DNA from: Sorangium cellulosum So0157-2
GTDB lineage: Bacteria > Myxococcota_A > Polyangia > Polyangiales > Polyangiaceae
Assembly (NCBI RefSeq): GCF_000418325.1
Contig: NC_021658.1
Span: 11,174,001-11,238,000, forward strand
Reading direction: 5' to 3'
Length of the DNA: 64,000 nt
Shown here: piece after piece, positions 1 to 64,000 of the stretch
How the letters are laid out: the number at the start of each line of letters is the position of its first letter
How positions within the stretch are numbered: position 1 is the stretch's first letter
Notes under the pieces: generated by a model
The model's database searches: none
What the model was told of the DNA's origin: nothing
What the model saw: only the letters and a program-made list of their open reading frames with translations
Made by a program: the position numbers and the translations under genes

Positions 1-1
1 C

Positions 2-352
2 ATCGGACCGTACTTCCCGCGCTCCCCCATGTACGAGAACTGCCACACCAAGGAGGGATTGCTCGCCGCGACCTGGTTCGGCTCCGGGGCAGCCACGTGC
101 GCGGAGGCGCTCTCGTGCCTCGGCGAGGCAAAGGCCGCGGACGGAGGCAACGGGCCCAGGTCCTTCGGTTGCATCGTGAACAGCTGCGAGAACGTCGGGC
201 CCGCGATCTCGAACGTCATTCGCTGTCAGTGGAGCGCGGGGTACGGCGCCTGCGCCGAGGCGTGCAGCCAGCCCGGCGAAGCGTGCGAGTCGTGCATGGC
301 CACGGCGTGCAAAGCGGACCTCGACGCCTGCCAGATCGCGACGTGCGGCTGA
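2..352 (+). CDS. C-terminal part of a copper type II monooxygenase-like lipoprotein (cut by window edge)
   Basis: The frame is open from base 2. It begins with IGPYFPRSPMYENC, which matches the segment just after the Met copper ligand of the complete paralogue at 1031-2287. The rest is the Cys-rich tail, with Cys pairs in the same spacing as the paralogue (CIVNSC, CAEACSQ, CESCMATAC) and ending CQIATCG. The N-terminal catalytic half lies outside the window. The paralogue indicates an exported, copper-dependent, peptidylglycine-monooxygenase-like enzyme of unknown substrate. The two genes are tandem duplicates on the same strand with P450 debris between them. Confidence 0.75.
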   Translation: MGPYFPRSPMYENCHTKEGLLAATWFGSGAATCAEALSCLGEAKAADGGNGPRSFGCIVNSCENVGPAISNVIRCQWSAGYGACAEACSQPGEACESCMATACKADLDACQIATCG

Positions 353-483
353 CGCCGGCGCGCCACGTCACGATGCAACAAGCATTCCGCCGCTGCCGAC
401 TGCCTCGATGTTCGAGATCCCAGAATGACACGACGCGTTAGCCCTCCGCTTCACGGACGCGATTCATCGCCTGTCCATGGCGG

Positions 484-879
484 GGCGGCTCTCGCCGGAC
501 GAAAGGGGGGAAGCTCGAGGCGGCGCTCGACGTAGGGATCGAGGTGGTGAGCGAGACCGTCGAGGAGCGCCGGAGGAGGCCCCTGGACAACGACATTCTG
601 ACACTGCCGATCCAGGCCGAGGAGCAGGGTGAGGCGGCCTATCCCCCCACCTCGTCGCTCGATCTGCGGCGAAGCGCCGACGCGGGAGTTGCCTTCGGGG
701 GCGGCGCCCACTATTGCATCGGGGCGACGCTGGCTCGCCTCGAGGGGCGGATCGCCATCGAGACGCTCGTCAGCCGCTTTCCCGAGAGGGAGCTCGCGGG
801 GCCGGCGGTGTTCGCTCCGCGCCCCTCGCTCCGGAAGATGACCTCGTTCCCCGTCCGCCTCCGCCCCGCCCGTGCATGA
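484..879 (+). pseudogene. Cytochrome P450 remnant (internal deletion)
   Basis: The C-terminal half reads as the P450 haem-binding loop, FGGGAHYCIG followed by ATLARLEGRIAIETLVSRFP, with the axial Cys in YCIG. Immediately before it, VEERRRRPLDNDILTLPIQAEEQGE resembles the F-G/pre-I-helix region of bacterial P450s. The I-helix (AGxET), ExxR and meander segments, about 150 residues, are missing between the two pieces. No good start codon or ribosome-binding site is present, so this is a deletion relic and not a small gene. It sits between two tandem monooxygenase paralogues. Confidence 0.6.
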
Positions 880-1030
880 GGGCGGACGCGGACACTCCGG
901 CGCCGGCCACCCGGCGTCGACAGATTTCCCTGGGCGAGCGCGACGCCACCGCGCGACCCCGGGAACGATGCGCGCGCTCGGTCACATGCGCGCGCAGGAT
1001 ATGAGACCACCACACAGCAGGTATCGACGC

Positions 1031-2287
1031 ATGCGCACAACCACCTCGCTCATCGCTCTCCTCGGCGCCGTCGCGCTCTTCGGCTGTTCCTCCTCGGAAC
1101 CCGGCCCCGGGCCGGGGACCCCGGAGGACCAGGGGCTGGAGCCGCCGGCCGAAGGCGCCGGCGTGCAGTATCGAATGGTCTCCACGATCGAGCCGGGGCA
1201 GGAGGTCGAGCGCTGCCAGCTCTTCGTCGCGCCGCCGGAGGGGCTCAACGTCAACAAGGAGGTGGTGCGGTTCTCGAGCGGGAGCCACCACGTCCTCCTC
1301 TACGCAACGCCGTACACCGAGATCCCGAGCGAGACGCGCGACGGTGACCCCATCGATGGATCCCAGGTCCACGACTGCAGCCAGGGCCCCCAGGCCTACT
1401 GGGACGTCACCGGCGTGGTCGCCGGCTCCCAGTCCCCCGACGGCAACTCCTTCCTCGGCGAGCTCCCGGAGGGCGTGGCGCTCAAGGTCGCTCCGGGCAC
1501 GGTGCTCCTGATGAACACGCACTACCTGAACGCCTCGGGCGCGCCGCTCGAGACCGACGCGCGCGTCAACCTCTACACGATCGCGGACGACGAGGTGAAG
1601 GTCGAGGCGGGCATGCTCTTCCACTACAACCCGTTCATCAGCGTGCCGCCGCACGGGGAGTCCTCGGCGCGGATGCGCTGCACCACCGATGAGGACATCT
1701 CGGTCGTGAGGATCCAGTCGCACATGCACCGCCGCGGCGTCGGCTACGTCGCCAACAAGGTCGACCTCGACGGCACGATGACGGAGCTGTACGCCCACGA
1801 CAAATGGGAGGGGGTCCCGTCGCAGGAGTTCTCGCCGTTCCTCGAGGTCAAGGCGGGAGAGGCCCTGGACTACCGCTGCGATTTCAAGAACACCGAGGAT
1901 CGCGACATCGCGCAGGGCCTGACCACGAAGGACGAGATGTGCATGCTGATCGGGCCGTACTTCCCGCGGTCGAAGGCCTACGAGAACTGCCGGAACAGCG
2001 AGGGCTTCGACGCCTCGACGTGGTTCGGCTCCGGGAAGACCACGTGCGCCGAGGCGTTCGCGTGCATCAACAGCGCCGGCGACGAGGCCGCGTTCTATGG
2101 CTGCATCGTGAACACCTGCGAGAAGGTCGGGCCTCAGCTCTCGGAGACGCTCAATTGCCAGACCAGCGGGGCCTTCGGCGCGTGCGACGAGGATTGCCGC
2201 GGCGGGGACAGGGAGGTGTGCAACACGTGCATCCTCGCGGCGTGCGCCCCCGAGATGGAGGCCTGCGAGGTCGCCACGTGCGACTGA
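1031..2287 (+). CDS. PHM-type copper type II ascorbate-dependent monooxygenase lipoprotein
   Basis: This is a 418-residue protein. The ATG at 1031 is preferred over upstream in-frame starts because it directly begins a lipoprotein signal (ALFGC, lipid Cys19). Candidate copper ligands follow the order of peptidylglycine alpha-hydroxylating monooxygenase: His86-His87 (GSHHVLLY) and His164 (NTHYLN) for one copper; His231 and His233 (SHMHRRG) and Met303 (DEMCMLIG) for the second. A C-terminal region of about 100 residues with regularly spaced Cys pairs is extra to the family core and probably forms disulfides outside the cytoplasm. The substrate is unknown. The gene is a tandem paralogue of the partial gene at the window start and converges on the minus-strand gene at 2379. 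Confidence 0.85.
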   Translation: MRTTTSLIALLGAVALFGCSSSEPGPGPGTPEDQGLEPPAEGAGVQYRMVSTIEPGQEVERCQLFVAPPEGLNVNKEVVRFSSGSHHVLLYATPYTEIPSETRDGDPIDGSQVHDCSQGPQAYWDVTGVVAGSQSPDGNSFLGELPEGVALKVAPGTVLLMNTHYLNASGAPLETDARVNLYTIADDEVKVEAGMLFHYNPFISVPPHGESSARMRCTTDEDISVVRIQSHMHRRGVGYVANKVDLDGTMTELYAHDKWEGVPSQEFSPFLEVKAGEALDYRCDFKNTEDRDIAQGLTTKDEMCMLIGPYFPRSKAYENCRNSEGFDASTWFGSGKTTCAEAFACINSAGDEAAFYGCIVNTCEKVGPQLSETLNCQTSGAFGACDEDCRGGDREVCNTCILAACAPEMEACEVATCD

Positions 2288-2378
2288 CCTGAACGGGCGC
2301 GGCGCCGCGGGGCGGCTCTCGGCCGCCGCGCGGCGCTGCCCTGCGGCGCGGCGCCGCCCTGCGCGGCGGCGCTGCCCA

Positions 2379-3203
2379 TCAGAACGTTCCCTGGATCTCG
2401 ATCCGCCCGAGGCCCACCCCGGCGCGCCAGACCACGCCGCGCTTCGCTTGCGGCGCCGCGCCCGCGGCGTCGGGCGCCGCGTCGCCGTCGGGCCGGACCA
2501 CGAGCAGCACGACCCCCGCCGCGGCCGAGGCGGCGCCCACGATGAAGCTCACGGTGGACACATGGCCCAGCGTGGTCGCGGCGTCGGCGTCGCCCTTCAG
2601 CTCGGGCGGGCAGCGCTTGCCGTCGCAGCGCGACTCGATGTCGGACACCTTCGAGAGCGACACGAGGCCGGTCGCGGCGCCGACGCCGATGCCCACCGCC
2701 CCGAGCCCGAACGCGAGCCCCGCCGGCAGCAGCGAGCCGCGCTCCCCCTCCGCGACCCCCGAGGCGGGCGCGCGCGACGCCGGCGCCGGAGCCGCGGGCG
2801 CCTCCAGCGCCGCGCGCACGGCCGCGAGCTCGGTCTCCGCGTCCCTCCGCGCGTCGAGGAACGCCGCCGGCGGGTCCTCCGGGAGCGGCTCGGCGAGGAC
2901 CTGCTCGTACAGGCCGCGCGCCTCCTCCAGCCGGCCGAGCTTGCGCTGGCACCGCGCCATGTAGAGCACGAGCGTCGGCGCGTGATAGAGCCCGTCCGCC
3001 TCCTTGAAGACCTCGAACGCCTCCTGCCAGCGGTCCGCGCCGTAGAGCTTGAGCCCCTCGTGCGCCTTGGTCCGGGCGAGCTGCTGCGCCTCGGCCGAGG
3101 CGCCCTCCGGCGGCTTCGCCGCGAGCGCCGGCGACGCGGCCAGCAACGTCACCGCGAACGCGCACCGGCGAAGACAGGTCGAGAGCATCGTCGTTCGTTT
3201 CAT
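2379..3203 (-). CDS. Exported TPR-like protein with C-terminal membrane helices
   Basis: This is a 274-residue protein with a signal peptide (residues 1-29, ending PALAA). A helical TPR-like segment follows (HEGLKLYGADRWQEAFEVF, then TLVLYMARCQRKLGRLEEA), then an Ala/Pro linker and two hydrophobic helices (GLAFGLGAVGIGVGAATGLV and FIVGAASAAAGVVLLVV). The ATG at 3203 is chosen because the signal peptide starts there, and no strong ribosome-binding site is visible. The layout matches the TPR/PEGA-like proteins often found beside Ser/Thr kinases in myxobacteria, and a distant relative is at 19963-20949. It probably acts as an envelope scaffold. No enzymatic motif is seen. Confidence 0.75.
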   Translation of the reverse strand: MKRTTMLSTCLRRCAFAVTLLAASPALAAKPPEGASAEAQQLARTKAHEGLKLYGADRWQEAFEVFKEADGLYHAPTLVLYMARCQRKLGRLEEARGLYEQVLAEPLPEDPPAAFLDARRDAETELAAVRAALEAPAAPAPASRAPASGVAEGERGSLLPAGLAFGLGAVGIGVGAATGLVSLSKVSDIESRCDGKRCPPELKGDADAATTLGHVSTVSFIVGAASAAAGVVLLVVRPDGDAAPDAAGAAPQAKRGVVWRAGVGLGRIEIQGTF

Positions 3204-3547
3204 CGGAATTGGTCGGAAGCAGAAGCGGACGCCCCGAAGGTCGCCCGCGGGACGGCCCCGCGCCCGCGCAGAAACCTCGCGGGGCGGCGAACACATTAAG
3301 GGGAACCGCGCGCCATCGTCCAGCGATGACATGGACGGCCGGGCCGCGATCCTCTCGGAGGATCGCCGGCGCGCCGGTGGACCGGCCCGGCGAGGTCACC
3401 GCGGCGTCGCGGCGCCGTGACGCGGCGGTCGGCGCCGGCGCGCCGGCGCGCCGGCACGCCGACCGCGCGGCGGCTCGGCGCATCGCCGCCGAGATCGCCT
3501 CGCCGCGGAAACCGATCGGACACATTGGGCGTGTTACTCCTTCAATC
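3204..3547. other. Divergent intergenic region with a GC-rich hairpin
   Basis: No gene is seen. It separates the minus-strand TPR gene from the plus-strand sensor gene, so it should hold both promoters. It contains a perfect 10-bp inverted repeat, GCGGTCGGCG at 3425-3434 and CGCCGACCGC at 3457-3466, whose loop is a run of GGCGCGCC-type palindromes. No confident -35/-10 pair was found. Confidence 0.5.
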
Positions 3548-4933
3548 ATGACCGGTCTCATCAAACGGTCGGAGGAGACCTCGACGAGAGCTCGATGGAG
3601 GCTGGACACCGTGTTGACCGATGAGCGCTCGCTCGTGGAGCTGCTCCGCGTGGTCACCGTCGACGTGCATGAGGCGGCGAGCGTCGAGGAGGCGCTGCAT
3701 CGCACGATCGCGCACATCTGCGATCACCTGAGCTGGCCGGTCGGGCACGCGTACGTGCCGGCGGCGGACGATCCCTCGCTGCTCCTGCCGACGGCGCTCT
3801 GGTACCTCAACGACGAGGTGAAGTTCGCGACCTTCAAGGCGGTCACGGAGGCGACGCAGTTCACCCCGGGGGTCGGGCTGCCCGGGCGGGTGCTCGCCAG
3901 CAAGCAGCCGGTCTGGGTGCGCAACGTGACGGAGGACGCCAACTTCCCGCGCGCGCGGCTCGCGAAGAACCTCGGCGTCAAGGCGGGGTTCGCGTTCCCC
4001 GTGGTGGTCGGGGCCGAGGTGGTGGCCGTGCTGGAGTTCTTCTCCGACGCCGAGTACGCGGACGACGGGAAGTTCACCGCGACCATCGGCCGGATCGCGC
4101 GGCAGCTCGGCCGCCTGTTCGAGCGCAAGCACGCGCAGGAGATGCTGAGCCGGGAGCGGGACTTCATGGCCGGCGTCATGGATCTCGTCGACGGCCTGAT
4201 CGTGGTGCTCGACGCGCGCGGGCGCATCGTGCGCATGAACAGCGCCGCCGAGCGGGCGCTGGGCAGCGGGCGCGGGCGCCTGGAGCCGAGCTATCTCTGG
4301 GAGCTCACGCCCGATCCGGGGGCGTCGGAGCAGCTCAAGGGGCTCTTCGAGGAGCTCGGCGCCGGCGCGCCGCGGAAGCAGGTGGAGGTCCCGTGGACGG
4401 CGAGGGACGGCGCCCGCCGGGTGACGGCCTGGTCGGGCGCGGTCCTGCGCGGCAAGGACGAGGGGTTCCGGTTCGTCATCATGACCGGCATCGACCTGAC
4501 CGAGCACAAGCGCGCCGAGCAGGAGCGCGCGCGGCTGCAGGAAGAGGTGATTCAGGCCCAGGAGGCGGCGCTGGCGAAGCTCTCCATGCCGCTCATCCCC
4601 ATCGGCGACGACGTGGTGGTCTTGCCGCTCATCGGCCCGCTCGAGGCCGGGCGCGTGCGCCGCGTGGCCGAGGCGCTGTCGCGCGGCGTCGCGGAGCGCC
4701 GCACGCGCACCGCGATCCTCGATCTGACCGGCGTGGACGCGCTCGATCCGGGGGCGATCGAGGCGCTGATCGAGGTGGTGCGGGTCGTGGGCCTGCTCGG
4801 CGCGCGGGCCGTGCTCACCGGGATCCGCCCCGAGGTCGCCCACCGCCTCGCGGAGAGCGGCGTGGACCTCGGCCGGCTCGCCGTGAAGAGCTCCCTGCAG
4901 AGCGGGATCGCGTTCGCCATGAGGGGCCGCTGA
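3548..4933 (+). CDS. GAF-PAS-STAS sensor protein (RsbR-like co-antagonist)
   Basis: This is a 461-residue cytoplasmic protein. A GAF domain covers roughly residues 28-190 (ALHRTIAHICDHLSWPVGHAYV). A PAS domain covers about 197-320 (MDLVDGLIVVLDARGRIVRM). A helical linker (RARLQEEVIQAQEAALAKLS) leads into a C-terminal STAS domain from about 347 (VVVLPLIGPLEAGR, AILDLTGVDALDPGAIEAL, AVLTGIRPEVAHRLAESGVDL). This order is that of stressosome RsbR-type proteins that control partner-switching kinases. At the two Thr positions phosphorylated in Bacillus RsbR, this protein appears to have Pro401 and Arg433, so regulation by phosphorylation may be lost. No RsbS or RsbT gene is adjacent. Confidence 0.85.
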   Translation: MTGLIKRSEETSTRARWRLDTVLTDERSLVELLRVVTVDVHEAASVEEALHRTIAHICDHLSWPVGHAYVPAADDPSLLLPTALWYLNDEVKFATFKAVTEATQFTPGVGLPGRVLASKQPVWVRNVTEDANFPRARLAKNLGVKAGFAFPVVVGAEVVAVLEFFSDAEYADDGKFTATIGRIARQLGRLFERKHAQEMLSRERDFMAGVMDLVDGLIVVLDARGRIVRMNSAAERALGSGRGRLEPSYLWELTPDPGASEQLKGLFEELGAGAPRKQVEVPWTARDGARRVTAWSGAVLRGKDEGFRFVIMTGIDLTEHKRAEQERARLQEEVIQAQEAALAKLSMPLIPIGDDVVVLPLIGPLEAGRVRRVAEALSRGVAERRTRTAILDLTGVDALDPGAIEALIEVVRVVGLLGARAVLTGIRPEVAHRLAESGVDLGRLAVKSSLQSGIAFAMRGR

Positions 4934-4964
4934 GCTCCGGAGTCGGGCGCGGCGGATCGCTGGG

Positions 4965-5014
4965 TCGAGCGTCATCGAGCGTGATCGAGCGTCGTCGAGC
5001 GTGATCGAGCGTGA
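4965..5014. repeat. Five 10-bp tandem units TCGAGCGTNN
   Basis: Five consecutive copies of TCGAGC followed by GTCA, GTGA, GTCG, GTGA and GTGA begin at 4965, 4975, 4985, 4995 and 5005, and a degenerate copy follows at about 5025. They lie in the gap between the sensor gene and the nuclease-like gene. The 10-bp period is close to one helical turn, so it could be a protein-binding array or a simple slippage repeat. Confidence 0.8.
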
Positions 5015-5203
5015 ACCAACGGTGTCGAGCGGGGCCGTCCCGAACGACCCGGCGGCCTCCCGGAGGCGCGGCCCGAGCCCGATGTCGCTCGTTCTCAACC
5101 GGAACCGCATCATCTCAGCATGGGACAGGGCGAGCATGACGCCCGCCTTGCCGCTGTTTCGTGCTGTAATGCGACGATCCCGAGAAAGGTCCGGTGCAAC
5201 GAT

Positions 5204-6679
5204 ATGCGATCGATGTCTTCGATGCTGGCGCGGTTCGTGCGGGTTCGGGTGCCTTTGCTCGTGTGGGCGCTGGCCGCGGCCGCGTGCGCGGCCGAGCCGC
5301 CGCTCGACGGGGAGGTAGGCCCGGAGGCGGCCCTCCTGGGCGAGCACGGCGACGCGCTCTCGACGCGCGTCCGGCTCATGGCCGCGAACCTCACGAGCGG
5401 CACGAACCAGAGCTACGATCCGGGGCACGGCCAGCGCATCCTGCAGGGGGTCGAGCCCGATATCGTCCTGCTGCAAGAGTTCAACTACGGCAACAACTCC
5501 ACGTCCGCCATTCGCGGCTTCGTGGACGCCACGTTCGGCACCGGGTTCAGTTATTACCGCGAGACCGGGGCGCAGATCCCGAACGGGATCGTGAGCCGGT
5601 GGCCGATCGTCGCGTCTGGCGAGTGGGACGACGCGTCGGTCGGCAACCGGGATTTCGCCTGGGCGCGGATCGACATCCCCGGCCCCGCCGACCTCTGGGC
5701 GGTCAGCGTCCATTTCCTGACGTCGGGCTCGGGGGCGCGCAACACGGAGGCGCAGCAGCTCGTCTCGTTCATCCAGGCGCACGTCGACCCTGACGATTAC
5801 CTGGTGATCGGCGGCGACTTCAACACCGGGGGCCGGGACGAGGCGTGCGTCACGACCCTCTCGAGCGTCGTCGTCAAGCCCGGGAGCTATCCCGCCGACA
5901 AGAACGGGAACGACAAGACCAACGCCAGCCGGTCCAAGCCCTACGACTGGGTGCTCGTCGACAGCGATCTGGAGCCGCTCGAGACCGCCGTCGTCCTCGG
6001 CGGGAGCAGCTTCGCGAACGGCCTCGTGGTGGACACGCGGGTCTATTCTCCGCTCTCGGAGATCAGCCCCGCGCTCTCGTCGGACAGCGGCGCCCCGAGC
6101 ATGCAGCACATGGGGGTCGTGCGCGATTTCGTGATCCCCGACGGCAGCGGCGGCAGCGTCAGCAGCAGCAGCAGCGGCGGCAGCGGCGGCAGCGGCGGCG
6201 CCGGCGGCGGCACGGCCAACGTGATCATCAATGAGGTCCTCGCAAACGAGCCGGGCAGCGATCCTGACGGCGAGTTCGTCGAGATCATCAATGTCGGCAC
6301 GGCGACCGCCTCGATCGGCGGGTGGAAGCTCGCCGACAGCACGGGGACGCGGCACACCTTCCCCGCCGGAGCGTCGCTCGCGCCCTCCACCGCCGTCGTG
6401 GTGTACGGCCACGCCTCGGCGGTGCCCGCCGGCGTGATCGGAGCCGTGGGCGCCTCCACGGGAGCCCTGGGCCTCAACAACGGCAGCGATACGGTCACGC
6501 TGCGAAACGCCGCGGGTGCGGCCGTGAGCAGCGTCTCGTACACGTCCGCGCTCTCGAATCAGGACGGTGTCTCGATGAACCGGAGCATCGATCTCGACGG
6601 GAGCACATCGTTCGTCCTCCACACCACGTTCGGCGGAAACTCTTCGCCGGGCACGCGCGCGGACGGCACGTCGTTCTAG
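5204..6679 (+). CDS. Exported endonuclease/exonuclease/phosphatase-fold protein with lamin-tail domain
   Basis: This is a 491-residue protein. An N-terminal signal (LLVWALAAAACA, residues 18-29) suggests secretion or lipidation. The EEP (DNase I-like) domain spans about 54-312, with the metal-binding Glu92 in LLQEFN, Asp205/Asn207 in GGDFNTGG and His302 near its end (QHMGVVRDF). A Ser/Gly linker (about 315-338) joins a C-terminal lamin-tail domain (IINEVLANEPGSDPDGEFVE, then GGWKLADSTG). Such pairs are typical of secreted nucleases or phosphodiesterases, and the lamin-tail domain probably attaches the enzyme to a surface or a polymer. ATGs at 5213 and 5222 are alternative starts. Confidence 0.85.
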   Translation: MRSMSSMLARFVRVRVPLLVWALAAAACAAEPPLDGEVGPEAALLGEHGDALSTRVRLMAANLTSGTNQSYDPGHGQRILQGVEPDIVLLQEFNYGNNSTSAIRGFVDATFGTGFSYYRETGAQIPNGIVSRWPIVASGEWDDASVGNRDFAWARIDIPGPADLWAVSVHFLTSGSGARNTEAQQLVSFIQAHVDPDDYLVIGGDFNTGGRDEACVTTLSSVVVKPGSYPADKNGNDKTNASRSKPYDWVLVDSDLEPLETAVVLGGSSFANGLVVDTRVYSPLSEISPALSSDSGAPSMQHMGVVRDFVIPDGSGGSVSSSSSGGSGGSGGAGGGTANVIINEVLANEPGSDPDGEFVEIINVGTATASIGGWKLADSTGTRHTFPAGASLAPSTAVVVYGHASAVPAGVIGAVGASTGALGLNNGSDTVTLRNAAGAAVSSVSYTSALSNQDGVSMNRSIDLDGSTSFVLHTTFGGNSSPGTRADGTSF

Positions 6680-6864
6680 CCCAGGACACCGAACGAGTTG
6701 AAACGTCGGCGCGTTCGCCGCCGGGGCCCGCGCGAATGACGCCCGCGGAAACCGCGGCGCTGCTCGGATCACTGCGGGGCCTCTCGGGCATATAGTCTGA
6801 CGACGATCGGCCGTGTGCTTCGGGCACCGCCGCGGGTCTGCACCCAGGAGCGAGAATTCTAGTG

Positions 6865-8487
6865 ATGAACAGGGCACGAGGTTCGACCACCGCCATCTTG
6901 CTGGCATTTTTCTTCATGGCTTGCGGTCCTTCGACCAGCGCGACGGAGCCCGAGGGCTCGGGCGGCTCGGGGTCGGGGGCGGGCGGCCCGGGGTCGGTGG
7001 CGGGGAGCTCGACGAGCACGGGCGGCTCGACCGGGTCGGGGGGAACAGACGCGAGCGCCTCGACCGGGTCGGGGGGCGCCGGCGGCGAGCCGCCCGGAGA
7101 CGGCGGCGCTGGCGGCTCGTCCACCGGCGGCGGGCCCCCCGTCGTCGAGCCCACGTTGATCACGTCCGGTCCGAACGATTACTGGAAGACAGGAACGCCG
7201 ACGGAGGTGACGAGCGGCAATGCCGATGTGACCGTCGACGAGGCGACGACGCACCAGCGATGGGACGGGTTCGGCGGCACCTTCAACGAGGTGGGCTGGA
7301 ACGTCCTCTCGATGCTCGGCGAGGCGGAGAGGGCGCGAGCCATTGAGCTCCTCTTCGACAAGCACGAGGGCGCGGCGTTCGCCTACGGGCGCATCCCGAT
7401 CGGGGCCAGCGACTACGCGATGGACCGCTACACCCTCGACGAGACGCCGAACGACACCGCGATGGCGAGCTTCTCCATCGATCGGGACAAGGAGAGGCTG
7501 ATTCCGTACATCAAGGCGGCGCTCGTCGTGAGGCCCGGCCTCCACCTCTGGGCCAGCCCCTGGACGCCGCCCACCTGGATGAAGAGCAACGGCGCCTTCG
7601 ACGGCGGCCGCATGAAGGACGACGCGAGCACCTTGCAGGCGTATGCCCTGTACCTCGCGAAGTTCGTGGAGGCGTACGCCGGAGAGGGCATCACCATCGA
7701 GGCGGTTCACCCCCAGAACGAGCCGAACTACGAGACGAGGTACCCGAGCTGCACCTGGACGGGGGCGCTCATGGCCAAGTTCATCGGCACGTATCTGGGG
7801 CCGACGTTCGCCGACCGGGGGCTCACGGCGCAGATCTATCTCGGCACGATGTCCAACAACGAAAGCGGGAAAGACGGGGCGATCATCAGCGCCGTGACCG
7901 GCGACGCCACCGCGATGGGGTACGTCAAGGGATTCGGGCTGCAGTGGAACATGATGAGCAGCGCGTCCGGCTTGAGATCGCGCAATCTGCCGATCGTGCA
8001 GACGGAGCACAAGTGCGGCAACTACCCCTGGAACCCCACGGGCTCACCGCCGTTCGACGCGCAGAAGGCGCCGAACGATCACGCGTACGCCGAGGAGAGC
8101 TGGGGGCTCATCCGCGACTGGATCAAGGCAGGGGTGACCTCGTACAGCGCCTGGAACATGGTGCTGGACACGGCGGGGAAGAACCTGGACTCAGAGCGGC
8201 CGTGGCCCCAGAACGCGCTGCTCACCGTGGACACGGCGGCGAAGACGCTGAACGTGACCCCCGTCTACCACGTCTTCCGCCATGTCTCCGAGTACGTCGA
8301 TCCCGGGGCGACGCGCGTCGCCACGACCGGCGGCGATGCGCTGGCCTTCAAGAACCCCGACGGGAGCATCGTCACGATCCTGTACAACTCCGGCAATGCG
8401 GCGAAGATGACCGTCCTCGATGTGGCCGGGAAGAAGCTCCAGTTCAGCGTCCCTGCCCACGGGTGGGCGACCGTCAACTGGACGTGA
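6865..8487 (+). CDS. GH30-family glycoside hydrolase lipoprotein
   Basis: This is a 540-residue lipoprotein. The signal ends FFFMAC (Cys20) and is followed by a Gly/Ser/Thr-rich linker (about 25-95). The catalytic (beta/alpha)8 domain has the family sequence QRWDGFGGTFNEVGWNVLS, the acid/base Glu286 in HPQNEPNYE and the nucleophile Glu381 in VQTEHKCG, followed by the usual beta-sheet C-terminus. GH30 enzymes cleave beta-glucans, glucosylceramide or xylan. The exact substrate cannot be read here, but a polysaccharide target fits a surface-exposed lipoprotein. The ATG at 6865 lies 14 nt after AGGAG. The GTG at 6862 would add one residue. Confidence 0.9.
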   Translation: MNRARGSTTAILLAFFFMACGPSTSATEPEGSGGSGSGAGGPGSVAGSSTSTGGSTGSGGTDASASTGSGGAGGEPPGDGGAGGSSTGGGPPVVEPTLITSGPNDYWKTGTPTEVTSGNADVTVDEATTHQRWDGFGGTFNEVGWNVLSMLGEAERARAIELLFDKHEGAAFAYGRIPIGASDYAMDRYTLDETPNDTAMASFSIDRDKERLIPYIKAALVVRPGLHLWASPWTPPTWMKSNGAFDGGRMKDDASTLQAYALYLAKFVEAYAGEGITIEAVHPQNEPNYETRYPSCTWTGALMAKFIGTYLGPTFADRGLTAQIYLGTMSNNESGKDGAIISAVTGDATAMGYVKGFGLQWNMMSSASGLRSRNLPIVQTEHKCGNYPWNPTGSPPFDAQKAPNDHAYAEESWGLIRDWIKAGVTSYSAWNMVLDTAGKNLDSERPWPQNALLTVDTAAKTLNVTPVYHVFRHVSEYVDPGATRVATTGGDALAFKNPDGSIVTILYNSGNAAKMTVLDVAGKKLQFSVPAHGWATVNWT

Positions 8488-8514
8488 GGCCGGCGCGCCC
8501 GCGCTCGGGCCGGG

Positions 8515-9186
8515 TCACCGCGCCGGCTCGTCGAGCAGCGCGCGGACGCGCCCTTCGACGGTCGCGAACTCGGGGGTATCGGGCGCAAGCTGGCCCCCGA
8601 GGTGCACGTGCCGCACCAGCCCCGCGCGATCGAGGAGGAAGCTGACGCTCGTGTACTGGCGCTTCGGATGGCCGTCGATCCACCAGCGCTTGAGCGTGCG
8701 CCAGTCCGGGTCGATCGCGACCGGGAAGCTGTACCCGAAGTGCGACAGATAGCCTTTGACCGCCGCCGGATCGAGCGGCTCGTCGTCCTTGTGGTGATAC
8801 ATCCCGACGACGACAAGCCCTCGTGACCGATAGCGCTCGTCCAGCGCCTTGAGCGCCGGGGCGGTGGCGCTGCACAACGGGCAGCTCGGCGACATGAACC
8901 AGCGGACGAGCACGACCTTGCCGCGCAGGTCCGCCGGCGTGAGCGGTGGCGAGTTGTACCAGGGCCCCACGTCCCAGGCCGGCGGAGGCGCCCCGACGAC
9001 GCCCGATACATCGTGGTCGAAGCCCGGATCGCCGCCCGACGTGGGCGGGGCGCTCTCCGGAGACGGCGCAGGCGCGGCGGGCTCCGCGGGCGCGGGCCCC
9101 GTGGGCGCGGACGCGGGCACGGGCTCCGGGGAGGCGCACGCGAGGGCGAGCCCGGCGAGCGGCAGCGAAAGCAAGCGCACGAGCAT
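8515..9186 (-). CDS. Thioredoxin-fold (TlpA/AhpC-like) lipoprotein
   Basis: This is a 223-residue protein. The lipoprotein signal ends GLALAC (Cys17), then comes a Pro/Ala-rich linker to about residue 60. A redoxin domain follows, with active site Cys102-Pro-Leu-Cys105 in VLVRWFMSPSCPLCSATAP, the usual LRGKVVLV strand before it and SVSFLLDRAGLVRHVHLGG near the end. It is expected to act as a periplasmic or surface thiol-disulfide reductase. It converges with the GH30 gene and is divergent from the kinase gene at 9364. Confidence 0.85.
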   Translation of the reverse strand: MLVRLLSLPLAGLALACASPEPVPASAPTGPAPAEPAAPAPSPESAPPTSGGDPGFDHDVSGVVGAPPPAWDVGPWYNSPPLTPADLRGKVVLVRWFMSPSCPLCSATAPALKALDERYRSRGLVVVGMYHHKDDEPLDPAAVKGYLSHFGYSFPVAIDPDWRTLKRWWIDGHPKRQYTSVSFLLDRAGLVRHVHLGGQLAPDTPEFATVEGRVRALLDEPAR

Positions 9187-9363
9187 GGCGATACCCCCGC
9201 GCGCGACGATGGCAGCCCGGCGCGGGCGCGTCAATCCAGGCCGGACGGCGCCCGCCGCCTTCTCCCACCGTGGAATACGCTGCGAACGCCGCCGCCGGAG
9301 CCGGGTCCTCCCCGCTTCATGGCCATTGAGCTCCACCGTCGCGCGGGCGCATCCTGCCGAGCC

Positions 9364-11690
9364 ATGCGAGCAGGGGAGCTTGTCGACGACCGATTCGCGC
9401 TCGAGGCGCAGGTCGGCGCTGGCGGGATGGGCACCGTGTGGCGGGCGCTGGACCGCGCGACGGGCGAGGCCGTGGCGCTGAAGTTCCTGCGCGATCCGGT
9501 GGGCGGCAACGCCGCGCGCTTCGCGCAGGAGGCGCGCATCCTCGCGGCGATCGAGCACCGTCATGTGGTGCGCTACCTGGGGCACGGCCTCGCGCCGACG
9601 AGGGAGCCCTACCTCGCGATGGAGTGGCTAGAGGGCGAGGACCTCGCCGCGCGCCTCTCGCGCGGAGGCCTCACGCTGGAGGACAGCTTGAGTCTCGTCG
9701 AGCGAGCCGCTTTCGCGCTCGGCGCGGCGCACGCGCGGGGGATCGTCCACCGCGACGTGAAGCCGAGCAATCTGTTCCTCGTGGGCGGCGAGGTGACGCG
9801 CGTGAAGCTGCTCGATTTCGGGATCGCGCGGCAACCGGGCGCGCTGGCGACCTTGACGCAGACAGGCGCGATCCTGGGGACGCCCGGATACCTGGCGCCG
9901 GAGCAGGCGCAGGGCGAGCGTGAGGTGGGGCCGCAGGCGGACGTCTTCGCGCTCGGCGCGGTGCTGTTCGAGTGTGTGACGGGGAGCGCTGCGTTCCGAG
10001 GAATGCAGGTGATGGCGCTCCTCGCCAAGCTTCTCCTGGAAGAGCCGCCGCGGCTCATCGAGGTCTGCGCAGACGTGCCGCGCGAGCTATCGGAGCTCTG
10101 CCATCGGATGCTCGCGAAGGATCCCGGGGCGCGGCCTGCCCACGGCGCCGCCGTGGCGGAGGCGCTCGCCCGGATCCCGAGGGGGGCTGCTTTGCGCGCG
10201 GCTCCTCGGCACGACGCGGCTCGCGCTCCGATCGGCACCACGGAGCGGCGGCTGGTCTCGATCCTGGCGATCGCTCCCCCGCAGGACGAGCCGGCGGGCC
10301 AGGACGACGCGACGGCGCCCGTGGCAGGGGCCTCGTGGAAGATCGTGCGGGACGCGGTGCAGCCGCTCGGGGCCACCGTCGACGTGCTCGCGGACGGGAC
10401 GATGCTCGTCGTGCTGGCGGGCGCGGGCGACGCGACGGATCAGGCGGCGCGCGCGGCCCGTTGCGCGCTCCGTGTCCACGCGGGCCTGCCGCGCGCGGGG
10501 ATGGCCCTCGTGACCGGGCGCGGGGATACGACGGAGCGGCAGCAGGTGGGCGAGATCGTCGAGCGAGCCGCGACGCTGCTCGGGCGCATGCGCGCGCACG
10601 GGAGCGCCAGCGGGCCGGTCATGGTCCTCGACGAGGTCACGCGGGCGCTCCTCGATACGCGCTTCGAGGTGACGGAGAGCGGAGAGCTCTCGGTGCTCGT
10701 TCGCGAGCGCATGCTGGGTGAGCATCCGCGGCTGCTGCTCGGCAGACCCAGCCCGTTCGTGGGTCGGGACCGGGAGATGCAGCGCCTGCTGGGCTTCCTG
10801 GAGGATGCGTTCGAGGATCGGAGGGCGGTCGCGGCCACGGTGACCGCGCCGGCGGGAATGGGCAAGTCGCGGCTGCGGCTGGAGCTCATGGGGCGGTTGA
10901 GCGACCGCGTACCGAATCTGGCCATCGTCATCGGGAGAGGCGATTCGCTGGGCGCCAAAGGCGGGCTCGGGCTGCTCGGCTCCGGGCTCCGAGGGGCGCT
11001 GGGCCTCGAGGCAGGCGAGCGGCCCTCCGCGCAGCAGGAGAAGATCCTCTCGGCGGTGAAGAGGTACGTTGCCGGCGACGCGGCCGAGCGCGTGGCGGAG
11101 TTCCTCGGAGAGCTCGTGGGAGCGCCGTTCCCGGACGAGAAGAGCCCGCGGCTCCGGGCGGCGCGCCACAACGCGCAGCTCATGGCCGAGCAGGTGGAGT
11201 CCGCGTGCCTGGAGTTCATGCGGGCGGTGACGCGGAGGGGGCCGCTGCTCTGGGTGCTGGAGGATCTGCACTGGGGTGATCCGGCCAGCGTGAAGCTCTG
11301 CGACGTGGCGCTGCGCGAGCTCGAGGACGAGCCGTTCGGTGTGCTCGCGTTCGCGCGGCCCGAGCTGCACGAGATCTTTCCCCGGCTGTGGGCGGAGCGG
11401 CACGCGCAGGAGGTCCGCCTGGGTCCGCTGTCGAAGCGGGCGGCGGACGCGATGGTATCGGCCGCGCTGCGCGATCCGGCCGCCGCTCGACAGGTCGCGG
11501 CGCTCGTGGAGCGGGCGGAGGGAAATGCGTTCTTCATCGAGGAGCTGATCCGGGCGGCGGTGGACGGACGCAGCGATACGCTGCCGGAGACGGTGCTGGG
11601 GATGGTGGAGGCAAGGCTGTCGGCGCTCCCGCTGGAAGCTCGGCGCCTCCTGCGCGCGGCGAGCGTCTTCGGGGATCGCTTCTGCAAGAG
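9364..11690 (+). pseudogene. 5' part of a Ser/Thr kinase-AAA ATPase gene, interrupted by an integrated element
   Basis: This part encodes the kinase domain: glycine loop VGAGGMG, Lys40 in VALKFL, HRDVKPSN with Asp131, DFG at 151-153, and GTPGYLAPE. A cyclase-homology-like segment follows, then an AAA ATPase (Walker A TAPAGMGKS; Walker B-like LLWVLEDLHWGD). Family members continue with about 500 residues of TPR-like helices. Here the frame leaves the gene at about 11690 (ASVFGDRFCK) and runs through foreign sequence to a stop at 12034-12036. The missing 3' part is at 32598-34163 in a matching frame, and the joined protein is 1,295 residues. The start at 9364 is by family pattern (MRAGELVDDRF); 9319 is an alternative. 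Confidence 0.9.
11681..11690. other. Left attachment site (attL core) of the integrated element
   Basis: The sequence TCTGCAAGAG is where kinase coding sequence stops. The right boundary carries TCTGGAAGAG (32593-32602). Nine of ten bases match, including AAGAG, which would contain the serine-recombinase crossover dinucleotide. Recombining the two within AAGAG restores the kinase reading frame as FCKSGVLALLG. Confidence 0.75.
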
Positions 11691-12664
11691 GGAAACAAAT
11701 TCTACACGCAAAAATAATATTGAGCAGTTCCAAGCACTTAGAGGCTACGCCCGGCCCGGGCGGCGGTCAGCGGGCGGAGACGGGGGACGCTGTGTGCGGG
11801 CCATCGGGGGCGCCCGTGCGGTTCTGGTCGCGGATCATCGGGGGCGCGGTTTCGGAACGCGCTGCGCCTGGGGCAGGAGCTACGGCGGCGCCGAGCCCGA
11901 CGTCGGGAGCTTCCACCGCGCGCCGCTGCGTCTCCAGAAGGCAGGGCCCCCGAGTCAAGTGCGCCGGACCCGTCCGTCGCTTGTTGCGAGCGCAGGCGTC
12001 CAGGCCGCGCGTGGACGCGGCACGGCAGGATTGTGAGCCGCGCGGCGCGGCCCGCCCTTGCCGCGCTGGCCCCGTCGATCGAACACGCGCGGGTGGTCAG
12101 CGACGCGATCGAGCTCTTGCTCCCTGTGCTCTTCCGCTCCGCTCGCCGGAGTACCGCACACGGTGATCGAAGTGGCGGCGCTCCTGCGCGATCTGCATCG
12201 CCTGCGCGAGGCGATCGGATTAGACGCGGCTCTGCAGCTCGACGACCCCGAGACGCCCGCCGGGGCAACCGCGGCCACGCCCGCGAGCAGCGGCGGGGGC
12301 TGCGGGCTCATCCGGGCTGCGGGGGCCTGCGGAACCCCACCGAGGCCGTCCGTTGCCGGTCTCGTAGCTGCCCGCCGACGGCGCCGCCACGTGCGGTGCT
12401 CGCGGGCGGCACGGACGCGCGAGCGACGTCGTGCGGCTCCAGCCGCGTGAGCGCTAGCGCGTCGTCGTCGCTGATCGCGCAGGCCACCGCCAGGCGCCGC
12501 GCTCGCGGGCGCGTGGCCGCGCGAGCGACGGCGTGCAGCTTGGCTGGCGCACGCTCTGGACGGTACGATCCCAGCCCAGTGTGGTGTTCTCGTCTAGATT
12601 CCGTTTGACGCCGATCCTGTGATCGGAAGAATGGCTCGTGTGTCCCTGGGAGCAAGAGGCCATG
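11691..12664. other. Left end of the element, no confident gene
   Basis: The first 50 bases are AT-rich (AAACAAATTCTACACGC, AAAAATAATATTG), unlike the kinase gene, and the rest is GC-rich. A coding-like fragment can be read in shifted frames (LAPSIEHARVVSDAIELLLP at about 12068-12127, then VIEVAALLRDLHRLREAIGL at about 12163-12222). This may be a frameshifted relic, but nothing identifiable was found. Confidence 0.4.
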
Positions 12665-13012
12665 ATGGCAATACGTCTTCGTTCGAAGATAGTCCGCCCC
12701 TGTCTCGTTCATATCCTTTCCGCTACGGCAATATCTCAAACTGGTTGCACCATCCTAGATGAAAAGCAAGCGCCGACATGCATGGACCCATCTCCTCAGT
12801 GTCAAGCGTTGTGTGGGCAAGAAGACGTGTTCCCTCAGACAGTTGGCTGTGGGAGAACGACGCCGCTTCAGAACCAATTCGTAAAAGCATTAACCACAAA
12901 GACATGCAATCAATGGCGCGAAGCACTACCCACCGATGGCAGCAGCTATCTGACCATTACTCCTCAAATGATCGGGATAACACCCGTCGCAAAGAATCCG
13001 TGCCTGTACTAA
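12665..13012 (+). CDS. Small Cys-containing exported protein of unknown function
   Basis: This is a 115-residue protein starting at the second of two adjacent ATGs, with AAGAGG five bases upstream. The N-terminus is basic then hydrophobic (RLRSKIVRPCLVHILSATAI) and leads to SQTGC, a weak lipobox. The mature part has eight further Cys, with CMDPSPQCQALCG as a cluster. No family is recognised. Codon use is AT-richer than in the flanks. It is the first gene of a three-gene group whose products all look envelope-located. Confidence 0.6.
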   Translation: MAIRLRSKIVRPCLVHILSATAISQTGCTILDEKQAPTCMDPSPQCQALCGQEDVFPQTVGCGRTTPLQNQFVKALTTKTCNQWREALPTDGSSYLTITPQMIGITPVAKNPCLY

Positions 13013-13107
13013 TCCACGTCTCTCCTGGAGACAGTCCTGGATAGTTGCTTTTTCATAGCAAATAACAGCGAGACAAGGTGCAATCACCATCAACCCATCC
13101 AATCGTC

Positions 13108-13743
13108 ATGGAACTCTTATCGAAGCCGACGAAGCGAATTGGATTCGGACTCATCGCCGTTGTCGCATTGGTAGGAGCATATACCTTGGGGCGAACTTCG
13201 GTAGAGGTTCCTGAAAAATTTCAAACTCACCAGGACACGGCCAGCACAAGTGGCACCGATCTTCAATCAATCATAAGTGCTACTCAGGAAAGGCTTATTA
13301 GCTGCGAAAACGCTCTCTATCGCCGCGAACAACCACTTCACAAAAAGGAAGAGCAGCCTCACATCAAACAAGACGAGCCTACCGCATCATCCCACTCGGA
13401 GGGCTCGACAGAATGTGGCACCATATCGCAAAAGAAAGAACTGCAAATGATGGCCAAAGACTGTAGAGAATTCAGGAAATCGTTTGATGCGTATAAGGCA
13501 ATACTAGAGAACGACAAGATCGACTGCGAGACGATCTTAGCAATTCGAGATTTGGCCCAAAGCCAACATTCGACTTGCGTCGCGATCATAACAGCCAACG
13601 AAGACGCCTCGTATCAAAACCTAATGAGAGACCCTAACATCAGCGAGTTGGTAGAAGACGCGTACACTTTCAGAGATGATGAATATAGCGGACTTAGCGT
13701 CAATGGCCTAGTGAAAAACAAGAGGTGTCTAGTTGAGCAGTAA
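13108..13743 (+). CDS. Membrane-anchored coiled-coil-like protein of unknown function
   Basis: This is a 211-residue protein if started at the ATG at 13108; a GTG at 13078 would add ten residues. One N-terminal transmembrane helix (IGFGLIAVVALVGAYTLG) anchors a Lys/Glu/Gln-rich, mainly helical extracytoplasmic domain with scattered Cys (CENAL, CGTIS, CREF, CETI, CVAI). No family is recognised. The stop overlaps the next start as TAATG, so the two genes are translationally coupled. Low G+C marks it as imported. Confidence 0.65.
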   Translation: MELLSKPTKRIGFGLIAVVALVGAYTLGRTSVEVPEKFQTHQDTASTSGTDLQSIISATQERLISCENALYRREQPLHKKEEQPHIKQDEPTASSHSEGSTECGTISQKKELQMMAKDCREFRKSFDAYKAILENDKIDCETILAIRDLAQSQHSTCVAIITANEDASYQNLMRDPNISELVEDAYTFRDDEYSGLSVNGLVKNKRCLVEQ

Positions 13744-14522
13744 TGAGATCACGCATCACTCGGGGAGAACTTGGTGCGTTGCCGGCGTTCATGTTAGATC
13801 AACTAGCTTTGCGCATTTTGTTGGGGCTTGGGGTCATTACTGTTAGTGAACTGGCATCGGCGCAAGAGAAAGAGTCTCAAGGAGCATTCTATTGGGACGG
13901 GTTCCATATTAATGGAATCTTTCAAGCAAAGCTTCCTCTTCTCTTGAGGTTAGGAGTTTCATACAGCGGAGGAACAGCTCCGGGGGCTGTCCATGTAGCC
14001 ATGCTGAACTTTGGTCAGACCTTGAGTTTGGCGAAGGAGCTCAACGTTGGCTACCTTCTGGGTGTGGGATTAAGCAAGGAAAGGATGTCGACCGTAGAAG
14101 ACAAGGTATTGGGGATACATGCCACGTTCGAAACCGGACCATTTCGGGCAAGCGCGGCCACGAACCTTCAATTCTATGCATTGGGCGAGGCTATTATTCC
14201 GATGTTCACTACGGTCTTGAGAGGACAAGGAGCGATTTTCCGGACCACGCATGTCGACGCTTTCGTTGGCGGAGATCTTTTTCTTCGCAATCTGAACGTC
14301 CAGTTCGGCGCCACAACCGGATTTCGATTCAGGGACGTCGTACTCTTTGACCGAAACATAAGCGGACTCTTGTCGGCGACGGTGATGAATACGTGGGCCA
14401 GTGTCCCTGCACATGGATTAAGCTGGGCGGCCTACGTGGAGCCCCGTCTTGGGGTTGTTGTCGATCTAGAGACCAAGGAAGAAGAAAAGCGTGATCAGAT
14501 TTACGAGTATGGGCAATACTGA
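13743..14522 (+). CDS. Putative outer-membrane beta-barrel-like protein
   Basis: This is a 259-residue protein. The N-terminal signal-like helix (ALRILLGLGVITVSELASA, cleaved near AQEKES) is followed by alternating amphipathic strands (HINGIFQAKLPLLLRLGVSY, VHVAMLNFGQTL, NVGYLLGVGL, FRASAATNLQFYALG, VDAFVGGDLFL, VQFGATTGFRFRDVV). The pattern suggests an outer-membrane or surface beta structure. The C-terminus is charged and does not end in the usual aromatic barrel signal. It overlaps the preceding gene by one base. Together the three genes could span the envelope, but that is inference. Confidence 0.6.
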   Translation: MRSRITRGELGALPAFMLDQLALRILLGLGVITVSELASAQEKESQGAFYWDGFHINGIFQAKLPLLLRLGVSYSGGTAPGAVHVAMLNFGQTLSLAKELNVGYLLGVGLSKERMSTVEDKVLGIHATFETGPFRASAATNLQFYALGEAIIPMFTTVLRGQGAIFRTTHVDAFVGGDLFLRNLNVQFGATTGFRFRDVVLFDRNISGLLSATVMNTWASVPAHGLSWAAYVEPRLGVVVDLETKEEEKRDQIYEYGQY

Positions 14523-14898
14523 TCTTGAGCGTTCGCGGAGCAGGGCGCGATGTCAATCTCGATGACCGATGCAGCGGACATCGGAGCAGCAACGAGAGCG
14601 CGGCCTTTGCTGTCTCCTCAAGCCGTGCGGTCGCTTCGATCGGCTCCTGTGCCGATTCGATTTGTACACGTGACGTCGTCCCACACTGGGACGGAGGCCT
14701 CTCGACCCAGCGAGCGTGCCGGGGCGCGCCGGGCTGGGCAAGGGTGCGCTCGCTGCGCGAATCACGCCCGCGCGGCCGCCCTTGCTCCGCCCGGCGCGCC
14801 CCGGCGGCTGAGCCCTCGCCAGACCACCGCCACGGTGTGCCTGGGGCCCGAGACCAGCACTGGTCGCGACCTTCCATTAAGCCATCACAAATGCCCGT
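14523..14898. other. Convergent intergenic region, nothing recognised
   Basis: This lies between the plus-strand AT-rich operon and the end of the minus-strand lipoprotein operon. Composition changes from about 50% to high G+C within it, marking a junction of two cargo segments. No gene, hairpin with U-tract or attachment site was found. Confidence 0.4.
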
Positions 14899-15756
14899 TT
14901 ACCGATCGCAGCACACGACGTGTATGTCCCCTGGCTCAAGTGTACCGCTTTCAATCTTGGAGACTGAAGGAATGCATGTGCCGGGCTCATTCTCCGTGAA
15001 CGCGGACCGCATCGCCGCGAGTGGCGCGTTGTCAGCCCTGCTGCAAAGCGGAGAGTCGCTGCTGGAAATGACCGTGTTGCCAAGCTCGTCGAAGCAGCGA
15101 ACGTCCTGGTAGAGCGTGGTCTGCACCGTGCACCTTCCGCCGGTCGGTGCGCCACAGGAGCAGGGCGAGCAGGTACGGGCGTCAATGACGGTGGAAAATT
15201 CATGCCGGAACGGGTAGCCCTTCCAGCATTCTCCGTTGTCCTGCGGAGGATAGCAAAGGCGGGCTGCGGCAGGGGCCCAGTTTGGAGTCTTGGGTTTACA
15301 AGCCCTTACGTCGGCCAGGCTGCGGCGCGATGGTTCCGATGCGGGTGCCACGGGGGCGCAAGGGGCCAGCACCGGCGGCTCAAAGGTCACCGACGCGAAG
15401 GCGTCGCTCTGGATGGGCGTGGCAGCCGGCGCGCAAGAGCCATCCCAGGATCCGCTGGCCTCCACGGCCCCTACGTCGTCCTCGCCGGGGCACACCGAGG
15501 CGTGTGCGGTTACCTTCGACGGCAGCATGCAAGCGGCTGGGCCGCACTGGCATGGCTCACATTCGTCGGGCGCATCCGTCCCGACCAATCCCTCCCACAA
15601 CACCTCGTCTCCGAAAAGGCAGTCAGTATCGCCGCCATGGTTCGCAAAGCGAACGTAGATTTGGTCGCGATCGTCTGGAGGCGGCAAATCATAAGATTCC
15701 GACGAGCAGCCGATGGGGGCCAAAGCGACCAACGTGAACAACACAGCCGAGCGCAT
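14899..15756 (-). CDS. Cys-rich lipoprotein (tandem paralogue)
   Basis: This is a 285-residue protein. The lipoprotein signal LVALAPIGC is followed by a Ser/Asp-rich stretch. The body has about twenty Cys in two modules with CxxC-type clusters (CEPCQCGPAAC and CSPCSCGAPTGGRC) and ends HVVCCDR. The same modules, in the same order, occur in the IS-interrupted gene upstream (17920-18387 plus 15773-16216), showing a tandem duplication. No enzymatic motif is seen. It is probably a disulfide-stabilised surface protein. The ATG at 15756 is preferred; the GTG at 15768 is an alternative. It is the last gene of the minus-strand operon starting at 20949. Confidence 0.7.
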   Translation of the reverse strand: MRSAVLFTLVALAPIGCSSESYDLPPPDDRDQIYVRFANHGGDTDCLFGDEVLWEGLVGTDAPDECEPCQCGPAACMLPSKVTAHASVCPGEDDVGAVEASGSWDGSCAPAATPIQSDAFASVTFEPPVLAPCAPVAPASEPSRRSLADVRACKPKTPNWAPAAARLCYPPQDNGECWKGYPFRHEFSTVIDARTCSPCSCGAPTGGRCTVQTTLYQDVRCFDELGNTVISSSDSPLCSRADNAPLAAMRSAFTENEPGTCIPSVSKIESGTLEPGDIHVVCCDR

Positions 15757-15772
15757 CGTGATCACCAACCCT

Positions 15773-16216
15773 TCACTGCAACGGTTTCCTGGTGCAGCAG
15801 AACACGCGCGTCTCGCCGCGCTCTACGAGACCCTGAACTAGCGAGAGGTTCGTTGTTGGCGTGCAGGTGCCCGGTTGGTTCTGCGTGAGGATCGCGCGAA
15901 CCGCAGCAAGGGGCAGCGGCGCTGGAGTGTCGTGACATGTTGTGTCGTTAAGTGCAATCCCGAACCCCGTGTCGAGCTGATTCTCACACGTGGCATCGCC
16001 GTACAAGAGCACGTCGACTCTGCAATTGCCTCCTGAAGGGGGGCTGCACGCGCACGGCGTACACGTGCGATTGTCGCGGATCCTAGGCGTGTATTCCAAT
16101 CTCGTAGAGAATCCCGGTCGGCACAGTCCGTCAGCCTCGGGTGTGATGCACACTAGAAATTCATCCGGAGCAATCTGTTCCGCTTCGTAGGGACAGACCC
16201 TAGAACGCCGAACGGT
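15773..16216 (-). pseudogene. 3' half of a Cys-rich lipoprotein gene split by an insertion sequence
   Basis: The frame aligns with the second half of the paralogue at 14899: RDNRTCTPCACSPPSGGNC matches DARTCSPCSCGAPTGGRC, and it ends TRVFCCTRKPLQ. The 5' half lies at 17920-18387. Both IS edges fall on codon boundaries (16216/16217 and 17919/17920), so removing 1,703 bp restores one open frame across the site. The first residues of the present open frame (MKLDNF) are encoded by the IS end, not by the original gene. Confidence 0.75.
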
Positions 16217-17919
16217 TTGAAAATTATCTAATTTCAATCAGTTACGCAGCCTCCGGGATCAGCCGCTGGGCCGCCTCAAGATTCTGGATCGCTGCGGCGC
16301 GCCGGAGGTCGAACAGGTTTCTCCTGGCGCCGATGTAGCGTGCGCTGTGTCCTTTGCGTGCCGCGATGTGGGCAAGCGCATGCTCCACAGCTGTCCGCTG
16401 CCGGAGCACGGCGCGTCCTGGCCCGGTCTGCTGCAACTTCCGGAACTTGCCCTGCAGAGCTTCGTCCTCGGCGATGGACACAGTCCGCCCTCGCCCCGAG
16501 GCAGCTTGCGTGCACTTGGCTCGAAGCGGGCACGCGCCGCACTCCTCGGGATCGAACTCGACCGTGTCGCCCGGCTCGAACACCTCGACCTGTCCCGCTG
16601 GACACGTGATCGTCTTGGCGCGCAGGTCGATCTTGAAATCGCGCTTGCTGAACAAATCGGGGCTTCGAGCCCGCTGGCCCCAAGGCTTCGAGAACACCTG
16701 GCCACCCGCGCGGATCACGTCGTCAACGACGGGACTGTTTACGTAGGCGCGATCAATGTGGAGCTCGACGAGGCGCAGCCGCTGACGCTGGACGTCCTCG
16801 GCGATCGGTGCGGCACCCTCTTCTTCGGGCCGATTTGCAGGCGTGACCGCGCAGGCGACAATGACGGGAAGGTCAAGATCGCGTGCGATGTGCTCCTTGT
16901 AGCCGTCGAACCGCTTCGAGCGGCTCTTGCGGCCGTGGCGCATCTCGGCGTCTTCGATGGAGACACGGCGGTCAGGTGCAACGCCCTGCCGGATGCGAAC
17001 CGTCCCGTCCTCGGCTGTCTCCAGGTCCTGGTCTCGAACCTGGGTGACCGCATCCAGATAGGTGCGAAGCGGCTGCTCGACGACGTCGTCAAGATGGCGG
17101 TCGACCCACTGCTGCAACGACGAGACCTGCCGCTCCAGGATCTGAATCGCCGCCGCCTTCTGCTTCGGGTCGCTCCAGTCGAGGTCGAGCCCGGCCTTGA
17201 TGCTGGGCGCCAGAAGCAGCGGGATGCCCGCCTTGCGGCAGATCTCCTCGGGCGGACGCTCCGTGATCTTTGACACGACGCGGACGATGCTGCGTGCAGC
17301 ATGGCCGAGCAGGTTGATCGTGTCCTCAACCCGCCCGGCCCCCGCTAAAGGGCGGCTATCGATGGCCACCCGCAGCGCTTTCGACACCGCACGCCTTTCG
17401 CCCTCCGTCATCGCGCCGGACCGAACCAGCGCCACGGTCCGCTCCAGCAGCACCCGGTCCATCTCGTGCGCGACCATCCGCTCTCGGAACGCCTGCAGCG
17501 CGCCCTGCGAGAACGGAGGTGTGTCCGCACCCAGGCAGCCGAGCACCATCTGCCAGCGCAGGTCAACGACGGCCAGTTCCACCGCCTCGGCATCCGATGC
17601 GCCGACGTAGCCTTGGAGCAGCGTGACCATGCACATCAGCGCCGGCGGATGCGGCGGCTCACCTGCCCCCGTCGTCCGGTACATGCCCTCCAGCTGTTCC
17701 TGGAACGTCTCGTCGAACAGCTCGTGCCGGTGCAGCCTGAGAAAGCCGAACAGTGCTCTCACGCGTGTCAGCCGCTTCATCAGCGCCTGCTCCTGCCGCG
17801 ACAGCTCCACCGGCGGCGACCATCGTTCCATCCGTGAACCTCCGGACGCGGACGAGATCATGACCCGGGCGAGACGGTCGAGCCTTCCATCGAAACGCCC
17901 GAGATTATCACAAAATCAA
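16217..17919 (-). mobile_element. IS1182-like insertion sequence
   Basis: The 1,703-bp element is inferred from the interrupted lipoprotein gene and the transposase. The ends form an imperfect inverted repeat: TTGAAAATTATCTAATTTC at the left edge and TTGATTTTGTGATAATCTC reading inward from the right edge share TTGA and TAATYTC. No target duplication is evident with these limits. Ending instead at 17925 would give a CGGT duplication but would break the frame of the host gene. The limits are therefore good to within about 6 bp. Confidence 0.65.
16242..17831 (-). CDS. IS1182-family DDE transposase
   Basis: This is a 529-residue, full-length and apparently intact protein. Domain order is typical of the family: an N-terminal region with LFGFLRLHRHELFDETFQEQ and ALMCMVTLLQGYVGASDAEA; a catalytic core with Asp in VAIDSRPLAGAGRVEDTINL, a second Asp in LVELHIDRAYVNSPVVDDVI and Glu in RQRTAVEHALAHIAARKG; and a Cys cluster (CGACPLRAKCTQ) before the last catalytic residue. 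The ATG at 17831 is chosen because CCGGAGG lies six bases before it. It is the only gene of the insertion sequence. Confidence 0.9.
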   Translation of the reverse strand: MERWSPPVELSRQEQALMKRLTRVRALFGFLRLHRHELFDETFQEQLEGMYRTTGAGEPPHPPALMCMVTLLQGYVGASDAEAVELAVVDLRWQMVLGCLGADTPPFSQGALQAFRERMVAHEMDRVLLERTVALVRSGAMTEGERRAVSKALRVAIDSRPLAGAGRVEDTINLLGHAARSIVRVVSKITERPPEEICRKAGIPLLLAPSIKAGLDLDWSDPKQKAAAIQILERQVSSLQQWVDRHLDDVVEQPLRTYLDAVTQVRDQDLETAEDGTVRIRQGVAPDRRVSIEDAEMRHGRKSRSKRFDGYKEHIARDLDLPVIVACAVTPANRPEEEGAAPIAEDVQRQRLRLVELHIDRAYVNSPVVDDVIRAGGQVFSKPWGQRARSPDLFSKRDFKIDLRAKTITCPAGQVEVFEPGDTVEFDPEECGACPLRAKCTQAASGRGRTVSIAEDEALQGKFRKLQQTGPGRAVLRQRTAVEHALAHIAARKGHSARYIGARRNLFDLRRAAAIQNLEAAQRLIPEAA

Positions 17920-18387
17920 CCTGATCGGTCCTCTAGCAAAGTCTCCTGAGATGTGCGGTGGCGCTAGTTGCGAAGGAACACACGCCCGCTCCAGGGCCGG
18001 CGGCTCGTAGGTGACCGAAGCGAAGTCATCGCGCGCGACAGGCGAATCAACTGGAGTGCATACGCCGATCAGGCTCGCTCCAGCGTTGAACGTCACCGGA
18101 GTTCCGGCACCGGGATTGGAGCAGAGTGACACATGGGCCGTTACCGTGGACGGCAAGACGCAGGCGGCGAGGCCGCATGTACAAGCGCCGCACGCCTCTG
18201 GAGCCCTCTCATCAGCCCAACCCTCCCATTCGACCAGGCGATCGCCGGGACAGGGAGGCGCCTTCGCTTCGGTACCCACCCAGAGCCACACAGGATCATC
18301 GTCTATCCGTGGGCCGTAGATGTCCAGTTCATCCCCACAGCCAAGCAGCACCGCCAAGCTGAGAGCAAGACAAGAGCCTGATCGCAC
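17920..18387 (-). pseudogene. 5' half of a Cys-rich lipoprotein gene split by an insertion sequence
   Basis: The start is a GTG with a strong GGGGAGG seven bases upstream. The lipoprotein signal ends LAVLLGC. The body parallels the intact paralogue: CGACTCGLAACVLPSTVTAH against CEPCQCGPAACMLPSKVTAH, and DDFASVTYEPPAL against DAFASVTFEPPVL. Coding runs through the IS edge and stops at 17908 after a few IS-encoded codons. It lies 19 bp downstream of the pseudokinase stop in the same operon. Confidence 0.75.
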
Positions 18388-18406
18388 GGTGAATCCTCCC
18401 CTTGAC

Positions 18407-19969
18407 TCAGTACTTGTGCTGCCCGCAAGCAACCAGCCCGTAGCAGATGTCGTCGTCCTTTGACGGCGTCCTCACGGCTTGCTGCGTGAAAACGGCCCGG
18501 CGACCCGTGACGGCGCGAGGCTCGACAGGCGGTGGTGCTTGGCGCGCATCGGACGGCTGCGGGGGAGGTTCTGTGCTGGCTCGGAGCGCTGCTACCTGGA
18601 CATGCTGGACGAGCCGCGCCAGGCGCGGCGCGGCTCTGCGGGGGGACTGCCACCACAAGAGGAGGAGCGCTCCCGCGCTCCCGAGCACGATAGCGAGGGT
18701 GAACACGGCGCCGAGGAGGCGCACCGGGGAGCTGCGCCGTGTGCTGCCGCTCGAGCGCGGAGAGATCGAGAGCGCCGGTGGGACGGGCAGCACCGGGGAA
18801 CGCGGAGGAGTCGAGGGGGGCGGCAGTACGGGCAGCATCGGATCGAGGTCCGGTAGCTCGGCCGAACGCAACCGCGACACGACCGGAGGCGCGTGGGAGA
18901 CGGTGTCCCGCGCGTTCCGCGGCGGCATCGCGCTCTTGAGCGTGTCGGGCGCTCCGGAAGGCCGCGGCGTGGCGACCGGAGGCGCATGGGCGATGTCATC
19001 CCGCGGTGGCACCACGCTCTTGACCGCATCGGGCGCATCGGAAGCGCGCGGCGTGGGGAACTCGCTGGCTCGTCTCCCCTGTTCACCCGAGACCGACCGC
19101 TCCGCCTCGTCCTCGACAGAGATCGGCGCTTCCTCGTGCGGCGCGCGCCGAGAGCCGGATGGTTCCGCGAAGATGTGCGCGTGGGGAAGCTCCGGCGGTC
19201 CGCCAAGCCCCTCCCACTCGCGGGCAAAGGGAGTCAGAACAGAGAGCATCTTCTCGATGCTCGGCTGTCGTCGCTTGGGGTCTTCGTAAAGGGCGGTTTT
19301 TATCATCACCTGAAGCACGGGAGGAATTCCCGCGGGGAAACTCCGGTGAGGGGCCCACGGCGAGAGCGCGCGTTTGCACAGGAGCTCGTACATGAGGGTG
19401 CCGAAGCCGTAGACGTCCGCGCGAGGTCCCAGCCGACCACCCGAGATGAGCTCCGGCGGTGCATACCCGTACGGATCTTGGCGAGCTTCCTCCGCACCGA
19501 GCTGAAAGAGACGCGCGAACCCGAAGTGCGTTATCGCGTAGCGGCCATCGCCGACGATGAAGACCCGATCGGGACTGAGGGCGCCATGGATGATGGAAAG
19601 CGCATGCGCACGCATGAGACAGCGGCCGATGTCGATCAGCACCTTGAGATCCGCCGGCCCGAGGTCGTTCTCGCGCGTCGCGTCGACCAGCGGGATCGCA
19701 TCGCTGAGCACGGGGGTCGCTGCCCACGCAACGGAGCCGCTCACCCCGCCGTAGAGCACGCGGACGATCTCCGGGACCTCGTCCGAGAGGTGCTGAAGGC
19801 GCGCGATGTCTTCAGCGAACACGGTCTCATCGAGGGGCGTACCGTCGCGGACGTGCAACCAGACGAGATCCCTCTTGTCGCCGATCTGCCGCGCGAGGAA
19901 GTGACGGACCATGCCGCGCTCCTCGTTCAGGATCTCGTGGCCTTCCCAGACATGGCCGATGGCTACCAT
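18407..19969 (-). CDS. Membrane-anchored pseudokinase (Ser/Thr kinase fold, catalytic residues lost)
   Basis: This is a 520-residue protein. Residues about 1-270 follow a protein-kinase fold: HALSIIHGALSPDRVFIVGD corresponds to the catalytic loop and AITHFGFARLF to DFG, followed by YGYAPPELISGGRLGPRADV and YGFGTLMYELLC. The catalytic Asp of HRD is Ala130, the metal-binding Asp of DFG is His148, and no glycine loop or VAIK lysine is recognisable, so catalysis is unlikely. A Pro/Ser-rich linker leads to a transmembrane helix (about 418-440) and a short exterior tail. Its start overlaps the TPR gene stop by 7 bp. It probably acts as a signalling scaffold with its operon partners. Confidence 0.8.
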   Translation of the reverse strand: MVAIGHVWEGHEILNEERGMVRHFLARQIGDKRDLVWLHVRDGTPLDETVFAEDIARLQHLSDEVPEIVRVLYGGVSGSVAWAATPVLSDAIPLVDATRENDLGPADLKVLIDIGRCLMRAHALSIIHGALSPDRVFIVGDGRYAITHFGFARLFQLGAEEARQDPYGYAPPELISGGRLGPRADVYGFGTLMYELLCKRALSPWAPHRSFPAGIPPVLQVMIKTALYEDPKRRQPSIEKMLSVLTPFAREWEGLGGPPELPHAHIFAEPSGSRRAPHEEAPISVEDEAERSVSGEQGRRASEFPTPRASDAPDAVKSVVPPRDDIAHAPPVATPRPSGAPDTLKSAMPPRNARDTVSHAPPVVSRLRSAELPDLDPMLPVLPPPSTPPRSPVLPVPPALSISPRSSGSTRRSSPVRLLGAVFTLAIVLGSAGALLLLWWQSPRRAAPRLARLVQHVQVAALRASTEPPPQPSDARQAPPPVEPRAVTGRRAVFTQQAVRTPSKDDDICYGLVACGQHKY

Positions 19970-20949
19970 ACGAGCTTGACCTCCGCGCCTCCGGCTCGCG
20001 TCCGGATCTCGGCCTTGCCCCGGGGAAAGACCACATAGACGACGGTCGCGACGCCGAGCGCTGCGCCTGTGATGAGGGCAGCTGTGCCCAAGCCTTGGAA
20101 CACGTTGGCTCGTGTGTTGGCAGCGTTCGCTTCATCGTAGACCTTGCTGAACCGTGCACTGCTCGGGAGCATCGAGCCGTCATACAAGCGAGACACCTTG
20201 GCGGCCGTTTCACGCTCGGCGGCGTCGCTGGCCAGGCGAAGACCGACGCCTGCACCGAGCAGCGCGACCGAGCCGGCCGCGCCGGTGCCGATGATCCAGG
20301 GGTTGCGCCGGGAGCGCCCCGACGCTGGAGCGACCCGAGCCGGCGCACGGGATTTCGCAGAGGAGGACTTCGGAACCTCGAAGGAGAGGGAGACGTGCCG
20401 CGAGTCCCCCGCCGCCACCTTGACGAGCGCATGGGCCACCTGCCCCTGCTTTCCCGTCGCCGTGACCTCGTGCTGTCCAGGGGCGACGAAGACACGACGG
20501 CCCCCGCTCACCTCGCGACCGTCCACGAGGATCCGCGCCGTGTCCGGCGGCGCGCTCACCTGGAGCTCGGCCACGCGCTGCCGGACCGCCGCGAGATCGG
20601 CGTGTCGCACCTCGTAGCGGCGGCGCTCGAGGTCGTTCGTCGGCGCGGGCATCTGCTCGACGCACTTGGAGAGCTCCTCCGCAGCCTGCTCGAGGCGGTC
20701 GAGGCGCAGATCGTATTGCCCGAGCTGGCAGATGGCCATCGGCGTGGGATCGAGCGCGTAGATCTGCGCCCAGTACTCGCGAGCGCGAGCGATCTCAAGC
20801 CGCTTCGCGGCCTTCTCCGCCTCTTGCATCAGCTCTTGAACTTGTCGGGCCGGCGCTGATGGCTCAGCGGCGCCAACGGAAGGCAGCAAGAGGATCGCGG
20901 CGAAGGTCGCGGCGCGTGATGGGCGCTTAAGGAGGGCAGCACGACGCAC
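19963..20949 (-). CDS. Exported TPR/PEGA-like protein with membrane helices
   Basis: This is a 328-residue protein. The GTG start is preceded by GAGGTGAACC. The signal peptide ends PSVGAAEP. A TPR-like region (REYWAQIYALDPTPMAICQL, then DLRLDRLEQAAEELSKCVEQ) is followed by a PEGA-like beta segment (ILVDGREVSGGRRVFVAPGQHEVTATG, given here in part). Two hydrophobic helices follow (IIGTGAAGSVALLGAGVGL and GLGTAALITGAALGVATVVY). It heads the operon TPR protein - pseudokinase - two Cys-rich lipoproteins. Kinase/TPR-PEGA pairs are common in myxobacteria and usually form membrane signalling units. Confidence 0.8.
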   Translation of the reverse strand: MRRAALLKRPSRAATFAAILLLPSVGAAEPSAPARQVQELMQEAEKAAKRLEIARAREYWAQIYALDPTPMAICQLGQYDLRLDRLEQAAEELSKCVEQMPAPTNDLERRRYEVRHADLAAVRQRVAELQVSAPPDTARILVDGREVSGGRRVFVAPGQHEVTATGKQGQVAHALVKVAAGDSRHVSLSFEVPKSSSAKSRAPARVAPASGRSRRNPWIIGTGAAGSVALLGAGVGLRLASDAAERETAAKVSRLYDGSMLPSSARFSKVYDEANAANTRANVFQGLGTAALITGAALGVATVVYVVFPRGKAEIRTRAGGAEVKLVW

Positions 20950-21937
20950 GGTTCACCTCGTTGGGAGCTGATGCACGCTTCCGTGGTTTGGCTCGCCAGA
21001 CTGGATGGGATCCGATCCGGCGCGGCGTCGCTATCTACATCATCCAGTTGCCGGCGGGGAGCGTTCCAGGCGTCGCTGTCTCCCCGAGCGATCCGGGGCA
21101 GGTGCATTGCGTGTTCGGGTGTGAAATTCCCGGTAGGTGTCAAAAAAAATGCATGTGGTGAGCGCGACAGAGGCCCAGCACCCGGGCAGGGCGTGCGTTC
21201 AGGGGGGAACCACAGCGCCGCGCCGCTGTCGACGCGACGGCGGCTGGTTGCCGCCCACGGGGGCGCCGAGGAGGACGCGATGCGCGAGCGGGGCGCGACG
21301 GACCGGCACCGTGTGGGTCTTACGCACACAACAATGGGTCCGCAATGGATTCCGTTCGCACAGTTGCGGCCGAGCGGACGCGAGGGAGCTCGGCGAGCCT
21401 GCGACGTCGGCCGGCGCCGCGATGGGCTCGCGCTCGATCAACGTGTGGAGGGCCTCATCGTCGAGCCCCCGTTCAGCGTGGCCGTGCGCCGCGGGCAGCG
21501 TGGGCGGCATCACGGCGGCGCGCCCACCGCCCTGAAACGGGCCCGTTGGTGTGGTGACATCCGCGGGCTGCGCACCTGGAACTGCATGACGCCGCCGTGG
21601 GTCACCGTTGCGCGCGGTGGCGGCGCGTCGGGGCTCCTCGAGCGCGCCCTGGCCGATGGGCGCGACCGTTCCGTGCGCGGGCGGTTCGTCGGAGCGCGTT
21701 CTGCGGCAGATCGCGATCACCGCGGGCTGACGGCCGAGCGCCCAGAGCTGCGCACCATGCCGCCCGTGCAGCAGCGCCGCCCGCCAGCGCGGCCCCACGA
21801 CCGCGCGTCTCGAGCCGCCGACGGCGCAACGGTGGCTGCTCCTGCCATATAGAACCTCCAATGTCGTGGTGTTTCGAGTTCGGAACGGAGCCTGAACGAG
21901 AGCCCGTGAGGAGGCCCGAAATGGTAATTCTGAAGAT

Positions 21938-21962
21938 CCGGTAACTCGTCGCGAGTTACCGG
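21938..21962. repeat. Perfect 11-bp inverted repeat with 3-nt loop
   Basis: CCGGTAACTCG, loop TCG, CGAGTTACCGG. Counting flanking GAT and GGATC pairs, the stem extends to about 14 bp with one bulge. There is no U-tract, so it is not a classical terminator. It may be a protein-binding site or a transposon end structure. Confidence 0.7.
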
Positions 21963-22114
21963 GATCTGGTCAGCCGGGGAAGCCGCTCTGGTGACGCGCA
22001 GTTAGGCCGTTTCGAGAGAGCGCCAGAGGGCCCGGTTTTGGGGGGTCGCGAAGGGGTCGATTTGGTAATTCTGCGCGGGGTCGGCTGAGGATCTCCGGCG
22101 AGCCGCCTCGGCTT

Positions 22115-22134
22115 TGTCGCATACGTATGCGACA
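22115..22134. repeat. 20-bp perfect palindrome
   Basis: TGTCGCATACGTATGCGACA reads the same on both strands with no spacer. A loopless palindrome of this length suggests a dimeric protein site or a recombination/transfer site and not an RNA hairpin. It lies about 150 bp from the 11-bp hairpin. Confidence 0.75.
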
Positions 22135-22415
22135 GGGCGGCGCGCGGCAGACACGGCCGCCGCGGGGCGGGCCGAGCGGCGCGGCGCGAGCTGGTCCCGG
22201 CGGACGCCGGGGCGGCCTGGGCCCAGAGCTGAGCACGTATCGGGGCGCGTGTTCGGCGCACGGGGCCGCTGCGCCCGTCCAGGCGGGAGGCTGACGCAAG
22301 GCGGAGCTCGCCCAGGTGGACGCCAGCGCGGCCCGCGGCCGCGCCGCCGGGCGAGCTGGCCCCGCTCGACGGCCCGGCCGTGGGATCGCCGGAGGGGCCA
22401 CGCCGCACACCGAGG

Positions 22416-22465
22416 TCACGTGATCGGGTTCCAGCGAACGCCAGTCAGGTCACGGTGTCACGTGA
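22416..22465. repeat. Two TCACGTGA boxes 42 bp apart
   Basis: The 8-bp palindrome TCACGTGA occurs at 22416-22423 and 22458-22465, a spacing of four helical turns, in the gap before the small gene at 22623. It is a possible operator pair, with no regulator assigned. Confidence 0.4.
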
Positions 22466-22622
22466 GACCCGGCGTCCTGTTGGTCGCGCGCTACATCACA
22501 ATTTAATGCCGTCGCCCTCGCCTGGTGCCGACTCTTGTACTCTGCTTTAACGCTCTTTAAGGTTGAACGAAAAATGAAGGCTTCGTTGTGGCGGGTCTGT
22601 GGCTCCGTGCTTTTGTAGGCGC

Positions 22623-23099
22623 ATGAGCTCGCGGCGCTGGTACGAGCTCGCGTGCGGAGTTGTCCGCGCGCCGAGCCACGTCCTCGAAGAGTGTTTTCAG
22701 ATGAACAAGCAGACCCGGTGCCACCTGCGCGCGATTGCACGGCTGCACCCCGACATCGGCAACCTGTGCGATCAGCTTGAGGCGCCCTGGAACGCTGTGC
22801 GAAGGATCGCGCACGCGCCGGGGGCGGCGGCGCAGTGGGAGCGCGCGGCGCAGGTGCTCGGTGAGCTCGTGGAGAAGCGCCGGGCAACGGCGCCGCGTCG
22901 GTCGAGGCTGGAGGCGGCGCGCCTGGAGGCGCTGAAGCGAATGGGACCACCGATGGAGGGGCCAGGAGAGGTTGCAAGCAGCCTGCGAGCCGCGTGGGAG
23001 GCGGCGGAGCGCGGGACGACCGCGGTTCCAAGCGCACGTCCGGGCGATCGGCGTGCTCGTCTGCGGTGCAGCGCTGCCCGGCGGGAAGCGCGCCAGTAG
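22623..23099 (+). CDS. Hypothetical protein (doubtful)
   Basis: This is a 158-residue open frame with plausible coding character in its first 90 residues: ELACGVVRAPSHVLEECFQM, then HLRAIARLHPDIGNLCDQLE, then WERAAQVLGELVEKRRA. It looks helical, with no family recognised. The last 50 residues become Arg/Ala-rich and may be non-coding run-on. No clear ribosome-binding site precedes the ATG. It is located in the decayed middle of the element, directly upstream of IS66 debris. Confidence 0.35.
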   Translation: MSSRRWYELACGVVRAPSHVLEECFQMNKQTRCHLRAIARLHPDIGNLCDQLEAPWNAVRRIAHAPGAAAQWERAAQVLGELVEKRRATAPRRSRLEAARLEALKRMGPPMEGPGEVASSLRAAWEAAERGTTAVPSARPGDRRARLRCSAARREARQ

Positions 23100-23359
23100 A
23101 GCACATGAAGCGGCCTCGCGATGCACTTCCGCCCCGTCGCGCTCCCGCGCGTGCCTATCGCGCCCGCTCGCCGATCCTATTCAGGGAAACGGAGCGGCTC
23201 GACCTGGCCCCCGTCCTGCCCCGTTACCATCTCGCCCGAACAATCCCACGAGTGCCGCCTTTGCCCGGCGGTCCCACCTCGTACGTGAGTACCCGTTCGG
23301 CGACCAGCATGCTGTCCTGGAGCTCCTGCGCTGCGTAGAGATCCGCGCCGGAGGTGTGG

Positions 23360-23631
23360 ATGGACGAGAGCGCACGCATCTGGCGCGACCGGGTGGCGCG
23401 CTGGCACAAGAGCGGGCAATCCGCCCGGGTGTTCGCGGAGCAGGAGGGGGTCAACGCCGGGACGCTGTACTCCTGGGGCCGCCGACTGGGGATGAAGCGG
23501 AGCGCGTACCGGCAGAGCGCGGAGAAGGCGACGCTGCCCACGTTGCTGTACGTGACGCCTTCCAGCATAAGCTGGTCCTCGTCGAGGTACGCGACTTCGA
23601 TCGCGTCACCGCCACGCCCGGGGCCGCATAG
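23360..23631 (+). pseudogene. IS66-family TnpA-like remnant (frameshifted)
   Basis: The ATG follows GGAGG by five bases. The start reads ARIWRDRVARWHKSGQSARV and AEQEGVNAGTLYSWGRRLGM, the helix-turn-helix of IS66 orf1 proteins. The expected C-terminal strand (KLVLVEVRDFDRVTATPGAA) is present but in a different frame, so at least one indel separates the halves. No TnpB or large DDE transposase follows, so only this fragment of the insertion sequence survives. Confidence 0.6.
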
Positions 23632-23740
23632 CCGCCGTCCTCCCTTGGCGCGGTTCGCGTCAGGCTCGCCGCGGACCCATGCACACCTCGCCGGGAACGC
23701 TGGAGCACCGCCGCCGTCGTGCGCCTCCTGGCATGCGACT

Positions 23741-24040
23741 GTCAGCGCACCGTGATCGCCGGCGGCCTGCCCCACGGACCGCGACAGGCCGCGCTCGGGA
23801 GGACGGTGGCGCACGACCCTGCTTGCGCACGGCCGTCAGCGTGCGGGCATCGTCGGGTCTGTCCCGTGATGCCGCGACGGGCTGCGCTCGGGCGGGACGG
23901 TCGCGCACGGGTCCGCTCGCGCAGCACCTCGCGCGCGGCCGTCAGCGCGCGGTCATCGGCGGCCGCTTGCCCCACGGCGCCGCGTCGGGCCGTGCTCTCT
24001 CAGGACGGCGGAGCTGTCGTGGACCGCCCCATCGGATCGC
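23741..24040. repeat. Three diverged tandem copies of a 94-106 bp unit
   Basis: Copies begin GTCAGCG(C/T) at 23741, 23835 and 23941. Each contains a variant of the same order: GTCAGCG, then a TGCCCCACGG-like block, then a GGGCGGGACGG-like block, then CGCGCAC or similar. The copies differ by many substitutions and small indels, so the repeat is old. Confidence 0.6.
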
Positions 24041-24108
24041 GCCCGAACCGGCCAAGCGGATCGTGGGCAAGCCCGCTCGGACCCCGCGAGGCAGGGGGCG
24101 CGGTGCCC

Positions 24109-24167
24109 GCTCACGTCAAGGCGCCGCTCCGCGGAAATTCTAACAAATTTGAGCCATTGACGTGAGC
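24109..24167. repeat. 11-bp inverted repeat, 37-bp spacer
   Basis: GCTCACGTCAA at 24109-24119 and TTGACGTGAGC at 24157-24167 are exact reverse complements. The spacer contains an AT-rich patch (AAATTCTAACAAATTTGAG). The form resembles a transposon terminus or an operator. It lies downstream of the IS66 remnant. Confidence 0.55.
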
Positions 24168-24941
24168 TGCGCGTCGCGCCGTGGAGGGGCAGGTACGGGG
24201 TTGGACCGGGGAATCTTGACCGATGCAGTCGTGCTCCGTTCTGCCGATCGGGTCGCGCTCCATGAGCCGGTCTTCGACAGATCGCATCGGCATGGCTGCT
24301 CGGAGCACGTCGAAGTACGAATCGACGATGCGCGATGGCGTCCGTCAGGTCGTTACTAAGGCTGAGGTTCTCCAGAATCGCGATCCAGGCGTCACCGACC
24401 CGGCCGAAGGGACACCGGGCCGGCCGCTGAGGTCGCCACCTCCGGCAACATCGCCGCCATCAGCAACTCGACGCAAAAATATCGCGATCGGGTCGCCTGG
24501 TCGCCCGTACAGAAGGCTTGACATGTCGGGTTGGCTATCGGCTACGCTACCTCCCCACGATGAGCAAGGAGGGGGCATGCGGGGTGAGAGCTGGTGCATC
24601 GGCGGTCCAGGCGGGAGCAGCAGCCCCTGCACCCGAAGGCCGATGACGTCGAGCTGGACGCGAACGAGCAAGGCCGTGACCGAATCCTCCAGCGCGCGCG
24701 CCCGCTGTGCTGACAGGTCGCGGACGCCGCGGCCTATCTCCGGGAACACGGAAACCTATCGCTTCCAAAGTCGTTCCCACGGCGACAGACTTGCACCAGT
24801 TTCCGAAGAGGGGGAAGTTCCTCAGGAGCAGCGCCGACCGCTCTCCGGCCTTTCGGCCCCCCGGAAGACGGTCGGGAGCCGGCAAGAGCACCGTCTGAAT
24901 AACCACATTCGTTCCAACAATGTCAACGGCAGGAGGCAGCG

Positions 24942-26996
24942 ATGATTGAGCGATTGGGCGACTTGGGCGACCTCTTTCGGCAGTTCCGCGAGATGAAGAA
25001 GCTGACGCAGGAGGGCCTTGCAGAACGCTGCGGGGCGACTGTAAACCGCACGCAGATCGCGCTGCTGGAACAGGGACGACGTCTGCCCAAGCCCGAAAGT
25101 CTTCGAGCGATTGCCGAACAACTTGGGATCCCCGGGGAAACATGGGCACCGTTCGCGAGGGATGAGTCCCATCTTCGTCAGCAGTTCGAGGCATCCGTCG
25201 GGGAGTTGGTGGGTCGGGTGGTTGGGCTCCGGTCAATGGATATCGAGTCAGTTCACGCCGCCGAGGCGACTACTAAAACGCTATTCTCGGGAATGCTCAC
25301 CGCAACACAGTCTTTTGACACGCTTAACAGCATACTTCTATTTTACGCTGTCCCCCGCATGAGTCGAGCTTTCTTCGATCGGTACCTTGGGGGCACCGCC
25401 TTTCAGTCGATTGAACTCTTCGACGCTGCTATTCGGCGGTTTCACGAAGAGGCCATTCGCCTTTTTAGCACTTTTGCCGAAGCTTATCGCAAGATGAACG
25501 CTTCGAATAATCTATCGACGATCTTGGAGCCTCTCGCAGCGAGAGACCTCAGCGCCTACACAGATCGTACGGTGTGGGACGCTCCAGATCCTGCAAGCCT
25601 TGAGGGTAACAGGATCCTTCCGATTCCGGAGCACAAGCTTGAGTTCCTGGGCTACATCTCGGCCGCAAAATACAAGGCACAAAAGAGAAAACGCGAAACG
25701 CTCGCCAAGTACCTTCGTGAGCTTGCGAAAGAGGTGCGGGCAAAAGGTCCTCATGCCTTGGATGAATTCGGCGAAAAGCGGCGCCGTAAGATCGACTCAT
25801 TGATGCGTGAGTTGGGGTCTACGATGGCGCACACTCCCATCTCGCCCCTCTTTGTGTCTAACGCCGCGAATCTTGAGAACGAAGCAAATAGAATTCTCCG
25901 CGACGAAAAGGATGAAGCGGAGATGGAGCGCATCCAGGCACAGGCACTGTCGAATTTGTCCCATTACATCAGCGCCGATCACATGGACGTCTATGTGGCG
26001 ACCTCCATGCGAAGCACGTCAGACTTCGTCTCCGTCAACCGTTTTGTAGCTCGCTTGTTCCGCCACGACCAGATCGCCCCGCTGCGCCTTCGCTATTTCA
26101 ATCCAACACAGTCATGGATTGAGGATCGCGTGGCCAAAGGCTTGGTCGAAGCGTTGATGCTCAGACGCGCGAGTGTTACTCTTTACATGGCGCAGAAGGC
26201 TGACTCATTCGGCAAGGATTCGGAGGCGTCGGTGGCACTGGGCCAGGGCAAGCCCGTCATCGTTTATGTTCCGAAGCTTGTCTTGCCGTCTGCCGGTTTG
26301 GACTCTGAGTCGTTGATGGCGGAGACCGACCTTCGACTGCGTGAGATGTTGCTCGCACAAGGGCGCACTGCAGAAGATCTTGATGACCTCGACCACGACG
26401 GTCTGTTCACCGAGGCGCTAACGGCGAGAATCATAGCTCTGTCGGATAAGCAGATTACCGAAATCGTGCACCTGCATTGGGCTGACTTTGCTCTGCTAGA
26501 CGAGTCCGAGCGGATTCGTGGAAAAGATGTCAAAGAGAAGGAGGCTAAAGACCAGGATACCGATCAAAAGAAAGACGAAGACCAGATGAGACGCGCCACG
26601 CGGCTTCGCGAAGAATACACAAAGTTCGTTAGTGCGATCACTCGTGGTGAGCTTCCGGAGCTCACATCGGAATTGCGCGTTGAGGTCGAGCGCATACTGG
26701 TTGCGACGACTGTAGGGTTTGAGATTAGACGAGCAAGGCTCTTCAAGGAGGTCCATCCGCTCGCGCTTCAGATCATTCTTAGCACGGGTGTTCTAAACGG
26801 AATTCTGGTAAGCAGATCGGTTGACTCGTGCGCATATCTTTTGCGTGGATTGCTCGAGAATAAGCTTCAGCTTGAACTCGAGCCTGATGATACCAATTAC
26901 CGATTGCTTGAGAAGACGACCAGATCAACGGTCAGGGTCATCGCTCGGAACACGCTCCTCAACAATGCGTTGGACGGGCTATATGATCGCCTGTGA
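24942..26996 (+). CDS. HTH (XRE) - nucleoside deoxyribosyltransferase-like protein, putative defence effector
   Basis: This is a 684-residue protein; AGGAGG precedes the ATG. An N-terminal XRE helix-turn-helix (about 8-65: FREMKKLTQEGLAERCGATV, then QIALLEQGRRLPKPESLRAI) is followed by a long helical region (about 80-340). A Rossmann-like domain begins at about residue 347: MDVYVATSMRSTSDF, then FNPTQSWIEDRVAKGLVEAL, then KDSEASVALGQGKPVIVYVP. Glu428 in SEASVALGQGKP sits where nucleoside 2-deoxyribosyltransferases and TIR-like NADases carry their catalytic Glu. A charged linker (KEKEAKDQDTDQKKDEDQ) and a helical C-terminal domain follow. DNA-binding fused to an N-glycosidase-like domain recalls antiphage effectors. 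That role is inferred from architecture and island location. Confidence 0.75.
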   Translation: MIERLGDLGDLFRQFREMKKLTQEGLAERCGATVNRTQIALLEQGRRLPKPESLRAIAEQLGIPGETWAPFARDESHLRQQFEASVGELVGRVVGLRSMDIESVHAAEATTKTLFSGMLTATQSFDTLNSILLFYAVPRMSRAFFDRYLGGTAFQSIELFDAAIRRFHEEAIRLFSTFAEAYRKMNASNNLSTILEPLAARDLSAYTDRTVWDAPDPASLEGNRILPIPEHKLEFLGYISAAKYKAQKRKRETLAKYLRELAKEVRAKGPHALDEFGEKRRRKIDSLMRELGSTMAHTPISPLFVSNAANLENEANRILRDEKDEAEMERIQAQALSNLSHYISADHMDVYVATSMRSTSDFVSVNRFVARLFRHDQIAPLRLRYFNPTQSWIEDRVAKGLVEALMLRRASVTLYMAQKADSFGKDSEASVALGQGKPVIVYVPKLVLPSAGLDSESLMAETDLRLREMLLAQGRTAEDLDDLDHDGLFTEALTARIIALSDKQITEIVHLHWADFALLDESERIRGKDVKEKEAKDQDTDQKKDEDQMRRATRLREEYTKFVSAITRGELPELTSELRVEVERILVATTVGFEIRRARLFKEVHPLALQIILSTGVLNGILVSRSVDSCAYLLRGLLENKLQLELEPDDTNYRLLEKTTRSTVRVIARNTLLNNALDGLYDRL

Positions 26997-27211
26997 CCGA
27001 ACCGCGGTTCCTTGATTGAGCACATCATAACGACCTGCGATGACTAGTACACGTCCAACTGCTGCCGGGCGCGCTTCGTGCAAGGGCAGAGCCGCGAGCC
27101 GTTGAACACACTGAAGCTATGAATCGGAGCTGTCTAACGGAATAAATCCATGCATGCGTACAGGCTGCCTGTGTGAGTTGGCGTTCAGGGAGATAAGAAA
27201 CAGGTGCGTTC

Positions 27212-27658
27212 ATGTCAATGAAACAGCTTCCGCTTCCGACCGACCTGCAACATCAGCCGCTCCGAGCCGTCCCCTACGTCGCGCACGATGGCAAGCGGGC
27301 GGGCAACACCGACGCCCAGCACCTTTCGGTGGGACGTGCACAGTGGGAAGTAGAAGATCTCTCGGTTAAGGTCTTCCGACACGTCGACTCGGGTTGGAGC
27401 CGACAAAGCGAGGAATTGCCTGTTAGCCGTGCAATCGACCTCGTTATATTCGCCGCGTTGGCCCTATTTTGTGATAGCGATGAGTTGCCGGATGGTACAT
27501 TCGAGAACCAACCGCACCCCCTCAAGATGCAACCTTCGCCACCTCAACCATGTGAAAGTATTGAGGAGGAGTACGCAGAGGATGTCGGTCGGGCTCGAGG
27601 GCGGCTCCGCAAGCTGCGAGAGGTTCTCAATGAACTGCATCGGGACGGAAGGATCTGA
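27212..27658 (+). CDS. Small protein of unknown function in the defence-like arm
   Basis: This is a 148-residue protein (ATG at 27212, or 27218). The N-terminus is polar with Gln/Pro (KQLPLPTDLQHQPLRAVPYV), the centre has a hydrophobic helix (SRAIDLVIFAALALFCDSDE), and the C-terminus is a charged helix (EDVGRARGRLRKLREVLNEL). No family is recognised. It follows the HTH-effector gene by 215 bp on the same strand and has the same AT-richer codon use, so it may be a partner or immunity protein. Confidence 0.5.
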   Translation: MSMKQLPLPTDLQHQPLRAVPYVAHDGKRAGNTDAQHLSVGRAQWEVEDLSVKVFRHVDSGWSRQSEELPVSRAIDLVIFAALALFCDSDELPDGTFENQPHPLKMQPSPPQPCESIEEEYAEDVGRARGRLRKLREVLNELHRDGRI

Positions 27659-28025
27659 CAGCGATGATGTCCCTCTCACTTCGAGTCTGGCGCTGAACGG
27701 CGCACGCCCGGGGGTGTTAACGCTCACGATGGTTGCTGCTCGGTTGCGCAAGCTGGTTGCTGGCCATCGCGAGGGTGACCGGTCCGATACACCGGTCGAC
27801 GAACGGCCAGTCGCCAGCGCCCGACGTGGCCTCGACCTGCGCGGGCGCTCGGCGCCGGCCAGGGCCTCGACGGCCCCCGAGCTCCCCGGCGTCCTCGCCG
27901 ACGCCGCGGCCGCTCCGCGCTCGATCAGGCCGCGGCACCGACCCGCGGAAGCCGCGGAAGGGGGCTCGCGGGCTCGCCGCCCGCCTGCCGCACGACATCC
28001 CAGGAAGAAGATTTTTACTGACGCT

Positions 28026-28217
28026 CTACAGTGCGAGATCGTCGGCATCCTCGCGCAGGTAGGCGTCTGCCTCGCCCCGCTCGGGATGAGGCTCGACGCT
28101 GATCACGCAGCGCTCGCGATCCGCCAAGACGACCGAGCCCACGGCCGGGGCTTCGACGAGGTGGACGCGCTACGTCAGGGCGTGACAGCCCTTCTCCAGG
28201 ATGAGCCGCACGCGCAT
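28026..28217 (-). pseudogene. Small minus-strand coding relic with an in-frame stop
   Basis: From an ATG at 28217 the frame reads MRVRLILEKGCHALT, then a TAG at 28170-28172, then continues VHLVEAPAVGSVVLADRERC and ends REDADDLAL at a stop at 28026. Codon use on both sides of the TAG is strongly GC3-biased, as in real genes here. Either a nonsense mutation inactivated a 63-residue protein, or a shorter protein starts at a GTG after the stop. The family is unknown. Confidence 0.3.
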
Positions 28218-28468
28218 GCAGCGACGCTACCACCGGCACCGCCCCGGCGACGACGAGGGCAACGTGACCGGACGGACTGGGCGCGGATGACAGCCCTAAC
28301 GCCCATCGCGATCCCCGGCCTCTGGCTCGCGCCTGCGCGTCCGGGGAACGCGCCGAGGAGGTGGGCTCGCGCGTCGCGAGTCGGGGCGGGCTTGAGGCAC
28401 GCGGACGCACGAGGGATCGCCGACCCGGACCCGCGTCGCCCTCCCCGCTTGCCCCGCCCGGGCCCTTA

Positions 28469-28484
28469 CTGTACACCTGTACAC
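28469..28484. promoter_or_regulatory. Tandem CTGTACAC motif before the DUF5131 gene
   Basis: Two adjacent 8-bp copies, CTGTACAC CTGTACAC, end three bases before the ATG at 28488. Each contains the palindrome TGTACA. No Shine-Dalgarno lies in the same space, so the motif may be an operator and the mRNA may have a very short leader. The XRE protein at 24942 is a possible binder, which is speculation. Confidence 0.4.
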
Positions 28485-28487
28485 GTC

Positions 28488-29303
28488 ATGAGCGACGGCA
28501 GCGCCATCGAGTGGACGGACGCCACCTGGAACCCCCTCCGCGGCTGCACGAAGGTGAGCCCCGGCTGCAAGCACTGTTACGCGGAGACCTTCGCGGAACG
28601 CTTCCGAGGCGTGCCTGGCCATCCGTACGAGCAGGGCTTCGACCTCCTGCTGGTGCCAGACAAGCTCTTCGAACCGTTCCGATGGAGCCGCTCGCGGAGG
28701 GTCTTCGTCAACTCCATGAGCGACCTCTTCCAGGACAAAGTCCCAGAGGAGTACGTCCGCCAGGTCTTCGAGGTCATGGCCTCCGCCGATTGGCACATCT
28801 ACCAGATGCTCACCAAGCGTGCGGCGCGCCTCTTAACGCTCACCTCGCGGATGCCGCCTGAGATCGTTCACCGCAGGCATATCTGGCTCGGGGTGAGCGT
28901 GGAGGACCGAGCTTACGGGCTCCCGAGGATCGACGAGCTCCGCCGGACTCCGGCCAAGGTGCGCTTCCTCTCCATCGAGCCACTGCTTGAAGACCTCGGC
29001 CGGATCGATCTCCAGGGTATCGACTGGGTGATCGTGGGCGGTGAGAGCGGCCCGAGGGCCCGTCCGATGGAGGAGCGCTGGGTGCTCTCGATCCGCGACC
29101 AGTGCAGGGAGGCAGGGATCCCGTTCTTCTTCAAGCAGTGGGGAGGGGTCCAGAAGTCTCGCGCCGGAAGACACCTAGGAAAGCGAACGTACGACGAGTA
29201 CCCGACCATCGAACCGGCCGCGCCGCCGCCCGCGGCCGTACGCGCCCAGCGGCTGGCGGTGATAAGGGACCAGTTCCTGCGGGGGGGGATGGCGGCGGAG
29301 TAG
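28488..29303 (+). CDS. Phage Gp37/Gp68-like DUF5131 protein with three-Cys motif
   Basis: This is a 271-residue protein. The N-terminus has the family signature IEWTDATWNPLRGCTKVSPG continuing CKHCYAE, with Cys20, Cys27 and Cys30 as the three-Cys motif, probably for an Fe-S cluster or zinc. The rest follows the family: FVNSMSDLFQDKVPEEYV, then YQMLTKRAARL, then WLGVSVEDRA, then LSIEPLLEDLG, then WVIVGGESGPRARPM, then GIPFFFKQWGG. The fold resembles radical SAM-like TIM barrels. The partner gene TcmP starts 9 bp downstream with its own AGGAG, so the two are co-transcribed. This pair recurs on mobile elements and is widely suspected to act in defence or nucleic-acid modification. Confidence 0.85.
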   Translation: MSDGSAIEWTDATWNPLRGCTKVSPGCKHCYAETFAERFRGVPGHPYEQGFDLLLVPDKLFEPFRWSRSRRVFVNSMSDLFQDKVPEEYVRQVFEVMASADWHIYQMLTKRAARLLTLTSRMPPEIVHRRHIWLGVSVEDRAYGLPRIDELRRTPAKVRFLSIEPLLEDLGRIDLQGIDWVIVGGESGPRARPMEERWVLSIRDQCREAGIPFFFKQWGGVQKSRAGRHLGKRTYDEYPTIEPAAPPPAAVRAQRLAVIRDQFLRGGMAAE

Positions 29304-29312
29304 GAGCGCACC

Positions 29313-30605
29313 ATGGCGAAGTACGATTGGTCCGACGGACCAGCGACGCTGGGCCCCCACAGCTTGGCAAAGCACGCGATCTTGAGGGAGTATATAGAGC
29401 GGTACATCCCGATCTTGACGCGCGGCGGCACCGTCCCACTAAAATTGATGCTCATCGACGGGTTCGCCGGAGGGGGCGAGTACGTCGTCGAGGGCCACGG
29501 TAGTACGCTCCATCCCGGGTCGCCGCTCATCCTGATCAACGCCGTCCGGGCCGCGGAGGCGCGGATGAACGCCGTTGCTGGCCGGAAAAAGCCGTTCTCC
29601 GTCGAGGCGAGCTACGTCTTCATCGAGAAGAACCCCACGACCTACGCGTACCTGGATGCGACGTTGAAGCGGCACGTCGGCGAGAGCTTCGTCCGGGACA
29701 AAGTCGACCTGCGGCGTGGGGCTTTCGAGGAGGAACTCGGTGGCATCCTGGATCAAATTAAGGGCACCAGCCCCAGGCGCCCGCGTCCGATCTTCGTGCT
29801 CGACCAGTACGGCTATCGTGCCATCCCCGTCGACTTGATCAGGCGAATCATGACGGAAATCCCCACGGCGGAGGTGTTTTTAACACTCGCGGTGGACCAC
29901 ATCTCGGCGCATGCACGGACGGCCGGAGAGGCGCTCGGCAGGCTGAAGGACGCGCGCCTGGTCGAGCCCGAGTTGGAGGCGTTCCTCTCCGGTCGCCGGG
30001 ACATGGACGAAGCAGCGACGCTGTCCAGCGAGGACCGCGGCCGGCTGATGCGCTTGATCCAGTTCATCCTGCATGAGACGTTCGCGAAGCGCGCGCACGC
30101 CGAGTGCTACACCCCCTTCTTCATCACCTCGAAGCGCAGCCACCGATCGTACTGGTTCCTGCACCTTGCCAACAGTTCCAAAGCCAACGACGTTGTAAAG
30201 GCCCTGCACTGGTCGGTGAGCAACCACTTCGAGCACTTCGGCCGCGAAGGCACGATGATGCTCGGCTTCGACCCGGCCAAGAACAAATACCAGGCCGTCT
30301 TGCCGTTCCCGTTCGAGTTCGACGACTCGGCGAAGGCTCGAACAGTTAGGGCGCTCGTCGAGGAACTGCCGGTTATCTTCCAGGCCAGGCACCACGATGG
30401 CGTCTCTCTCAAAGCTCTCTATAAGGCCCTATGTAACGAGACCCCGGCGGATCTCGAGACGCTCGGCGACGCCGTCAATCGGCTGTGCGCGGACCTTGAG
30501 TTTGAGAAGCGCGGAGCGAATGGTGAGGAGCGCGAGGTGTCGACGAAGGTGAAGGATTCGGACATCATCCGCCCTGCCAGACAGGGCCGTCTGTTCCGCA
30601 AGTGA
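29313..30605 (+). CDS. tcmP: Three-Cys-motif partner protein TcmP
   Basis: This is a 430-residue protein. It begins with the typical HSLAKHAILREYIERYIPIL. A Rossmann, methyltransferase-like core follows with LMLIDGFAGGGEY (Asp49-Gly-Phe-Ala-Gly-Gly-Gly) and an acidic second strand, VFIEKNPTTY (Glu105), then IFVLDQYGYRAIP. A helical C-terminal half (AECYTPFFITSKRSHRSYWF, then LHLANSSKANDVV) completes it. The length fits the family. It is the second gene of the DUF5131-TcmP pair, and the next gene, on the opposite strand, is the element's recombinase. The biochemical activity is not established; the motifs suggest SAM or nucleotide binding. Confidence 0.85.
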   Translation: MAKYDWSDGPATLGPHSLAKHAILREYIERYIPILTRGGTVPLKLMLIDGFAGGGEYVVEGHGSTLHPGSPLILINAVRAAEARMNAVAGRKKPFSVEASYVFIEKNPTTYAYLDATLKRHVGESFVRDKVDLRRGAFEEELGGILDQIKGTSPRRPRPIFVLDQYGYRAIPVDLIRRIMTEIPTAEVFLTLAVDHISAHARTAGEALGRLKDARLVEPELEAFLSGRRDMDEAATLSSEDRGRLMRLIQFILHETFAKRAHAECYTPFFITSKRSHRSYWFLHLANSSKANDVVKALHWSVSNHFEHFGREGTMMLGFDPAKNKYQAVLPFPFEFDDSAKARTVRALVEELPVIFQARHHDGVSLKALYKALCNETPADLETLGDAVNRLCADLEFEKRGANGEEREVSTKVKDSDIIRPARQGRLFRK

Positions 30606-30793
30606 GTTGGACGAGGAGTAAAGGAAACGCTGTAGCTATCGCCCAAATGGCGTACACGCCGGCAGGCGTCGGACGTCGGACGAACCTTGTCTACCGGGCA
30701 TCGGCGTCGGAGTCCATTCGCCTTCGACGCAGTGAGCGCAGGTGACCACCCGGCCTCCATGCAGAACCGGATCAGCAACACGCCGGGCTAGAT

Positions 30794-32482
30794 TTACCGA
30801 CCCCGGACCGGAGCGGGGGCACTTTCCGACGAACCGAGGTAGTCACGCGCGGACATCGATGGAGCAGGGAGCGCTGCGACATTCGTGGACAAAGACGTGA
30901 CGGTCGAAGGGACCGGGAGCGCAACGGCGATCGGCGCAGGGCGGAGCGCTGGCAGCTCCTGTGCACCATGCGCCGCTGATATCTGCGATGGATCGCGCCA
31001 TGTGATCCTGATCTGCTTGTCCTTTGTCGCCTCGACTTTCGAGGAGAACGCGCGGATCAGCGCTCGCTGGACGTCTACCTGCAAGATGCTCCACTCATCG
31101 GCTATCTGCTGGACATAGGCGTGCGCGTGCTTTCGAGTCTCGATGGTGTCGTTGCCCACCGTTTCTTTGAACTCGGCTTCCTTCGCCTCGATTGCTGCAA
31201 GCGAGTCATCGAGGCGATTCAGTTCTACCTTCACGTCCTCGACCGTGAAGAGCCTCTTTGCAACAAATTCCACCACGCGCTGTCGCGCGATCTTGATCTC
31301 CCGCCGCTGGGCGGCGAAATCTGGCTTCTCGATCTGGCGCGGCGGCCTGGTAAGCGAGGTGAGTAGCGAGCTAGTAAACGCCATGAATTGCTCTCCCGCA
31401 GCGGCGTCCGCGTCCGGCTGACGGAGCCATGCGGAAGACTTGCACCGCACGCCCTTCTCTTTCTGCTCCACATGGCCGCGGCAGACGTAGTAGCCTACCT
31501 TGTGTCGGCTGCTGCGGGGGACCGGAATCGCAGCAACGCTGCCGCCGCATTCCGCGCAGCGGCAGATGCCTCGCAGCAAGTGGTTGGCCGTCGCAGACTC
31601 GGCTTGTGGCTTCCTCCCCCGGCGTCGATCTCTCAGCGCGAGCTGGACGTTGTTGAACGTCTCATCGTCGACGATCGCCTCATGCGCGGGCACCCATTCG
31701 GCCGGAAGCTGCACGGCGCCGCGTGTCGCCTTCGGCCGCACGGCGGTCTTTGCAATGCGGCCCGTGTAGACGCGGTTACGCAGCGCGATGAGCACCCAGG
31801 CGCGTCCGAACGCTTTGACGTTGCCGTATTCCTGGCGAAGCCGCTTCGCGATCTCGAACACGCTACGACCTTCGAGCGAGAGAGCAAACATGCGGCGCAC
31901 CACCACGGCGTGCTCCGGAACCACGCGGAGTGGCAGCGGCATCTTCGTTCCTTTGGGCTTCGGCTGGCGTTCGTAGCCGAATGGCGGCCGTCCCTCGACG
32001 AAGTAGCCTTGGACGCGCAGGTGCTTGCGCCCCCCTTCGGTCCGCTCCTTGATCCGACGGCGCTCCTGTTCCGCGCCGACCGCCCAGTTGGCCAGCGTGT
32101 CCTCTGCCATCGGCGAGCGTGAATCGAACCCCTTGTCAATGGCGACGAACACGGCGCCCTTGCGCATGATCTGCCGGACGTTCTTCACGATGAAGACCAC
32201 GTCGCGGCCGAAGCGGTCGATGTCCGTCACGATCACCATGTCGCCGCGGCGGACGTCGGCCAGGAGCGCGGCGACCTTCTTCCTGTTCGCTTCGTTCTCC
32301 TCGCCGCCGCTCTCGACTTCCGGAAACAAGATCGGCTCCGGCAGCGAGTGGAGCCGGCAGTAGTTGCCGATCTTCTCGGCCTGGGCGTCCAGGGACACGC
32401 CCGCGATTTCCTGCTCCCTCGTTGACACGCGCGGGTAGCCAAGCGTCCGACGGATCGCGGTGTTGGGGGTTGCGTCTTTCAT
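30794..32482 (-). CDS. Large serine recombinase (element integrase)
   Basis: This is a 562-residue protein. The resolvase-type catalytic domain starts GYPRVSTREQEIAGVSLDAQ with nucleophile Ser20 and includes VTDIDRFGRDV. A recombinase domain follows (about 160-285: PPFGYERQPKPKGTKMPLPL, then WVLIALRNRVYTGRI), then a zinc ribbon with Cys309, Cys312, Cys334 and Cys347, then a coiled-coil region (about 400-475) used by serine integrases for synapsis and direction control. The Pro-rich C-terminus is unusual. The gene lies 110 bp inside the right boundary and reads into the element. It is expected to catalyse integration at the kinase-gene site. No excision factor was recognised. Confidence 0.92.
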   Translation of the reverse strand: MKDATPNTAIRRTLGYPRVSTREQEIAGVSLDAQAEKIGNYCRLHSLPEPILFPEVESGGEENEANRKKVAALLADVRRGDMVIVTDIDRFGRDVVFIVKNVRQIMRKGAVFVAIDKGFDSRSPMAEDTLANWAVGAEQERRRIKERTEGGRKHLRVQGYFVEGRPPFGYERQPKPKGTKMPLPLRVVPEHAVVVRRMFALSLEGRSVFEIAKRLRQEYGNVKAFGRAWVLIALRNRVYTGRIAKTAVRPKATRGAVQLPAEWVPAHEAIVDDETFNNVQLALRDRRRGRKPQAESATANHLLRGICRCAECGGSVAAIPVPRSSRHKVGYYVCRGHVEQKEKGVRCKSSAWLRQPDADAAAGEQFMAFTSSLLTSLTRPPRQIEKPDFAAQRREIKIARQRVVEFVAKRLFTVEDVKVELNRLDDSLAAIEAKEAEFKETVGNDTIETRKHAHAYVQQIADEWSILQVDVQRALIRAFSSKVEATKDKQIRITWRDPSQISAAHGAQELPALRPAPIAVALPVPSTVTSLSTNVAALPAPSMSARDYLGSSESAPAPVRGR

Positions 32483-32592
32483 TTGTTGCACCTGTCCCAA
32501 AGGATGATCCTACTCCGGCCGGCCAAACTGAGCAAATCGCCGGTTTCAGCCGGAATTTCCGCCTCTCTTGCGTCTAACAAAAGCTCCGCAGC

Positions 32593-32602
32593 TCTGGAAG
32601 AG
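32593..32602. other. Right attachment site (attR core) of the integrated element
   Basis: TCTGGAAGAG at the start of resumed kinase coding. It pairs with TCTGCAAGAG at 11681-11690. In the right flank the codons read TGG AAG AGC GGC; recombination within AAGAG would give TGC AAG AGC GGC in the reconstructed host gene. Confidence 0.75.
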
Positions 32603-34163
32603 CGGCGTCCTGGCCCTGCTGGGCGAGGAGGCGGCGCGTTCGGACGAGCTGCTCGCGGATCTCATCGAGCGCGAGATCGTGGCGCGGCGGGGCGAGCATC
32701 GCTTCGCAGGGGAGGAGGAATACGCGTTTCAGCACGCGCTGGTCCGGCAGGCAGCCTACGCGATGCTCCTGGATCGCGACCGTCAGGTCGGCCACGGGCT
32801 CGCGGGGGCCTGGCTCGAACGCGCGGGCGAGCCGGATCCTGTCGTGCTCGCCGAGCATTTCGAGCGAGGAGCGGTCCGAGGGAAGGCGGCTCTCTGGCAC
32901 GCGAGGGCGGCGGAGCGCGCGCTGCGGAGCCTGGATCTGGCGCCGGCGCTCTCTTCTGCGCGGCGCGGGCTCGCGATGGAGCCGGAGGGGGAGCTCTTGC
33001 CGGAGCTGTGGGTGCACGTGACGGAAGCCGCCGCGTACACGGGGGATCACGCGGAGGCGATGAAGGCGGCGGAAGAGGTGATGGCGCGGGCGAGCGTCGG
33101 CTCGTCGACGTATTGCCGAGCGCTGGGGCTCGCCCTCCTCCTGGCGCTGATGCTGCGTCGCCCCGAGGCGCTCTCCACCCTCATGGATCGGCTGCTCAGG
33201 ACCCAGCCGGCGGCCGACGCCATCATGTCGCTGGCGCACGCGCTCTCCACGGCGGTGTTCGTGCTGCTGATCGGGGGGCAACGGGACGCGGCCGCGCTCT
33301 TCCTGGGGCGGCTGCGCGCGATCGCTGCGCCCGTCGTGGAAGAGGACCCCTCCGTCAAGGCCTACGTCGACGAGGCGTCGGCCTTCTGGGAGTCCTATGT
33401 GGAGCGGAACCCGTGGGCTGCGATGCGGCTGCACGCCGCCGCCGGGCAGCGGCTCGCGATCGCCGAGGACCTGCTGAGCATGCCCCACTCCATCGCCTTC
33501 ATGGGATGGGACTGCGCGACGCTCGGGGCGTTCGAGGAAGCGGAGGGCTGCGTGGAGCGCGCGCTGTCGCTCTCTCGATCCGCGCGCGCCAACGTGCCGC
33601 TCGCGCGGCTGGTCATGGCGAACGTCCGCCTCGGCGAACGCCGGCTGGACGAGGCGGTCGCGGCCGCGACGGCCGCGCTGGGAGAGGCGCTGTCGCAGAG
33701 CGAAGGGGTGATCATCATGGCGGCGCAGCTCGCGCTCGCCGAGGCGCGGCTCCTGCGCGGGGAGTTCGACGCCGCCATGGAGGTGCTCGGCGGCTCCAGC
33801 GCGGGGACATCGGGGCTCGTGACGGTCGACGCCATGGCGCGTGGGCTCCGGGCGAAGATCCTCCTCGCCCGCGGTCGCGCCGGGGAGGCGGCGCGGGAGG
33901 CGGAGCAGGTGGTCGCGCTCGTCCGCGGCGCAGGCGTCTACGACGCGCGCCACGCGTCCCTCCTGCTCACGCGCGCGGAGGCGCTCGACGCCGCTGGCGA
34001 GGCCGAGGCGGCGCGCGCGGCCATCCGCGAGGCGCGCGAGGACCTGCTCGCCCGGGCCGCGCGGATCGAGGATCCCGCCTACCGGCGGAGCTTCCTCGAG
34101 CGCGTCCCCGAGCACGCCCGCACGCTCCTCGTGGCGCGCGCGTGGCTGGGGGAGGAGGATTGA
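32598..34163 (+). pseudogene. 3' part of the interrupted Ser/Thr kinase-AAA ATPase gene
   Basis: This part encodes the 521 C-terminal residues: the end of the AAA domain (SGVLALLGEEAARSDELLAD, then EEEYAFQHALVRQAAYAMLL, typical of STAND/AAA kinases), then TPR-like helices to the end (ARAWLGEED). A TTG at 32568 and later in-frame codons could allow translation of this part alone, but there is no clear ribosome-binding site and the first residues would come from the element. The frame matches the 5' part at 9364-11690 exactly. Base composition is continuous with that part and distinct from the element. Confidence 0.9.
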
Positions 34164-34269
34164 CTTTCGGATCGCGTTTGGATTTCCTGGCCCCTTCACG
34201 GTTTGGCTGCGCTGATTCTCGGCCCATCGCCATGCCAGTCGATTCCTCGCCGCGGCAGAGGTAGTTCCC

Positions 34270-35118
34270 ATGCTCATCGTCGTGCTCTTTCATGACGCCG
34301 ACCGCGAAGTCTTGGAAAGGCTCGAAACGCATCTACAGGCCGCTCTTCGGAGCGGAGAAGCACGGCTGTGGCACCGTGACAAGATCTTACCAGGTCAAGA
34401 CCAGGACCTCGCGCTCAAAGAGTCGCTCAAGGAAGCATCGGTCTTCATACTTCTATTGAGCGCCGACTTCAATGCGTCATGGAACAAACATTCCTATGAG
34501 ACCGTGCTCGTGCGGGGCACGTCGGCTCGCCAATTGCCCCTGGTGGTGCCAGTCCTCGCGAAGCCTTGCATACTGAGCGGACTGCCCTATGCCAGGCTGC
34601 GTTGTGTGCCACAGAACGGGCAACCGCTATGGCGCGATGGGCGCCTTGACGAGCATCGCCTGTATCTCGCGGCCACAGAAATTCTCAACAGTGTGGAGGA
34701 GGCATACGAACGGTTGTTCTCCGAGCACGCCGAGACAAAGACCGATATACCTAACCCCGATCTGTATGAGCTCATCATAACGTCTGAGCGTGAGCGATTC
34801 CGACTCGAGAAAGCGCTGGATAGCCAAAAAGCCACCAGCGCGACCGCGCAGATTGACGCGACCGGGTCATCGATATTGAGTGATGAGACGAAGGACGAGC
34901 GCAATGACGCGTACAGGCGCGGCATCGCCGAGGGTGAGCTCATGGGTAGGCGCACGACGCTGCTGCGCCTCGTGGCGCGCGCTGGGATTCCCCTCACGAC
35001 GAGCGATCTCTCTCGTATTCAGGGGTGCGGTGACGTGGCGACCCTCGATCGGTGGATCGACAATAGTCTCAGTGCGAAGACCGCGGCCGATGTCCTCTCG
35101 TTACGTCGGCTCGCGTGA
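34270..35118 (+). CDS. TIR-domain protein with Rpn/DUF4351-like C-terminus
   Basis: This is a 282-residue protein. The N-terminal TIR domain reads IVVLFHDADREVLERLETHL, then RLWHRDKILPGQDQDLALKE, then ASVFILLLSADFNASWNKHS with Glu77 in the position of the NADase catalytic Glu. A middle helical linker follows. The C-terminus (GRRTTLLRLVARAGIPLTTS, then CGDVATLDRWIDNSLSAKTA) resembles the tail of Rpn-family transposase-like proteins. TIR proteins of this type can deplete NAD in antiphage defence or act as signalling adaptors. Codon use is AT-richer than in the neighbours, suggesting separate acquisition. It lies 106 bp after the split kinase gene. Confidence 0.75.
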   Translation: MLIVVLFHDADREVLERLETHLQAALRSGEARLWHRDKILPGQDQDLALKESLKEASVFILLLSADFNASWNKHSYETVLVRGTSARQLPLVVPVLAKPCILSGLPYARLRCVPQNGQPLWRDGRLDEHRLYLAATEILNSVEEAYERLFSEHAETKTDIPNPDLYELIITSERERFRLEKALDSQKATSATAQIDATGSSILSDETKDERNDAYRRGIAEGELMGRRTTLLRLVARAGIPLTTSDLSRIQGCGDVATLDRWIDNSLSAKTAADVLSLRRLA

Positions 35119-35248
35119 TGGCTCCCGCAGAGCGGGCCGGCTCCGAAGCTGCGCGCGGCCAGCGCCGCGCGCGCCGCGGCCACGTCGGGCGGCGAGCAGA
35201 GCAGGAGCGGATCGAGGTTGCCCTGGATCGCCCGATCGCAGCCCGAGC

Positions 35249-36079
35249 TCAGCGCGGCGCTCGCTTCGTGGCCTCCCACCGCTCCAGCGTGACGACGAGT
35301 CGAGCCGCCCCGAGGATGCCGGCCGGGAGCACGATGAGCAGCGAGCAAGGCAGGAACGAGAGCAGCGCGAGTCCAAATCCGAAGCCCATCACCGCGGCGA
35401 GGTTCCGGCGCACGAACTCGATCCGCGCCGCCACGGGCACGCCGCGGATCGACAGCGGGCAATCGCAGAGGTCCCAGGCCCCCGCGAGCGCCGCCACCGC
35501 GAGCTGAAGCGGGACGACGACGACGCTCGCCGGCGCGAAGAGGAGACCCACGACGCCGAGGACGATGAGGATCGGGAGCGTGAAGGCGAGCGCCACGAGC
35601 GACGACTGCAGCGCGCGCCACATGTCCGCGAAGAAGCCGACCTCCGGCCACGCGGGCGCCCCGAGATCGGCCTCGGCCCTGCGCACCATCCGCTCCAGCG
35701 CGGGCCCCGAGAGCGGCTTCGCGAGCCCGAACGAGAGGGCGAGGGCGGCCACGAGCACCACCGCGAGCGAGAGGACCCGCAGCGCGGCCATGAGCACGGT
35801 CCAGAGCCACCCCGTCCCCGGCTCCTTCACGATCAGCTCGACGAGCGAGGGCGCGACCTTCACGCCGGCGATGGCGAGCACGACCGTGAGCACGAGCGCG
35901 AGGCTCGTAGGGACGAGCGCGAGCGGCCAGAGGTCCGGCGTGCGAAAGAGGTAACCGTAGCCGCCCAGCATGGCCTTGAGGCCCGCGCCGAAGCCGGGGC
36001 GCTCGAGCGGCGCGAGCCCCGCGGGCGGGCGCTGCGCGGGCGCGGTGGGAGAGCCGAGGGGAGCGTCGGGGGTGATCAT
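35249..36079 (-). CDS. EI24/CysZ-like integral membrane protein
   Basis: This is a 276-residue protein. After a Pro-rich cytoplasmic start it has the EI24-family layout: GFGAGLKAMLGGYGYLFRTP, then hydrophobic helices LALVPTSLALVLTVVLAIAG, VLSLAVVLVAALALSFGLAK, TLPILIVLGVVGLLFAPASV and FGFGLALLSFLPCSLLIVLP, with the conserved PLSGPALERMV after the second helix. Family members include the CysZ sulfate transporter, but no cysteine genes are nearby, so the substrate is open. The gene overlaps nothing and precedes pssA-like on the same strand. Confidence 0.8.
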   Translation of the reverse strand: MITPDAPLGSPTAPAQRPPAGLAPLERPGFGAGLKAMLGGYGYLFRTPDLWPLALVPTSLALVLTVVLAIAGVKVAPSLVELIVKEPGTGWLWTVLMAALRVLSLAVVLVAALALSFGLAKPLSGPALERMVRRAEADLGAPAWPEVGFFADMWRALQSSLVALAFTLPILIVLGVVGLLFAPASVVVVPLQLAVAALAGAWDLCDCPLSIRGVPVAARIEFVRRNLAAVMGFGFGLALLSFLPCSLLIVLPAGILGAARLVVTLERWEATKRAPR

Positions 36080-36130
36080 CCGGCGACGAACGTCTCAGCG
36101 GTCGGGCATCCGGTCAACGCCTCCCGCGCG

Positions 36131-37069
36131 CTAGACCCGCTCCTCCCCGCCCCGGGGACACGCCCCCAGCGCGGCGGCGGGCTCGCCCGGCGCGCCGCGG
36201 CGCCGCGCCGGAGGGCGCCAGAGCGACTCGGCGACGCCGAGCAGGACGTAAGCGCCGATCAGCCAGACAAGGACGTACCCCGGCGCCCAGCGGGTCGAGA
36301 TGAGCGCGCTCGAGCCGATGACGAGCGCGATCGACAGCGCGGCGCGGGCGTCGAGGCGGACATCCTTGAACGAGCGGAATCGCAGGGTCGACACCATCAG
36401 GAGCGAGAGGAGCAGCGTCGTCGCGAGGACCGCCGGCGCGACGCCGACCCCGGCGAGCTGCCCGTCCTCGAAGCCGTGGGTCATGACGATCGCGACGAGG
36501 ATCCCGGCCGCGCCGGTGACGGGGAGGCCGACGACGTACCGCGGCGGCGCCGACGAACCGCCCGCCTCGGCGAGGGAGAGGACGTTGAAGCGAGCGAGCC
36601 GGATCGCGCCGCACGCCGCGAACACGAACCCGCCGAGCACGCCGGCGAGGCCGAGGCGGTGCAGCGCCCACTGGTGCACGAGCACGGCCGGGGCCACGCC
36701 GAACGAGACGAGATCGGCCAGCGCGTCGAGCTCCCGCCCGAACGCGCTGTCGGTCCTGGTCATCCGCGCGACGCGGCCGTCGAGCGCGTCGAGGAGCATC
36801 GCGAAGAGGATGAGGCTCGCGGCGCGCCGGAAATCGTCGTCCGACCGCGCGGCGGCCGCGCGCCGTACCGCGTCCAGGCCGCAGAAGATGGATGACAGCG
36901 TGATCAGGTTCGGGAGGAGAAACAGCGCCTTTCCCGGGGTCCGCGGCGGCCGCCCCCGCGCCGCCTCGACGCGCGGCCGCTCGGGCCCCGCGCCTCGGCC
37001 TGGCCGTGGGCCCGGGGGGCGAAAGCGCGCGACGCCGCCGTCCCGTCTTCCTGGAGTGAGTGCTGACAT
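36131..37069 (-). CDS. pssA: CDP-alcohol phosphatidyltransferase, probable phosphatidylserine synthase
   Basis: This is a 312-residue protein. After an Arg/Pro-rich start it carries the CDP-alcohol phosphotransferase signature DGRVAR, eight residues, G, then RELD and ALAD, followed by membrane helices. KALFLLPNLITLSSIFCGLD just before it is typical of bacterial PssA. It would transfer a phosphatidyl group from CDP-diacylglycerol to serine at the inner membrane. The ATG at 37069 is chosen by length and by the start of the basic region, since no clear ribosome-binding site is seen. A phosphatidylglycerophosphate-type substrate is less likely given the PssA-like N-terminus. Confidence 0.85.
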   Translation of the reverse strand: MSALTPGRRDGGVARFRPPGPRPGRGAGPERPRVEAARGRPPRTPGKALFLLPNLITLSSIFCGLDAVRRAAAARSDDDFRRAASLILFAMLLDALDGRVARMTRTDSAFGRELDALADLVSFGVAPAVLVHQWALHRLGLAGVLGGFVFAACGAIRLARFNVLSLAEAGGSSAPPRYVVGLPVTGAAGILVAIVMTHGFEDGQLAGVGVAPAVLATTLLLSLLMVSTLRFRSFKDVRLDARAALSIALVIGSSALISTRWAPGYVLVWLIGAYVLLGVAESLWRPPARRRGAPGEPAAALGACPRGGEERV

Positions 37070-37248
37070 GATGGGGCGAGGTCTTCCAGGCGCCGCCTGG
37101 CCGCGCGGCCCCTGGCCCGCGGCCCGACGGGCCCGCTCGCCCGGCCTCGTAGTACACGAGGCCACGCGCCTTCAAGCCGGGAGCGCGACGCCTTGCGCGC
37201 ACGGCGCCCGCGCGCGCGCACGGCGCCCCCGGCCCGCGGCGAGGATCG

Positions 37249-37605
37249 CTAGCCCTGCAGATCGGTGCTGAGGAACACCTCGTGGATATCGAGCTTGCTC
37301 GGGCCCGCGAACATCTCCTTCGGCGCGCGGTTCCGGTGCGCCTCCGCGAACGCGGGGCTCCTCGTCCAGGCGATGAAGTCGTCCATCGACCGCCACCAGG
37401 TCTTGACCTCGTAGAACCCCTGCGCGTCCGGATCCGGGCTCCACGCGCCCGTCGCGTGGTCCAGCTTCATCGGCTTCGGCCTGTGCACCTCGTTCCGGAG
37501 GAAGCCGGGCGCGCGGTCGACCAGGTGCACCCGGTTCTTGAAGCGGTCCTCGAACTCGGCCTCGTGGCCCTCGGCGACGGGAATGCGGTTGGTGACGACG
37601 ATCAT
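37249..37605 (-). CDS. Antibiotic biosynthesis monooxygenase (ABM) domain protein
   Basis: This is a 118-residue protein with a strong AAGGAGGAGCC before the ATG. The ferredoxin-like ABM fold is seen in IVVTNRIPVAEGHEAEFEDR, then VDRAPGFLRNEVHRP, then FYEVKTWWRSMDDFIAWTRS and AFAEAHRN. Family members include cofactor-free monooxygenases and IsdG-type haem oxygenases; the GFLRNEV and W-rich strand are closer to the haem-degrading type. Which of the two it is cannot be decided by eye. Confidence 0.85.
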   Translation of the reverse strand: MIVVTNRIPVAEGHEAEFEDRFKNRVHLVDRAPGFLRNEVHRPKPMKLDHATGAWSPDPDAQGFYEVKTWWRSMDDFIAWTRSPAFAEAHRNRAPKEMFAGPSKLDIHEVFLSTDLQG

Positions 37606-37850
37606 GGCTCCTCCTTGCTGGTGCCCCGGGACCCGCCCCGGCGCGGGCGATGGCGAGCTTAGCAGCGCGCCCGCCCGGCCGGGACCGCGCCGCGCACGTT
37701 GCCCCCGTTCGCTGCAGATAATCTTAGAATTTCTCAGAGCTCATCGTAACGCAGTCAATGACACGCGACCGGTCACGTCCAGGCGGCAGCTCCGACGAAA
37801 ACGGATTGACAAGTCCGCCTTTAGGAGCCCTCATCCCAGGAGGTCCGTTC

Positions 37851-38417
37851 ATGAACGATTCCGAGACGGCTCGCGGCGCCCGATCAGCAGCGGGGCTCGA
37901 TCGCTCCGAGATGGAGGGCGTGGTGCGCCGGAACATCCAGGCGCTCCTGCAGGTCCGGAAGGAGAGCGAGCGCAACAAGGGCTTCCAGGAGGCCCTCGCT
38001 GACGCGATCACCAAGTTCACGGGGAGCATGACGTTCGTCTTCCTCCACGCCACCGTCTTCGGGGGCTGGATCGTGGTGAACACGGGCGTCATCCCCGGCC
38101 TCAAGCCGTTCGACCCGTTTCCGTTCGTGATGCTCGCGATGATCGCGTCGGTCGAGGCGATCTTCCTCTCGACCTTCGTGCTCATCAGCCAGAACCGCAT
38201 GCAGGCGCTCGCCGACAAACGCGCCGATCTCGACCTCCAGATCAACCTCCTGGCAGAGCACGAGGTCACCCGGCTCATCGAGCTCGTCGACGGCATCTCC
38301 AGGCACCTCAAGGTGCCCCGGACCAGCGACCCGCACCTCGAGGAGCTCAAGAAAGATGTCCACCCCGAGGTGGTGCTGGAGGAGATCGAGCGCGCGCAGC
38401 GGGATATAACGGAGTAG
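37851..38417 (+). CDS. DUF1003 membrane protein
   Basis: This is a 188-residue protein; AGGAGG lies seven bases before the ATG. It matches the DUF1003 layout: a basic N-terminal helix, then FTGSMTFVFLHATVFGGWIV with the first membrane helix, FDPFPFVMLAMIASVEAIFL with the second, and then LISQNRMQALADKRADLDLQ continuing INLLAEHEVTRLIELVDGI. The C-terminal tail is acidic. The function of the family is unknown. A TTGACA at 37806 may be part of its promoter. Confidence 0.85.
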   Translation: MNDSETARGARSAAGLDRSEMEGVVRRNIQALLQVRKESERNKGFQEALADAITKFTGSMTFVFLHATVFGGWIVVNTGVIPGLKPFDPFPFVMLAMIASVEAIFLSTFVLISQNRMQALADKRADLDLQINLLAEHEVTRLIELVDGISRHLKVPRTSDPHLEELKKDVHPEVVLEEIERAQRDITE

Positions 38418-38851
38418 TCAATACGGACTCTCCCTAGAGGAGCACCGGCTTCGCCTGATCCCACGGTGAGGTGGCGTATCGCATGCTCCGTCGTCCGCAG
38501 ACGGCGCGCCCACGCGCCGGAACGCCTCGGATCGAGCCCGAGGATTGTCCGGGAAATCACGGAGGTTTTTGGCGGGATTCAGCGCTCGCCAGCGCGACTC
38601 GAAGATCGTACTGCGGGTGATATTGTCAAATCTCTCACGAACCACTCTTGCAGGGTCGTGAGTTACATGTTACTCGGATGGCGTCCCGGGCGTCGATTGT
38701 ACGATGTCCGCGCTGAACAGAACCGGGCACGGTGGCGCAGTGAGCCGTCCCGAGCGCGGCGCCGCCGCAAGGGCGTCCTCTTCTATAGCCTAGCCTCATC
38801 CGCGCAGGCTCGTGGCGTTTTGCCACGCATTCACCATCGACCCAGAGGAAT
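38418..38851. other. Promoter region of the glycan operon
   Basis: There is no gene. It lies upstream of the long operon starting at 38852. A hairpin CGTGGC-GTTTT-GCCACG (38811-38827) sits in the presumed leader, 24 bp before the ATG, where it could affect translation. A TATAGCC at 38784 is a possible -10-like element, but no matching -35 was found. Confidence 0.4.
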
Positions 38852-39970
38852 ATGGCCAGTCACGTCCTCATCACCGGTGGAGCGGGCTTCATCGGCTCGC
38901 ACGTCGCCGACGAGCTCCTGCGCCAAGGGCATCGCGTCCGGGCGCTCGACAACCTCATCCCGCAGGTGCACGGGCCCGAGCGCCGGCGCCCGGCGTACCT
39001 CGACCCGGAAGTCGAGCTCATCGTGGGTGACGTCCGGGACCGGGACGCGGTGAAGTCGGCATTACGCGGCGTGGACGTCGTTTACCACTTCGCGGCCATG
39101 GTCGGGGTCGGACAGAGCATGTACAAGATCGCGGAGTACACCTCGGTCAACAACCTCGGCACCGCCGTGCTCCTGGAAGAGCTCGCCGAGAGGCCGGTCT
39201 CGAGGCTGATCGTCGCGTCCAGCATGAGCGTGTACGGCGAGGGGCTCTACCGGACCGCCTCGGGCGCCGTGGTCCCCGGCGCGGGCCGCCCGCTCGATCA
39301 GCTGAAGCGCGGCGACTGGGAGGTCCGGAGCGAGGCGGGCGAGGCGCTCGCGCCGATCCCGACCCCCGAGTCCAAGACGCCGGCGCTCGAGTCGGTCTAT
39401 GCGCTCTCCAAGTACGATCAGGAGCGGCTCTGCCTGACGATCGGACGCGCCTACAACATCCCGACCGTCGCCCTCCGCTTCTTCAACGTGTACGGCCGCC
39501 GCCAGGCCCTCTCCAACCCGTACACCGGCGTCCTCGCCATCTTCGCCTCCCGGCTCCTCAACGATCGTCCGCCCCTCATCTTCGAGGACGGCCTGCAGCG
39601 GCGCGACTTCGTGAGCGTCGCCGACATCTCCCGCGCCTGCGTCCGGGTCCTCAGCGCCGACGCCGCGGTGGGCCAGGTGCTCAACATCGGCAGCGGGCGG
39701 TCGTACACCGTGCGCGAGGTCGCCGATCACGTCCGCAAGGTGATGGGGAAGGACCGGATCGAGCCCGAGATCACCGGGAAATCGCGGCTGGGCGACATCC
39801 GGCACTGCTTCGCGGACATCGGCGCGGCGCAGCGCAAGATCGGGTATGAGCCCCAGGTCACCCTCGAGGAGGGGCTCCGCGATCTCGCCGGCTGGCTCGA
39901 GGGCCAGGTGGCGAAGGACGCTGTCGCCCAGGCCCGCGCCGAGCTGGAGTCCCGGGGGCTGACGGTATGA
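38852..39970 (+). CDS. NAD-dependent epimerase/dehydratase (extended SDR, nucleotide-sugar)
   Basis: This is a 372-residue protein. The Rossmann motif GGAGFIGSH is at residues 9-17 and the catalytic Tyr183/Lys187 are in YALSKYDQER. FFNVYGRRQALSNPYTGVLA and RRDFVSVADISRACV are typical of UDP-glucose/dTDP-glucose epimerase-type enzymes. An insert of about 45 residues before the YxxxK carries WEVRSEAGEALAP. The substrate is likely a UDP- or GDP-sugar used by the glycosyltransferases downstream. First gene of the operon; it overlaps the next by 4 bp (ATGA). Confidence 0.88.
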   Translation: MASHVLITGGAGFIGSHVADELLRQGHRVRALDNLIPQVHGPERRRPAYLDPEVELIVGDVRDRDAVKSALRGVDVVYHFAAMVGVGQSMYKIAEYTSVNNLGTAVLLEELAERPVSRLIVASSMSVYGEGLYRTASGAVVPGAGRPLDQLKRGDWEVRSEAGEALAPIPTPESKTPALESVYALSKYDQERLCLTIGRAYNIPTVALRFFNVYGRRQALSNPYTGVLAIFASRLLNDRPPLIFEDGLQRRDFVSVADISRACVRVLSADAAVGQVLNIGSGRSYTVREVADHVRKVMGKDRIEPEITGKSRLGDIRHCFADIGAAQRKIGYEPQVTLEEGLRDLAGWLEGQVAKDAVAQARAELESRGLTV

Positions 39971-41085
39971 GCGCCGCGGATCTCGATCCCCGCGGCGCGG
40001 CCGGGGAGCCGGGGCGACCGGCGCTGATCACCGGCGGCGCCGGCTTCATCGGGTCCAACGTTGCCCACCGCCTGCTCCAGGCGGGAGAGTCGGTGATCCT
40101 CTTCGACAACCTCTCGCGGCCCTCCGTGGCGCGCAACGTGGACTGGCTGAAGCGCGTCCACGGCGACCGCGTCACGCTGGTCGCCGGCGACGTGCGGGAC
40201 GCCGTCGCGGTCGCCGAGGTGGTCCGGCGCGCCTCCAGCGTCTTTCATTTCGCCGCCCAGGTCGCGGTGACCACCAGCCTGGTCCGGCCGGCGGAAGACT
40301 TCGAGATCAACGCCCGGGGGACGCTCAACGTCCTCGAGGCGATCCGCGCCCAGAGCGCCCCGCCGCCGCTCCTCTTCACGTCCACCAACAAGGTGTACGG
40401 CGGCCTCCCCGACGTCCCGCTCCAGCGCAGGGATCGGCAGTACGCGCCCGAGGATCCGAAGCTCCGCGCCGCCGGCATCTCGGAGGCCCGGCCGCTCGAC
40501 TTCCACAGCCCCTACGGGTGCTCGAAGGGCGCGGCGGATCAGTACGTGATCGATTATGCCCGCACCTTCGGGCTCCCCGCGGCGGTGTTCCGGATGAGCT
40601 GTATCTACGGGCCTCGCCAGTTCGGGACCGAGGACCAGGGGTGGGTGGCTCATTTCCTCCTCCAGGCGCTCCGGCGCGAGCCGATCACCCTCTACGGCGA
40701 CGGGATGCAGGTCCGGGACGTGCTGTTCATCGACGATCTCGTCGACGCCTTCCTCCTCGCCCGCAAGAACATCCGGCAGGTCTCCGCGACGGCGTTCAAC
40801 ATCGGCGGCGGCCCGGAGAACACTGTCAGCCTGCTCGAGCTGCTCGACCTCATCGAGGAGCTCGACGGCAAGCGCCCCGCGACCGGCTTCGAGGCGTGGC
40901 GCCCCGGCGATCAGCGCTACTACGTCTCCGATTGCCGCCGGTTCAACGCGGCGACGGGGTGGTGGCCGCGCGTCCGGTTCCGCGACGGCGTGCGCAAGCT
41001 GCACGGCTGGCTGCGCGAGATGACCGGCGCCGGCAAGGCCGCCGGGCAGGCGGCCGAGGAGCTCTGCATGGAGGGCGCCGAGTGA
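39967..41085 (+). CDS. CDP-paratose 2-epimerase-like nucleotide-sugar epimerase
   Basis: This is a 372-residue protein. It has GGAGFIGSN at 23-31 and Tyr183/Lys187 in SPYGCSKGAADQYVIDYART. FTSTNKVYGGLPDV and MSCIYGPRQFGTEDQGWVAH closely follow CDP-tyvelose (paratose 2-) epimerases. No CDP-glucose 4,6-dehydratase is present nearby, so the true substrate may be another 4-keto or hexose nucleotide. It overlaps the upstream stop (ATGA) and the downstream start (GTGA), so translation is coupled. Confidence 0.85.
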   Translation: MSAADLDPRGAAGEPGRPALITGGAGFIGSNVAHRLLQAGESVILFDNLSRPSVARNVDWLKRVHGDRVTLVAGDVRDAVAVAEVVRRASSVFHFAAQVAVTTSLVRPAEDFEINARGTLNVLEAIRAQSAPPPLLFTSTNKVYGGLPDVPLQRRDRQYAPEDPKLRAAGISEARPLDFHSPYGCSKGAADQYVIDYARTFGLPAAVFRMSCIYGPRQFGTEDQGWVAHFLLQALRREPITLYGDGMQVRDVLFIDDLVDAFLLARKNIRQVSATAFNIGGGPENTVSLLELLDLIEELDGKRPATGFEAWRPGDQRYYVSDCRRFNAATGWWPRVRFRDGVRKLHGWLREMTGAGKAAGQAAEELCMEGAE

Positions 41086-42383
41086 GGTTCGCGCTCGTCA
41101 ACCCGCCCTGGAGCTTCGAGGGGAGCATCTATTTCGGCTGCCGCGAGCCCCACCTGCCGCTCGAGTACGGCTACGCCAGGGCGCTGCTCGAGGCCGCGGG
41201 GCACGAGGCGGCGCTCGTCGACGCCCAGGCCCGGGGGCTCTCCCAGGCGGCGCTCCGCGACGAGGTGGCCGCGCTCCGCCCCGACGCCATCGTGGTGACC
41301 ACCGCGCCGAGCTACCTCTTCTGGCGCTGCGCCCCGCCCGAGCTCCGGGTCCCGCAGCAGACGCTCCACGCCCTGCGCGACGTGCCGGGCCTCCGGTTCG
41401 CGGTCGGCCCCCACGCCTCCACCACCCCCCGCGCCACCCTGCGCAAGCTCGGGGTCGACGCGGTGGTGATGGGCGAATGCGAGGAGGTCCTTGTCCAGCT
41501 CGCGGATCTGCCGCGCGCGCGCTGGGGCGAGATCGCCTCGATCGCCTATGTCGAAGGCGAGGAGGCGCGCGTCCAGGGCGGGCCGCGCGCGTCCGACATG
41601 GCGCGGCTCCCGGCCCTCCGCTGGGACGACGCGACGGTCGCGCGCCACGCCCACCACCACCACCGCTTCGACGCCGCGCCCGTCGGGCCGGGCGCCGAGA
41701 TCGAGGCGTCCCGCGGGTGCCCGTACCACTGCACCTTCTGCGCGAAGGACAACTTCCGCGATCGCTACCGCAAGCGGCCGCTCGCCGTGCTCCTCGACGA
41801 GCTCGACGGGCTCGTCGCGCAGGGCGTCCGCTACGTCTACTTCATCGACGAGATCTTCCTCCCGGACCGCCCGCTGCTCGAGGCGCTCGTGGATCGGCCG
41901 GTGTCGTTCGGCATCCAGATGCGCATCGACAACTGGAGCCGCGAGATGCTCGACCTGCTCGGGAAGGCGGGGTGCGTCTCGATCGAGGCCGGCGTGGAGA
42001 GCATCACGAAGGAGGGCAGGAGCCTCCTGGCCAAGCACTGCAGGCTCTCGACCGAGCAGCTCAGCGACCTCCTGATCCACGCCAAGAAGAGCGTCCCCTT
42101 CGTCCAGGCGAACCTGATCCAGTCGCAGACCGACGATCCCGCGGACGTCGCCGCCTTCCGGGAGCGGCTCCGGCAGCACGGCGTGTGGGCGAACGAGCCG
42201 GTGCCGATATTTCCCTACCCCGGGTCGCCCGATTACACGACGCGCTGGGGCCTGCCGGACGATCAGGCGTGGGAGCGCTCGGTCGCGCACTACCTCGGCC
42301 AGTTCGATCACTTCAGCGACCTCCAGGAGAGCCGCCCGCTCCCGCTCTCCGAGCTCGAGGTCGCGGCGCCCGGCCATGGTTGA
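41082..42383 (+). CDS. B12-binding-domain radical SAM protein
   Basis: This is a 433-residue protein. The N-terminal 150 residues match a cobalamin-binding-type Rossmann region (FALVNPPWSFEGSIYFGCRE, then PLEYGYARALLEAAGHEAAL, then MGECEEVLVQLAD). The radical SAM core has Cys213, Cys217 and Cys220 in ASRGCPYHCTFCAKDNFRDR. The GTG start overlaps the previous stop (GTGA), and no closer ATG fits. Such enzymes often methylate or rearrange unactivated carbons. In this operon the target is probably a sugar or a lipid-linked glycan, by context only. An 8-bp overlap links it to the next gene. Confidence 0.88.
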   Translation: MRFALVNPPWSFEGSIYFGCREPHLPLEYGYARALLEAAGHEAALVDAQARGLSQAALRDEVAALRPDAIVVTTAPSYLFWRCAPPELRVPQQTLHALRDVPGLRFAVGPHASTTPRATLRKLGVDAVVMGECEEVLVQLADLPRARWGEIASIAYVEGEEARVQGGPRASDMARLPALRWDDATVARHAHHHHRFDAAPVGPGAEIEASRGCPYHCTFCAKDNFRDRYRKRPLAVLLDELDGLVAQGVRYVYFIDEIFLPDRPLLEALVDRPVSFGIQMRIDNWSREMLDLLGKAGCVSIEAGVESITKEGRSLLAKHCRLSTEQLSDLLIHAKKSVPFVQANLIQSQTDDPADVAAFRERLRQHGVWANEPVPIFPYPGSPDYTTRWGLPDDQAWERSVAHYLGQFDHFSDLQESRPLPLSELEVAAPGHG

Positions 42384-43545
42384 CGCCCTGCCCTCCCCCG
42401 GCTCCGTCCTGATGACCGCCGACACGGTGGGCGGCGTCTTCTCCTACGCGATCGAGCTCGCGCGCGCGCTCGCGGAGCGCGGGGTCCGGACGTCGCTCGC
42501 CACCATGGGCGGGCCGCTCTCGGCGCCCCAGCGCGAGGCCGCGGGCCGCGTGCCCGGGCTCGCCGTCTTCGAGAGCTCCTTCCGGCTCGAGTGGATGGAC
42601 GACCCCTGGGACGACGTCGCGCGCGCCGGGGACTGGCTCCTCGAGCTCGAGGAGCGCGTCCGCCCGGACGTTGTCCACCTGAACGGCTACGCGCACGGCG
42701 CCCTCGGCTTCCGCGCCCCGAAGCTCGTGGTGGCCCACTCGTGCGTGCTCTCCTGGTGGACCGCCGTCCTCGGCGGGGAGGCGCCGCCGCGGTACGATCG
42801 CTACCGGCGCGAGGTGGCCCGCGGGCTCGCCGCCGCCGCCGCGGTCGTGGCGCCGACCCAGGCGATGCTCGACGCCCTCGTGCGCCACCACGGCGCGCTC
42901 GCGCCCTTCCGGGGCGCCCGGGCGGCGGTGATCCCCAACGCGGCCGACCCGGACCGGTTCGCCCCGGGCCCGAAGGACGAGGTCATCGTCGCGGTCGGAC
43001 GGCTCTGGGACCAGGCCAAGAACATCGCGGCCCTCGGCGAGGTGGCCCCTCGCCTGCCCTGGCCGATCCAGGTGGCCGGGAGCGACGTCCACCCCGGCGG
43101 GGGCAGCCGGCCCCTCCCGTCGCTCGAGCACCTCGGCGTGCTCTCGCCGTCCGGCGTCGCCGCCGCGCTCGCCCGCGCCTCGATCTGCGCGCACCCCGCC
43201 CGCTACGAGCCGTTCGGCCTGTCGGTCCTGGAGGCCGCGCTCTCCGGCTGCGCCCTCGTCCTCGGCGACATCCCCAGCCTGCGCGAGGTCTGGGGGGACG
43301 CGGCCCTCTACGTCGATCCCGGCGACACCGAGGCGCTCCGGCGCGCGCTCGCGGCGCTCGTCGACGATCCCGTAAGGCGGCAGGACATGGCGTCGCGCGC
43401 CCGCGCCCGCGCCGCCGCGTTCTCGCCGCGGCGGATGGCCCGGGGCTACCTGCACCTCTACGGCGAGCTCCTCGGGGGCAGCTCGCGAACGAGGCGCTCG
43501 CCGGCGCGCGAGGCGCCGCGCGCCGCCGCCGTGGGAGGCGAGTGA
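42376..43545 (+). CDS. GT4-family glycosyltransferase
   Basis: This is a 389-residue protein with GT-B fold. The N-domain begins SVLMTADTVGGVFSYAIELA. The C-domain has the nucleotide-sugar region EVIVAVGRLWDQAKNIAALG and the EX7E-type motif YEPFGLSVLEAALSGCALVL, followed by DIPSLREVWGDAALYVDPGD. A retaining transferase using a UDP- or GDP-sugar is expected. It shares the operon with three CgeB-type transferases. Confidence 0.88.
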   Translation: MVDALPSPGSVLMTADTVGGVFSYAIELARALAERGVRTSLATMGGPLSAPQREAAGRVPGLAVFESSFRLEWMDDPWDDVARAGDWLLELEERVRPDVVHLNGYAHGALGFRAPKLVVAHSCVLSWWTAVLGGEAPPRYDRYRREVARGLAAAAAVVAPTQAMLDALVRHHGALAPFRGARAAVIPNAADPDRFAPGPKDEVIVAVGRLWDQAKNIAALGEVAPRLPWPIQVAGSDVHPGGGSRPLPSLEHLGVLSPSGVAAALARASICAHPARYEPFGLSVLEAALSGCALVLGDIPSLREVWGDAALYVDPGDTEALRRALAALVDDPVRRQDMASRARARAAAFSPRRMARGYLHLYGELLGGSSRTRRSPAREAPRAAAVGGE

Positions 43546-43548
43546 GCC

Positions 43549-44685
43549 ATGCGCATCGTCCTGTTCTGCCACTCGCTCCTGTCCGACTGGAACCACGGCA
43601 ACGCGCACTTCCTCCGGGGCGTGGTCACCGAGCTCACCGAACGCGGGCACGAGGTCCGCGTCTTCGAGCCGCGCGACGCGTGGAGCCTCCAGAACCTCGT
43701 CGCCGACCACGGCGAGGCCCCGCTGCGCGAGGTGCGCGACGTCTACCCGCACGTCGACCCGATCCGCTACGACCTCGCCTCGCTCGACCTGGACGAGGCG
43801 CTCGAGGGCGCCGCGCTGGTCATCGTCCACGAGTGGAGCGAGCCGGAGCTGGTCGCCCGCGTCGGCGCCCACCGGGCCGGCGCGTCGTACCGGCTGCTCT
43901 TCCACGACACGCACCACCGGTCGGTCACCGATCCCGGCGCCATGGCCCGCTACGACCTCACCCACTACGACGGCGTCCTCGCCTTCGGCCGGGTGATCCG
44001 CGACCTCTACCTCGAGCGCCGCTGGGCCCGCCGGGCGTTCGTCTGGCACGAGGCCGCCGACGCGCGGGTCTTCCGCCCGCGCCGCGAGATCCAGCCCGAG
44101 CGCGATCTCGTGTGGGTCGGCAACTGGGGCGACGAGGAGCGCACGCGCGAGCTCGACGAGTTCCTCATCGGCCCGGCGCGCGACCTCGGCCTCTCCGCCC
44201 GCGTGCACGGGGTGCGCTACCCCGAGCACGCCCGCGCCGCGCTCGAGGCGGCCGGGGTCGAGTACCGCGGCTGGCTCCCCAACCACCGCGCGCCCGACGC
44301 GTTCGCGCGGGCGCGGGTGACCGTCCACGTGCCGAGGCGGCCCTACGTCGCGTCGCTCCCGGGCATCCCGACCATCCGGCCGTTCGAGGCCATGGCCTGC
44401 GCCATCCCGCTCGTCTGCTCGCCGTGGAGCGACGCGGAGGCGCTGTTCTCGCCCGGGCTCGACTACCTCGTCGCCCGCGACGGCGAGGAGATGAAGAAGC
44501 ACCTCCGCGCGCTCCTCGCCGAGCCCGCCATGGCCGCCGAGCTGGCGGAGCGGGGGCGCACGACGGTCCTCGCCCGCCACACCTGCGCCCACCGCGTCAA
44601 CGAGCTCCTCTGCATCTCGGCCGACCTCGGCATCGAGGTCGACCGCCCGGCGCCCGCCGCCACCACCCAGCGAGCCACCGCATGA
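43549..44685 (+). CDS. CgeB-type glycosyltransferase 1
   Basis: This is a 378-residue protein, four bases after the preceding stop. The N-terminal half reads LFCHSLLSDWNHGNAHFLRG. The C-terminal CgeB/GT1-like region reads VYPEHARAALEAAGVEYRG (with R for V at the start) and GIPTIRPFEAMACAIPLVCS, then DAEALFSPGLDYLVARDGEE. CgeB proteins were first described in spore-coat polysaccharide synthesis and recur in surface-glycan loci. It is a paralogue of the next two genes, with 4-bp overlap downstream (ATGA). Confidence 0.82.
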   Translation: MRIVLFCHSLLSDWNHGNAHFLRGVVTELTERGHEVRVFEPRDAWSLQNLVADHGEAPLREVRDVYPHVDPIRYDLASLDLDEALEGAALVIVHEWSEPELVARVGAHRAGASYRLLFHDTHHRSVTDPGAMARYDLTHYDGVLAFGRVIRDLYLERRWARRAFVWHEAADARVFRPRREIQPERDLVWVGNWGDEERTRELDEFLIGPARDLGLSARVHGVRYPEHARAALEAAGVEYRGWLPNHRAPDAFARARVTVHVPRRPYVASLPGIPTIRPFEAMACAIPLVCSPWSDAEALFSPGLDYLVARDGEEMKKHLRALLAEPAMAAELAERGRTTVLARHTCAHRVNELLCISADLGIEVDRPAPAATTQRATA

Positions 44686-45827
44686 ACCGACGCCCGACCT
44701 CGAGCCGACCGCTCGACATCGCCTTCTTCGGATCGAGCCTCGTCTCCGCCTACTGGAACGGAGCGGCCACCTACTACCGCGGCATCATCCGCGCCCTCGC
44801 CGCGCGCGGGCACCGCGTCACCTTCTACGAGCCGGACGCGTACGACCGGCAGAAGCACCGCGACATCGACGATCCGCCGTGGGCCCGCGTCGTCGTCTAC
44901 TCCGGCACCGACGCCGACGAGCCGAGGCGGCTCGTCCAGCAGGCGCGGAGCGCCGACGTCGTGGTCAAGGCGAGCGGCGTCGGCGTCTTCGACGAGCTCC
45001 TCGAGGCCGAGGTCGCCGCGCTCGATCGGCCGGGGCTCACCACCGTCTTCTGGGACGTCGACGCCCCGGCCACGCTCGAGCGGGTCCGGGCCAGCGCGTC
45101 GGACCCGTTCCGCGCGCAGATCCCACGCTACGGCCTGGTCTTCACCTACGGCGGCGGCGACCCCGTGGTGCGCGGCTACGAGGCGCTCGGCGCCCGGCGC
45201 TGCGTGCCGATCTACAACGCGCTCGACGCCGAGACCCACTTCGAGGTCGCGCCGGATCCACGGTTCGACTGCGATTTCGCGCTCCTCGCCAACCGCCTCC
45301 CGGACCGGGAGCGGCGCGTGGAGGAGTTCTTCCTGCGGCCCGCGGCCGCGCTCCCCGAGCTCCGGTTCCTGCTCGGCGGCAATGGCTGGCAGGACAAGGC
45401 GATGCCCCCGAACGTCCGGTACGTCGGGCACGTCTACACCGCGGATCACAACGCCTTCAACGCGAGCGCCCGCGCGGTGCTGAACGTGGCCCGCGACAGC
45501 ATGGCGTCGGTCGGCTTCTCCCCGGCGACGCGGGTCTTCGAGGCCGCGGGCGCGGCCGCGTGCCTCGTCACCGACGCGTGGGAGGGGATCGAGCTCTTCC
45601 TCGAGCCCGAGCGCGAGGTGCTCGTCGCGAGGGACGGCGACGAGGTCGCGGCGATCCTCCGGGCGCTCACGCCCGAGCGGGCCCGCGCCATCGGCGAGGC
45701 GGCGAAGCAGCGCGTGCTCGCCGGGCACACCTACGCGGAGCGGGCGAAGCAGGTCGAGGCGCTGCTCGGCCGCCCCGACGGCGCCGCCGACGCCGCCGAC
45801 GCAACCCTCACCGCGATCGCGCCGTGA
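44682..45827 (+). CDS. CgeB-type glycosyltransferase 2
   Basis: This is a 381-residue protein. The N-terminus IAFFGSSLVSAYWNGAATYY followed by RGIIRALAARGHRVTFYEPD parallels the next gene (FVFLGLSITSSWGNGHATTY, RGLLKRLAQRGHRVLFLERD), showing a direct duplication. The C-terminus carries GFSPATRVFEAAGAAACLVT and EGIELFLEPEREVLVARDGD, the CgeB acceptor/donor region. It overlaps neighbours by 4 bp on both sides (ATGA and GTGA). Confidence 0.82.
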   Translation: MNRRPTSSRPLDIAFFGSSLVSAYWNGAATYYRGIIRALAARGHRVTFYEPDAYDRQKHRDIDDPPWARVVVYSGTDADEPRRLVQQARSADVVVKASGVGVFDELLEAEVAALDRPGLTTVFWDVDAPATLERVRASASDPFRAQIPRYGLVFTYGGGDPVVRGYEALGARRCVPIYNALDAETHFEVAPDPRFDCDFALLANRLPDRERRVEEFFLRPAAALPELRFLLGGNGWQDKAMPPNVRYVGHVYTADHNAFNASARAVLNVARDSMASVGFSPATRVFEAAGAAACLVTDAWEGIELFLEPEREVLVARDGDEVAAILRALTPERARAIGEAAKQRVLAGHTYAERAKQVEALLGRPDGAADAADATLTAIAP

Positions 45828-46933
45828 AGACCCTCTCCTTCGTTTTCCTGGGCCTGTCGATCACCTCGTCGTGGGGCAACGGCCACGCGACCACGTACCG
45901 CGGGCTCCTCAAGCGGCTCGCCCAGCGCGGGCACCGCGTGCTGTTCCTCGAGCGGGACCTCTGGTTCTACGCGGAGAACCGCGATCTGCCGGACCCGCCG
46001 TACGGCCGGACCGAGCTCTACCAGGGGCTCGACGACCTCCGCGCGCGCTTCGGGGACGCGGTGCGCGACGCGGACATGGTGGTCGTCGGGTCCTACGTGC
46101 CCGACGGGGTCGAGGTCGGCGCCTGGGTGACGGAGACGGCGCGCGGGAAGACCGCGTTTTACGACATCGACACGCCGGTCACGCTCAAGAAGCTCGAGCG
46201 CGGAGACACCGAGTACCTGTCGGCGGCGCTGATCCCGCGCTACGACCTCTACCTCTCGTTCACCGGCGGCCCCACGCTCGACCTGCTCGAGCGCCGCTAC
46301 GGGGCGAAGCGGGCGCGCCCGCTCTACTGCTCGGTGGATCCGGACGCGTATTTCCCGGAGCGCCGCTCGCCCCGCTGGGATCTCGGCTACCTCGGCACCT
46401 ACAGCCCCGATCGCCAGCCCACCTTGGATCGCCTCCTCGTCGAGCCGGCGCGCCGCTGGGCGCAGGGGCGCTTCGCGGTCGCGGGGCCGCAGTACCCGGC
46501 GGACATCGACTGGCCGTCGAACGTCGACCGGACGGATCACATCCCGCCCGGCGAGCACCGCGCCTTTTACGGCGCGCAGCGCTTCACGCTCAACGTCACC
46601 CGGCGGGACATGATCGAGGCGGGGTACTCGCCGAGCGTGCGCCTGTTCGAGGCGGCGGCCTGCGGCGTGCCGGTGATCAGCGACGACTGGCCGGGGCTCG
46701 ACGAGCTCTTCGAGCCGGGCAAGGAGATCCTCCTGGCCCGCTCCTCGGAGGAGGCGCTCCGCCTGCTCCGCGAGTTCCCCGAGCGGGAGCGGGTCGCGAT
46801 CGGGCAGCGGGCGCGCGAGCGCGTGCTCGCCCGGCACACCGCAGCGCACCGCGCCGAGGCGCTGGAGAGATACGCCCGGGAGCTGCTCCACGAGCAGGAC
46901 GAGCGGGAGCTCCCAGGGGACCGGGGTTCGTGA
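45824..46933 (+). CDS. CgeB-type glycosyltransferase 3
   Basis: This is a 369-residue protein starting at a GTG that overlaps the preceding stop. GYSPSVRLFEAAACGVPVIS and DELFEPGKEILLARSSEEAL are the CgeB-type C-terminal motif. It is the closest paralogue of the gene before it. A 138-bp gap follows before the sugar-nucleotide decarboxylase gene, which has its own ribosome-binding site, so a second promoter is possible there. Confidence 0.82.
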   Translation: MKTLSFVFLGLSITSSWGNGHATTYRGLLKRLAQRGHRVLFLERDLWFYAENRDLPDPPYGRTELYQGLDDLRARFGDAVRDADMVVVGSYVPDGVEVGAWVTETARGKTAFYDIDTPVTLKKLERGDTEYLSAALIPRYDLYLSFTGGPTLDLLERRYGAKRARPLYCSVDPDAYFPERRSPRWDLGYLGTYSPDRQPTLDRLLVEPARRWAQGRFAVAGPQYPADIDWPSNVDRTDHIPPGEHRAFYGAQRFTLNVTRRDMIEAGYSPSVRLFEAAACGVPVISDDWPGLDELFEPGKEILLARSSEEALRLLREFPERERVAIGQRARERVLARHTAAHRAEALERYARELLHEQDERELPGDRGS

Positions 46934-47071
46934 ACGTGTGGTGTCGGCTCGAAACAGCGTGCTGCAAATGAAGGATGACGAAGCGACCGTGGCGCGGAGG
47001 AACCCCATCGCGCCCACCCGCGCCGGGGCGGTCGTCCGGTCGTCGTCGCGTGGAGAGGAGGTCAGAGAGAC

Positions 47072-48082
47072 ATGAGCGCTGCGCTGCGCATCCTGGTGAC
47101 CGGAGGCGCCGGCTTCGTCGGCTCCCACCTGTGTGATCGGCTGATCCGCGACGGCCACGAGGTCATCGCGCTCGACGATTTCTCGACCGGCGCCCGGGGC
47201 AACGTCGCCCACCTCCTCCTCCATCGTCGCTTCCGGCTTGTGGAGCACGACGTCACCCAGCCGTACGATCTCCAGGTCGACCGCATCTACAACCTCGCCT
47301 CGCCGGCGAGCCCGCCGCATTACCAGCGCGATCCGGTGCGGACCACGCTGATCAACGTGGTCGGCGCGTTCCACGCGCTGAAGCTCGCCGAGGGCTGCGG
47401 GGCGCGGGTGTTCCAGGCGTCGACGAGCGAGGTCTACGGCGATCCCGAGGTCCACCCGCAGCCGGAGGGCTACCGGGGCTCGGTGAACCCGATCGGGATC
47501 CGCTCCTGTTACGACGAGGGGAAGCGCTGCGCCGAGTCGCTGGTGATGGACTTCCACCGTCGCCGCGGCGTCGAGGTCCGGATGGCGCGGATCTTCAACA
47601 CCTACGGTCCGCGGATGGCGCTCGACGACGGGCGCGTGGTGTCGAACTTCATCGTCCAGGCGCTAAAGGGCGAGGATCTGACGGTCTACGGCGCCGGCTC
47701 GCAGACGCGGAGCTTCTGCTACGTGGACGATCTCGTCGAGGGGATCGTGCGGCTGATGGAGCACCCCACCGAGACGGGCCCGGTGAACCTGGGCAATCCG
47801 GAGGAGTTCACGGTGCTGGAGCTCGCCGAGGAGGTGATTCGCCTGACCGGGAGCCGGAGCCGGATCGCGTTCCGCCCGCTGCCGCAGGACGATCCGCGGC
47901 AGCGGCAGCCGGTCATCGATCATGCGAAGCGGGTGCTCGGCTTCGAGCCGAAGGTGCCGCTGCGGGCGGGGCTGCGCCGGACGATCGAGGGTTTCCGGAG
48001 CGTGCTCGGGCTGGGCCGGCACGCCCCTGCGCTGGCGGCGTCGGAGGGCGACGCGGCGCTGCCTCAGGCCGCGAACGGCTGA
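47072..48082 (+). CDS. UDP-glucuronate decarboxylase (UDP-xylose synthase)
   Basis: This is a 336-residue protein. It has GGAGFVGSH, the family-specific [40 protein letters not shown], and catalytic Tyr147/Lys151 in [40 protein letters not shown] completes the pattern. It converts UDP-glucuronate to UDP-xylose, supplying a pentose donor for the glycosyltransferases upstream. AGGAGG precedes the start. Confidence 0.92.
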
Positions 48083-48158
48083 GCGGCGCCGCGCGCGCCG
48101 GGCGTTCGTCGAGACGAGCCGTGAGCGGCCGAGCTGGCCGCGTGTGAGGAGAGATCGG

Positions 48159-49472
48159 ATGAAGCAGCCGCAGAAGCTGGCGAAGCCCGAGGGGAAGCTG
48201 GCCGTGCTCCTCCCGGGGCTCGGGGCGGTGTCGACGACGACGATCGCGGGCGTGATGCTCGCGCGGCGGGGCGTCGCCGCGCCGGTGGGGGCCTTGACGC
48301 AGCTCGGGACGATCCGGCTGGGGAAGCGGACGGACAACCGCTCTCCGAGGATCAAGGACTTCGTCCCGCTGGCGTCGCTCGATGATCTGGAGTTCGGCGG
48401 CTGGGACATCTTCCCCGACAACGCGCACGAGGCGGCGGTGGAGGCGAAGGTGCTCGAGGCGGCGCACCTCGATGCCGTCCGCGAGGAGCTCGCGGCCGTC
48501 ACGCCGATGAAGGCGGTGTTCTACCCGGACTACGTGCGCCGGCTGCACGGCCCGCACGTGAAGACCGGCCGCAGCAAGGCCGACATGGTGGAGCAGGTGC
48601 GGGACGACATCCGCGGCTTCGTGCGCTCGCGCGGGGCGAGCCGGGCCGTGGCCGTGTGGTGCGGCTCGACGGAGATCTTCATCGCGCCGTCGGAGGTGCA
48701 CCGGTCGGCGGCCGCGTTCGAGGCGGGGCTGCTCTCGAACCACCCGGCCATCTCGAACTCGCAGATCTACGCCTGGGCGTGCATCAAGGAGGGTGTCCCG
48801 TTCGCCAACGGGGCGCCGAACCTGACCGTGGATTTCCCCGCCGCGTGGGAGCTCGCGCGCAGCCACGGCGTGCCGATCGCGGGCAAGGACTTCAAGACGG
48901 GGCAGACCCTGATGAAGACCGTGATCGCGCCGGCGCTCAAGGCGCGGATGCTCGGCATCTCGGGGTGGTTCTCGACGAACATCCTCGGCAACCGCGACGG
49001 CGTGGTGCTGGACGACCCGGACTCGTTCAAGACGAAGGAGGCGTCGAAGCTCAGCGTGCTCGAGCAGATCCTCCAGCCGGAGCTCTACAGGGAGCTGTAC
49101 TCGAAGCTCTACCACAAGGTGCGGATCGAGCATTATCCGCCGCGCGGGGACGCGAAGGAGGGGTGGGACAACATCGACCTGTTCGGGTGGCTCGGCTATC
49201 CGATGCAGATGAAGGTGAACTTCCTCTGCCGTGACTCGATCCTCGCGGCGCCGATCGTGCTCGATCTGGCGCTGCTCCTCGACCTCGCGGCGAGGGCGGG
49301 GTTCAGCGGGACGCAGGAGTGGCTGAGCTTCTACTTCAAGAGCCCGATGACGGCGCCGGAGCTCTACCCGGAGCACGACCTGTTCATCCAGTCGATGAAG
49401 CTCAAGAACACGCTGCGCTGGATGATGGGGGAAGAGCTGATCACGCACCTCGGGAACGAGTATTACGACTGA
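48159..49472 (+). CDS. ino1: Inositol-3-phosphate synthase
   Basis: This is a 437-residue protein; AGGAGA lies before the ATG. NAD-binding start VLLPGLGAVSTTTIAGVMLA; family-specific regions PLASLDDLEFGGWDIFPDNA, then YAWACIKEGVPFANGAPNLT, then PIAGKDFKTGQTLMKTVIAP and STNILGNRDGVVLDDPDSFK. It isomerises glucose 6-phosphate to myo-inositol 1-phosphate. At the end of the glycan operon it may supply inositol for a phosphoinositol-linked glycan or lipid. PssA lies about 11 kb upstream but is on the other strand. Confidence 0.92.
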   Translation: MKQPQKLAKPEGKLAVLLPGLGAVSTTTIAGVMLARRGVAAPVGALTQLGTIRLGKRTDNRSPRIKDFVPLASLDDLEFGGWDIFPDNAHEAAVEAKVLEAAHLDAVREELAAVTPMKAVFYPDYVRRLHGPHVKTGRSKADMVEQVRDDIRGFVRSRGASRAVAVWCGSTEIFIAPSEVHRSAAAFEAGLLSNHPAISNSQIYAWACIKEGVPFANGAPNLTVDFPAAWELARSHGVPIAGKDFKTGQTLMKTVIAPALKARMLGISGWFSTNILGNRDGVVLDDPDSFKTKEASKLSVLEQILQPELYRELYSKLYHKVRIEHYPPRGDAKEGWDNIDLFGWLGYPMQMKVNFLCRDSILAAPIVLDLALLLDLAARAGFSGTQEWLSFYFKSPMTAPELYPEHDLFIQSMKLKNTLRWMMGEELITHLGNEYYD

Positions 49473-49498
49473 GGCGGCGATGCTGCGATGCCGAGCTC

Positions 49499-50110
49499 TC
49501 AGCGCGCGGGCGCCGGCTCGCGAGGCTTCGAGAGCTGATGATTGAGGTGACTGCGCACCGTGGGCCATTCCGGGGCGATGATGCTGTATACGCACGTGTC
49601 GCGCAGCGTGCCGTCGGACGCGCGACGATGGCTGCGCAAGACGCCGTCGAGCTTCGCGCCCAGGCGCTCGATGGCGCGCCGGCTCTGGTGGTTGAAGAAA
49701 TGCGTTCGGAACTCCACCGCGATGCACTCCAGCGCCTCGAACGCGTGTTGCAACAGCAGCAGCTTGCATTCGGTGTTGATCGCGGTGCGCTGCACGCTCT
49801 TGCGGTACCACGTCGAGCCGATCTCCACGCGCCGATTGGCCGCGTCGATGTCCATGTACGTGGTCATGCCGATCGCGCGTCCGCTGCGCGCGTCGATCAC
49901 GACGAAGGGCAGCATCGAGCCCGAGCGCTGAAGGGACAACCGACGCTCGATCTCGTCGCGCACGCCTTCGGGGCGCGGGATGTAGGTGTACCAGAGATCC
50001 CACAGCTCGCCGTCGCGCACCGCGTCGACGAGATCATCCTGGTAAGCGTGGGTCAGCGGCTCGAGCGCGGCATGGCGCCCGCGCAAGGTGACGGGTTCCG
50101 GCCAGGGCAT
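49499..50110 (-). CDS. GNAT-family N-acetyltransferase (RimJ/RimL-like)
   Basis: This is a 203-residue protein. VTLRGRHAALEPLTHAYQDD is followed by the acetyl-CoA region GRAIGMTTYMDIDAANRRVE and IGSTWYRKSVQRTAINTECK, the typical RimJ/RimL-type core, then LGAKLDGVLRSHRRASDGTL. The acceptor may be a protein N-terminus or a small amine. The gene converges with the glycan operon and is a stand-alone unit. Confidence 0.88.
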   Translation of the reverse strand: MPWPEPVTLRGRHAALEPLTHAYQDDLVDAVRDGELWDLWYTYIPRPEGVRDEIERRLSLQRSGSMLPFVVIDARSGRAIGMTTYMDIDAANRRVEIGSTWYRKSVQRTAINTECKLLLLQHAFEALECIAVEFRTHFFNHQSRRAIERLGAKLDGVLRSHRRASDGTLRDTCVYSIIAPEWPTVRSHLNHQLSKPREPAPAR

Positions 50111-50255
50111 GCGAATTCCTTATTGGGTGGGGAAACTACATTTCACGCAATGGGGTTGCTTGTCAATCGGTTCCGGCCGAGGCTCGGCCGCGCGCGCTTG
50201 CGGCGTGGCGCAACACGGGCCCGGCCGGCCGCCTCCGGCAGCTTCGCGGTCCGCC

Positions 50256-50900
50256 TCAACGGGGCTTCTCGGGGGGCCGGATCGCCTTCGGCTCTTTGCG
50301 TCGTTCCGGCACGATGGTCTCCCCGCGCGCCAGCATCGCCACCAGATCGGCGATCTTCTTTGCGCGGCCGGCGGGCGTCTTCATGTTGCTCATGCGGAAC
50401 GCCAGCGCGAACAGGTTCTGACGCCCCAGCGTCTGGAGCGCCTCGCGCGCCCGCGGGTTCGCCTCGATCGCGGCGCGAAGGTCGTCCGGCAGGGTGGCCG
50501 CGGTCGCGCTGCGCATCGGCGCGTACGCCGCATCCCAGCGGCCGTCGGCCTTGGCCGCGTCCACCTGCCGCTGCCCGTGGGGCGTCATGCGCCCCGCGGC
50601 GGTCAAGCGGGCGATGTGGTCGCGGTTGATCTGACTCCAGACGCTCCTCGACTTGCGCGGCGTGTACCGCTGCAAGAACGAGCTTTCATCCAGGGATTTT
50701 CGGATGCCGTCGATCCATCCCCAGCAGAGCGCCACGTCGAGCGCTTGCGCCTGGGTCACCGTCGGCACGCCGGAGCCCTTCTTGTAGATCCTCAGCCACA
50801 GCTCCGTCTCCTGCGCGTGGTTCGCGGCCATCCACGCCTCGAGCTCGGCTTCGGTGGGGAAGCTCTTGATCTTCTTCTTATCGGGGGTGATCGATGCCAT
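50256..50900 (-). CDS. YdeI/OmpD-associated family protein
   Basis: This is a 214-residue protein. KSFPTEAELEAWMAANHAQE and LWLRIYKKGSGVPTVTQAQA, then DVALCWGWIDGIRKSLDESS and FLQRYTPRKSRSVWSQINRD are the family's conserved N-terminal region. The C-terminus (MKTPAGRAKKIADLVAMLAR) is the usual helical tail. Members are linked to resistance to cationic peptides in enterobacteria. The role here is unknown. Confidence 0.88.
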   Translation of the reverse strand: MASITPDKKKIKSFPTEAELEAWMAANHAQETELWLRIYKKGSGVPTVTQAQALDVALCWGWIDGIRKSLDESSFLQRYTPRKSRSVWSQINRDHIARLTAAGRMTPHGQRQVDAAKADGRWDAAYAPMRSATAATLPDDLRAAIEANPRAREALQTLGRQNLFALAFRMSNMKTPAGRAKKIADLVAMLARGETIVPERRKEPKAIRPPEKPR

Positions 50901-50926
50901 GCAGTCTGCCTCGCAGCGTGTTCATC

Positions 50927-51217
50927 TTACGGCGAACCTGCAGAGGCCGATAGCGCCGCGCAGCGGCCAGGACGACGGCGGCGAGGACGACGCTCCCGGC
51001 GCTCGTGGCGCTGGAGGCCGCCTTTAGCCTCGAGGCCGCGCTGCGTCAACGCAGCCCGGCGGCGAGCTCCGCGGGTCATCCAGCGGCCGGCCCCACCGCC
51101 GCGCATCCGCTGCGCGTCGTCGTCGAGCGGAGCGAGCCCGGGCCGTCGTTCGTTGCGGGCCTGGGCGATCCCGCCGAGGAGCGCGCTGGCCGTCCGATCG
51201 TCCTGTTGATTCTTCAC
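50927..51217 (-). CDS. Small hypothetical protein (doubtful, possibly frameshifted)
   Basis: This is a 96-residue open frame from a GTG with GAGGCGAGA upstream. The first 45 residues look coding (DDRTASALLGGIAQARNERR, then PGLAPLDDDAQRMRG). The end becomes Arg-rich. In another frame the same strand reads SAGSVVLAAVVLAAARRYRP, a membrane helix, so the real protein may be a one-helix membrane protein broken by an indel. Apart from this open frame the 343-bp gap 50901-51243 holds only the divergent promoters. Confidence 0.35.
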   Translation of the reverse strand: MKNQQDDRTASALLGGIAQARNERRPGLAPLDDDAQRMRGGGAGRWMTRGARRRAALTQRGLEAKGGLQRHERRERRPRRRRPGRCAALSASAGSP

Positions 51218-51243
51218 TCTCGCCTCGGTAACAGACGAGGAGC

Positions 51244-52242
51244 ATGAGGGAACGATCCGCGCGATGGCTGTGGGCGGCGTTGTGCCTGCCGGGCGTCGGC
51301 TGCACGACGGTCGTCGGGCTGGACAAGCCCTATCATCCGATAGAGGACCAGGGCGGCGGTGGCGGCGGTGGCGTGGAGACTGGCCGCCGCTGCGCCGGGC
51401 TGCCTGCGACGTGCGGGCCCAAGGAAGACGAGAGCTGCTGCGCGAGCGAGCTGGTCGTGGGGGGTACGTTCAACCGGAGCAACGACCCGGCCTTCTCGGC
51501 CACGGTGAGCGACTTCCAGCTGGACCGGTTCGAGGTCACGCTGGGGCGGTTCCGGGCGTTCGTGGACGCGTATCCCGGGAGCCGGCCGGCGCCGGGCGCC
51601 GGCGAGCACCCGCTCGTCGCGGGGAGCGGGTGGGATGCGGAGTGGGAAGATCGGCTGCCGCCGGACCGCGCGGAGCTCCTGAAAGGGCTGTTCTGCGATT
51701 CGGAGGAGACGGCGTGGGCGTGGACGGATGAGCCCGGCGCCAACGAGCGCCTGCCGATGAACTGCGTGAGCTGGTACATGGCGTTTGCGTTCTGCGCGTG
51801 GGACGGCGGCCGGCTGCCGACCGAGGCGGAGCTGGGGTACGCGGCGGCCGGCGGCGCCGAGCAGCGTCCGTATCCGTGGTCCACCTCGACGGACGATGAG
51901 ACGCTCGATCGGGACCACGCGGTGTATGCATGCAATGGCAGCGACGCGGCGGGGTGCGTGATCGAGGACCTCCTGCCGGTCGGGTCCAAGTCACCGCAGG
52001 GAGACGGGCTGTTCAAGCAAGCGGATCTGGCGGGGGGCATGTGGGAGTGGACGCTGGATTATCACGGAGATTACCCGCCCGAGTGCGTGGACTGCGCCGT
52101 CACGACGGGCGGCACGGAGCGGGCGATGCGCGGCGGCGGCTGGCGCAGCGCCGCGGAGGCGCTGCACCTCGCCACCCGCGACCACCGCACCCCGACGACC
52201 CGCGCGGCCGGCATCGGGGCCCGGTGCGCGCGCGAGCCGTGA
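51244..52242 (+). CDS. SUMF1-fold (formylglycine-generating-enzyme-like) lipoprotein, non-FGE
   Basis: This is a 332-residue protein. The signal ends LPGVGC (lipid Cys20), followed by a Gly-rich linker and disulfide-like Cys. The SUMF1 fold is seen in FQLDRFEVTLGRFRAFVDAY, NCVSWYMAFAFCAWDGGRLP followed by TEAELGYAAAGG, LAGGMWEWTLDYHG and RAMRGGGWRSAAEALHLATR, with GIGARCAREP at the end. The two Cys used by true formylglycine-generating enzymes, expected after GGGW, are absent, so it is more likely a binding or structural member, as many myxobacterial paralogues are. Confidence 0.85.
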   Translation: MRERSARWLWAALCLPGVGCTTVVGLDKPYHPIEDQGGGGGGGVETGRRCAGLPATCGPKEDESCCASELVVGGTFNRSNDPAFSATVSDFQLDRFEVTLGRFRAFVDAYPGSRPAPGAGEHPLVAGSGWDAEWEDRLPPDRAELLKGLFCDSEETAWAWTDEPGANERLPMNCVSWYMAFAFCAWDGGRLPTEAELGYAAAGGAEQRPYPWSTSTDDETLDRDHAVYACNGSDAAGCVIEDLLPVGSKSPQGDGLFKQADLAGGMWEWTLDYHGDYPPECVDCAVTTGGTERAMRGGGWRSAAEALHLATRDHRTPTTRAAGIGARCAREP

Positions 52243-52336
52243 GCGAGGCCCGCCTCGCCCGTGGTGGATCCTGGCAGGCCTCCGACGGAGGCGGCGCGGC
52301 GCGCCCTGGCGCGACGCGCGCGCCCCGTCGGCGGCT

Positions 52337-53023
52337 CTACCGCTTCGCGAAGCGGAAGCGGGCCCGCACCGTGGCTGTCACCTCGATCTCTCCGGGCTCG
52401 ATCGGGAACGTGGTCGAACGCGGGCCGATGCGACTGGCCGCCATCTGCCAGGCGCGCCCGCCGTCGTCCTCGCCCGCGCTCGACACGGATCGCCACCCGA
52501 CGAGCTTGATCTTGGCCGCCTCGGCGATCGCGCCGGCGTTGCGCTCGGCGTCCACGATCGAGGCCTTGAGCGCCGCTCGGTAGGCCTCCTGCGGCGCGCT
52601 CAGGAAAAAGCGGATCCCGCTGGTCTGGTTGGCGCCCGCGGACAGCGCCGCTTCGAGGATCCTCGAGCTCTCGACGCGGAGCACGTCGAGCGGCGCCCCC
52701 TCGAGGATCACCGAGACCGTGCTCGTCGCTTCGTATCCGATGATCCGCGGCGGAGCGAGGCGGTCCCGCTCCGTTTCGCCCTCCGGGATCGGGCTCACCG
52801 AGACACCCACGTTCCTGACCTGGAGCGACGGAATCTGGAGCCCCTCCAGCGCGCTCACGATCGCTCGTGTCCTGGCCGCGGCCTCCTCGCGCGCGGCCTC
52901 CAGGCTCTCGCCGCGGATCTCCACGGACACGTTCGTGCGGAGCGAGTCGGGCGGAAGCGACACGGTGCCGGACCCCTCGACCTCCACGACCTGCAGATCC
53001 GTAGACTTTACCATGCTGTTCAT
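52337..53023 (-). CDS. SIMPL (DUF541) domain protein
   Basis: This is a 228-residue protein with GGAGG seven bases before the ATG. The SIMPL pattern reads VEVEGSGTVSLPPDSLRTNV, then ARTRAIVSALEGLQIPSLQV continuing RNVGVSVSPI, then IIGYEATSTVSVIL, then ANQTSGIRFFLSAPQEAYRA and IVDAERNAGAIAEAAKIKLV. Unlike most family members it has no signal peptide, so it may be cytoplasmic or use a non-classical route. The family's function is not settled; some members are linked to oxidative-stress protection. Confidence 0.85.
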   Translation of the reverse strand: MNSMVKSTDLQVVEVEGSGTVSLPPDSLRTNVSVEIRGESLEAAREEAAARTRAIVSALEGLQIPSLQVRNVGVSVSPIPEGETERDRLAPPRIIGYEATSTVSVILEGAPLDVLRVESSRILEAALSAGANQTSGIRFFLSAPQEAYRAALKASIVDAERNAGAIAEAAKIKLVGWRSVSSAGEDDGGRAWQMAASRIGPRSTTFPIEPGEIEVTATVRARFRFAKR

Positions 53024-53183
53024 CCCGCCCCCTCCGTGAGGAGAACCTAAGGCCGGGAGGCGCGCTCAGGGAGGCTCGACGCGCCGCCGCGGCGACGAGG
53101 CAGGCGGGACAAAGGGACACGCGTGGAATCCGGGACGAGGGCGCGGCGCGCGGGTGCGCGCACTCCGGCGTCGCCCGATGACG

Positions 53184-54551
53184 TCACATCCACATCCGCG
53201 CCACGACGCCGTAGGTGCCGGGCCCCGGGGACATGCCCACGTCGCCGCCGCCGAGGAGGACCTGGTCGTCGGAGACGACCTCCACGGTGTGCAGCTGCCC
53301 GAACTCGCCGAGATCGACCGGGAGCACGCCGCCCTCGCCGAACGCCGGATCGAGCGCGCCGTCGCACGTGTACCGCACGAGCAGCGGCGTTGTCGTGCCG
53401 CCCTCGCCGCGCTCGCCGCCGTTGCCCGCGACGAGGACGGCGCCGCCCGGGAGCAGGGCCATGTCCTCGGCCACGTCGTCGCCGCCGGTCGTCGGCCACG
53501 CGGCCACGCCCCCGTCGCCGAACGCGAGGTCGGGCGCGCCGTTCGGGTGGAAGCGGCGGACCTGGAAGTCGCGCGCCCCCTCGGCCCCCGCGTCGCCGGC
53601 CACCACGATGCCGCCGCCCGGCGACAGCGCGAGCGCGACCGCGCGCTCGTCGATCCCGGGATCGCCGGCGACGATCGCGCCCCCGCGGCCGAAGGAGCGA
53701 TCGAGCGCGCCGTCGCCGCGCAGGCGGATCACGATCATGTCGCGCTGGCCGCCCCGCTCGACCGCGCCGGCCACGACGACGCGGCCGCGGTCATCGAGCG
53801 CGACCGCCTCGGCCACCGACGCGGCGCCCAGCGAGACGGTCCTGTAGCCGCGCGGGCTCGCGAACGAGGTGTCGCGGGCGCCGTCCGCGGTGGCGCGCGC
53901 GATCAGCAGGCGCCCGTCGCGCTGGCCCACGGCCACGATGCCGTCGTCCGGAGCGACGAGGCCGCCCCGGATCTCCTCGTCCCCGCCGAGGTCGAGCAGG
54001 CTCTTGCCGCCGTCGCCGAAGCCGGGGTCGAGCGAGCCGTCCTCCGCGTAGCGCGCCAGCGCCACGTCCGCCGAGGCGTCCCGGAACCGGTCGCGCCAGC
54101 CGATGGCGACGATCTCGCCGCCCTGCTGGCGGCCGGTGGCGGCCAGATAGGCCATATCGCCGGTCGAGTTGGCCCAGCCCGTGGTCACCATGCCGTCGCC
54201 GAAGGTGGAATCCGGCGCGCCGGCCCCGGTCAGCCGGACGACGCGGAACCTGATCCCGCCGAGACCGCCCTGGCCCCAGCCGGCCGCGATGATCCGATCG
54301 TCGGCGACGTCGACATCGAAGAAGCCGCCGTCGTCGTCGGCGCCGAAGCGCACCCGCGCGATCCCGGTCCCCGCCTCCCCGAACGCGGGATCGAGCTGCC
54401 CTGCGAGCGGGCCAGGCTCGTCGCCCGCGCAGCCGCAGCGTTCGCCGCCGCGCGCGGGCGCCGCCCTGTCGGGCGGGGCGCTGTCGGCGGGGGCTCCGGC
54501 GAGGAGGTGGCTCGGGACGAGCAACGTGAGCAGTGCATAGAGCGTCTTCAT
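53184..54551 (-). CDS. Exported delta-60 repeat beta-propeller-like protein
   Basis: This is a 455-residue protein with a signal peptide (ALLTLLVPSHLLAGAPA). At least seven repeats of the delta-60 type follow, each ending in a variant of LDPAFGEGG: LDPAFGEAG, PDSTFGDGM, LDPGFGDGG, RDTSFASPR, LDRSFGRGG, PDLAFGDGG, LDPAFGEGG. Such repeats form extracellular propeller-like domains common in myxobacteria. There is no catalytic motif and no C-terminal anchor, so it is probably secreted or periplasmic. Confidence 0.88.
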   Translation of the reverse strand: MKTLYALLTLLVPSHLLAGAPADSAPPDRAAPARGGERCGCAGDEPGPLAGQLDPAFGEAGTGIARVRFGADDDGGFFDVDVADDRIIAAGWGQGGLGGIRFRVVRLTGAGAPDSTFGDGMVTTGWANSTGDMAYLAATGRQQGGEIVAIGWRDRFRDASADVALARYAEDGSLDPGFGDGGKSLLDLGGDEEIRGGLVAPDDGIVAVGQRDGRLLIARATADGARDTSFASPRGYRTVSLGAASVAEAVALDDRGRVVVAGAVERGGQRDMIVIRLRGDGALDRSFGRGGAIVAGDPGIDERAVALALSPGGGIVVAGDAGAEGARDFQVRRFHPNGAPDLAFGDGGVAAWPTTGGDDVAEDMALLPGGAVLVAGNGGERGEGGTTTPLLVRYTCDGALDPAFGEGGVLPVDLGEFGQLHTVEVVSDDQVLLGGGDVGMSPGPGTYGVVARMWM

Positions 54552-54756
54552 GAGAGGAACTGTTGGGCGCGCGAAGGGGGGTGTCAAAGGGGCAGCCATG
54601 CTGACGTCGCGGCGTCGTCGCGGGCGCCGGAGATCTCGTCTCCAACGCCTCGGACACATCCCGCGCGGTCCGCCGCGCCCGCCTCCTCCGGCGGGGCGGG
54701 CCGAGGCGCGCCCCGCGAGGCGGCCCTGCGGCGGGGGTGAGATCCACGCCCTGGGA

Positions 54757-55656
54757 TCACTCCGCCGACAGCTTGGCTCGTGCGACCCTCTGCACGTACG
54801 GGTCCACGTCCTCGCTGGCATCGCGCCAGTGTCGCAAGGAGCTTCCCGGGTCGAGCGTGGCCAGCGCCGTGAACGCCTCCGCGCGGATCCTGGCGTCGGA
54901 GTGCCCTTGCGCCAATTTCTCCAGGACGTTGATGGTCGCCCCGTCGCCCACCATGGAGGCGAGCCTGCACAGGAAGACGAAAGGGCTGTAGTCGAGCCGC
55001 TCGACCGACGAGGAGATCACCCCTCGCTCCACGTCGAACCAGTACTGCTTGGTCGACTGCACGGCCTCCGGATCGGCGACGAGCAGGTTGATCGATATCG
55101 AAAAATCGTCCGGCGGCAGCTGCGTGTGGATATCGCGGTTCGCCCGGTAGAACATCACCTTCCCGTTGGTCAGCCGCGTCCTCTCCAGGAACCGTATGTC
55201 CACCTGCTCACCCTCGAACCCGACGGTCCGCTCCGGATCGTACTCGTAGATGTCTGTCTCGTATCCAGGGCCCCAGTAACCAACGGTGAGAAAATCGGCG
55301 TTGTGGTCGTGCGGCATCTGGTACGCGAAGAGGCTCCTCTCCCAGTCGGCGGGCGCGTCGGCGACGCAGCGCGGCCACATGTTGGCCCGGAGCCGGAACC
55401 CGGGGCCGCCGCCCAGATCGACGATCTGCTGCGAGAAATTGCTCGACTGCTGATAGGCGTCGAGCGGCTGCGCCTCGCAGATCTGGCGGTTCACGAGCTC
55501 GATGAGGAAAGATTTGTTGTTCGACAACATCCTGAGGTAGCGGGCCGCGTCGTCCATGCGTTCCCGGCGCGAGATGCCCTTGATCCCGCTCAGGAGGCGG
55601 ACGCACTCGGGCAGGTCGATCACATCATTCGTATTCGCGTCGATGGTCAAGGTCAT
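54757..55656 (-). CDS. HEAT-repeat protein B of a small-peptide operon
   Basis: This is a 299-residue cytoplasmic protein. The first about 200 residues are an unrecognised domain with SFLIELVNRQICEAQPLDAY, then SLFAYQMPHDHNADFLTVGY and WGPGYETDIYEYDP, a His/aromatic-rich stretch that could bind a metal or oxoacid as in cupins. The last about 80 residues form HEAT-like helices (ARIRAEAFTALATLDPGSSL, then EDVDPYVQRVARAKLSA). It is a distant paralogue of the gene at 55672, with the same order of regions. It starts 15 bp after that gene, with GGAGCACG as ribosome-binding site. Confidence 0.7.
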   Translation of the reverse strand: MTLTIDANTNDVIDLPECVRLLSGIKGISRRERMDDAARYLRMLSNNKSFLIELVNRQICEAQPLDAYQQSSNFSQQIVDLGGGPGFRLRANMWPRCVADAPADWERSLFAYQMPHDHNADFLTVGYWGPGYETDIYEYDPERTVGFEGEQVDIRFLERTRLTNGKVMFYRANRDIHTQLPPDDFSISINLLVADPEAVQSTKQYWFDVERGVISSSVERLDYSPFVFLCRLASMVGDGATINVLEKLAQGHSDARIRAEAFTALATLDPGSSLRHWRDASEDVDPYVQRVARAKLSAE

Positions 55657-55671
55657 GGCGTGCTCCAGATG

Positions 55672-56502
55672 TCATCCCAGGCGAGCGAGGGCCTTCTTCG
55701 CTGCTCCTCGGATTCGCGGGTGCGGGTCGTCGACGGCCCCGGCCAGGCGCGCTCGACCGGCCTCGGCGTCGACGGCGAAGAGGGCCTGCAGCGCGGACCA
55801 GCGGACGAAATGACTCTTGTACTCGGAGATCCGAAGGAGGCTCTCGATGTTCCCCCGCCCCGTGACCTCCCCGAGGAGCTTGGTGGTGTAAAAGAGCCTG
55901 TAGGCCGAGCTGTTCGGGCAGATCGCCTGCATGGGCATGAGGGTGCCCGGGTCGTACTGCCACGCGAAATCGAGGAACGGCTTGGACTGGAGCAGGACCA
56001 GCGGGATCGGCCTGTCGACGGACCGCAGCCGGAAGACCTCCCACCCGGCCGAGACCTCCGAGACGTCCATCGATCGAAGCACCTGGTCCGGCTGCTTCTC
56101 GAGCATGGCCCGACCATCGAAGACGTCGTTCCGATACGGCTCGACGTGCCTGTATCGCTCCAGCACCAAGCGGGCGTCGTCGGACGCGGACGCGAAGCCC
56201 ATCAACACGTGGGATGGATAGCTGAGCAGCTTGTCGTCATCGACGGTGGGATCGAGCAGCAGAATGTCGATCTGCACCCCGCTCGGCAGCATGACGCGGG
56301 CGGAGGAGCCGGTCGCGGCCTGGATCACCTCCCCCTGCCCTGAGAGGCAGTATCCGAGCTGAGTGCTCAGCAGGTCCGCGAGGAAACCCGAACCGAGGAG
56401 CCGCTCGAAATGAGGTCGGCACGTCCAGAAGGTCGACGGTTCCTCGATGTTGTACGTCTCTGAGATCGCAGCGGAGAAGCTGCTCAACTGGGCCGTGATC
56501 AT
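55672..56502 (-). CDS. HEAT-repeat protein A of a small-peptide operon
   Basis: This is a 276-residue protein. Unknown N-terminal domain (GSGFLADLLSTQLGYCLSGQ, then GVQIDILLLDPTVDDDKLLS, then DDARLVLERYRHVEPYRND), then AWQYDPGTLMPMQAICPNSS and a C-terminal HEAT-like region (YKSHFVRWSALQALFAVDAE, then AGAVDDPHPRIRGAAKKALA). The C-termini of A and B align around (V/I)R..A..AL..(V/L)D, indicating ancient duplication. HEAT proteins usually mediate binding, so a peptide-recognition or scaffold role is possible. No family is recognised. Confidence 0.7.
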   Translation of the reverse strand: MITAQLSSFSAAISETYNIEEPSTFWTCRPHFERLLGSGFLADLLSTQLGYCLSGQGEVIQAATGSSARVMLPSGVQIDILLLDPTVDDDKLLSYPSHVLMGFASASDDARLVLERYRHVEPYRNDVFDGRAMLEKQPDQVLRSMDVSEVSAGWEVFRLRSVDRPIPLVLLQSKPFLDFAWQYDPGTLMPMQAICPNSSAYRLFYTTKLLGEVTGRGNIESLLRISEYKSHFVRWSALQALFAVDAEAGRARLAGAVDDPHPRIRGAAKKALARLG

Positions 56503-56593
56503 GGTGCTCCTGCTCCCTCTTGGTCGAAGCGCGCGCCGCTGCCCACGTCGTCGTCGACGCGAGCAACGGCGCGGCGGACTCAGGATCCTCCGA

Positions 56594-56788
56594 TCACTGC
56601 GGATCCGGGGACTTGCGATAGCTGGTGTCGACGGCGCCGGGGACCATGGCCAGCACGATCACCACGAGCAGGACGCCGCCTGCGACGCTGGTGACGGGGG
56701 TGGCCGGGGCGATGGGCTCATCGAGGTCCTCCAAGACGAACTGCTGGGCGCGGACGGGGGACGAGGACACGGCTTCGCTGGTGTGCAT
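56594..56788 (-). CDS. 64-residue peptide with leader-like acidic motif and hydrophobic tail
   Basis: AGGAG lies eight bases before the ATG. The N-terminal half is polar and ends in an acidic, leader-like motif (AQQFVLEDLDEPIAPATPVT). The C-terminal half has one hydrophobic helix (SVAGGVLLVVIVLAMVPGAV) and a short tail, DTSYRKSPDPQ. A leader motif followed by a hydrophobic core is the layout of several ribosomally made peptides, but a simple small membrane protein is equally possible. It lies between the 117-residue gene and HEAT protein A on the same strand. Confidence 0.65.
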   Translation of the reverse strand: MHTSEAVSSSPVRAQQFVLEDLDEPIAPATPVTSVAGGVLLVVIVLAMVPGAVDTSYRKSPDPQ

Positions 56789-56858
56789 GATATAGGCTCC
56801 TTGTCTCAAACGAGAAAGCGTGAATGATTCTCAACCGCTCGCAGACCACCCCCGCGGT

Positions 56859-57212
56859 TCAGGGGAGCACTTCTATCGATGCGAGCCCGTGCTTGCGCGC
56901 GTCGAGGAGCAGCTCCTCGTCGGTCATCTGGACGCCGTGAAAATCGTGATATTCCTTGGCCAGCTTGATGAACGCGTGATTCGCCGACGGAGACGCGCCC
57001 GCCGCGGCGTTCCTCGCCCCGCTGGAGGCGTGGCGGACGTTCGGGCTCAGCGTCGGATCGGCGCTCGCGAGCTCGGCCAGCCGCTGGTTCAGGTTGTTCA
57101 TGGCCTCGATATAGACAGCGGCGAGCCTGAGGACCTCGGCGTCCTTCACGGCACGCTCGGACACGAATTTGTACCACTCTCGCGAACGCTGAAGAGGGTG
57201 AACGATGGTCAT
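56859..57212 (-). CDS. 117-residue protein of unknown function
   Basis: The ATG at 57212 has AAGGAGG seven bases upstream; the ATG at 57218 is too close to it. The protein is mostly helical: SREWYKFVSERAVKDAEVLR, then AVYIEAMNNLNQRLAELASA, a Ser/Ala-rich loop, then ANHAFIKLAKEYHDFHGVQM and TDEELLLDARKHGL. It has no signal peptide or Cys and no family is recognised. It is the first gene of the four-gene minus-strand operon (117-residue protein, 64-residue peptide, HEAT A, HEAT B). Confidence 0.65.
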   Translation of the reverse strand: MTIVHPLQRSREWYKFVSERAVKDAEVLRLAAVYIEAMNNLNQRLAELASADPTLSPNVRHASSGARNAAAGASPSANHAFIKLAKEYHDFHGVQMTDEELLLDARKHGLASIEVLP

Positions 57213-58030
57213 GTACATGCCTCCTTGATGGTTCAGTCAGAGCCAATGGCCCTTCTACGTCACGAGCGCGCCAACGGCGATGTCGGCAAACCGGCCGACA
57301 TGAATCGTGGAATTGGAATCGACGTCGCTTGCGATGCCGCCGTTCGCTGCCGCTCCATGGCGGGCAGCACGAGCTCGCAAGCGCCGGGCCAGCCCGGCCG
57401 AGAGGAGCACGTCGGGATCGGGGGAGCCGATCGTGGCGGGGTCTCTTCGCCGGCGGGCAGCAGGGAACGGCGAAGCGATGACGGAGCTCGAGCCGGCGCG
57501 CCCAGCGCGGCGATGCCGCGGGCGACCCGGACCCGCTGAGCCGGCAACAACTTGCCGGCAAGGTGTTGCCCGCGCCGGGCGGCAACGGCTTGCCGGCGAG
57601 GCGGCGCCCTCGCGGAGGCGGACGCTGGAGGGCCGGGAGGTGCGCCCCGCTGGAGGCTTCCGCCGAGCGAGATGTGGTCGGGCGCCGTGGCCCCGCGCCC
57701 TGCTCGGCGTCGACGGTGCAGGCGAAGGCCCTGGGCACGCGACCGCCCGAAATCACGCCGCTGCCCACCAGGCTGGCGGCCAGGACTTCGCCGATAGGTC
57801 CTCGGGCGGTCCGGTCGCGCGCGCTGCACCGCCGCGGCGGGCCGCGGCTGCCGTCCGATGGCCGTCCGGACGCCCGCGACCACGGCGCGGGCGGCGAGTT
57901 CATCGGTCTCCGCTGGTCGAGGTCTTCCTCCGAGACGGAGAGCAAGGAGCCCCGGCGCACGGAGGGCCTCTCCGTCAAGGCGTGGACAATTCGACTTGTC
58001 CTGCCCTGACCCTGCGGTACGCTGCCCGCC
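57213..58030. other. Promoter region and GC-rich filler between divergent units
   Basis: No gene is convincing on either strand. A cluster of GCCGGCAAG/TTGCC-type inverted repeats lies at 57542-57600 (CCGGCAACAACTTGCCGG, then a second arm set CGGCAACGGCTTGCCGG), able to form nested hairpins. The regions next to 57213 and 58030 must hold the promoters of the two divergent units. Confidence 0.4.
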
Positions 58031-60727
58031 ATGATCCGCGAGATCATGTTCCACCCCGAGTTCACGACGCCGTTCGGGCTCCAGCCATCGGGCCCGATCG
58101 GGGACCTGGGACGGATCGTCATCCTCGTCGGCCAGAACGGCGCAGGGAAGAGCCGCTATTTGCAGCTCGTCAAGGATCTGTTGGAGACCGCGCCGCGGGC
58201 CACCCAGGAGCATGCCACGTTGACGGAAGACCTCCTCCGGCTCAAGGCACAGCTCGCCGCGACCGGCGCTGATGCGCTGCCACCGGAGCGACACGTTCAA
58301 GCGACGCGGGAGGTGGAAACGAAGACGCAGCGGCTCGCCTTCGTGACTCGGCTGTTGGCGTCAGGAGGGGTCCTCGTCGATGGCCCCGGCGGCCTCGTCC
58401 CGCCGACGGCGCAGGATATCGGTATCGACCTGACGATTCGCCCCTTCGGCCTGAGCGAGGCAGGCGCATCGCGTCGCGACCCGCTCCGTGAGGCATACAG
58501 GTCTGCGCCGGACATCCTCGAGAGGGCAGCGCGCGCCCTGTTCAATGCAGAGCACCCCGCGCTCGCGAAGACGCCGGAGGTCGTGGAGTCTGCCCGCGAA
58601 GCCGCGCGCCTCAATGATATCCTCGCGGCGTTGCTCGACAAACAAATTCAACCCGATGTGGACATGACGAGCGGAGCAGTTCATGCTCGGCTCGGAGAGC
58701 GCCGCTTCGACACCGTCGAGCTCTCCTCCGGTGAGCGGGTCCTGTTGACCTGGGCCGTGACGCTGCACCGGGAGGCGTCGCAGCTCCGCGACGCCGTTCT
58801 GTTCATCGACGAGCCCGAGGTACACCTCCATCCTGCGGTGAGCATACGGCTCCTATCTCGCCTCTTCGACGATAAGGTCCTCGGTCCGCGCGGACAGGTA
58901 TGGATAGCAACGCACTCACCGGTCGTGCTCCTGGCCGCGGACGCGGCGCGAGTGCTGCTGGTGGAGCAGGGAGCCCTGCGCTGGAGTGACGTGTCCTCCC
59001 CGCAGGTCCTGGACGGCTTTTTCCCCGGGACTCCTCCGCAAGTGCGCTTCGCCCCCCGGCTCCCCGTGGGGGGCTCCGATTTTCGGAAGCTCCGCAGGGA
59101 CCATCTGCGCTACGTGGACAAGACGGCGTTCATCGCCGAGGTACTCCAGAATCCGGCCGAGGTGCTGCTCTTCTCACGCCCGCGGCGCTTCGGCAAGACC
59201 TTGAACCAGTCGATGCTACGCTACTTCCTCGAGAAGACGGGCGAGGAGAGGAGCGACCTATTCAAAGGTCTTTCAATCTGGGATGACAAGGAGTCTCGAC
59301 AGCACTTTCAGGGATATCCGGTCGTCGCTTTGACGTTCAAGGACGTGAAAGCGAGCACCTGGACGGAGTGCCGAAACACCATGGCGTTGACCATCGCCAA
59401 TGCTTTCGAAGAGCATGGCTACGCGGTCAAGACGGGTGCGCTCTCGGAGCGGGAGGCTGAGCGCTTCGACGCGATCATGAGGAATACAGCAGACAACGCC
59501 CAGCTCCGAGACGCCCTGCGGCTCCTCTCGGAAGCTCTCTCGCGCCAGCACCACCAACGCGTCGTCATCCTGATAGACGAATACGACACGCCGATCCACA
59601 GCGCCTACCTTCACGGATATTACGACGAGGCCATCGAGTTCTTTCGTAACTTCCTCTCCGGGGGACTCAAGGACAACCCGAACCTGTTCAAGGGGGTGCT
59701 GACCGGCGTGCTGCGGGTGGCCAAGGAAAGCCTGTTCTCCGGGCTGAATAACGTCGTGAGCTACTCCCTGCTGAGGCCGGAGTTCGCCAGTCACTTCGGC
59801 TTCACCGAAGAGGAGGTGATGCAGCTCTTGAGAGAGAGCGGGGAGGATAATCGGCAGGAGGAGCTACGAGCCTGGTACGACGGCTACCGCTTCGGTGACG
59901 ATACGATCTATAACCCGTGGTCCGTCGCGAATTATTTGAACCAGCGGGACCGCATGCCGCGGCCGTACTGGACAGATACGAGCGACAACGAGCTCCTCAA
60001 GCGGCTCCTCTTCCACGAAGGAGCCGGTCTCCACGGCGAGTTGCAAGCGCTCCTGCGGGGCGAGCCGATTCACACGATTATCGCTGAGGACGTGGTCCTC
60101 CGGAATATCGGAGACAGGCATGACGCAGTCTGGAGCCTCCTGCTCTTCTCGGGATACTTGACGCCCTCTTCCAAGCCCAGCGCCGACGCCGAACAAAGGC
60201 TCGACGTGAAGATCCCCAACAAGGAGATCCTCCATGCGTTCGAGAGACTGGCGCGGGAGAACCTGGCGGAGCGCATGGGCGGCGAGGAGGAGGTCAGGAA
60301 GCTGACCCAGGCGCTCATGGACGGGGACGCGCGGACATTCGAAGGCCTTTTGGAACGATACCTGCTCAACTGCATGTCGTCGCAGAGCGCGGCGGGAAGA
60401 GCTCCGGAGATGTTTTACGAGGGCTTCCTCTTGGGGCTCCTCGTGCGTCTGCGCGCGGACCACCACGTGGAATCCCAGCCAAACGCAGGGCTGGGGAGGG
60501 CCGACATCCTGATTACCCCCAGGAGCTCGGGGCGACCGGGCGTGGTGCTGGAGCTGAAGACCCTCAAGGATGGGGGCGACGTCGAGCCGGCGCTCGACGC
60601 GGGTCTGCAGCAAATCGAGGACCGGCGATATACCGCGAAGCTGGAGGAGCGCGGGGCCCATCCTATCCACGCATACAGCGCGGTCTTCGATCGCCAGCGC
60701 GTCTGGGTGCGGAAGCGAACCATGTGA
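58031..60727 (+). CDS. Fusion of an ABC/OLD-type ATPase with an AAA-like ATPase and PD-(D/E)XK domain
   Basis: This is an 898-residue protein. Part 1 (1-340) is a complete ABC-type AAA: Walker A GQNGAGKS (34-41), a helical insertion (about 60-220), signature LSSGER (231-236), Walker B VLFIDEPEVHLHP (Asp260, Glu261) and THSP. Part 2 (345-820) is an AAA-ATPase-like domain normally found alone: VGGSDFRKLRRDHLRYVDKT, Walker A-like RPRRFGKT, VVILIDEYDTPIHSAY, WYDGYRFG. Part 3 is a PD-(D/E)XK nuclease-like end with RADILITP (Asp825), then VVLELKTLK (Glu841, Lys843). Each part keeps its key residues. The fusion resembles defence ATPase-nucleases, but no partner gene is adjacent. Confidence 0.85.
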   Translation: MIREIMFHPEFTTPFGLQPSGPIGDLGRIVILVGQNGAGKSRYLQLVKDLLETAPRATQEHATLTEDLLRLKAQLAATGADALPPERHVQATREVETKTQRLAFVTRLLASGGVLVDGPGGLVPPTAQDIGIDLTIRPFGLSEAGASRRDPLREAYRSAPDILERAARALFNAEHPALAKTPEVVESAREAARLNDILAALLDKQIQPDVDMTSGAVHARLGERRFDTVELSSGERVLLTWAVTLHREASQLRDAVLFIDEPEVHLHPAVSIRLLSRLFDDKVLGPRGQVWIATHSPVVLLAADAARVLLVEQGALRWSDVSSPQVLDGFFPGTPPQVRFAPRLPVGGSDFRKLRRDHLRYVDKTAFIAEVLQNPAEVLLFSRPRRFGKTLNQSMLRYFLEKTGEERSDLFKGLSIWDDKESRQHFQGYPVVALTFKDVKASTWTECRNTMALTIANAFEEHGYAVKTGALSEREAERFDAIMRNTADNAQLRDALRLLSEALSRQHHQRVVILIDEYDTPIHSAYLHGYYDEAIEFFRNFLSGGLKDNPNLFKGVLTGVLRVAKESLFSGLNNVVSYSLLRPEFASHFGFTEEEVMQLLRESGEDNRQEELRAWYDGYRFGDDTIYNPWSVANYLNQRDRMPRPYWTDTSDNELLKRLLFHEGAGLHGELQALLRGEPIHTIIAEDVVLRNIGDRHDAVWSLLLFSGYLTPSSKPSADAEQRLDVKIPNKEILHAFERLARENLAERMGGEEEVRKLTQALMDGDARTFEGLLERYLLNCMSSQSAAGRAPEMFYEGFLLGLLVRLRADHHVESQPNAGLGRADILITPRSSGRPGVVLELKTLKDGGDVEPALDAGLQQIEDRRYTAKLEERGAHPIHAYSAVFDRQRVWVRKRTM

Positions 60728-60787
60728 TGGTCGTGAGGCGCTCGTCGTGGTAGCCCGTGTCGAGCGGCGAGCGCGGCGAGCTACGGC

Positions 60788-61363
60788 TCACCGGGCGAAG
60801 CGGCGGATCGCGTGCCGGATCTGCTCGGCCGTCATCGGATCCGTGGACAGCGCGCTGTGCAGCACCAGGCCTTCGATCAGCGCGTCGAGCTCCCGCGCGG
60901 TCACCGGATCGAAGTGGAGCTCCAGCGCGCGTCGGCTCCGCAGCATCCAGGCCTGGGTGACGGCGCGCAGCGCGGGCCGCCGGGCGGCGGCGACGTAGAG
61001 CTCGACGCTGAGCACGAGGTCGCGCGGCGAGCCGAGCAGGTCCGCCGTGAGGTGCTCGACGAGGAGCTCGACCGCGGCCTCGCGGCCGCAGGCGGCGCGC
61101 ATCCGCGCCTCGAAGCGGGACGCCGCGGCCTCCGCGTGCCGGGTGAACGCCGCGGCGAGGAGCTCGTCGATCGACGCGAAATGGTACGTGGTCGAGCCGA
61201 GCGGCACGTCCGCGGCCCGCGCGATGGAGCGATGCGAGGCGCCCGCGACCCCTTGCTCGGCGATGACGTCGAGCGCCGTCGCCACCAGCCGATCCCTGCG
61301 CCCCGGGTCGTGGCGGCGCGCCCTCCGGGCCGGCGCGGCGCGCCTCGCGCTGGCTCTGGCCAT
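60788..61363 (-). CDS. TetR-family transcriptional regulator
   Basis: This is a 191-residue protein. After a basic start, the HTH spans about 20-65: RDRLVATALDVIAEQGVAGA, then SHRSIARAADVPLGSTTYHF, followed by ASIDELLAAAFTRHA. The helical ligand domain follows. It lies 10 bp after the acetyltransferase gene on the same strand and probably regulates that two-gene operon from the direct repeat at 61996-62024. Confidence 0.9.
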   Translation of the reverse strand: MARASARRAAPARRARRHDPGRRDRLVATALDVIAEQGVAGASHRSIARAADVPLGSTTYHFASIDELLAAAFTRHAEAAASRFEARMRAACGREAAVELLVEHLTADLLGSPRDLVLSVELYVAAARRPALRAVTQAWMLRSRRALELHFDPVTARELDALIEGLVLHSALSTDPMTAEQIRHAIRRFAR

Positions 61364-61373
61364 CGCGCCCCCG

Positions 61374-61991
61374 TCACCCTCGCGCGTCGCCCGCCGCCGG
61401 CGCGGCCCCGGCCGAGGCGCCGTCGAGCGTGCGGATCACGCGCGCGGGGTTGCCCACCGCGACGACGTTGGCCGGCAGATCGCGCGTCACGACGGCGCCG
61501 GCGCCCACCACGGTGTTGTCCCCGATCGTCACCCCGGGCAGCACGATCGCGCCGCCGCCGAGCCACACGTTGTTCCCGATCGCGATCGGCTTGGCGGCCT
61601 CCCACTTCTGACGCCGCGGCTCGGGGTCCAGCGGGTGGGTCGGCGTGAGCAGCTGCACGTTGGGCCCGATCTGCACGTCGTCGCCGATGGTGATCGGCGC
61701 GACGTCGAGCGCCACCAGCCCGAAGTTCGCGAAGCAGCGCGCCCCGATGGTGATGTGCGCGCCGTAATCCACATAGAACGGCGGGCGGATCTCCGTGCCC
61801 TCGCCGATCGCGCCGAGCAGCTGCTCCAGCAGCCGGCGGCGCAGCGGGCGCTGGCGCGCCGAGGTCGCGTTGTAGGCCGCCATCAGATCCAGCGCCGCGG
61901 CGCTCAGCTCCGCGAGCTCGGGATCGCCCATGTAGAGGTCGCCCGCGAGCATCCGCTCGCGCATGGATCGCGTGTCGACGGGGGTCGTCAT
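61374..61991 (-). CDS. Hexapeptide sugar O-acetyltransferase (maltose/galactoside type)
   Basis: This is a 205-residue protein. The N-terminal RSMRERMLAGDLYMGDPELA is the LacA/Maa start. A left-handed beta-helix follows (EIRPPFYVDYGAHITIGARC, then LLTPTHPLD with catalytic His119, then IGNNVWLGGGAIVLPGVTIG). It acetylates a sugar hydroxyl with acetyl-CoA. The ATG at 61991 fits the family start; upstream ATGs at 62009 and 62030 would add a non-family leader. Confidence 0.9.
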   Translation of the reverse strand: MTTPVDTRSMRERMLAGDLYMGDPELAELSAAALDLMAAYNATSARQRPLRRRLLEQLLGAIGEGTEIRPPFYVDYGAHITIGARCFANFGLVALDVAPITIGDDVQIGPNVQLLTPTHPLDPEPRRQKWEAAKPIAIGNNVWLGGGAIVLPGVTIGDNTVVGAGAVVTRDLPANVVAVGNPARVIRTLDGASAGAAPAAGDARG

Positions 61992-61995
61992 ATGG

Positions 61996-62024
61996 ACGAG
62001 TGTACGCATCATCGGAACGAGTGT
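61996..62024. promoter_or_regulatory. Direct repeat ACGAGTGT x2, 21-bp spacing
   Basis: ACGAGTGT occurs at 61996-62003 and 62017-62024, just upstream of the acetyltransferase start, exactly two helical turns apart. It is a reasonable operator for the TetR regulator encoded in the same operon. Confidence 0.4.
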
Positions 62025-62695
62025 CCACATCGCCGGCCGGAAGAGCTACGCCGGCGCCTCGAGCGCCGCCGAGCCACCGTGGCCCGCGCCCTCGGACCTG
62101 TTCCGCATGTCAGACATCCCGCCAGAGAAAACGGCCGATGGCGAGCGGTCGCCGGAAACAGCAGCGATTCACATGGTTTCCGTCTGCTTCGCCGCCGAGG
62201 GCGGCTCCGGTGTGGCCCAACGGGGCGCCCTGCGCCGCCGCATCGCCCGCGGTGAAGGGTTCGTGGCATCACCGGTCCCACCGTACGGTCACGCTGCACG
62301 CGCTGGTTGACATAGAGAACCTTACATGACCGCCTCGGTCGGCGGGATCGCACCGGCGCAGGACGGACGGACGCGCGCGGCCGAGGCGCGGGCCATGGGC
62401 AGCTTTGGCCACGGCGGGATCCGCTCGGAGAAGACGGCGAGAGCCCGCGGAGCCATTGCGGGGCGACGACGTGTGGCGCGGCTCCCGTCCCGAGAGGGCG
62501 GAGGCACAGAGCGCTGCCTCGGGCTCGTCGTCCTCCTCGACGTCGTGCTCGATCTCGAGATGCTCGTGCCGCCGGAGGTAACGGAGCATCCGCCCGACGG
62601 CGTGCTCTATGACCTGACCGACCTCGCGCGTTCGCAGGTGAGCGAGTTCGTTCCACACGAGCTCGGTGCCGTCTTCGCTCTCCCAGGAGGGCGAC
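62025..62695. other. Gene-poor stretch with a possible transposase relic
   Basis: There is no intact gene. On the minus strand 62479-62682 reads SEDGTELVWNELAHLRTREV, then GQVIEHAVGRMLRYLRRHEH and an acidic run, DVEEDDEPEAALCASAL, resembling the C-terminal part of IS91-like transposases found in these genomes. It is open in one frame but lacks the rest of the gene. The remainder shows nothing. Confidence 0.35.
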
Positions 62696-63232
62696 TTGAA
62701 CCTGGACAAGAAGATGCTGGACGCCTTGGCCGCGGCGGCGCTGAACGCGGACGACCCGCTCGACGTCTGCGAGGCCGTCAAGGAGGAGATGCGGGAGCGC
62801 GTGCTGCGCGCAGCCCTCGAGGCGGAGGGCTGGAACCTGAACGCGGCCGCACGGCGGCTGAAGCGCTCGACGAGCACCGTGCAGTACGCGCTCGAACACA
62901 CCTACACGGTCCTGAACGTGGAGCGCCTGGGCCGGCTCGCCAGCGCCAACGAGCAGGCCTCGCCGGCTGCGGCAGCGGCGCCCAAGGCGGACGCCTCGCG
63001 CCGGACGGTCCTTCGCGGCAAACGCGAGATGAACAACACCGGCGGCTTCGAGCGTAGCCGAGCGCCCGGCTCGACTCGCTACCGAACGCGACCAAGGGAT
63101 CAGGAGAAAAAGCAAGCGCTATCGACTTGTGCGGTTCTCCGCGGACACCATCCATACGGCCATAGAGCGCGGTGGCGGACCGGCCAAATCCAAAGACATT
63201 GTGAGCTTGGACTCGCACATAATCACTCATGA
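62696..63232 (+). CDS. Fis-type helix-turn-helix protein (C-terminus probably run-on)
   Basis: The TTG at 62696 is preceded by AGGAGG at five bases; an ATG ten bases before that site (62666) is less likely. The protein starts NLDKKMLDALAAAALNADDP and has the Fis-type HTH RVLRAALEAEGWNLNAAARR followed by LKRSTSTVQYALEHTYTVL. After about residue 95 the composition becomes Arg/His-rich and the frame runs across the start of the next pseudogene, so the true end was probably lost by a junction near 63050. A role in transcription or DNA organisation is likely. Confidence 0.6.
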   Translation: MNLDKKMLDALAAAALNADDPLDVCEAVKEEMRERVLRAALEAEGWNLNAAARRLKRSTSTVQYALEHTYTVLNVERLGRLASANEQASPAAAAAPKADASRRTVLRGKREMNNTGGFERSRAPGSTRYRTRPRDQEKKQALSTCAVLRGHHPYGHRARWRTGQIQRHCELGLAHNHS

Positions 63233-63889
63233 TGATGGGTCTGAGTGGTCGTACGATAACCTGGACGAGTTTTTTTTGCTGACTACCGGCGGTACTCCTG
63301 GGACTCACGTCTGGTTATCAGGTGTGAGCGATGCGAGCTCATTGTTCAGGTAGTCGGCGGTTCGTCTTCGCTGGTAGAGGTGACCGCTGATGCTAGGCCG
63401 CAGATCGAGCAGGTTTCCGATGTGTTCGAGCGAGGTCTGGCAACTGCTCACACATACAAATCCGAGGAACTGGACCCGGAGCTCGTTGTTTTTTGTTGGA
63501 CATGGCCGCAGTGGACAGTGGCGGGACCTGAAAGATCATCTCGTCGACAAGCACGACATTAAGGTGAGGGCCTATGAGACCGGGCCAGAGCGGGCCACGT
63601 CATAAGGGACATTCTTGAAGAGATGGTTCAAGAGGCTTCGTTTGCTCTTCTCGTGCTCACCGCAGAAGACGAGACAGCGGATGGCACGTTCAGAGCTCAA
63701 CAGAACGTCGTTCACGAGACCGGCCTTTTCCAGGGTCGGCTCGGCTTCAGTAGGGCGATAGTTCTGGTGGAAGACAGTGTCGAGGTTTTCTCGAATCTCG
63801 ACGGTGTTCAGCAAATCAGGTACTCCAAAGGTAACATCGGAGAGACCTTTGGAGATGTTCTAGCAACGACCCGTCGTGAGTTCAGATAG
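63129..63889 (+). pseudogene. TIR-like predicted nucleotide-binding protein gene, frameshifted
   Basis: Reading across three frame changes gives one protein of about 250 residues: RFSADTIHTAIERGGGPAKS and SEWSYDNLDEFF, then ADYRRYSWDSRLVIRCERCE and IEQVSDVFERGLATAHTYKS, then VGHGRSGQWRDLKDHLVDKH and DIKVRAYETGP, then AGHVIRDILEEMVQEASFAL, LVLTAEDETADGTFRAQQNV and VHETGLFQGRLGFSRAIVLV. The last part is the TIR-like domain found in CBASS/Pycsar-type effectors. Frame changes fall at T8 (63270-63277), T6 (63489-63494) and GGGCCAGAGCGGGCC (63582-63596). The two homopolymer sites could be sequencing errors. Confidence 0.7.
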
Positions 63890-63909
63890 GCGAGGGAGCC
63901 GCGCCGGCG

Positions 63910-64000
63910 TCACATCAGCAGCGCGCGCGCCTGGTCGTCGATAACGGCGATGCCGACCTCGCGGCGCTGGCGCCCATCGGTGGCGTCGACCTCCGCGCGA
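63910..64000 (-). CDS. C-terminal end of an unknown protein (cut by window edge)
   Basis: The frame is open from the window edge and ends RAEVDATDGRQRREVGIAVI, then DDQARALLM and TGA. Codon use is GC3-rich, as in real genes here. Only about 30 residues are visible, so no family is given. It converges with the frameshifted TIR-like gene. Confidence 0.4.
   Translation of the reverse strand, partial: RAEVDATDGRQRREVGIAVIDDQARALLM

What the first reader, a model, noticed from the sequence alone, without database searches (positions are those of the whole stretch)
54757..57212. Candidate undescribed peptide system: two HEAT-repeat proteins, a 64-residue peptide and a 117-residue helical protein
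The four genes are co-oriented and closely spaced with good ribosome-binding sites. The peptide has an acidic leader-like motif (FVLEDLDEP) before a hydrophobic segment, and two diverged paralogues with HEAT C-termini could recognise or modify it. None of the four belongs to a family I recognise, and no known RiPP enzyme class is present.
Basis: inference. Interest (0 to 1): 0.72.

Follow-up and report, generated by a model that had tools for sequence, protein, structure and literature searches.

The report
Rare cupin–HEAT gene pair beside peptides
Four small genes in a soil bacterium include a pair of undescribed proteins that recurs, in the same order and beside tiny peptide genes, on plasmids of two marine bacteria, which suggests (but does not prove) a new way of processing a small peptide.

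Summary
The four genes are real, co-oriented and close together (minus strand). Neither the 64-aa peptide nor the 117-aa protein has a detectable relative. The two larger proteins are not just "HEAT proteins": HEAT is a weak C-terminal tail of about two repeats. Upstream of it, protein A (54757-55656) keeps H116-x-H118 and H177 in all four homologues found, with constant spacing, suggesting a metal-binding cupin of the cysteine-dioxygenase (three-histidine) type; profile evidence for that is weak (hhalign E 0.01-0.02) and the structure model poor. Protein B (55672-56502) has no His cluster. The B-A pair, in that order, recurs on an Alteromonas plasmid and, as a Tn3-type passenger, on a Vibrio plasmid, each time beside one or two tiny ORFs. 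The Alteromonas copy is flanked by YknWXYZ-like and ABC-2 transporters, as peptide-toxin clusters are. A was found in no other of 379 Myxococcota sampled. Best reading: an undescribed peptide-processing cassette in which A is a metalloenzyme and B its inactive partner. This is inferred; no modification is shown and the peptides share no significant similarity across species.

The parts
56859..57212 (-). 117-aa helical protein of unknown family (first gene; alternative start at 57218 gives 119 aa)
   Evidence: ORF with AAGGAGG 7 nt upstream of the 57212 ATG, GC3 0.83; no relative in Pfam/NCBIfam, in 96 related genomes beyond E 0.008, or in plasmids
56594..56788 (-). 64-aa peptide: acidic N-terminal half (FVLEDLDEP), one hydrophobic segment (VAGGVLLVVIVLAMVPGAV), no cysteine; candidate precursor peptide or small membrane protein
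   Evidence: ORF with AAGGAG, GC3 0.91; max Kyte-Doolittle-19 2.62; no homologue
55672..56502 (-). Protein B, 276 aa: N-terminal domain without a histidine cluster, HEAT tail (res ~218-275)
   Evidence: HEAT_2 E 6e-4; homologues in Alteromonas plasmid (E 4e-10) and, without HEAT tail, in Sorangium relative G001 (E 6e-9); Vibrio homologue linked through Alteromonas B (E 4e-5)
54757..55656 (-). Protein A, 299 aa: probable three-histidine metallo-cupin (W94, H116-x-H118, H177-x-Q179) plus HEAT tail (res ~235-294)
   Evidence: Homologues: Alteromonas plasmid (E 1e-40), Vibrio plasmid (E 1e-8), metagenomic provirus-flanking contig (35% identity); invariant residues in A4; spacing H118-H177 = 59 in all four; CDO_I profile hhalign E 0.010-0.018

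Best explanation
A peptide-processing cassette with an undescribed enzyme pair. The small peptide(s) encoded next to the pair are the substrate. A is a metal-dependent oxygenase-like enzyme of the cysteine-dioxygenase (three-His cupin) type that modifies the peptide. B is a diverged, catalytically dead partner that, with the short HEAT tails, holds or delivers the peptide. In Alteromonas the product is exported, and self-protection given, by the adjacent YknWXYZ-like and ABC-2 transporters; in Sorangium export would use an unlinked transporter. Shown: the genes, the conserved B-A order in three bacteria, the invariant histidines in A and their absence from B, small ORFs beside all three B-A pairs seen, and transporter linkage in Alteromonas. 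Inferred: metal binding, catalysis, the peptide as substrate, B as partner, and antibacterial or signalling use of the product.
For: B-A order conserved in Sorangium, A. stellipolaris plasmid CP013927 and Vibrio sp. ED002 plasmid, with stop-start overlap in the last two. Tiny ORFs with good ribosome sites adjacent in each: 64 aa here; 38 and 41 aa between the permease and B in Alteromonas, unannotated; 59 aa overlapping the end of A in Vibrio. The two Alteromonas ORFs resemble each other at p 0.013 (uncorrected, one of ten comparisons; LKNE...TS(N)VD), as peptides sharing a leader would. Alteromonas locus: Yip1/YknW-like (NF052650 E 1.6e-6, far below its cut-off), HlyD-type adaptor, MacB-type ATPase, FtsX-type permease, then B-A, then ABC ATPase and ABC-2 permease; YknWXYZ is the efflux pump that protects Bacillus from the SDP peptide toxin (PMC4887032). 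A: invariant W94, H116, H118, H177, Q179 in four homologues as little as 23% identical, constant spacing; alignment to CDO_I relatives is colinear from the W-strand through HDH; best Foldseek matches of the poor model are RmlC-like cupins, non-significant.
Against: No homologue of the 64-aa peptide or 117-aa protein exists in anything searched, and peptides differ between loci. No transporter, protease or immunity gene next to the Sorangium cassette or the Vibrio pair. The CDO link is weak: 1 of 200 column-shuffled CDO profiles scored higher, Pfam and the PDB give no sequence hit. The Sorangium peptides contain no cysteine, so ordinary thiol dioxygenation of them is impossible. A could not be folded confidently (pLDDT 38 and 46) and B was not folded.
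Confidence: 0.4

Rival explanations
1. The B-A pair is a conserved enzyme or binding complex acting on something else (small molecule, tRNA or cell protein); the neighbouring small ORFs are unrelated and the 64-aa product is an ordinary single-span membrane protein.
For: Small ORFs are not homologous between the loci; the Vibrio 59-aa ORF is not hydrophobic; the 64-aa product looks like a simple one-helix membrane protein with R and K after the hydrophobic segment; CDO-like cupins mostly act on small molecules (established knowledge). G001 has a solo B-like gene between sugar-metabolism genes with no peptide seen.
Against: Small ORFs with good ribosome sites sit on the same strand next to the pair in all three loci; the Alteromonas locus has the transporters of a peptide toxin cluster.
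Confidence: 0.3
2. A mobile selfish or defence-type module (toxin-antitoxin, immunity or anti-phage), with the small ORF as toxin or antitoxin.
For: Rare, patchy distribution: plasmids in two marine bacteria, Tn3 passenger beside restriction-modification genes in Vibrio, an A homologue in DNA flanking a provirus; absent from other Polyangiales; here next to an AAA/PDDEXK gene.
Against: No PADLOC match for any member apart from a weak HEAT hit; Alteromonas context is export, not defence.
Confidence: 0.17
3. A and B are non-catalytic sensors or regulators of the cell envelope (cupin as ligand sensor, HEAT as scaffold) controlling the membrane peptide.
For: HEAT repeats are usually binding scaffolds; B lacks the histidines; the 64-aa product is membrane-like.
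Against: Three histidines of A are strictly kept at constant spacing, which points to a metal site; Vibrio A lacks the HEAT tail.
Confidence: 0.08

Closest known systems
Cysteine dioxygenase family (Pfam PF05995 CDO_I; three-His cupins, with ADO/PCO and ergothioneine dioxygenase)
   Same: A: invariant W before an H-D/N-H motif on the next strand, later third His, no conserved cupin Glu, helical N-terminus
   Different: No Pfam CDO hit even at E 10 in the members scanned; catalytic Tyr of the x-L-H-V-Y strand replaced (NLL/NLI/NIM/ALV); insertion between W and HxH; HEAT tail; partner B
HEAT_2 repeat proteins (PF13646)
   Same: C-terminal ~60 residues of A and B
   Different: Only about two repeats, below the Pfam cut-off here; the main domain is something else; Vibrio A has none
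RiPP and peptide-toxin clusters (e.g. Bacillus SDP with YknWXYZ; epipeptide yydFGHIJ)
   Same: Small peptide gene(s), modification-type proteins, YknWXYZ-like plus ABC-2 transporters in the Alteromonas relative
   Different: No known RiPP enzyme, leader-binding domain or protease; no transporter in the Sorangium or Vibrio loci; product unknown
Lanthipeptide, sactipeptide, MNIO and other RiPP classes
   Same: Only the general layout (precursor plus enzyme)
   Different: No LanB/M, radical-SAM, YcaO, MNIO or RRE match in any protein scanned

Membership tests
Cysteine dioxygenase (CDO_I) family | Pfam PF05995 above cut-off | tested here: not met
   No CDO_I match for any of four A homologues at E <= 10
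Cysteine dioxygenase (CDO_I) family | Three-histidine metal site HxH...H | tested here: met
   H116, H118, H177 invariant in four homologues at fixed spacing; metal binding itself untested
Cysteine dioxygenase (CDO_I) family | Catalytic Tyr in the final strand (LHxY) | tested here: not met
   That position reads NLL, NLI, NIM, ALV in the alignments
Cysteine dioxygenase (CDO_I) family | CDO-type cupin fold | tested here: inconclusive
   hhalign E 0.010-0.018, beaten by 1 of 200 shuffles; model pLDDT 46; cupins are top Foldseek hits but at E 0.2
RiPP biosynthetic cluster | Precursor peptide with conserved leader and variable core | tested here: inconclusive
   No homologue of the 64-aa peptide; two Alteromonas ORFs share an LKNE/TSxVD start, p 0.013 uncorrected
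RiPP biosynthetic cluster | Known modifying enzyme or RRE | tested here: not met
   None in Pfam or NCBIfam scans of the locus
RiPP biosynthetic cluster | Peptide transporter or protease in cluster | tested here: inconclusive
   Present in Alteromonas, absent in Sorangium and Vibrio
RiPP biosynthetic cluster | Modified peptide product | not testable with these tools
   Needs mass spectrometry
HEAT-repeat proteins | HEAT_2 above gathering score | tested here: not met
   18 and 20.4 bits versus 27.7; Alteromonas B passes with 36.7

The most novel reading that the evidence does not exclude
A new class of ribosomal-peptide modification system whose enzyme is a heteromeric pair of HEAT-tailed cupins (one three-His catalytic, one dead), spread at low frequency between myxobacteria and marine gammaproteobacteria on plasmids and transposons.
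Probability: 0.27. Interest if true: 0.8.

Novelty: new variant of a known kind. Interest (0 to 1): 0.5.

Why it matters
If the pair modifies the neighbouring peptide, it would add an enzyme class (a CDO-like cupin working with an inactive partner) that family-based RiPP mining would not see, and would explain unannotated loci on mobile elements. Even if not, it defines a conserved, unnamed two-gene family with a probable metal site that can be tested by expressing three or four small genes.

Tried and rejected
Family scans of Pfam, NCBIfam, PHROGs and PADLOC gave only weak HEAT. Two genome-contig scans with single proteins found nothing. Own-motif scans of viral contigs: the first pattern had a mistake (one codon left out) and found nothing; the corrected one found one true A homologue; a second motif gave that plus four chance hits rejected by HMM. 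Weak matches of P0003/P0004 and of the HEAT tail in relatives were treated as chance or generic HEAT. A single-sequence model (pLDDT 38) was not used; a two-row model (pLDDT 46) gave only non-significant cupin hits; HLA/CD1 hits there are taken as artefacts of the poor model. The Alteromonas and Vibrio rows were left out of folding because the tool admits only window sequences and loci from the scans it names. Homology of the 64-aa peptide with the Alteromonas or Vibrio small ORFs was tested by shuffling and not supported. Phage records hold no A homologue. Literature searches for HEAT plus cupin plus RiPP found no description.

Full report
WHAT IS THERE. The window lies in a single 14,782,125-bp contig, the size published for Sorangium cellulosum So0157-2 (PMC3696898). 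The four genes run on the minus strand: a 117-aa protein (57212-56859), a 64-aa peptide (56788-56594), B of 276 aa (56502-55672) and A of 299 aa (55656-54757), with gaps of 70, 91 and 15 nt. Ribosome-binding sites are good for the first two and fair to weak for B and A. Codon-position GC (GC3 0.83-0.91, GC2 0.42-0.48) marks all four as coding; the 0.8 kb upstream shows no such bias. Neighbours are a DUF5122 beta-propeller protein on one side and an AAA ATPase/PDDEXK fusion on the other, transcribed away. No transporter or protease lies next to the cassette.

NOT SIMPLY HEAT PROTEINS. Pfam sees only HEAT_2, below cut-off, in the last ~60 residues of A and B. NCBIfam, PHROGs and PADLOC add nothing useful. 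A and B are not alike by BLASTP (E 1.0); their profiles align only through a 'YD..G' linker and the HEAT tail at E 0.016, so common ancestry is plausible but not shown.

RELATIVES OF A AND B. Tblastn of A against plasmids finds A. stellipolaris CP013927 (35.5% over 89%, E 1e-40) and Vibrio sp. ED002 NZ_CP080241 (23%, E 1e-8). In both, the gene just upstream, overlapping A by a few bases, is a B homologue (Sorangium B versus Alteromonas B E 4e-10; Alteromonas B versus Vibrio B E 4e-5). So the order B-A is conserved across very distant bacteria, though B itself scored too low for a direct hit in plasmids. A fourth A homologue lies in the non-viral end of IMG/VR contig 3300046462_000434, beyond an integrase. 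No other A was found in 379 sampled Myxococcota, nor a second copy in this genome. Of 184 Polyangiales, only one same-genus genome has a B-like gene, alone and without the HEAT tail. Patchy distribution, plasmids and transposon carriage point to horizontal transfer (inference).

A IS PROBABLY A THREE-HISTIDINE CUPIN. Four A homologues, down to 23% identity, keep W94, H116, H118, G126-Y127, G129, G131-Y132, G165, H177, Q179-L180-P181, and the distance H118-H177 is 59 in all. Glu at the usual cupin position is not conserved, which leaves three His, as in cysteine dioxygenases. Seven CDO_I proteins from Myxococcota have the same order W - HDH/HSH - H with 40-53 residues between (the W printed for row s1 there, W105, is a later non-conserved Trp, the conserved one being W94). 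Profile comparison aligns the W strand and HDH in register, E 0.010-0.018. This is weak: 1 of 200 column-shuffled profiles scored higher, there is no PDB sequence hit and no Pfam CDO hit. A two-row AlphaFold model is of low confidence (pLDDT 46) but gives N-terminal helices, a run of strands over 77-215 and C-terminal helical pairs; its top Foldseek matches are RmlC-like cupins at E 0.2, not significant. I put the CDO-like fold at about 0.7. The CDO catalytic Tyr is missing, so A is not filed as a CDO. B has no such histidines and would be a dead partner (inference).

SMALL ORFS AND CONTEXT. In Alteromonas two unannotated ORFs (38 aa, L023:6621-6737; 41 aa, L023:6836-6961) with strong ribosome sites lie between an FtsX-type permease gene and B. 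They share LKNE near the start and then TS(N)VD (p 0.013 by shuffling, one of ten comparisons). Around them are a Yip1/YknW-like protein, HlyD-type adaptor, MacB-type ATPase and permease, and downstream of A an ABC ATPase and ABC-2 permease. YknWXYZ exports and protects against the SDP peptide toxin in Bacillus (PMC4887032). In Vibrio, B, A and a 59-aa ORF that overlaps A are passengers of a Tn3-type element with 71-nt terminal inverted repeats. In Sorangium the 64-aa peptide (one hydrophobic segment, no Cys) and the 117-aa protein precede B. None of these small products has a homologue in what was searched, and the 64-aa peptide is not significantly like the Alteromonas ones (p 0.08, or 0.20 when the hydrophobic pattern is kept).

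HOW IT MOST LIKELY WORKS. Shown: a conserved B-A module with small ORFs beside it, and peptide-toxin-type transporters in one case. Inferred: A is a metal-dependent enzyme, B its inactive partner, the small product the substrate. Thiol dioxygenation of the Sorangium peptides is excluded because they contain no cysteine, so another oxidation would be needed, or a different substrate. Confidence 0.4; the main rival is that A/B act on something else (0.3).

VERDICT. No published description was found in the open-access library searched, which does not hold most subscription papers.

Noticed in passing
window 58031-60727 (+): 898-aa protein with an ABC-type AAA_21 ATPase half joined to AAA-ATPase_like (PF09820) and PDDEXK_9; the genome has four other PF09820 genes, one of them split between two frames.
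   Followed up: partly
L023:6621-6737 and 6836-6961 (CP013927.1 66742-66858 and 66957-67082): Two unannotated small ORFs with a similar start (LKNE...TS(N)VD) inside a YknWXYZ-like plus ABC-2 transporter cluster on an Alteromonas stellipolaris plasmid.
   Followed up: partly
L024:2963-9464 (NZ_CP080241.1): Tn3-family element in Vibrio sp. ED002 with 71-nt terminal inverted repeats and a third, internal repeat copy (7157-7204) just before the B-A-59aa passenger, as if one element had been inserted into or joined with another.
   Followed up: partly
L002:1411-2187 (G001, same genus): Solo B-like gene without HEAT tail and without an A partner, between a polysaccharide-related gene and an aldose-epimerase-like gene (identified by eye).
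   Followed up: partly
window ~12000-15000 and ~25000-27000: Segments of 53-57% G+C in a ~70% G+C window, possibly recently acquired.
   Followed up: no
L027:3-884: A homologue in host DNA next to a provirus integrase on an IMG/VR contig; the gene for B, if present, lies beyond the contig end.
   Followed up: yes
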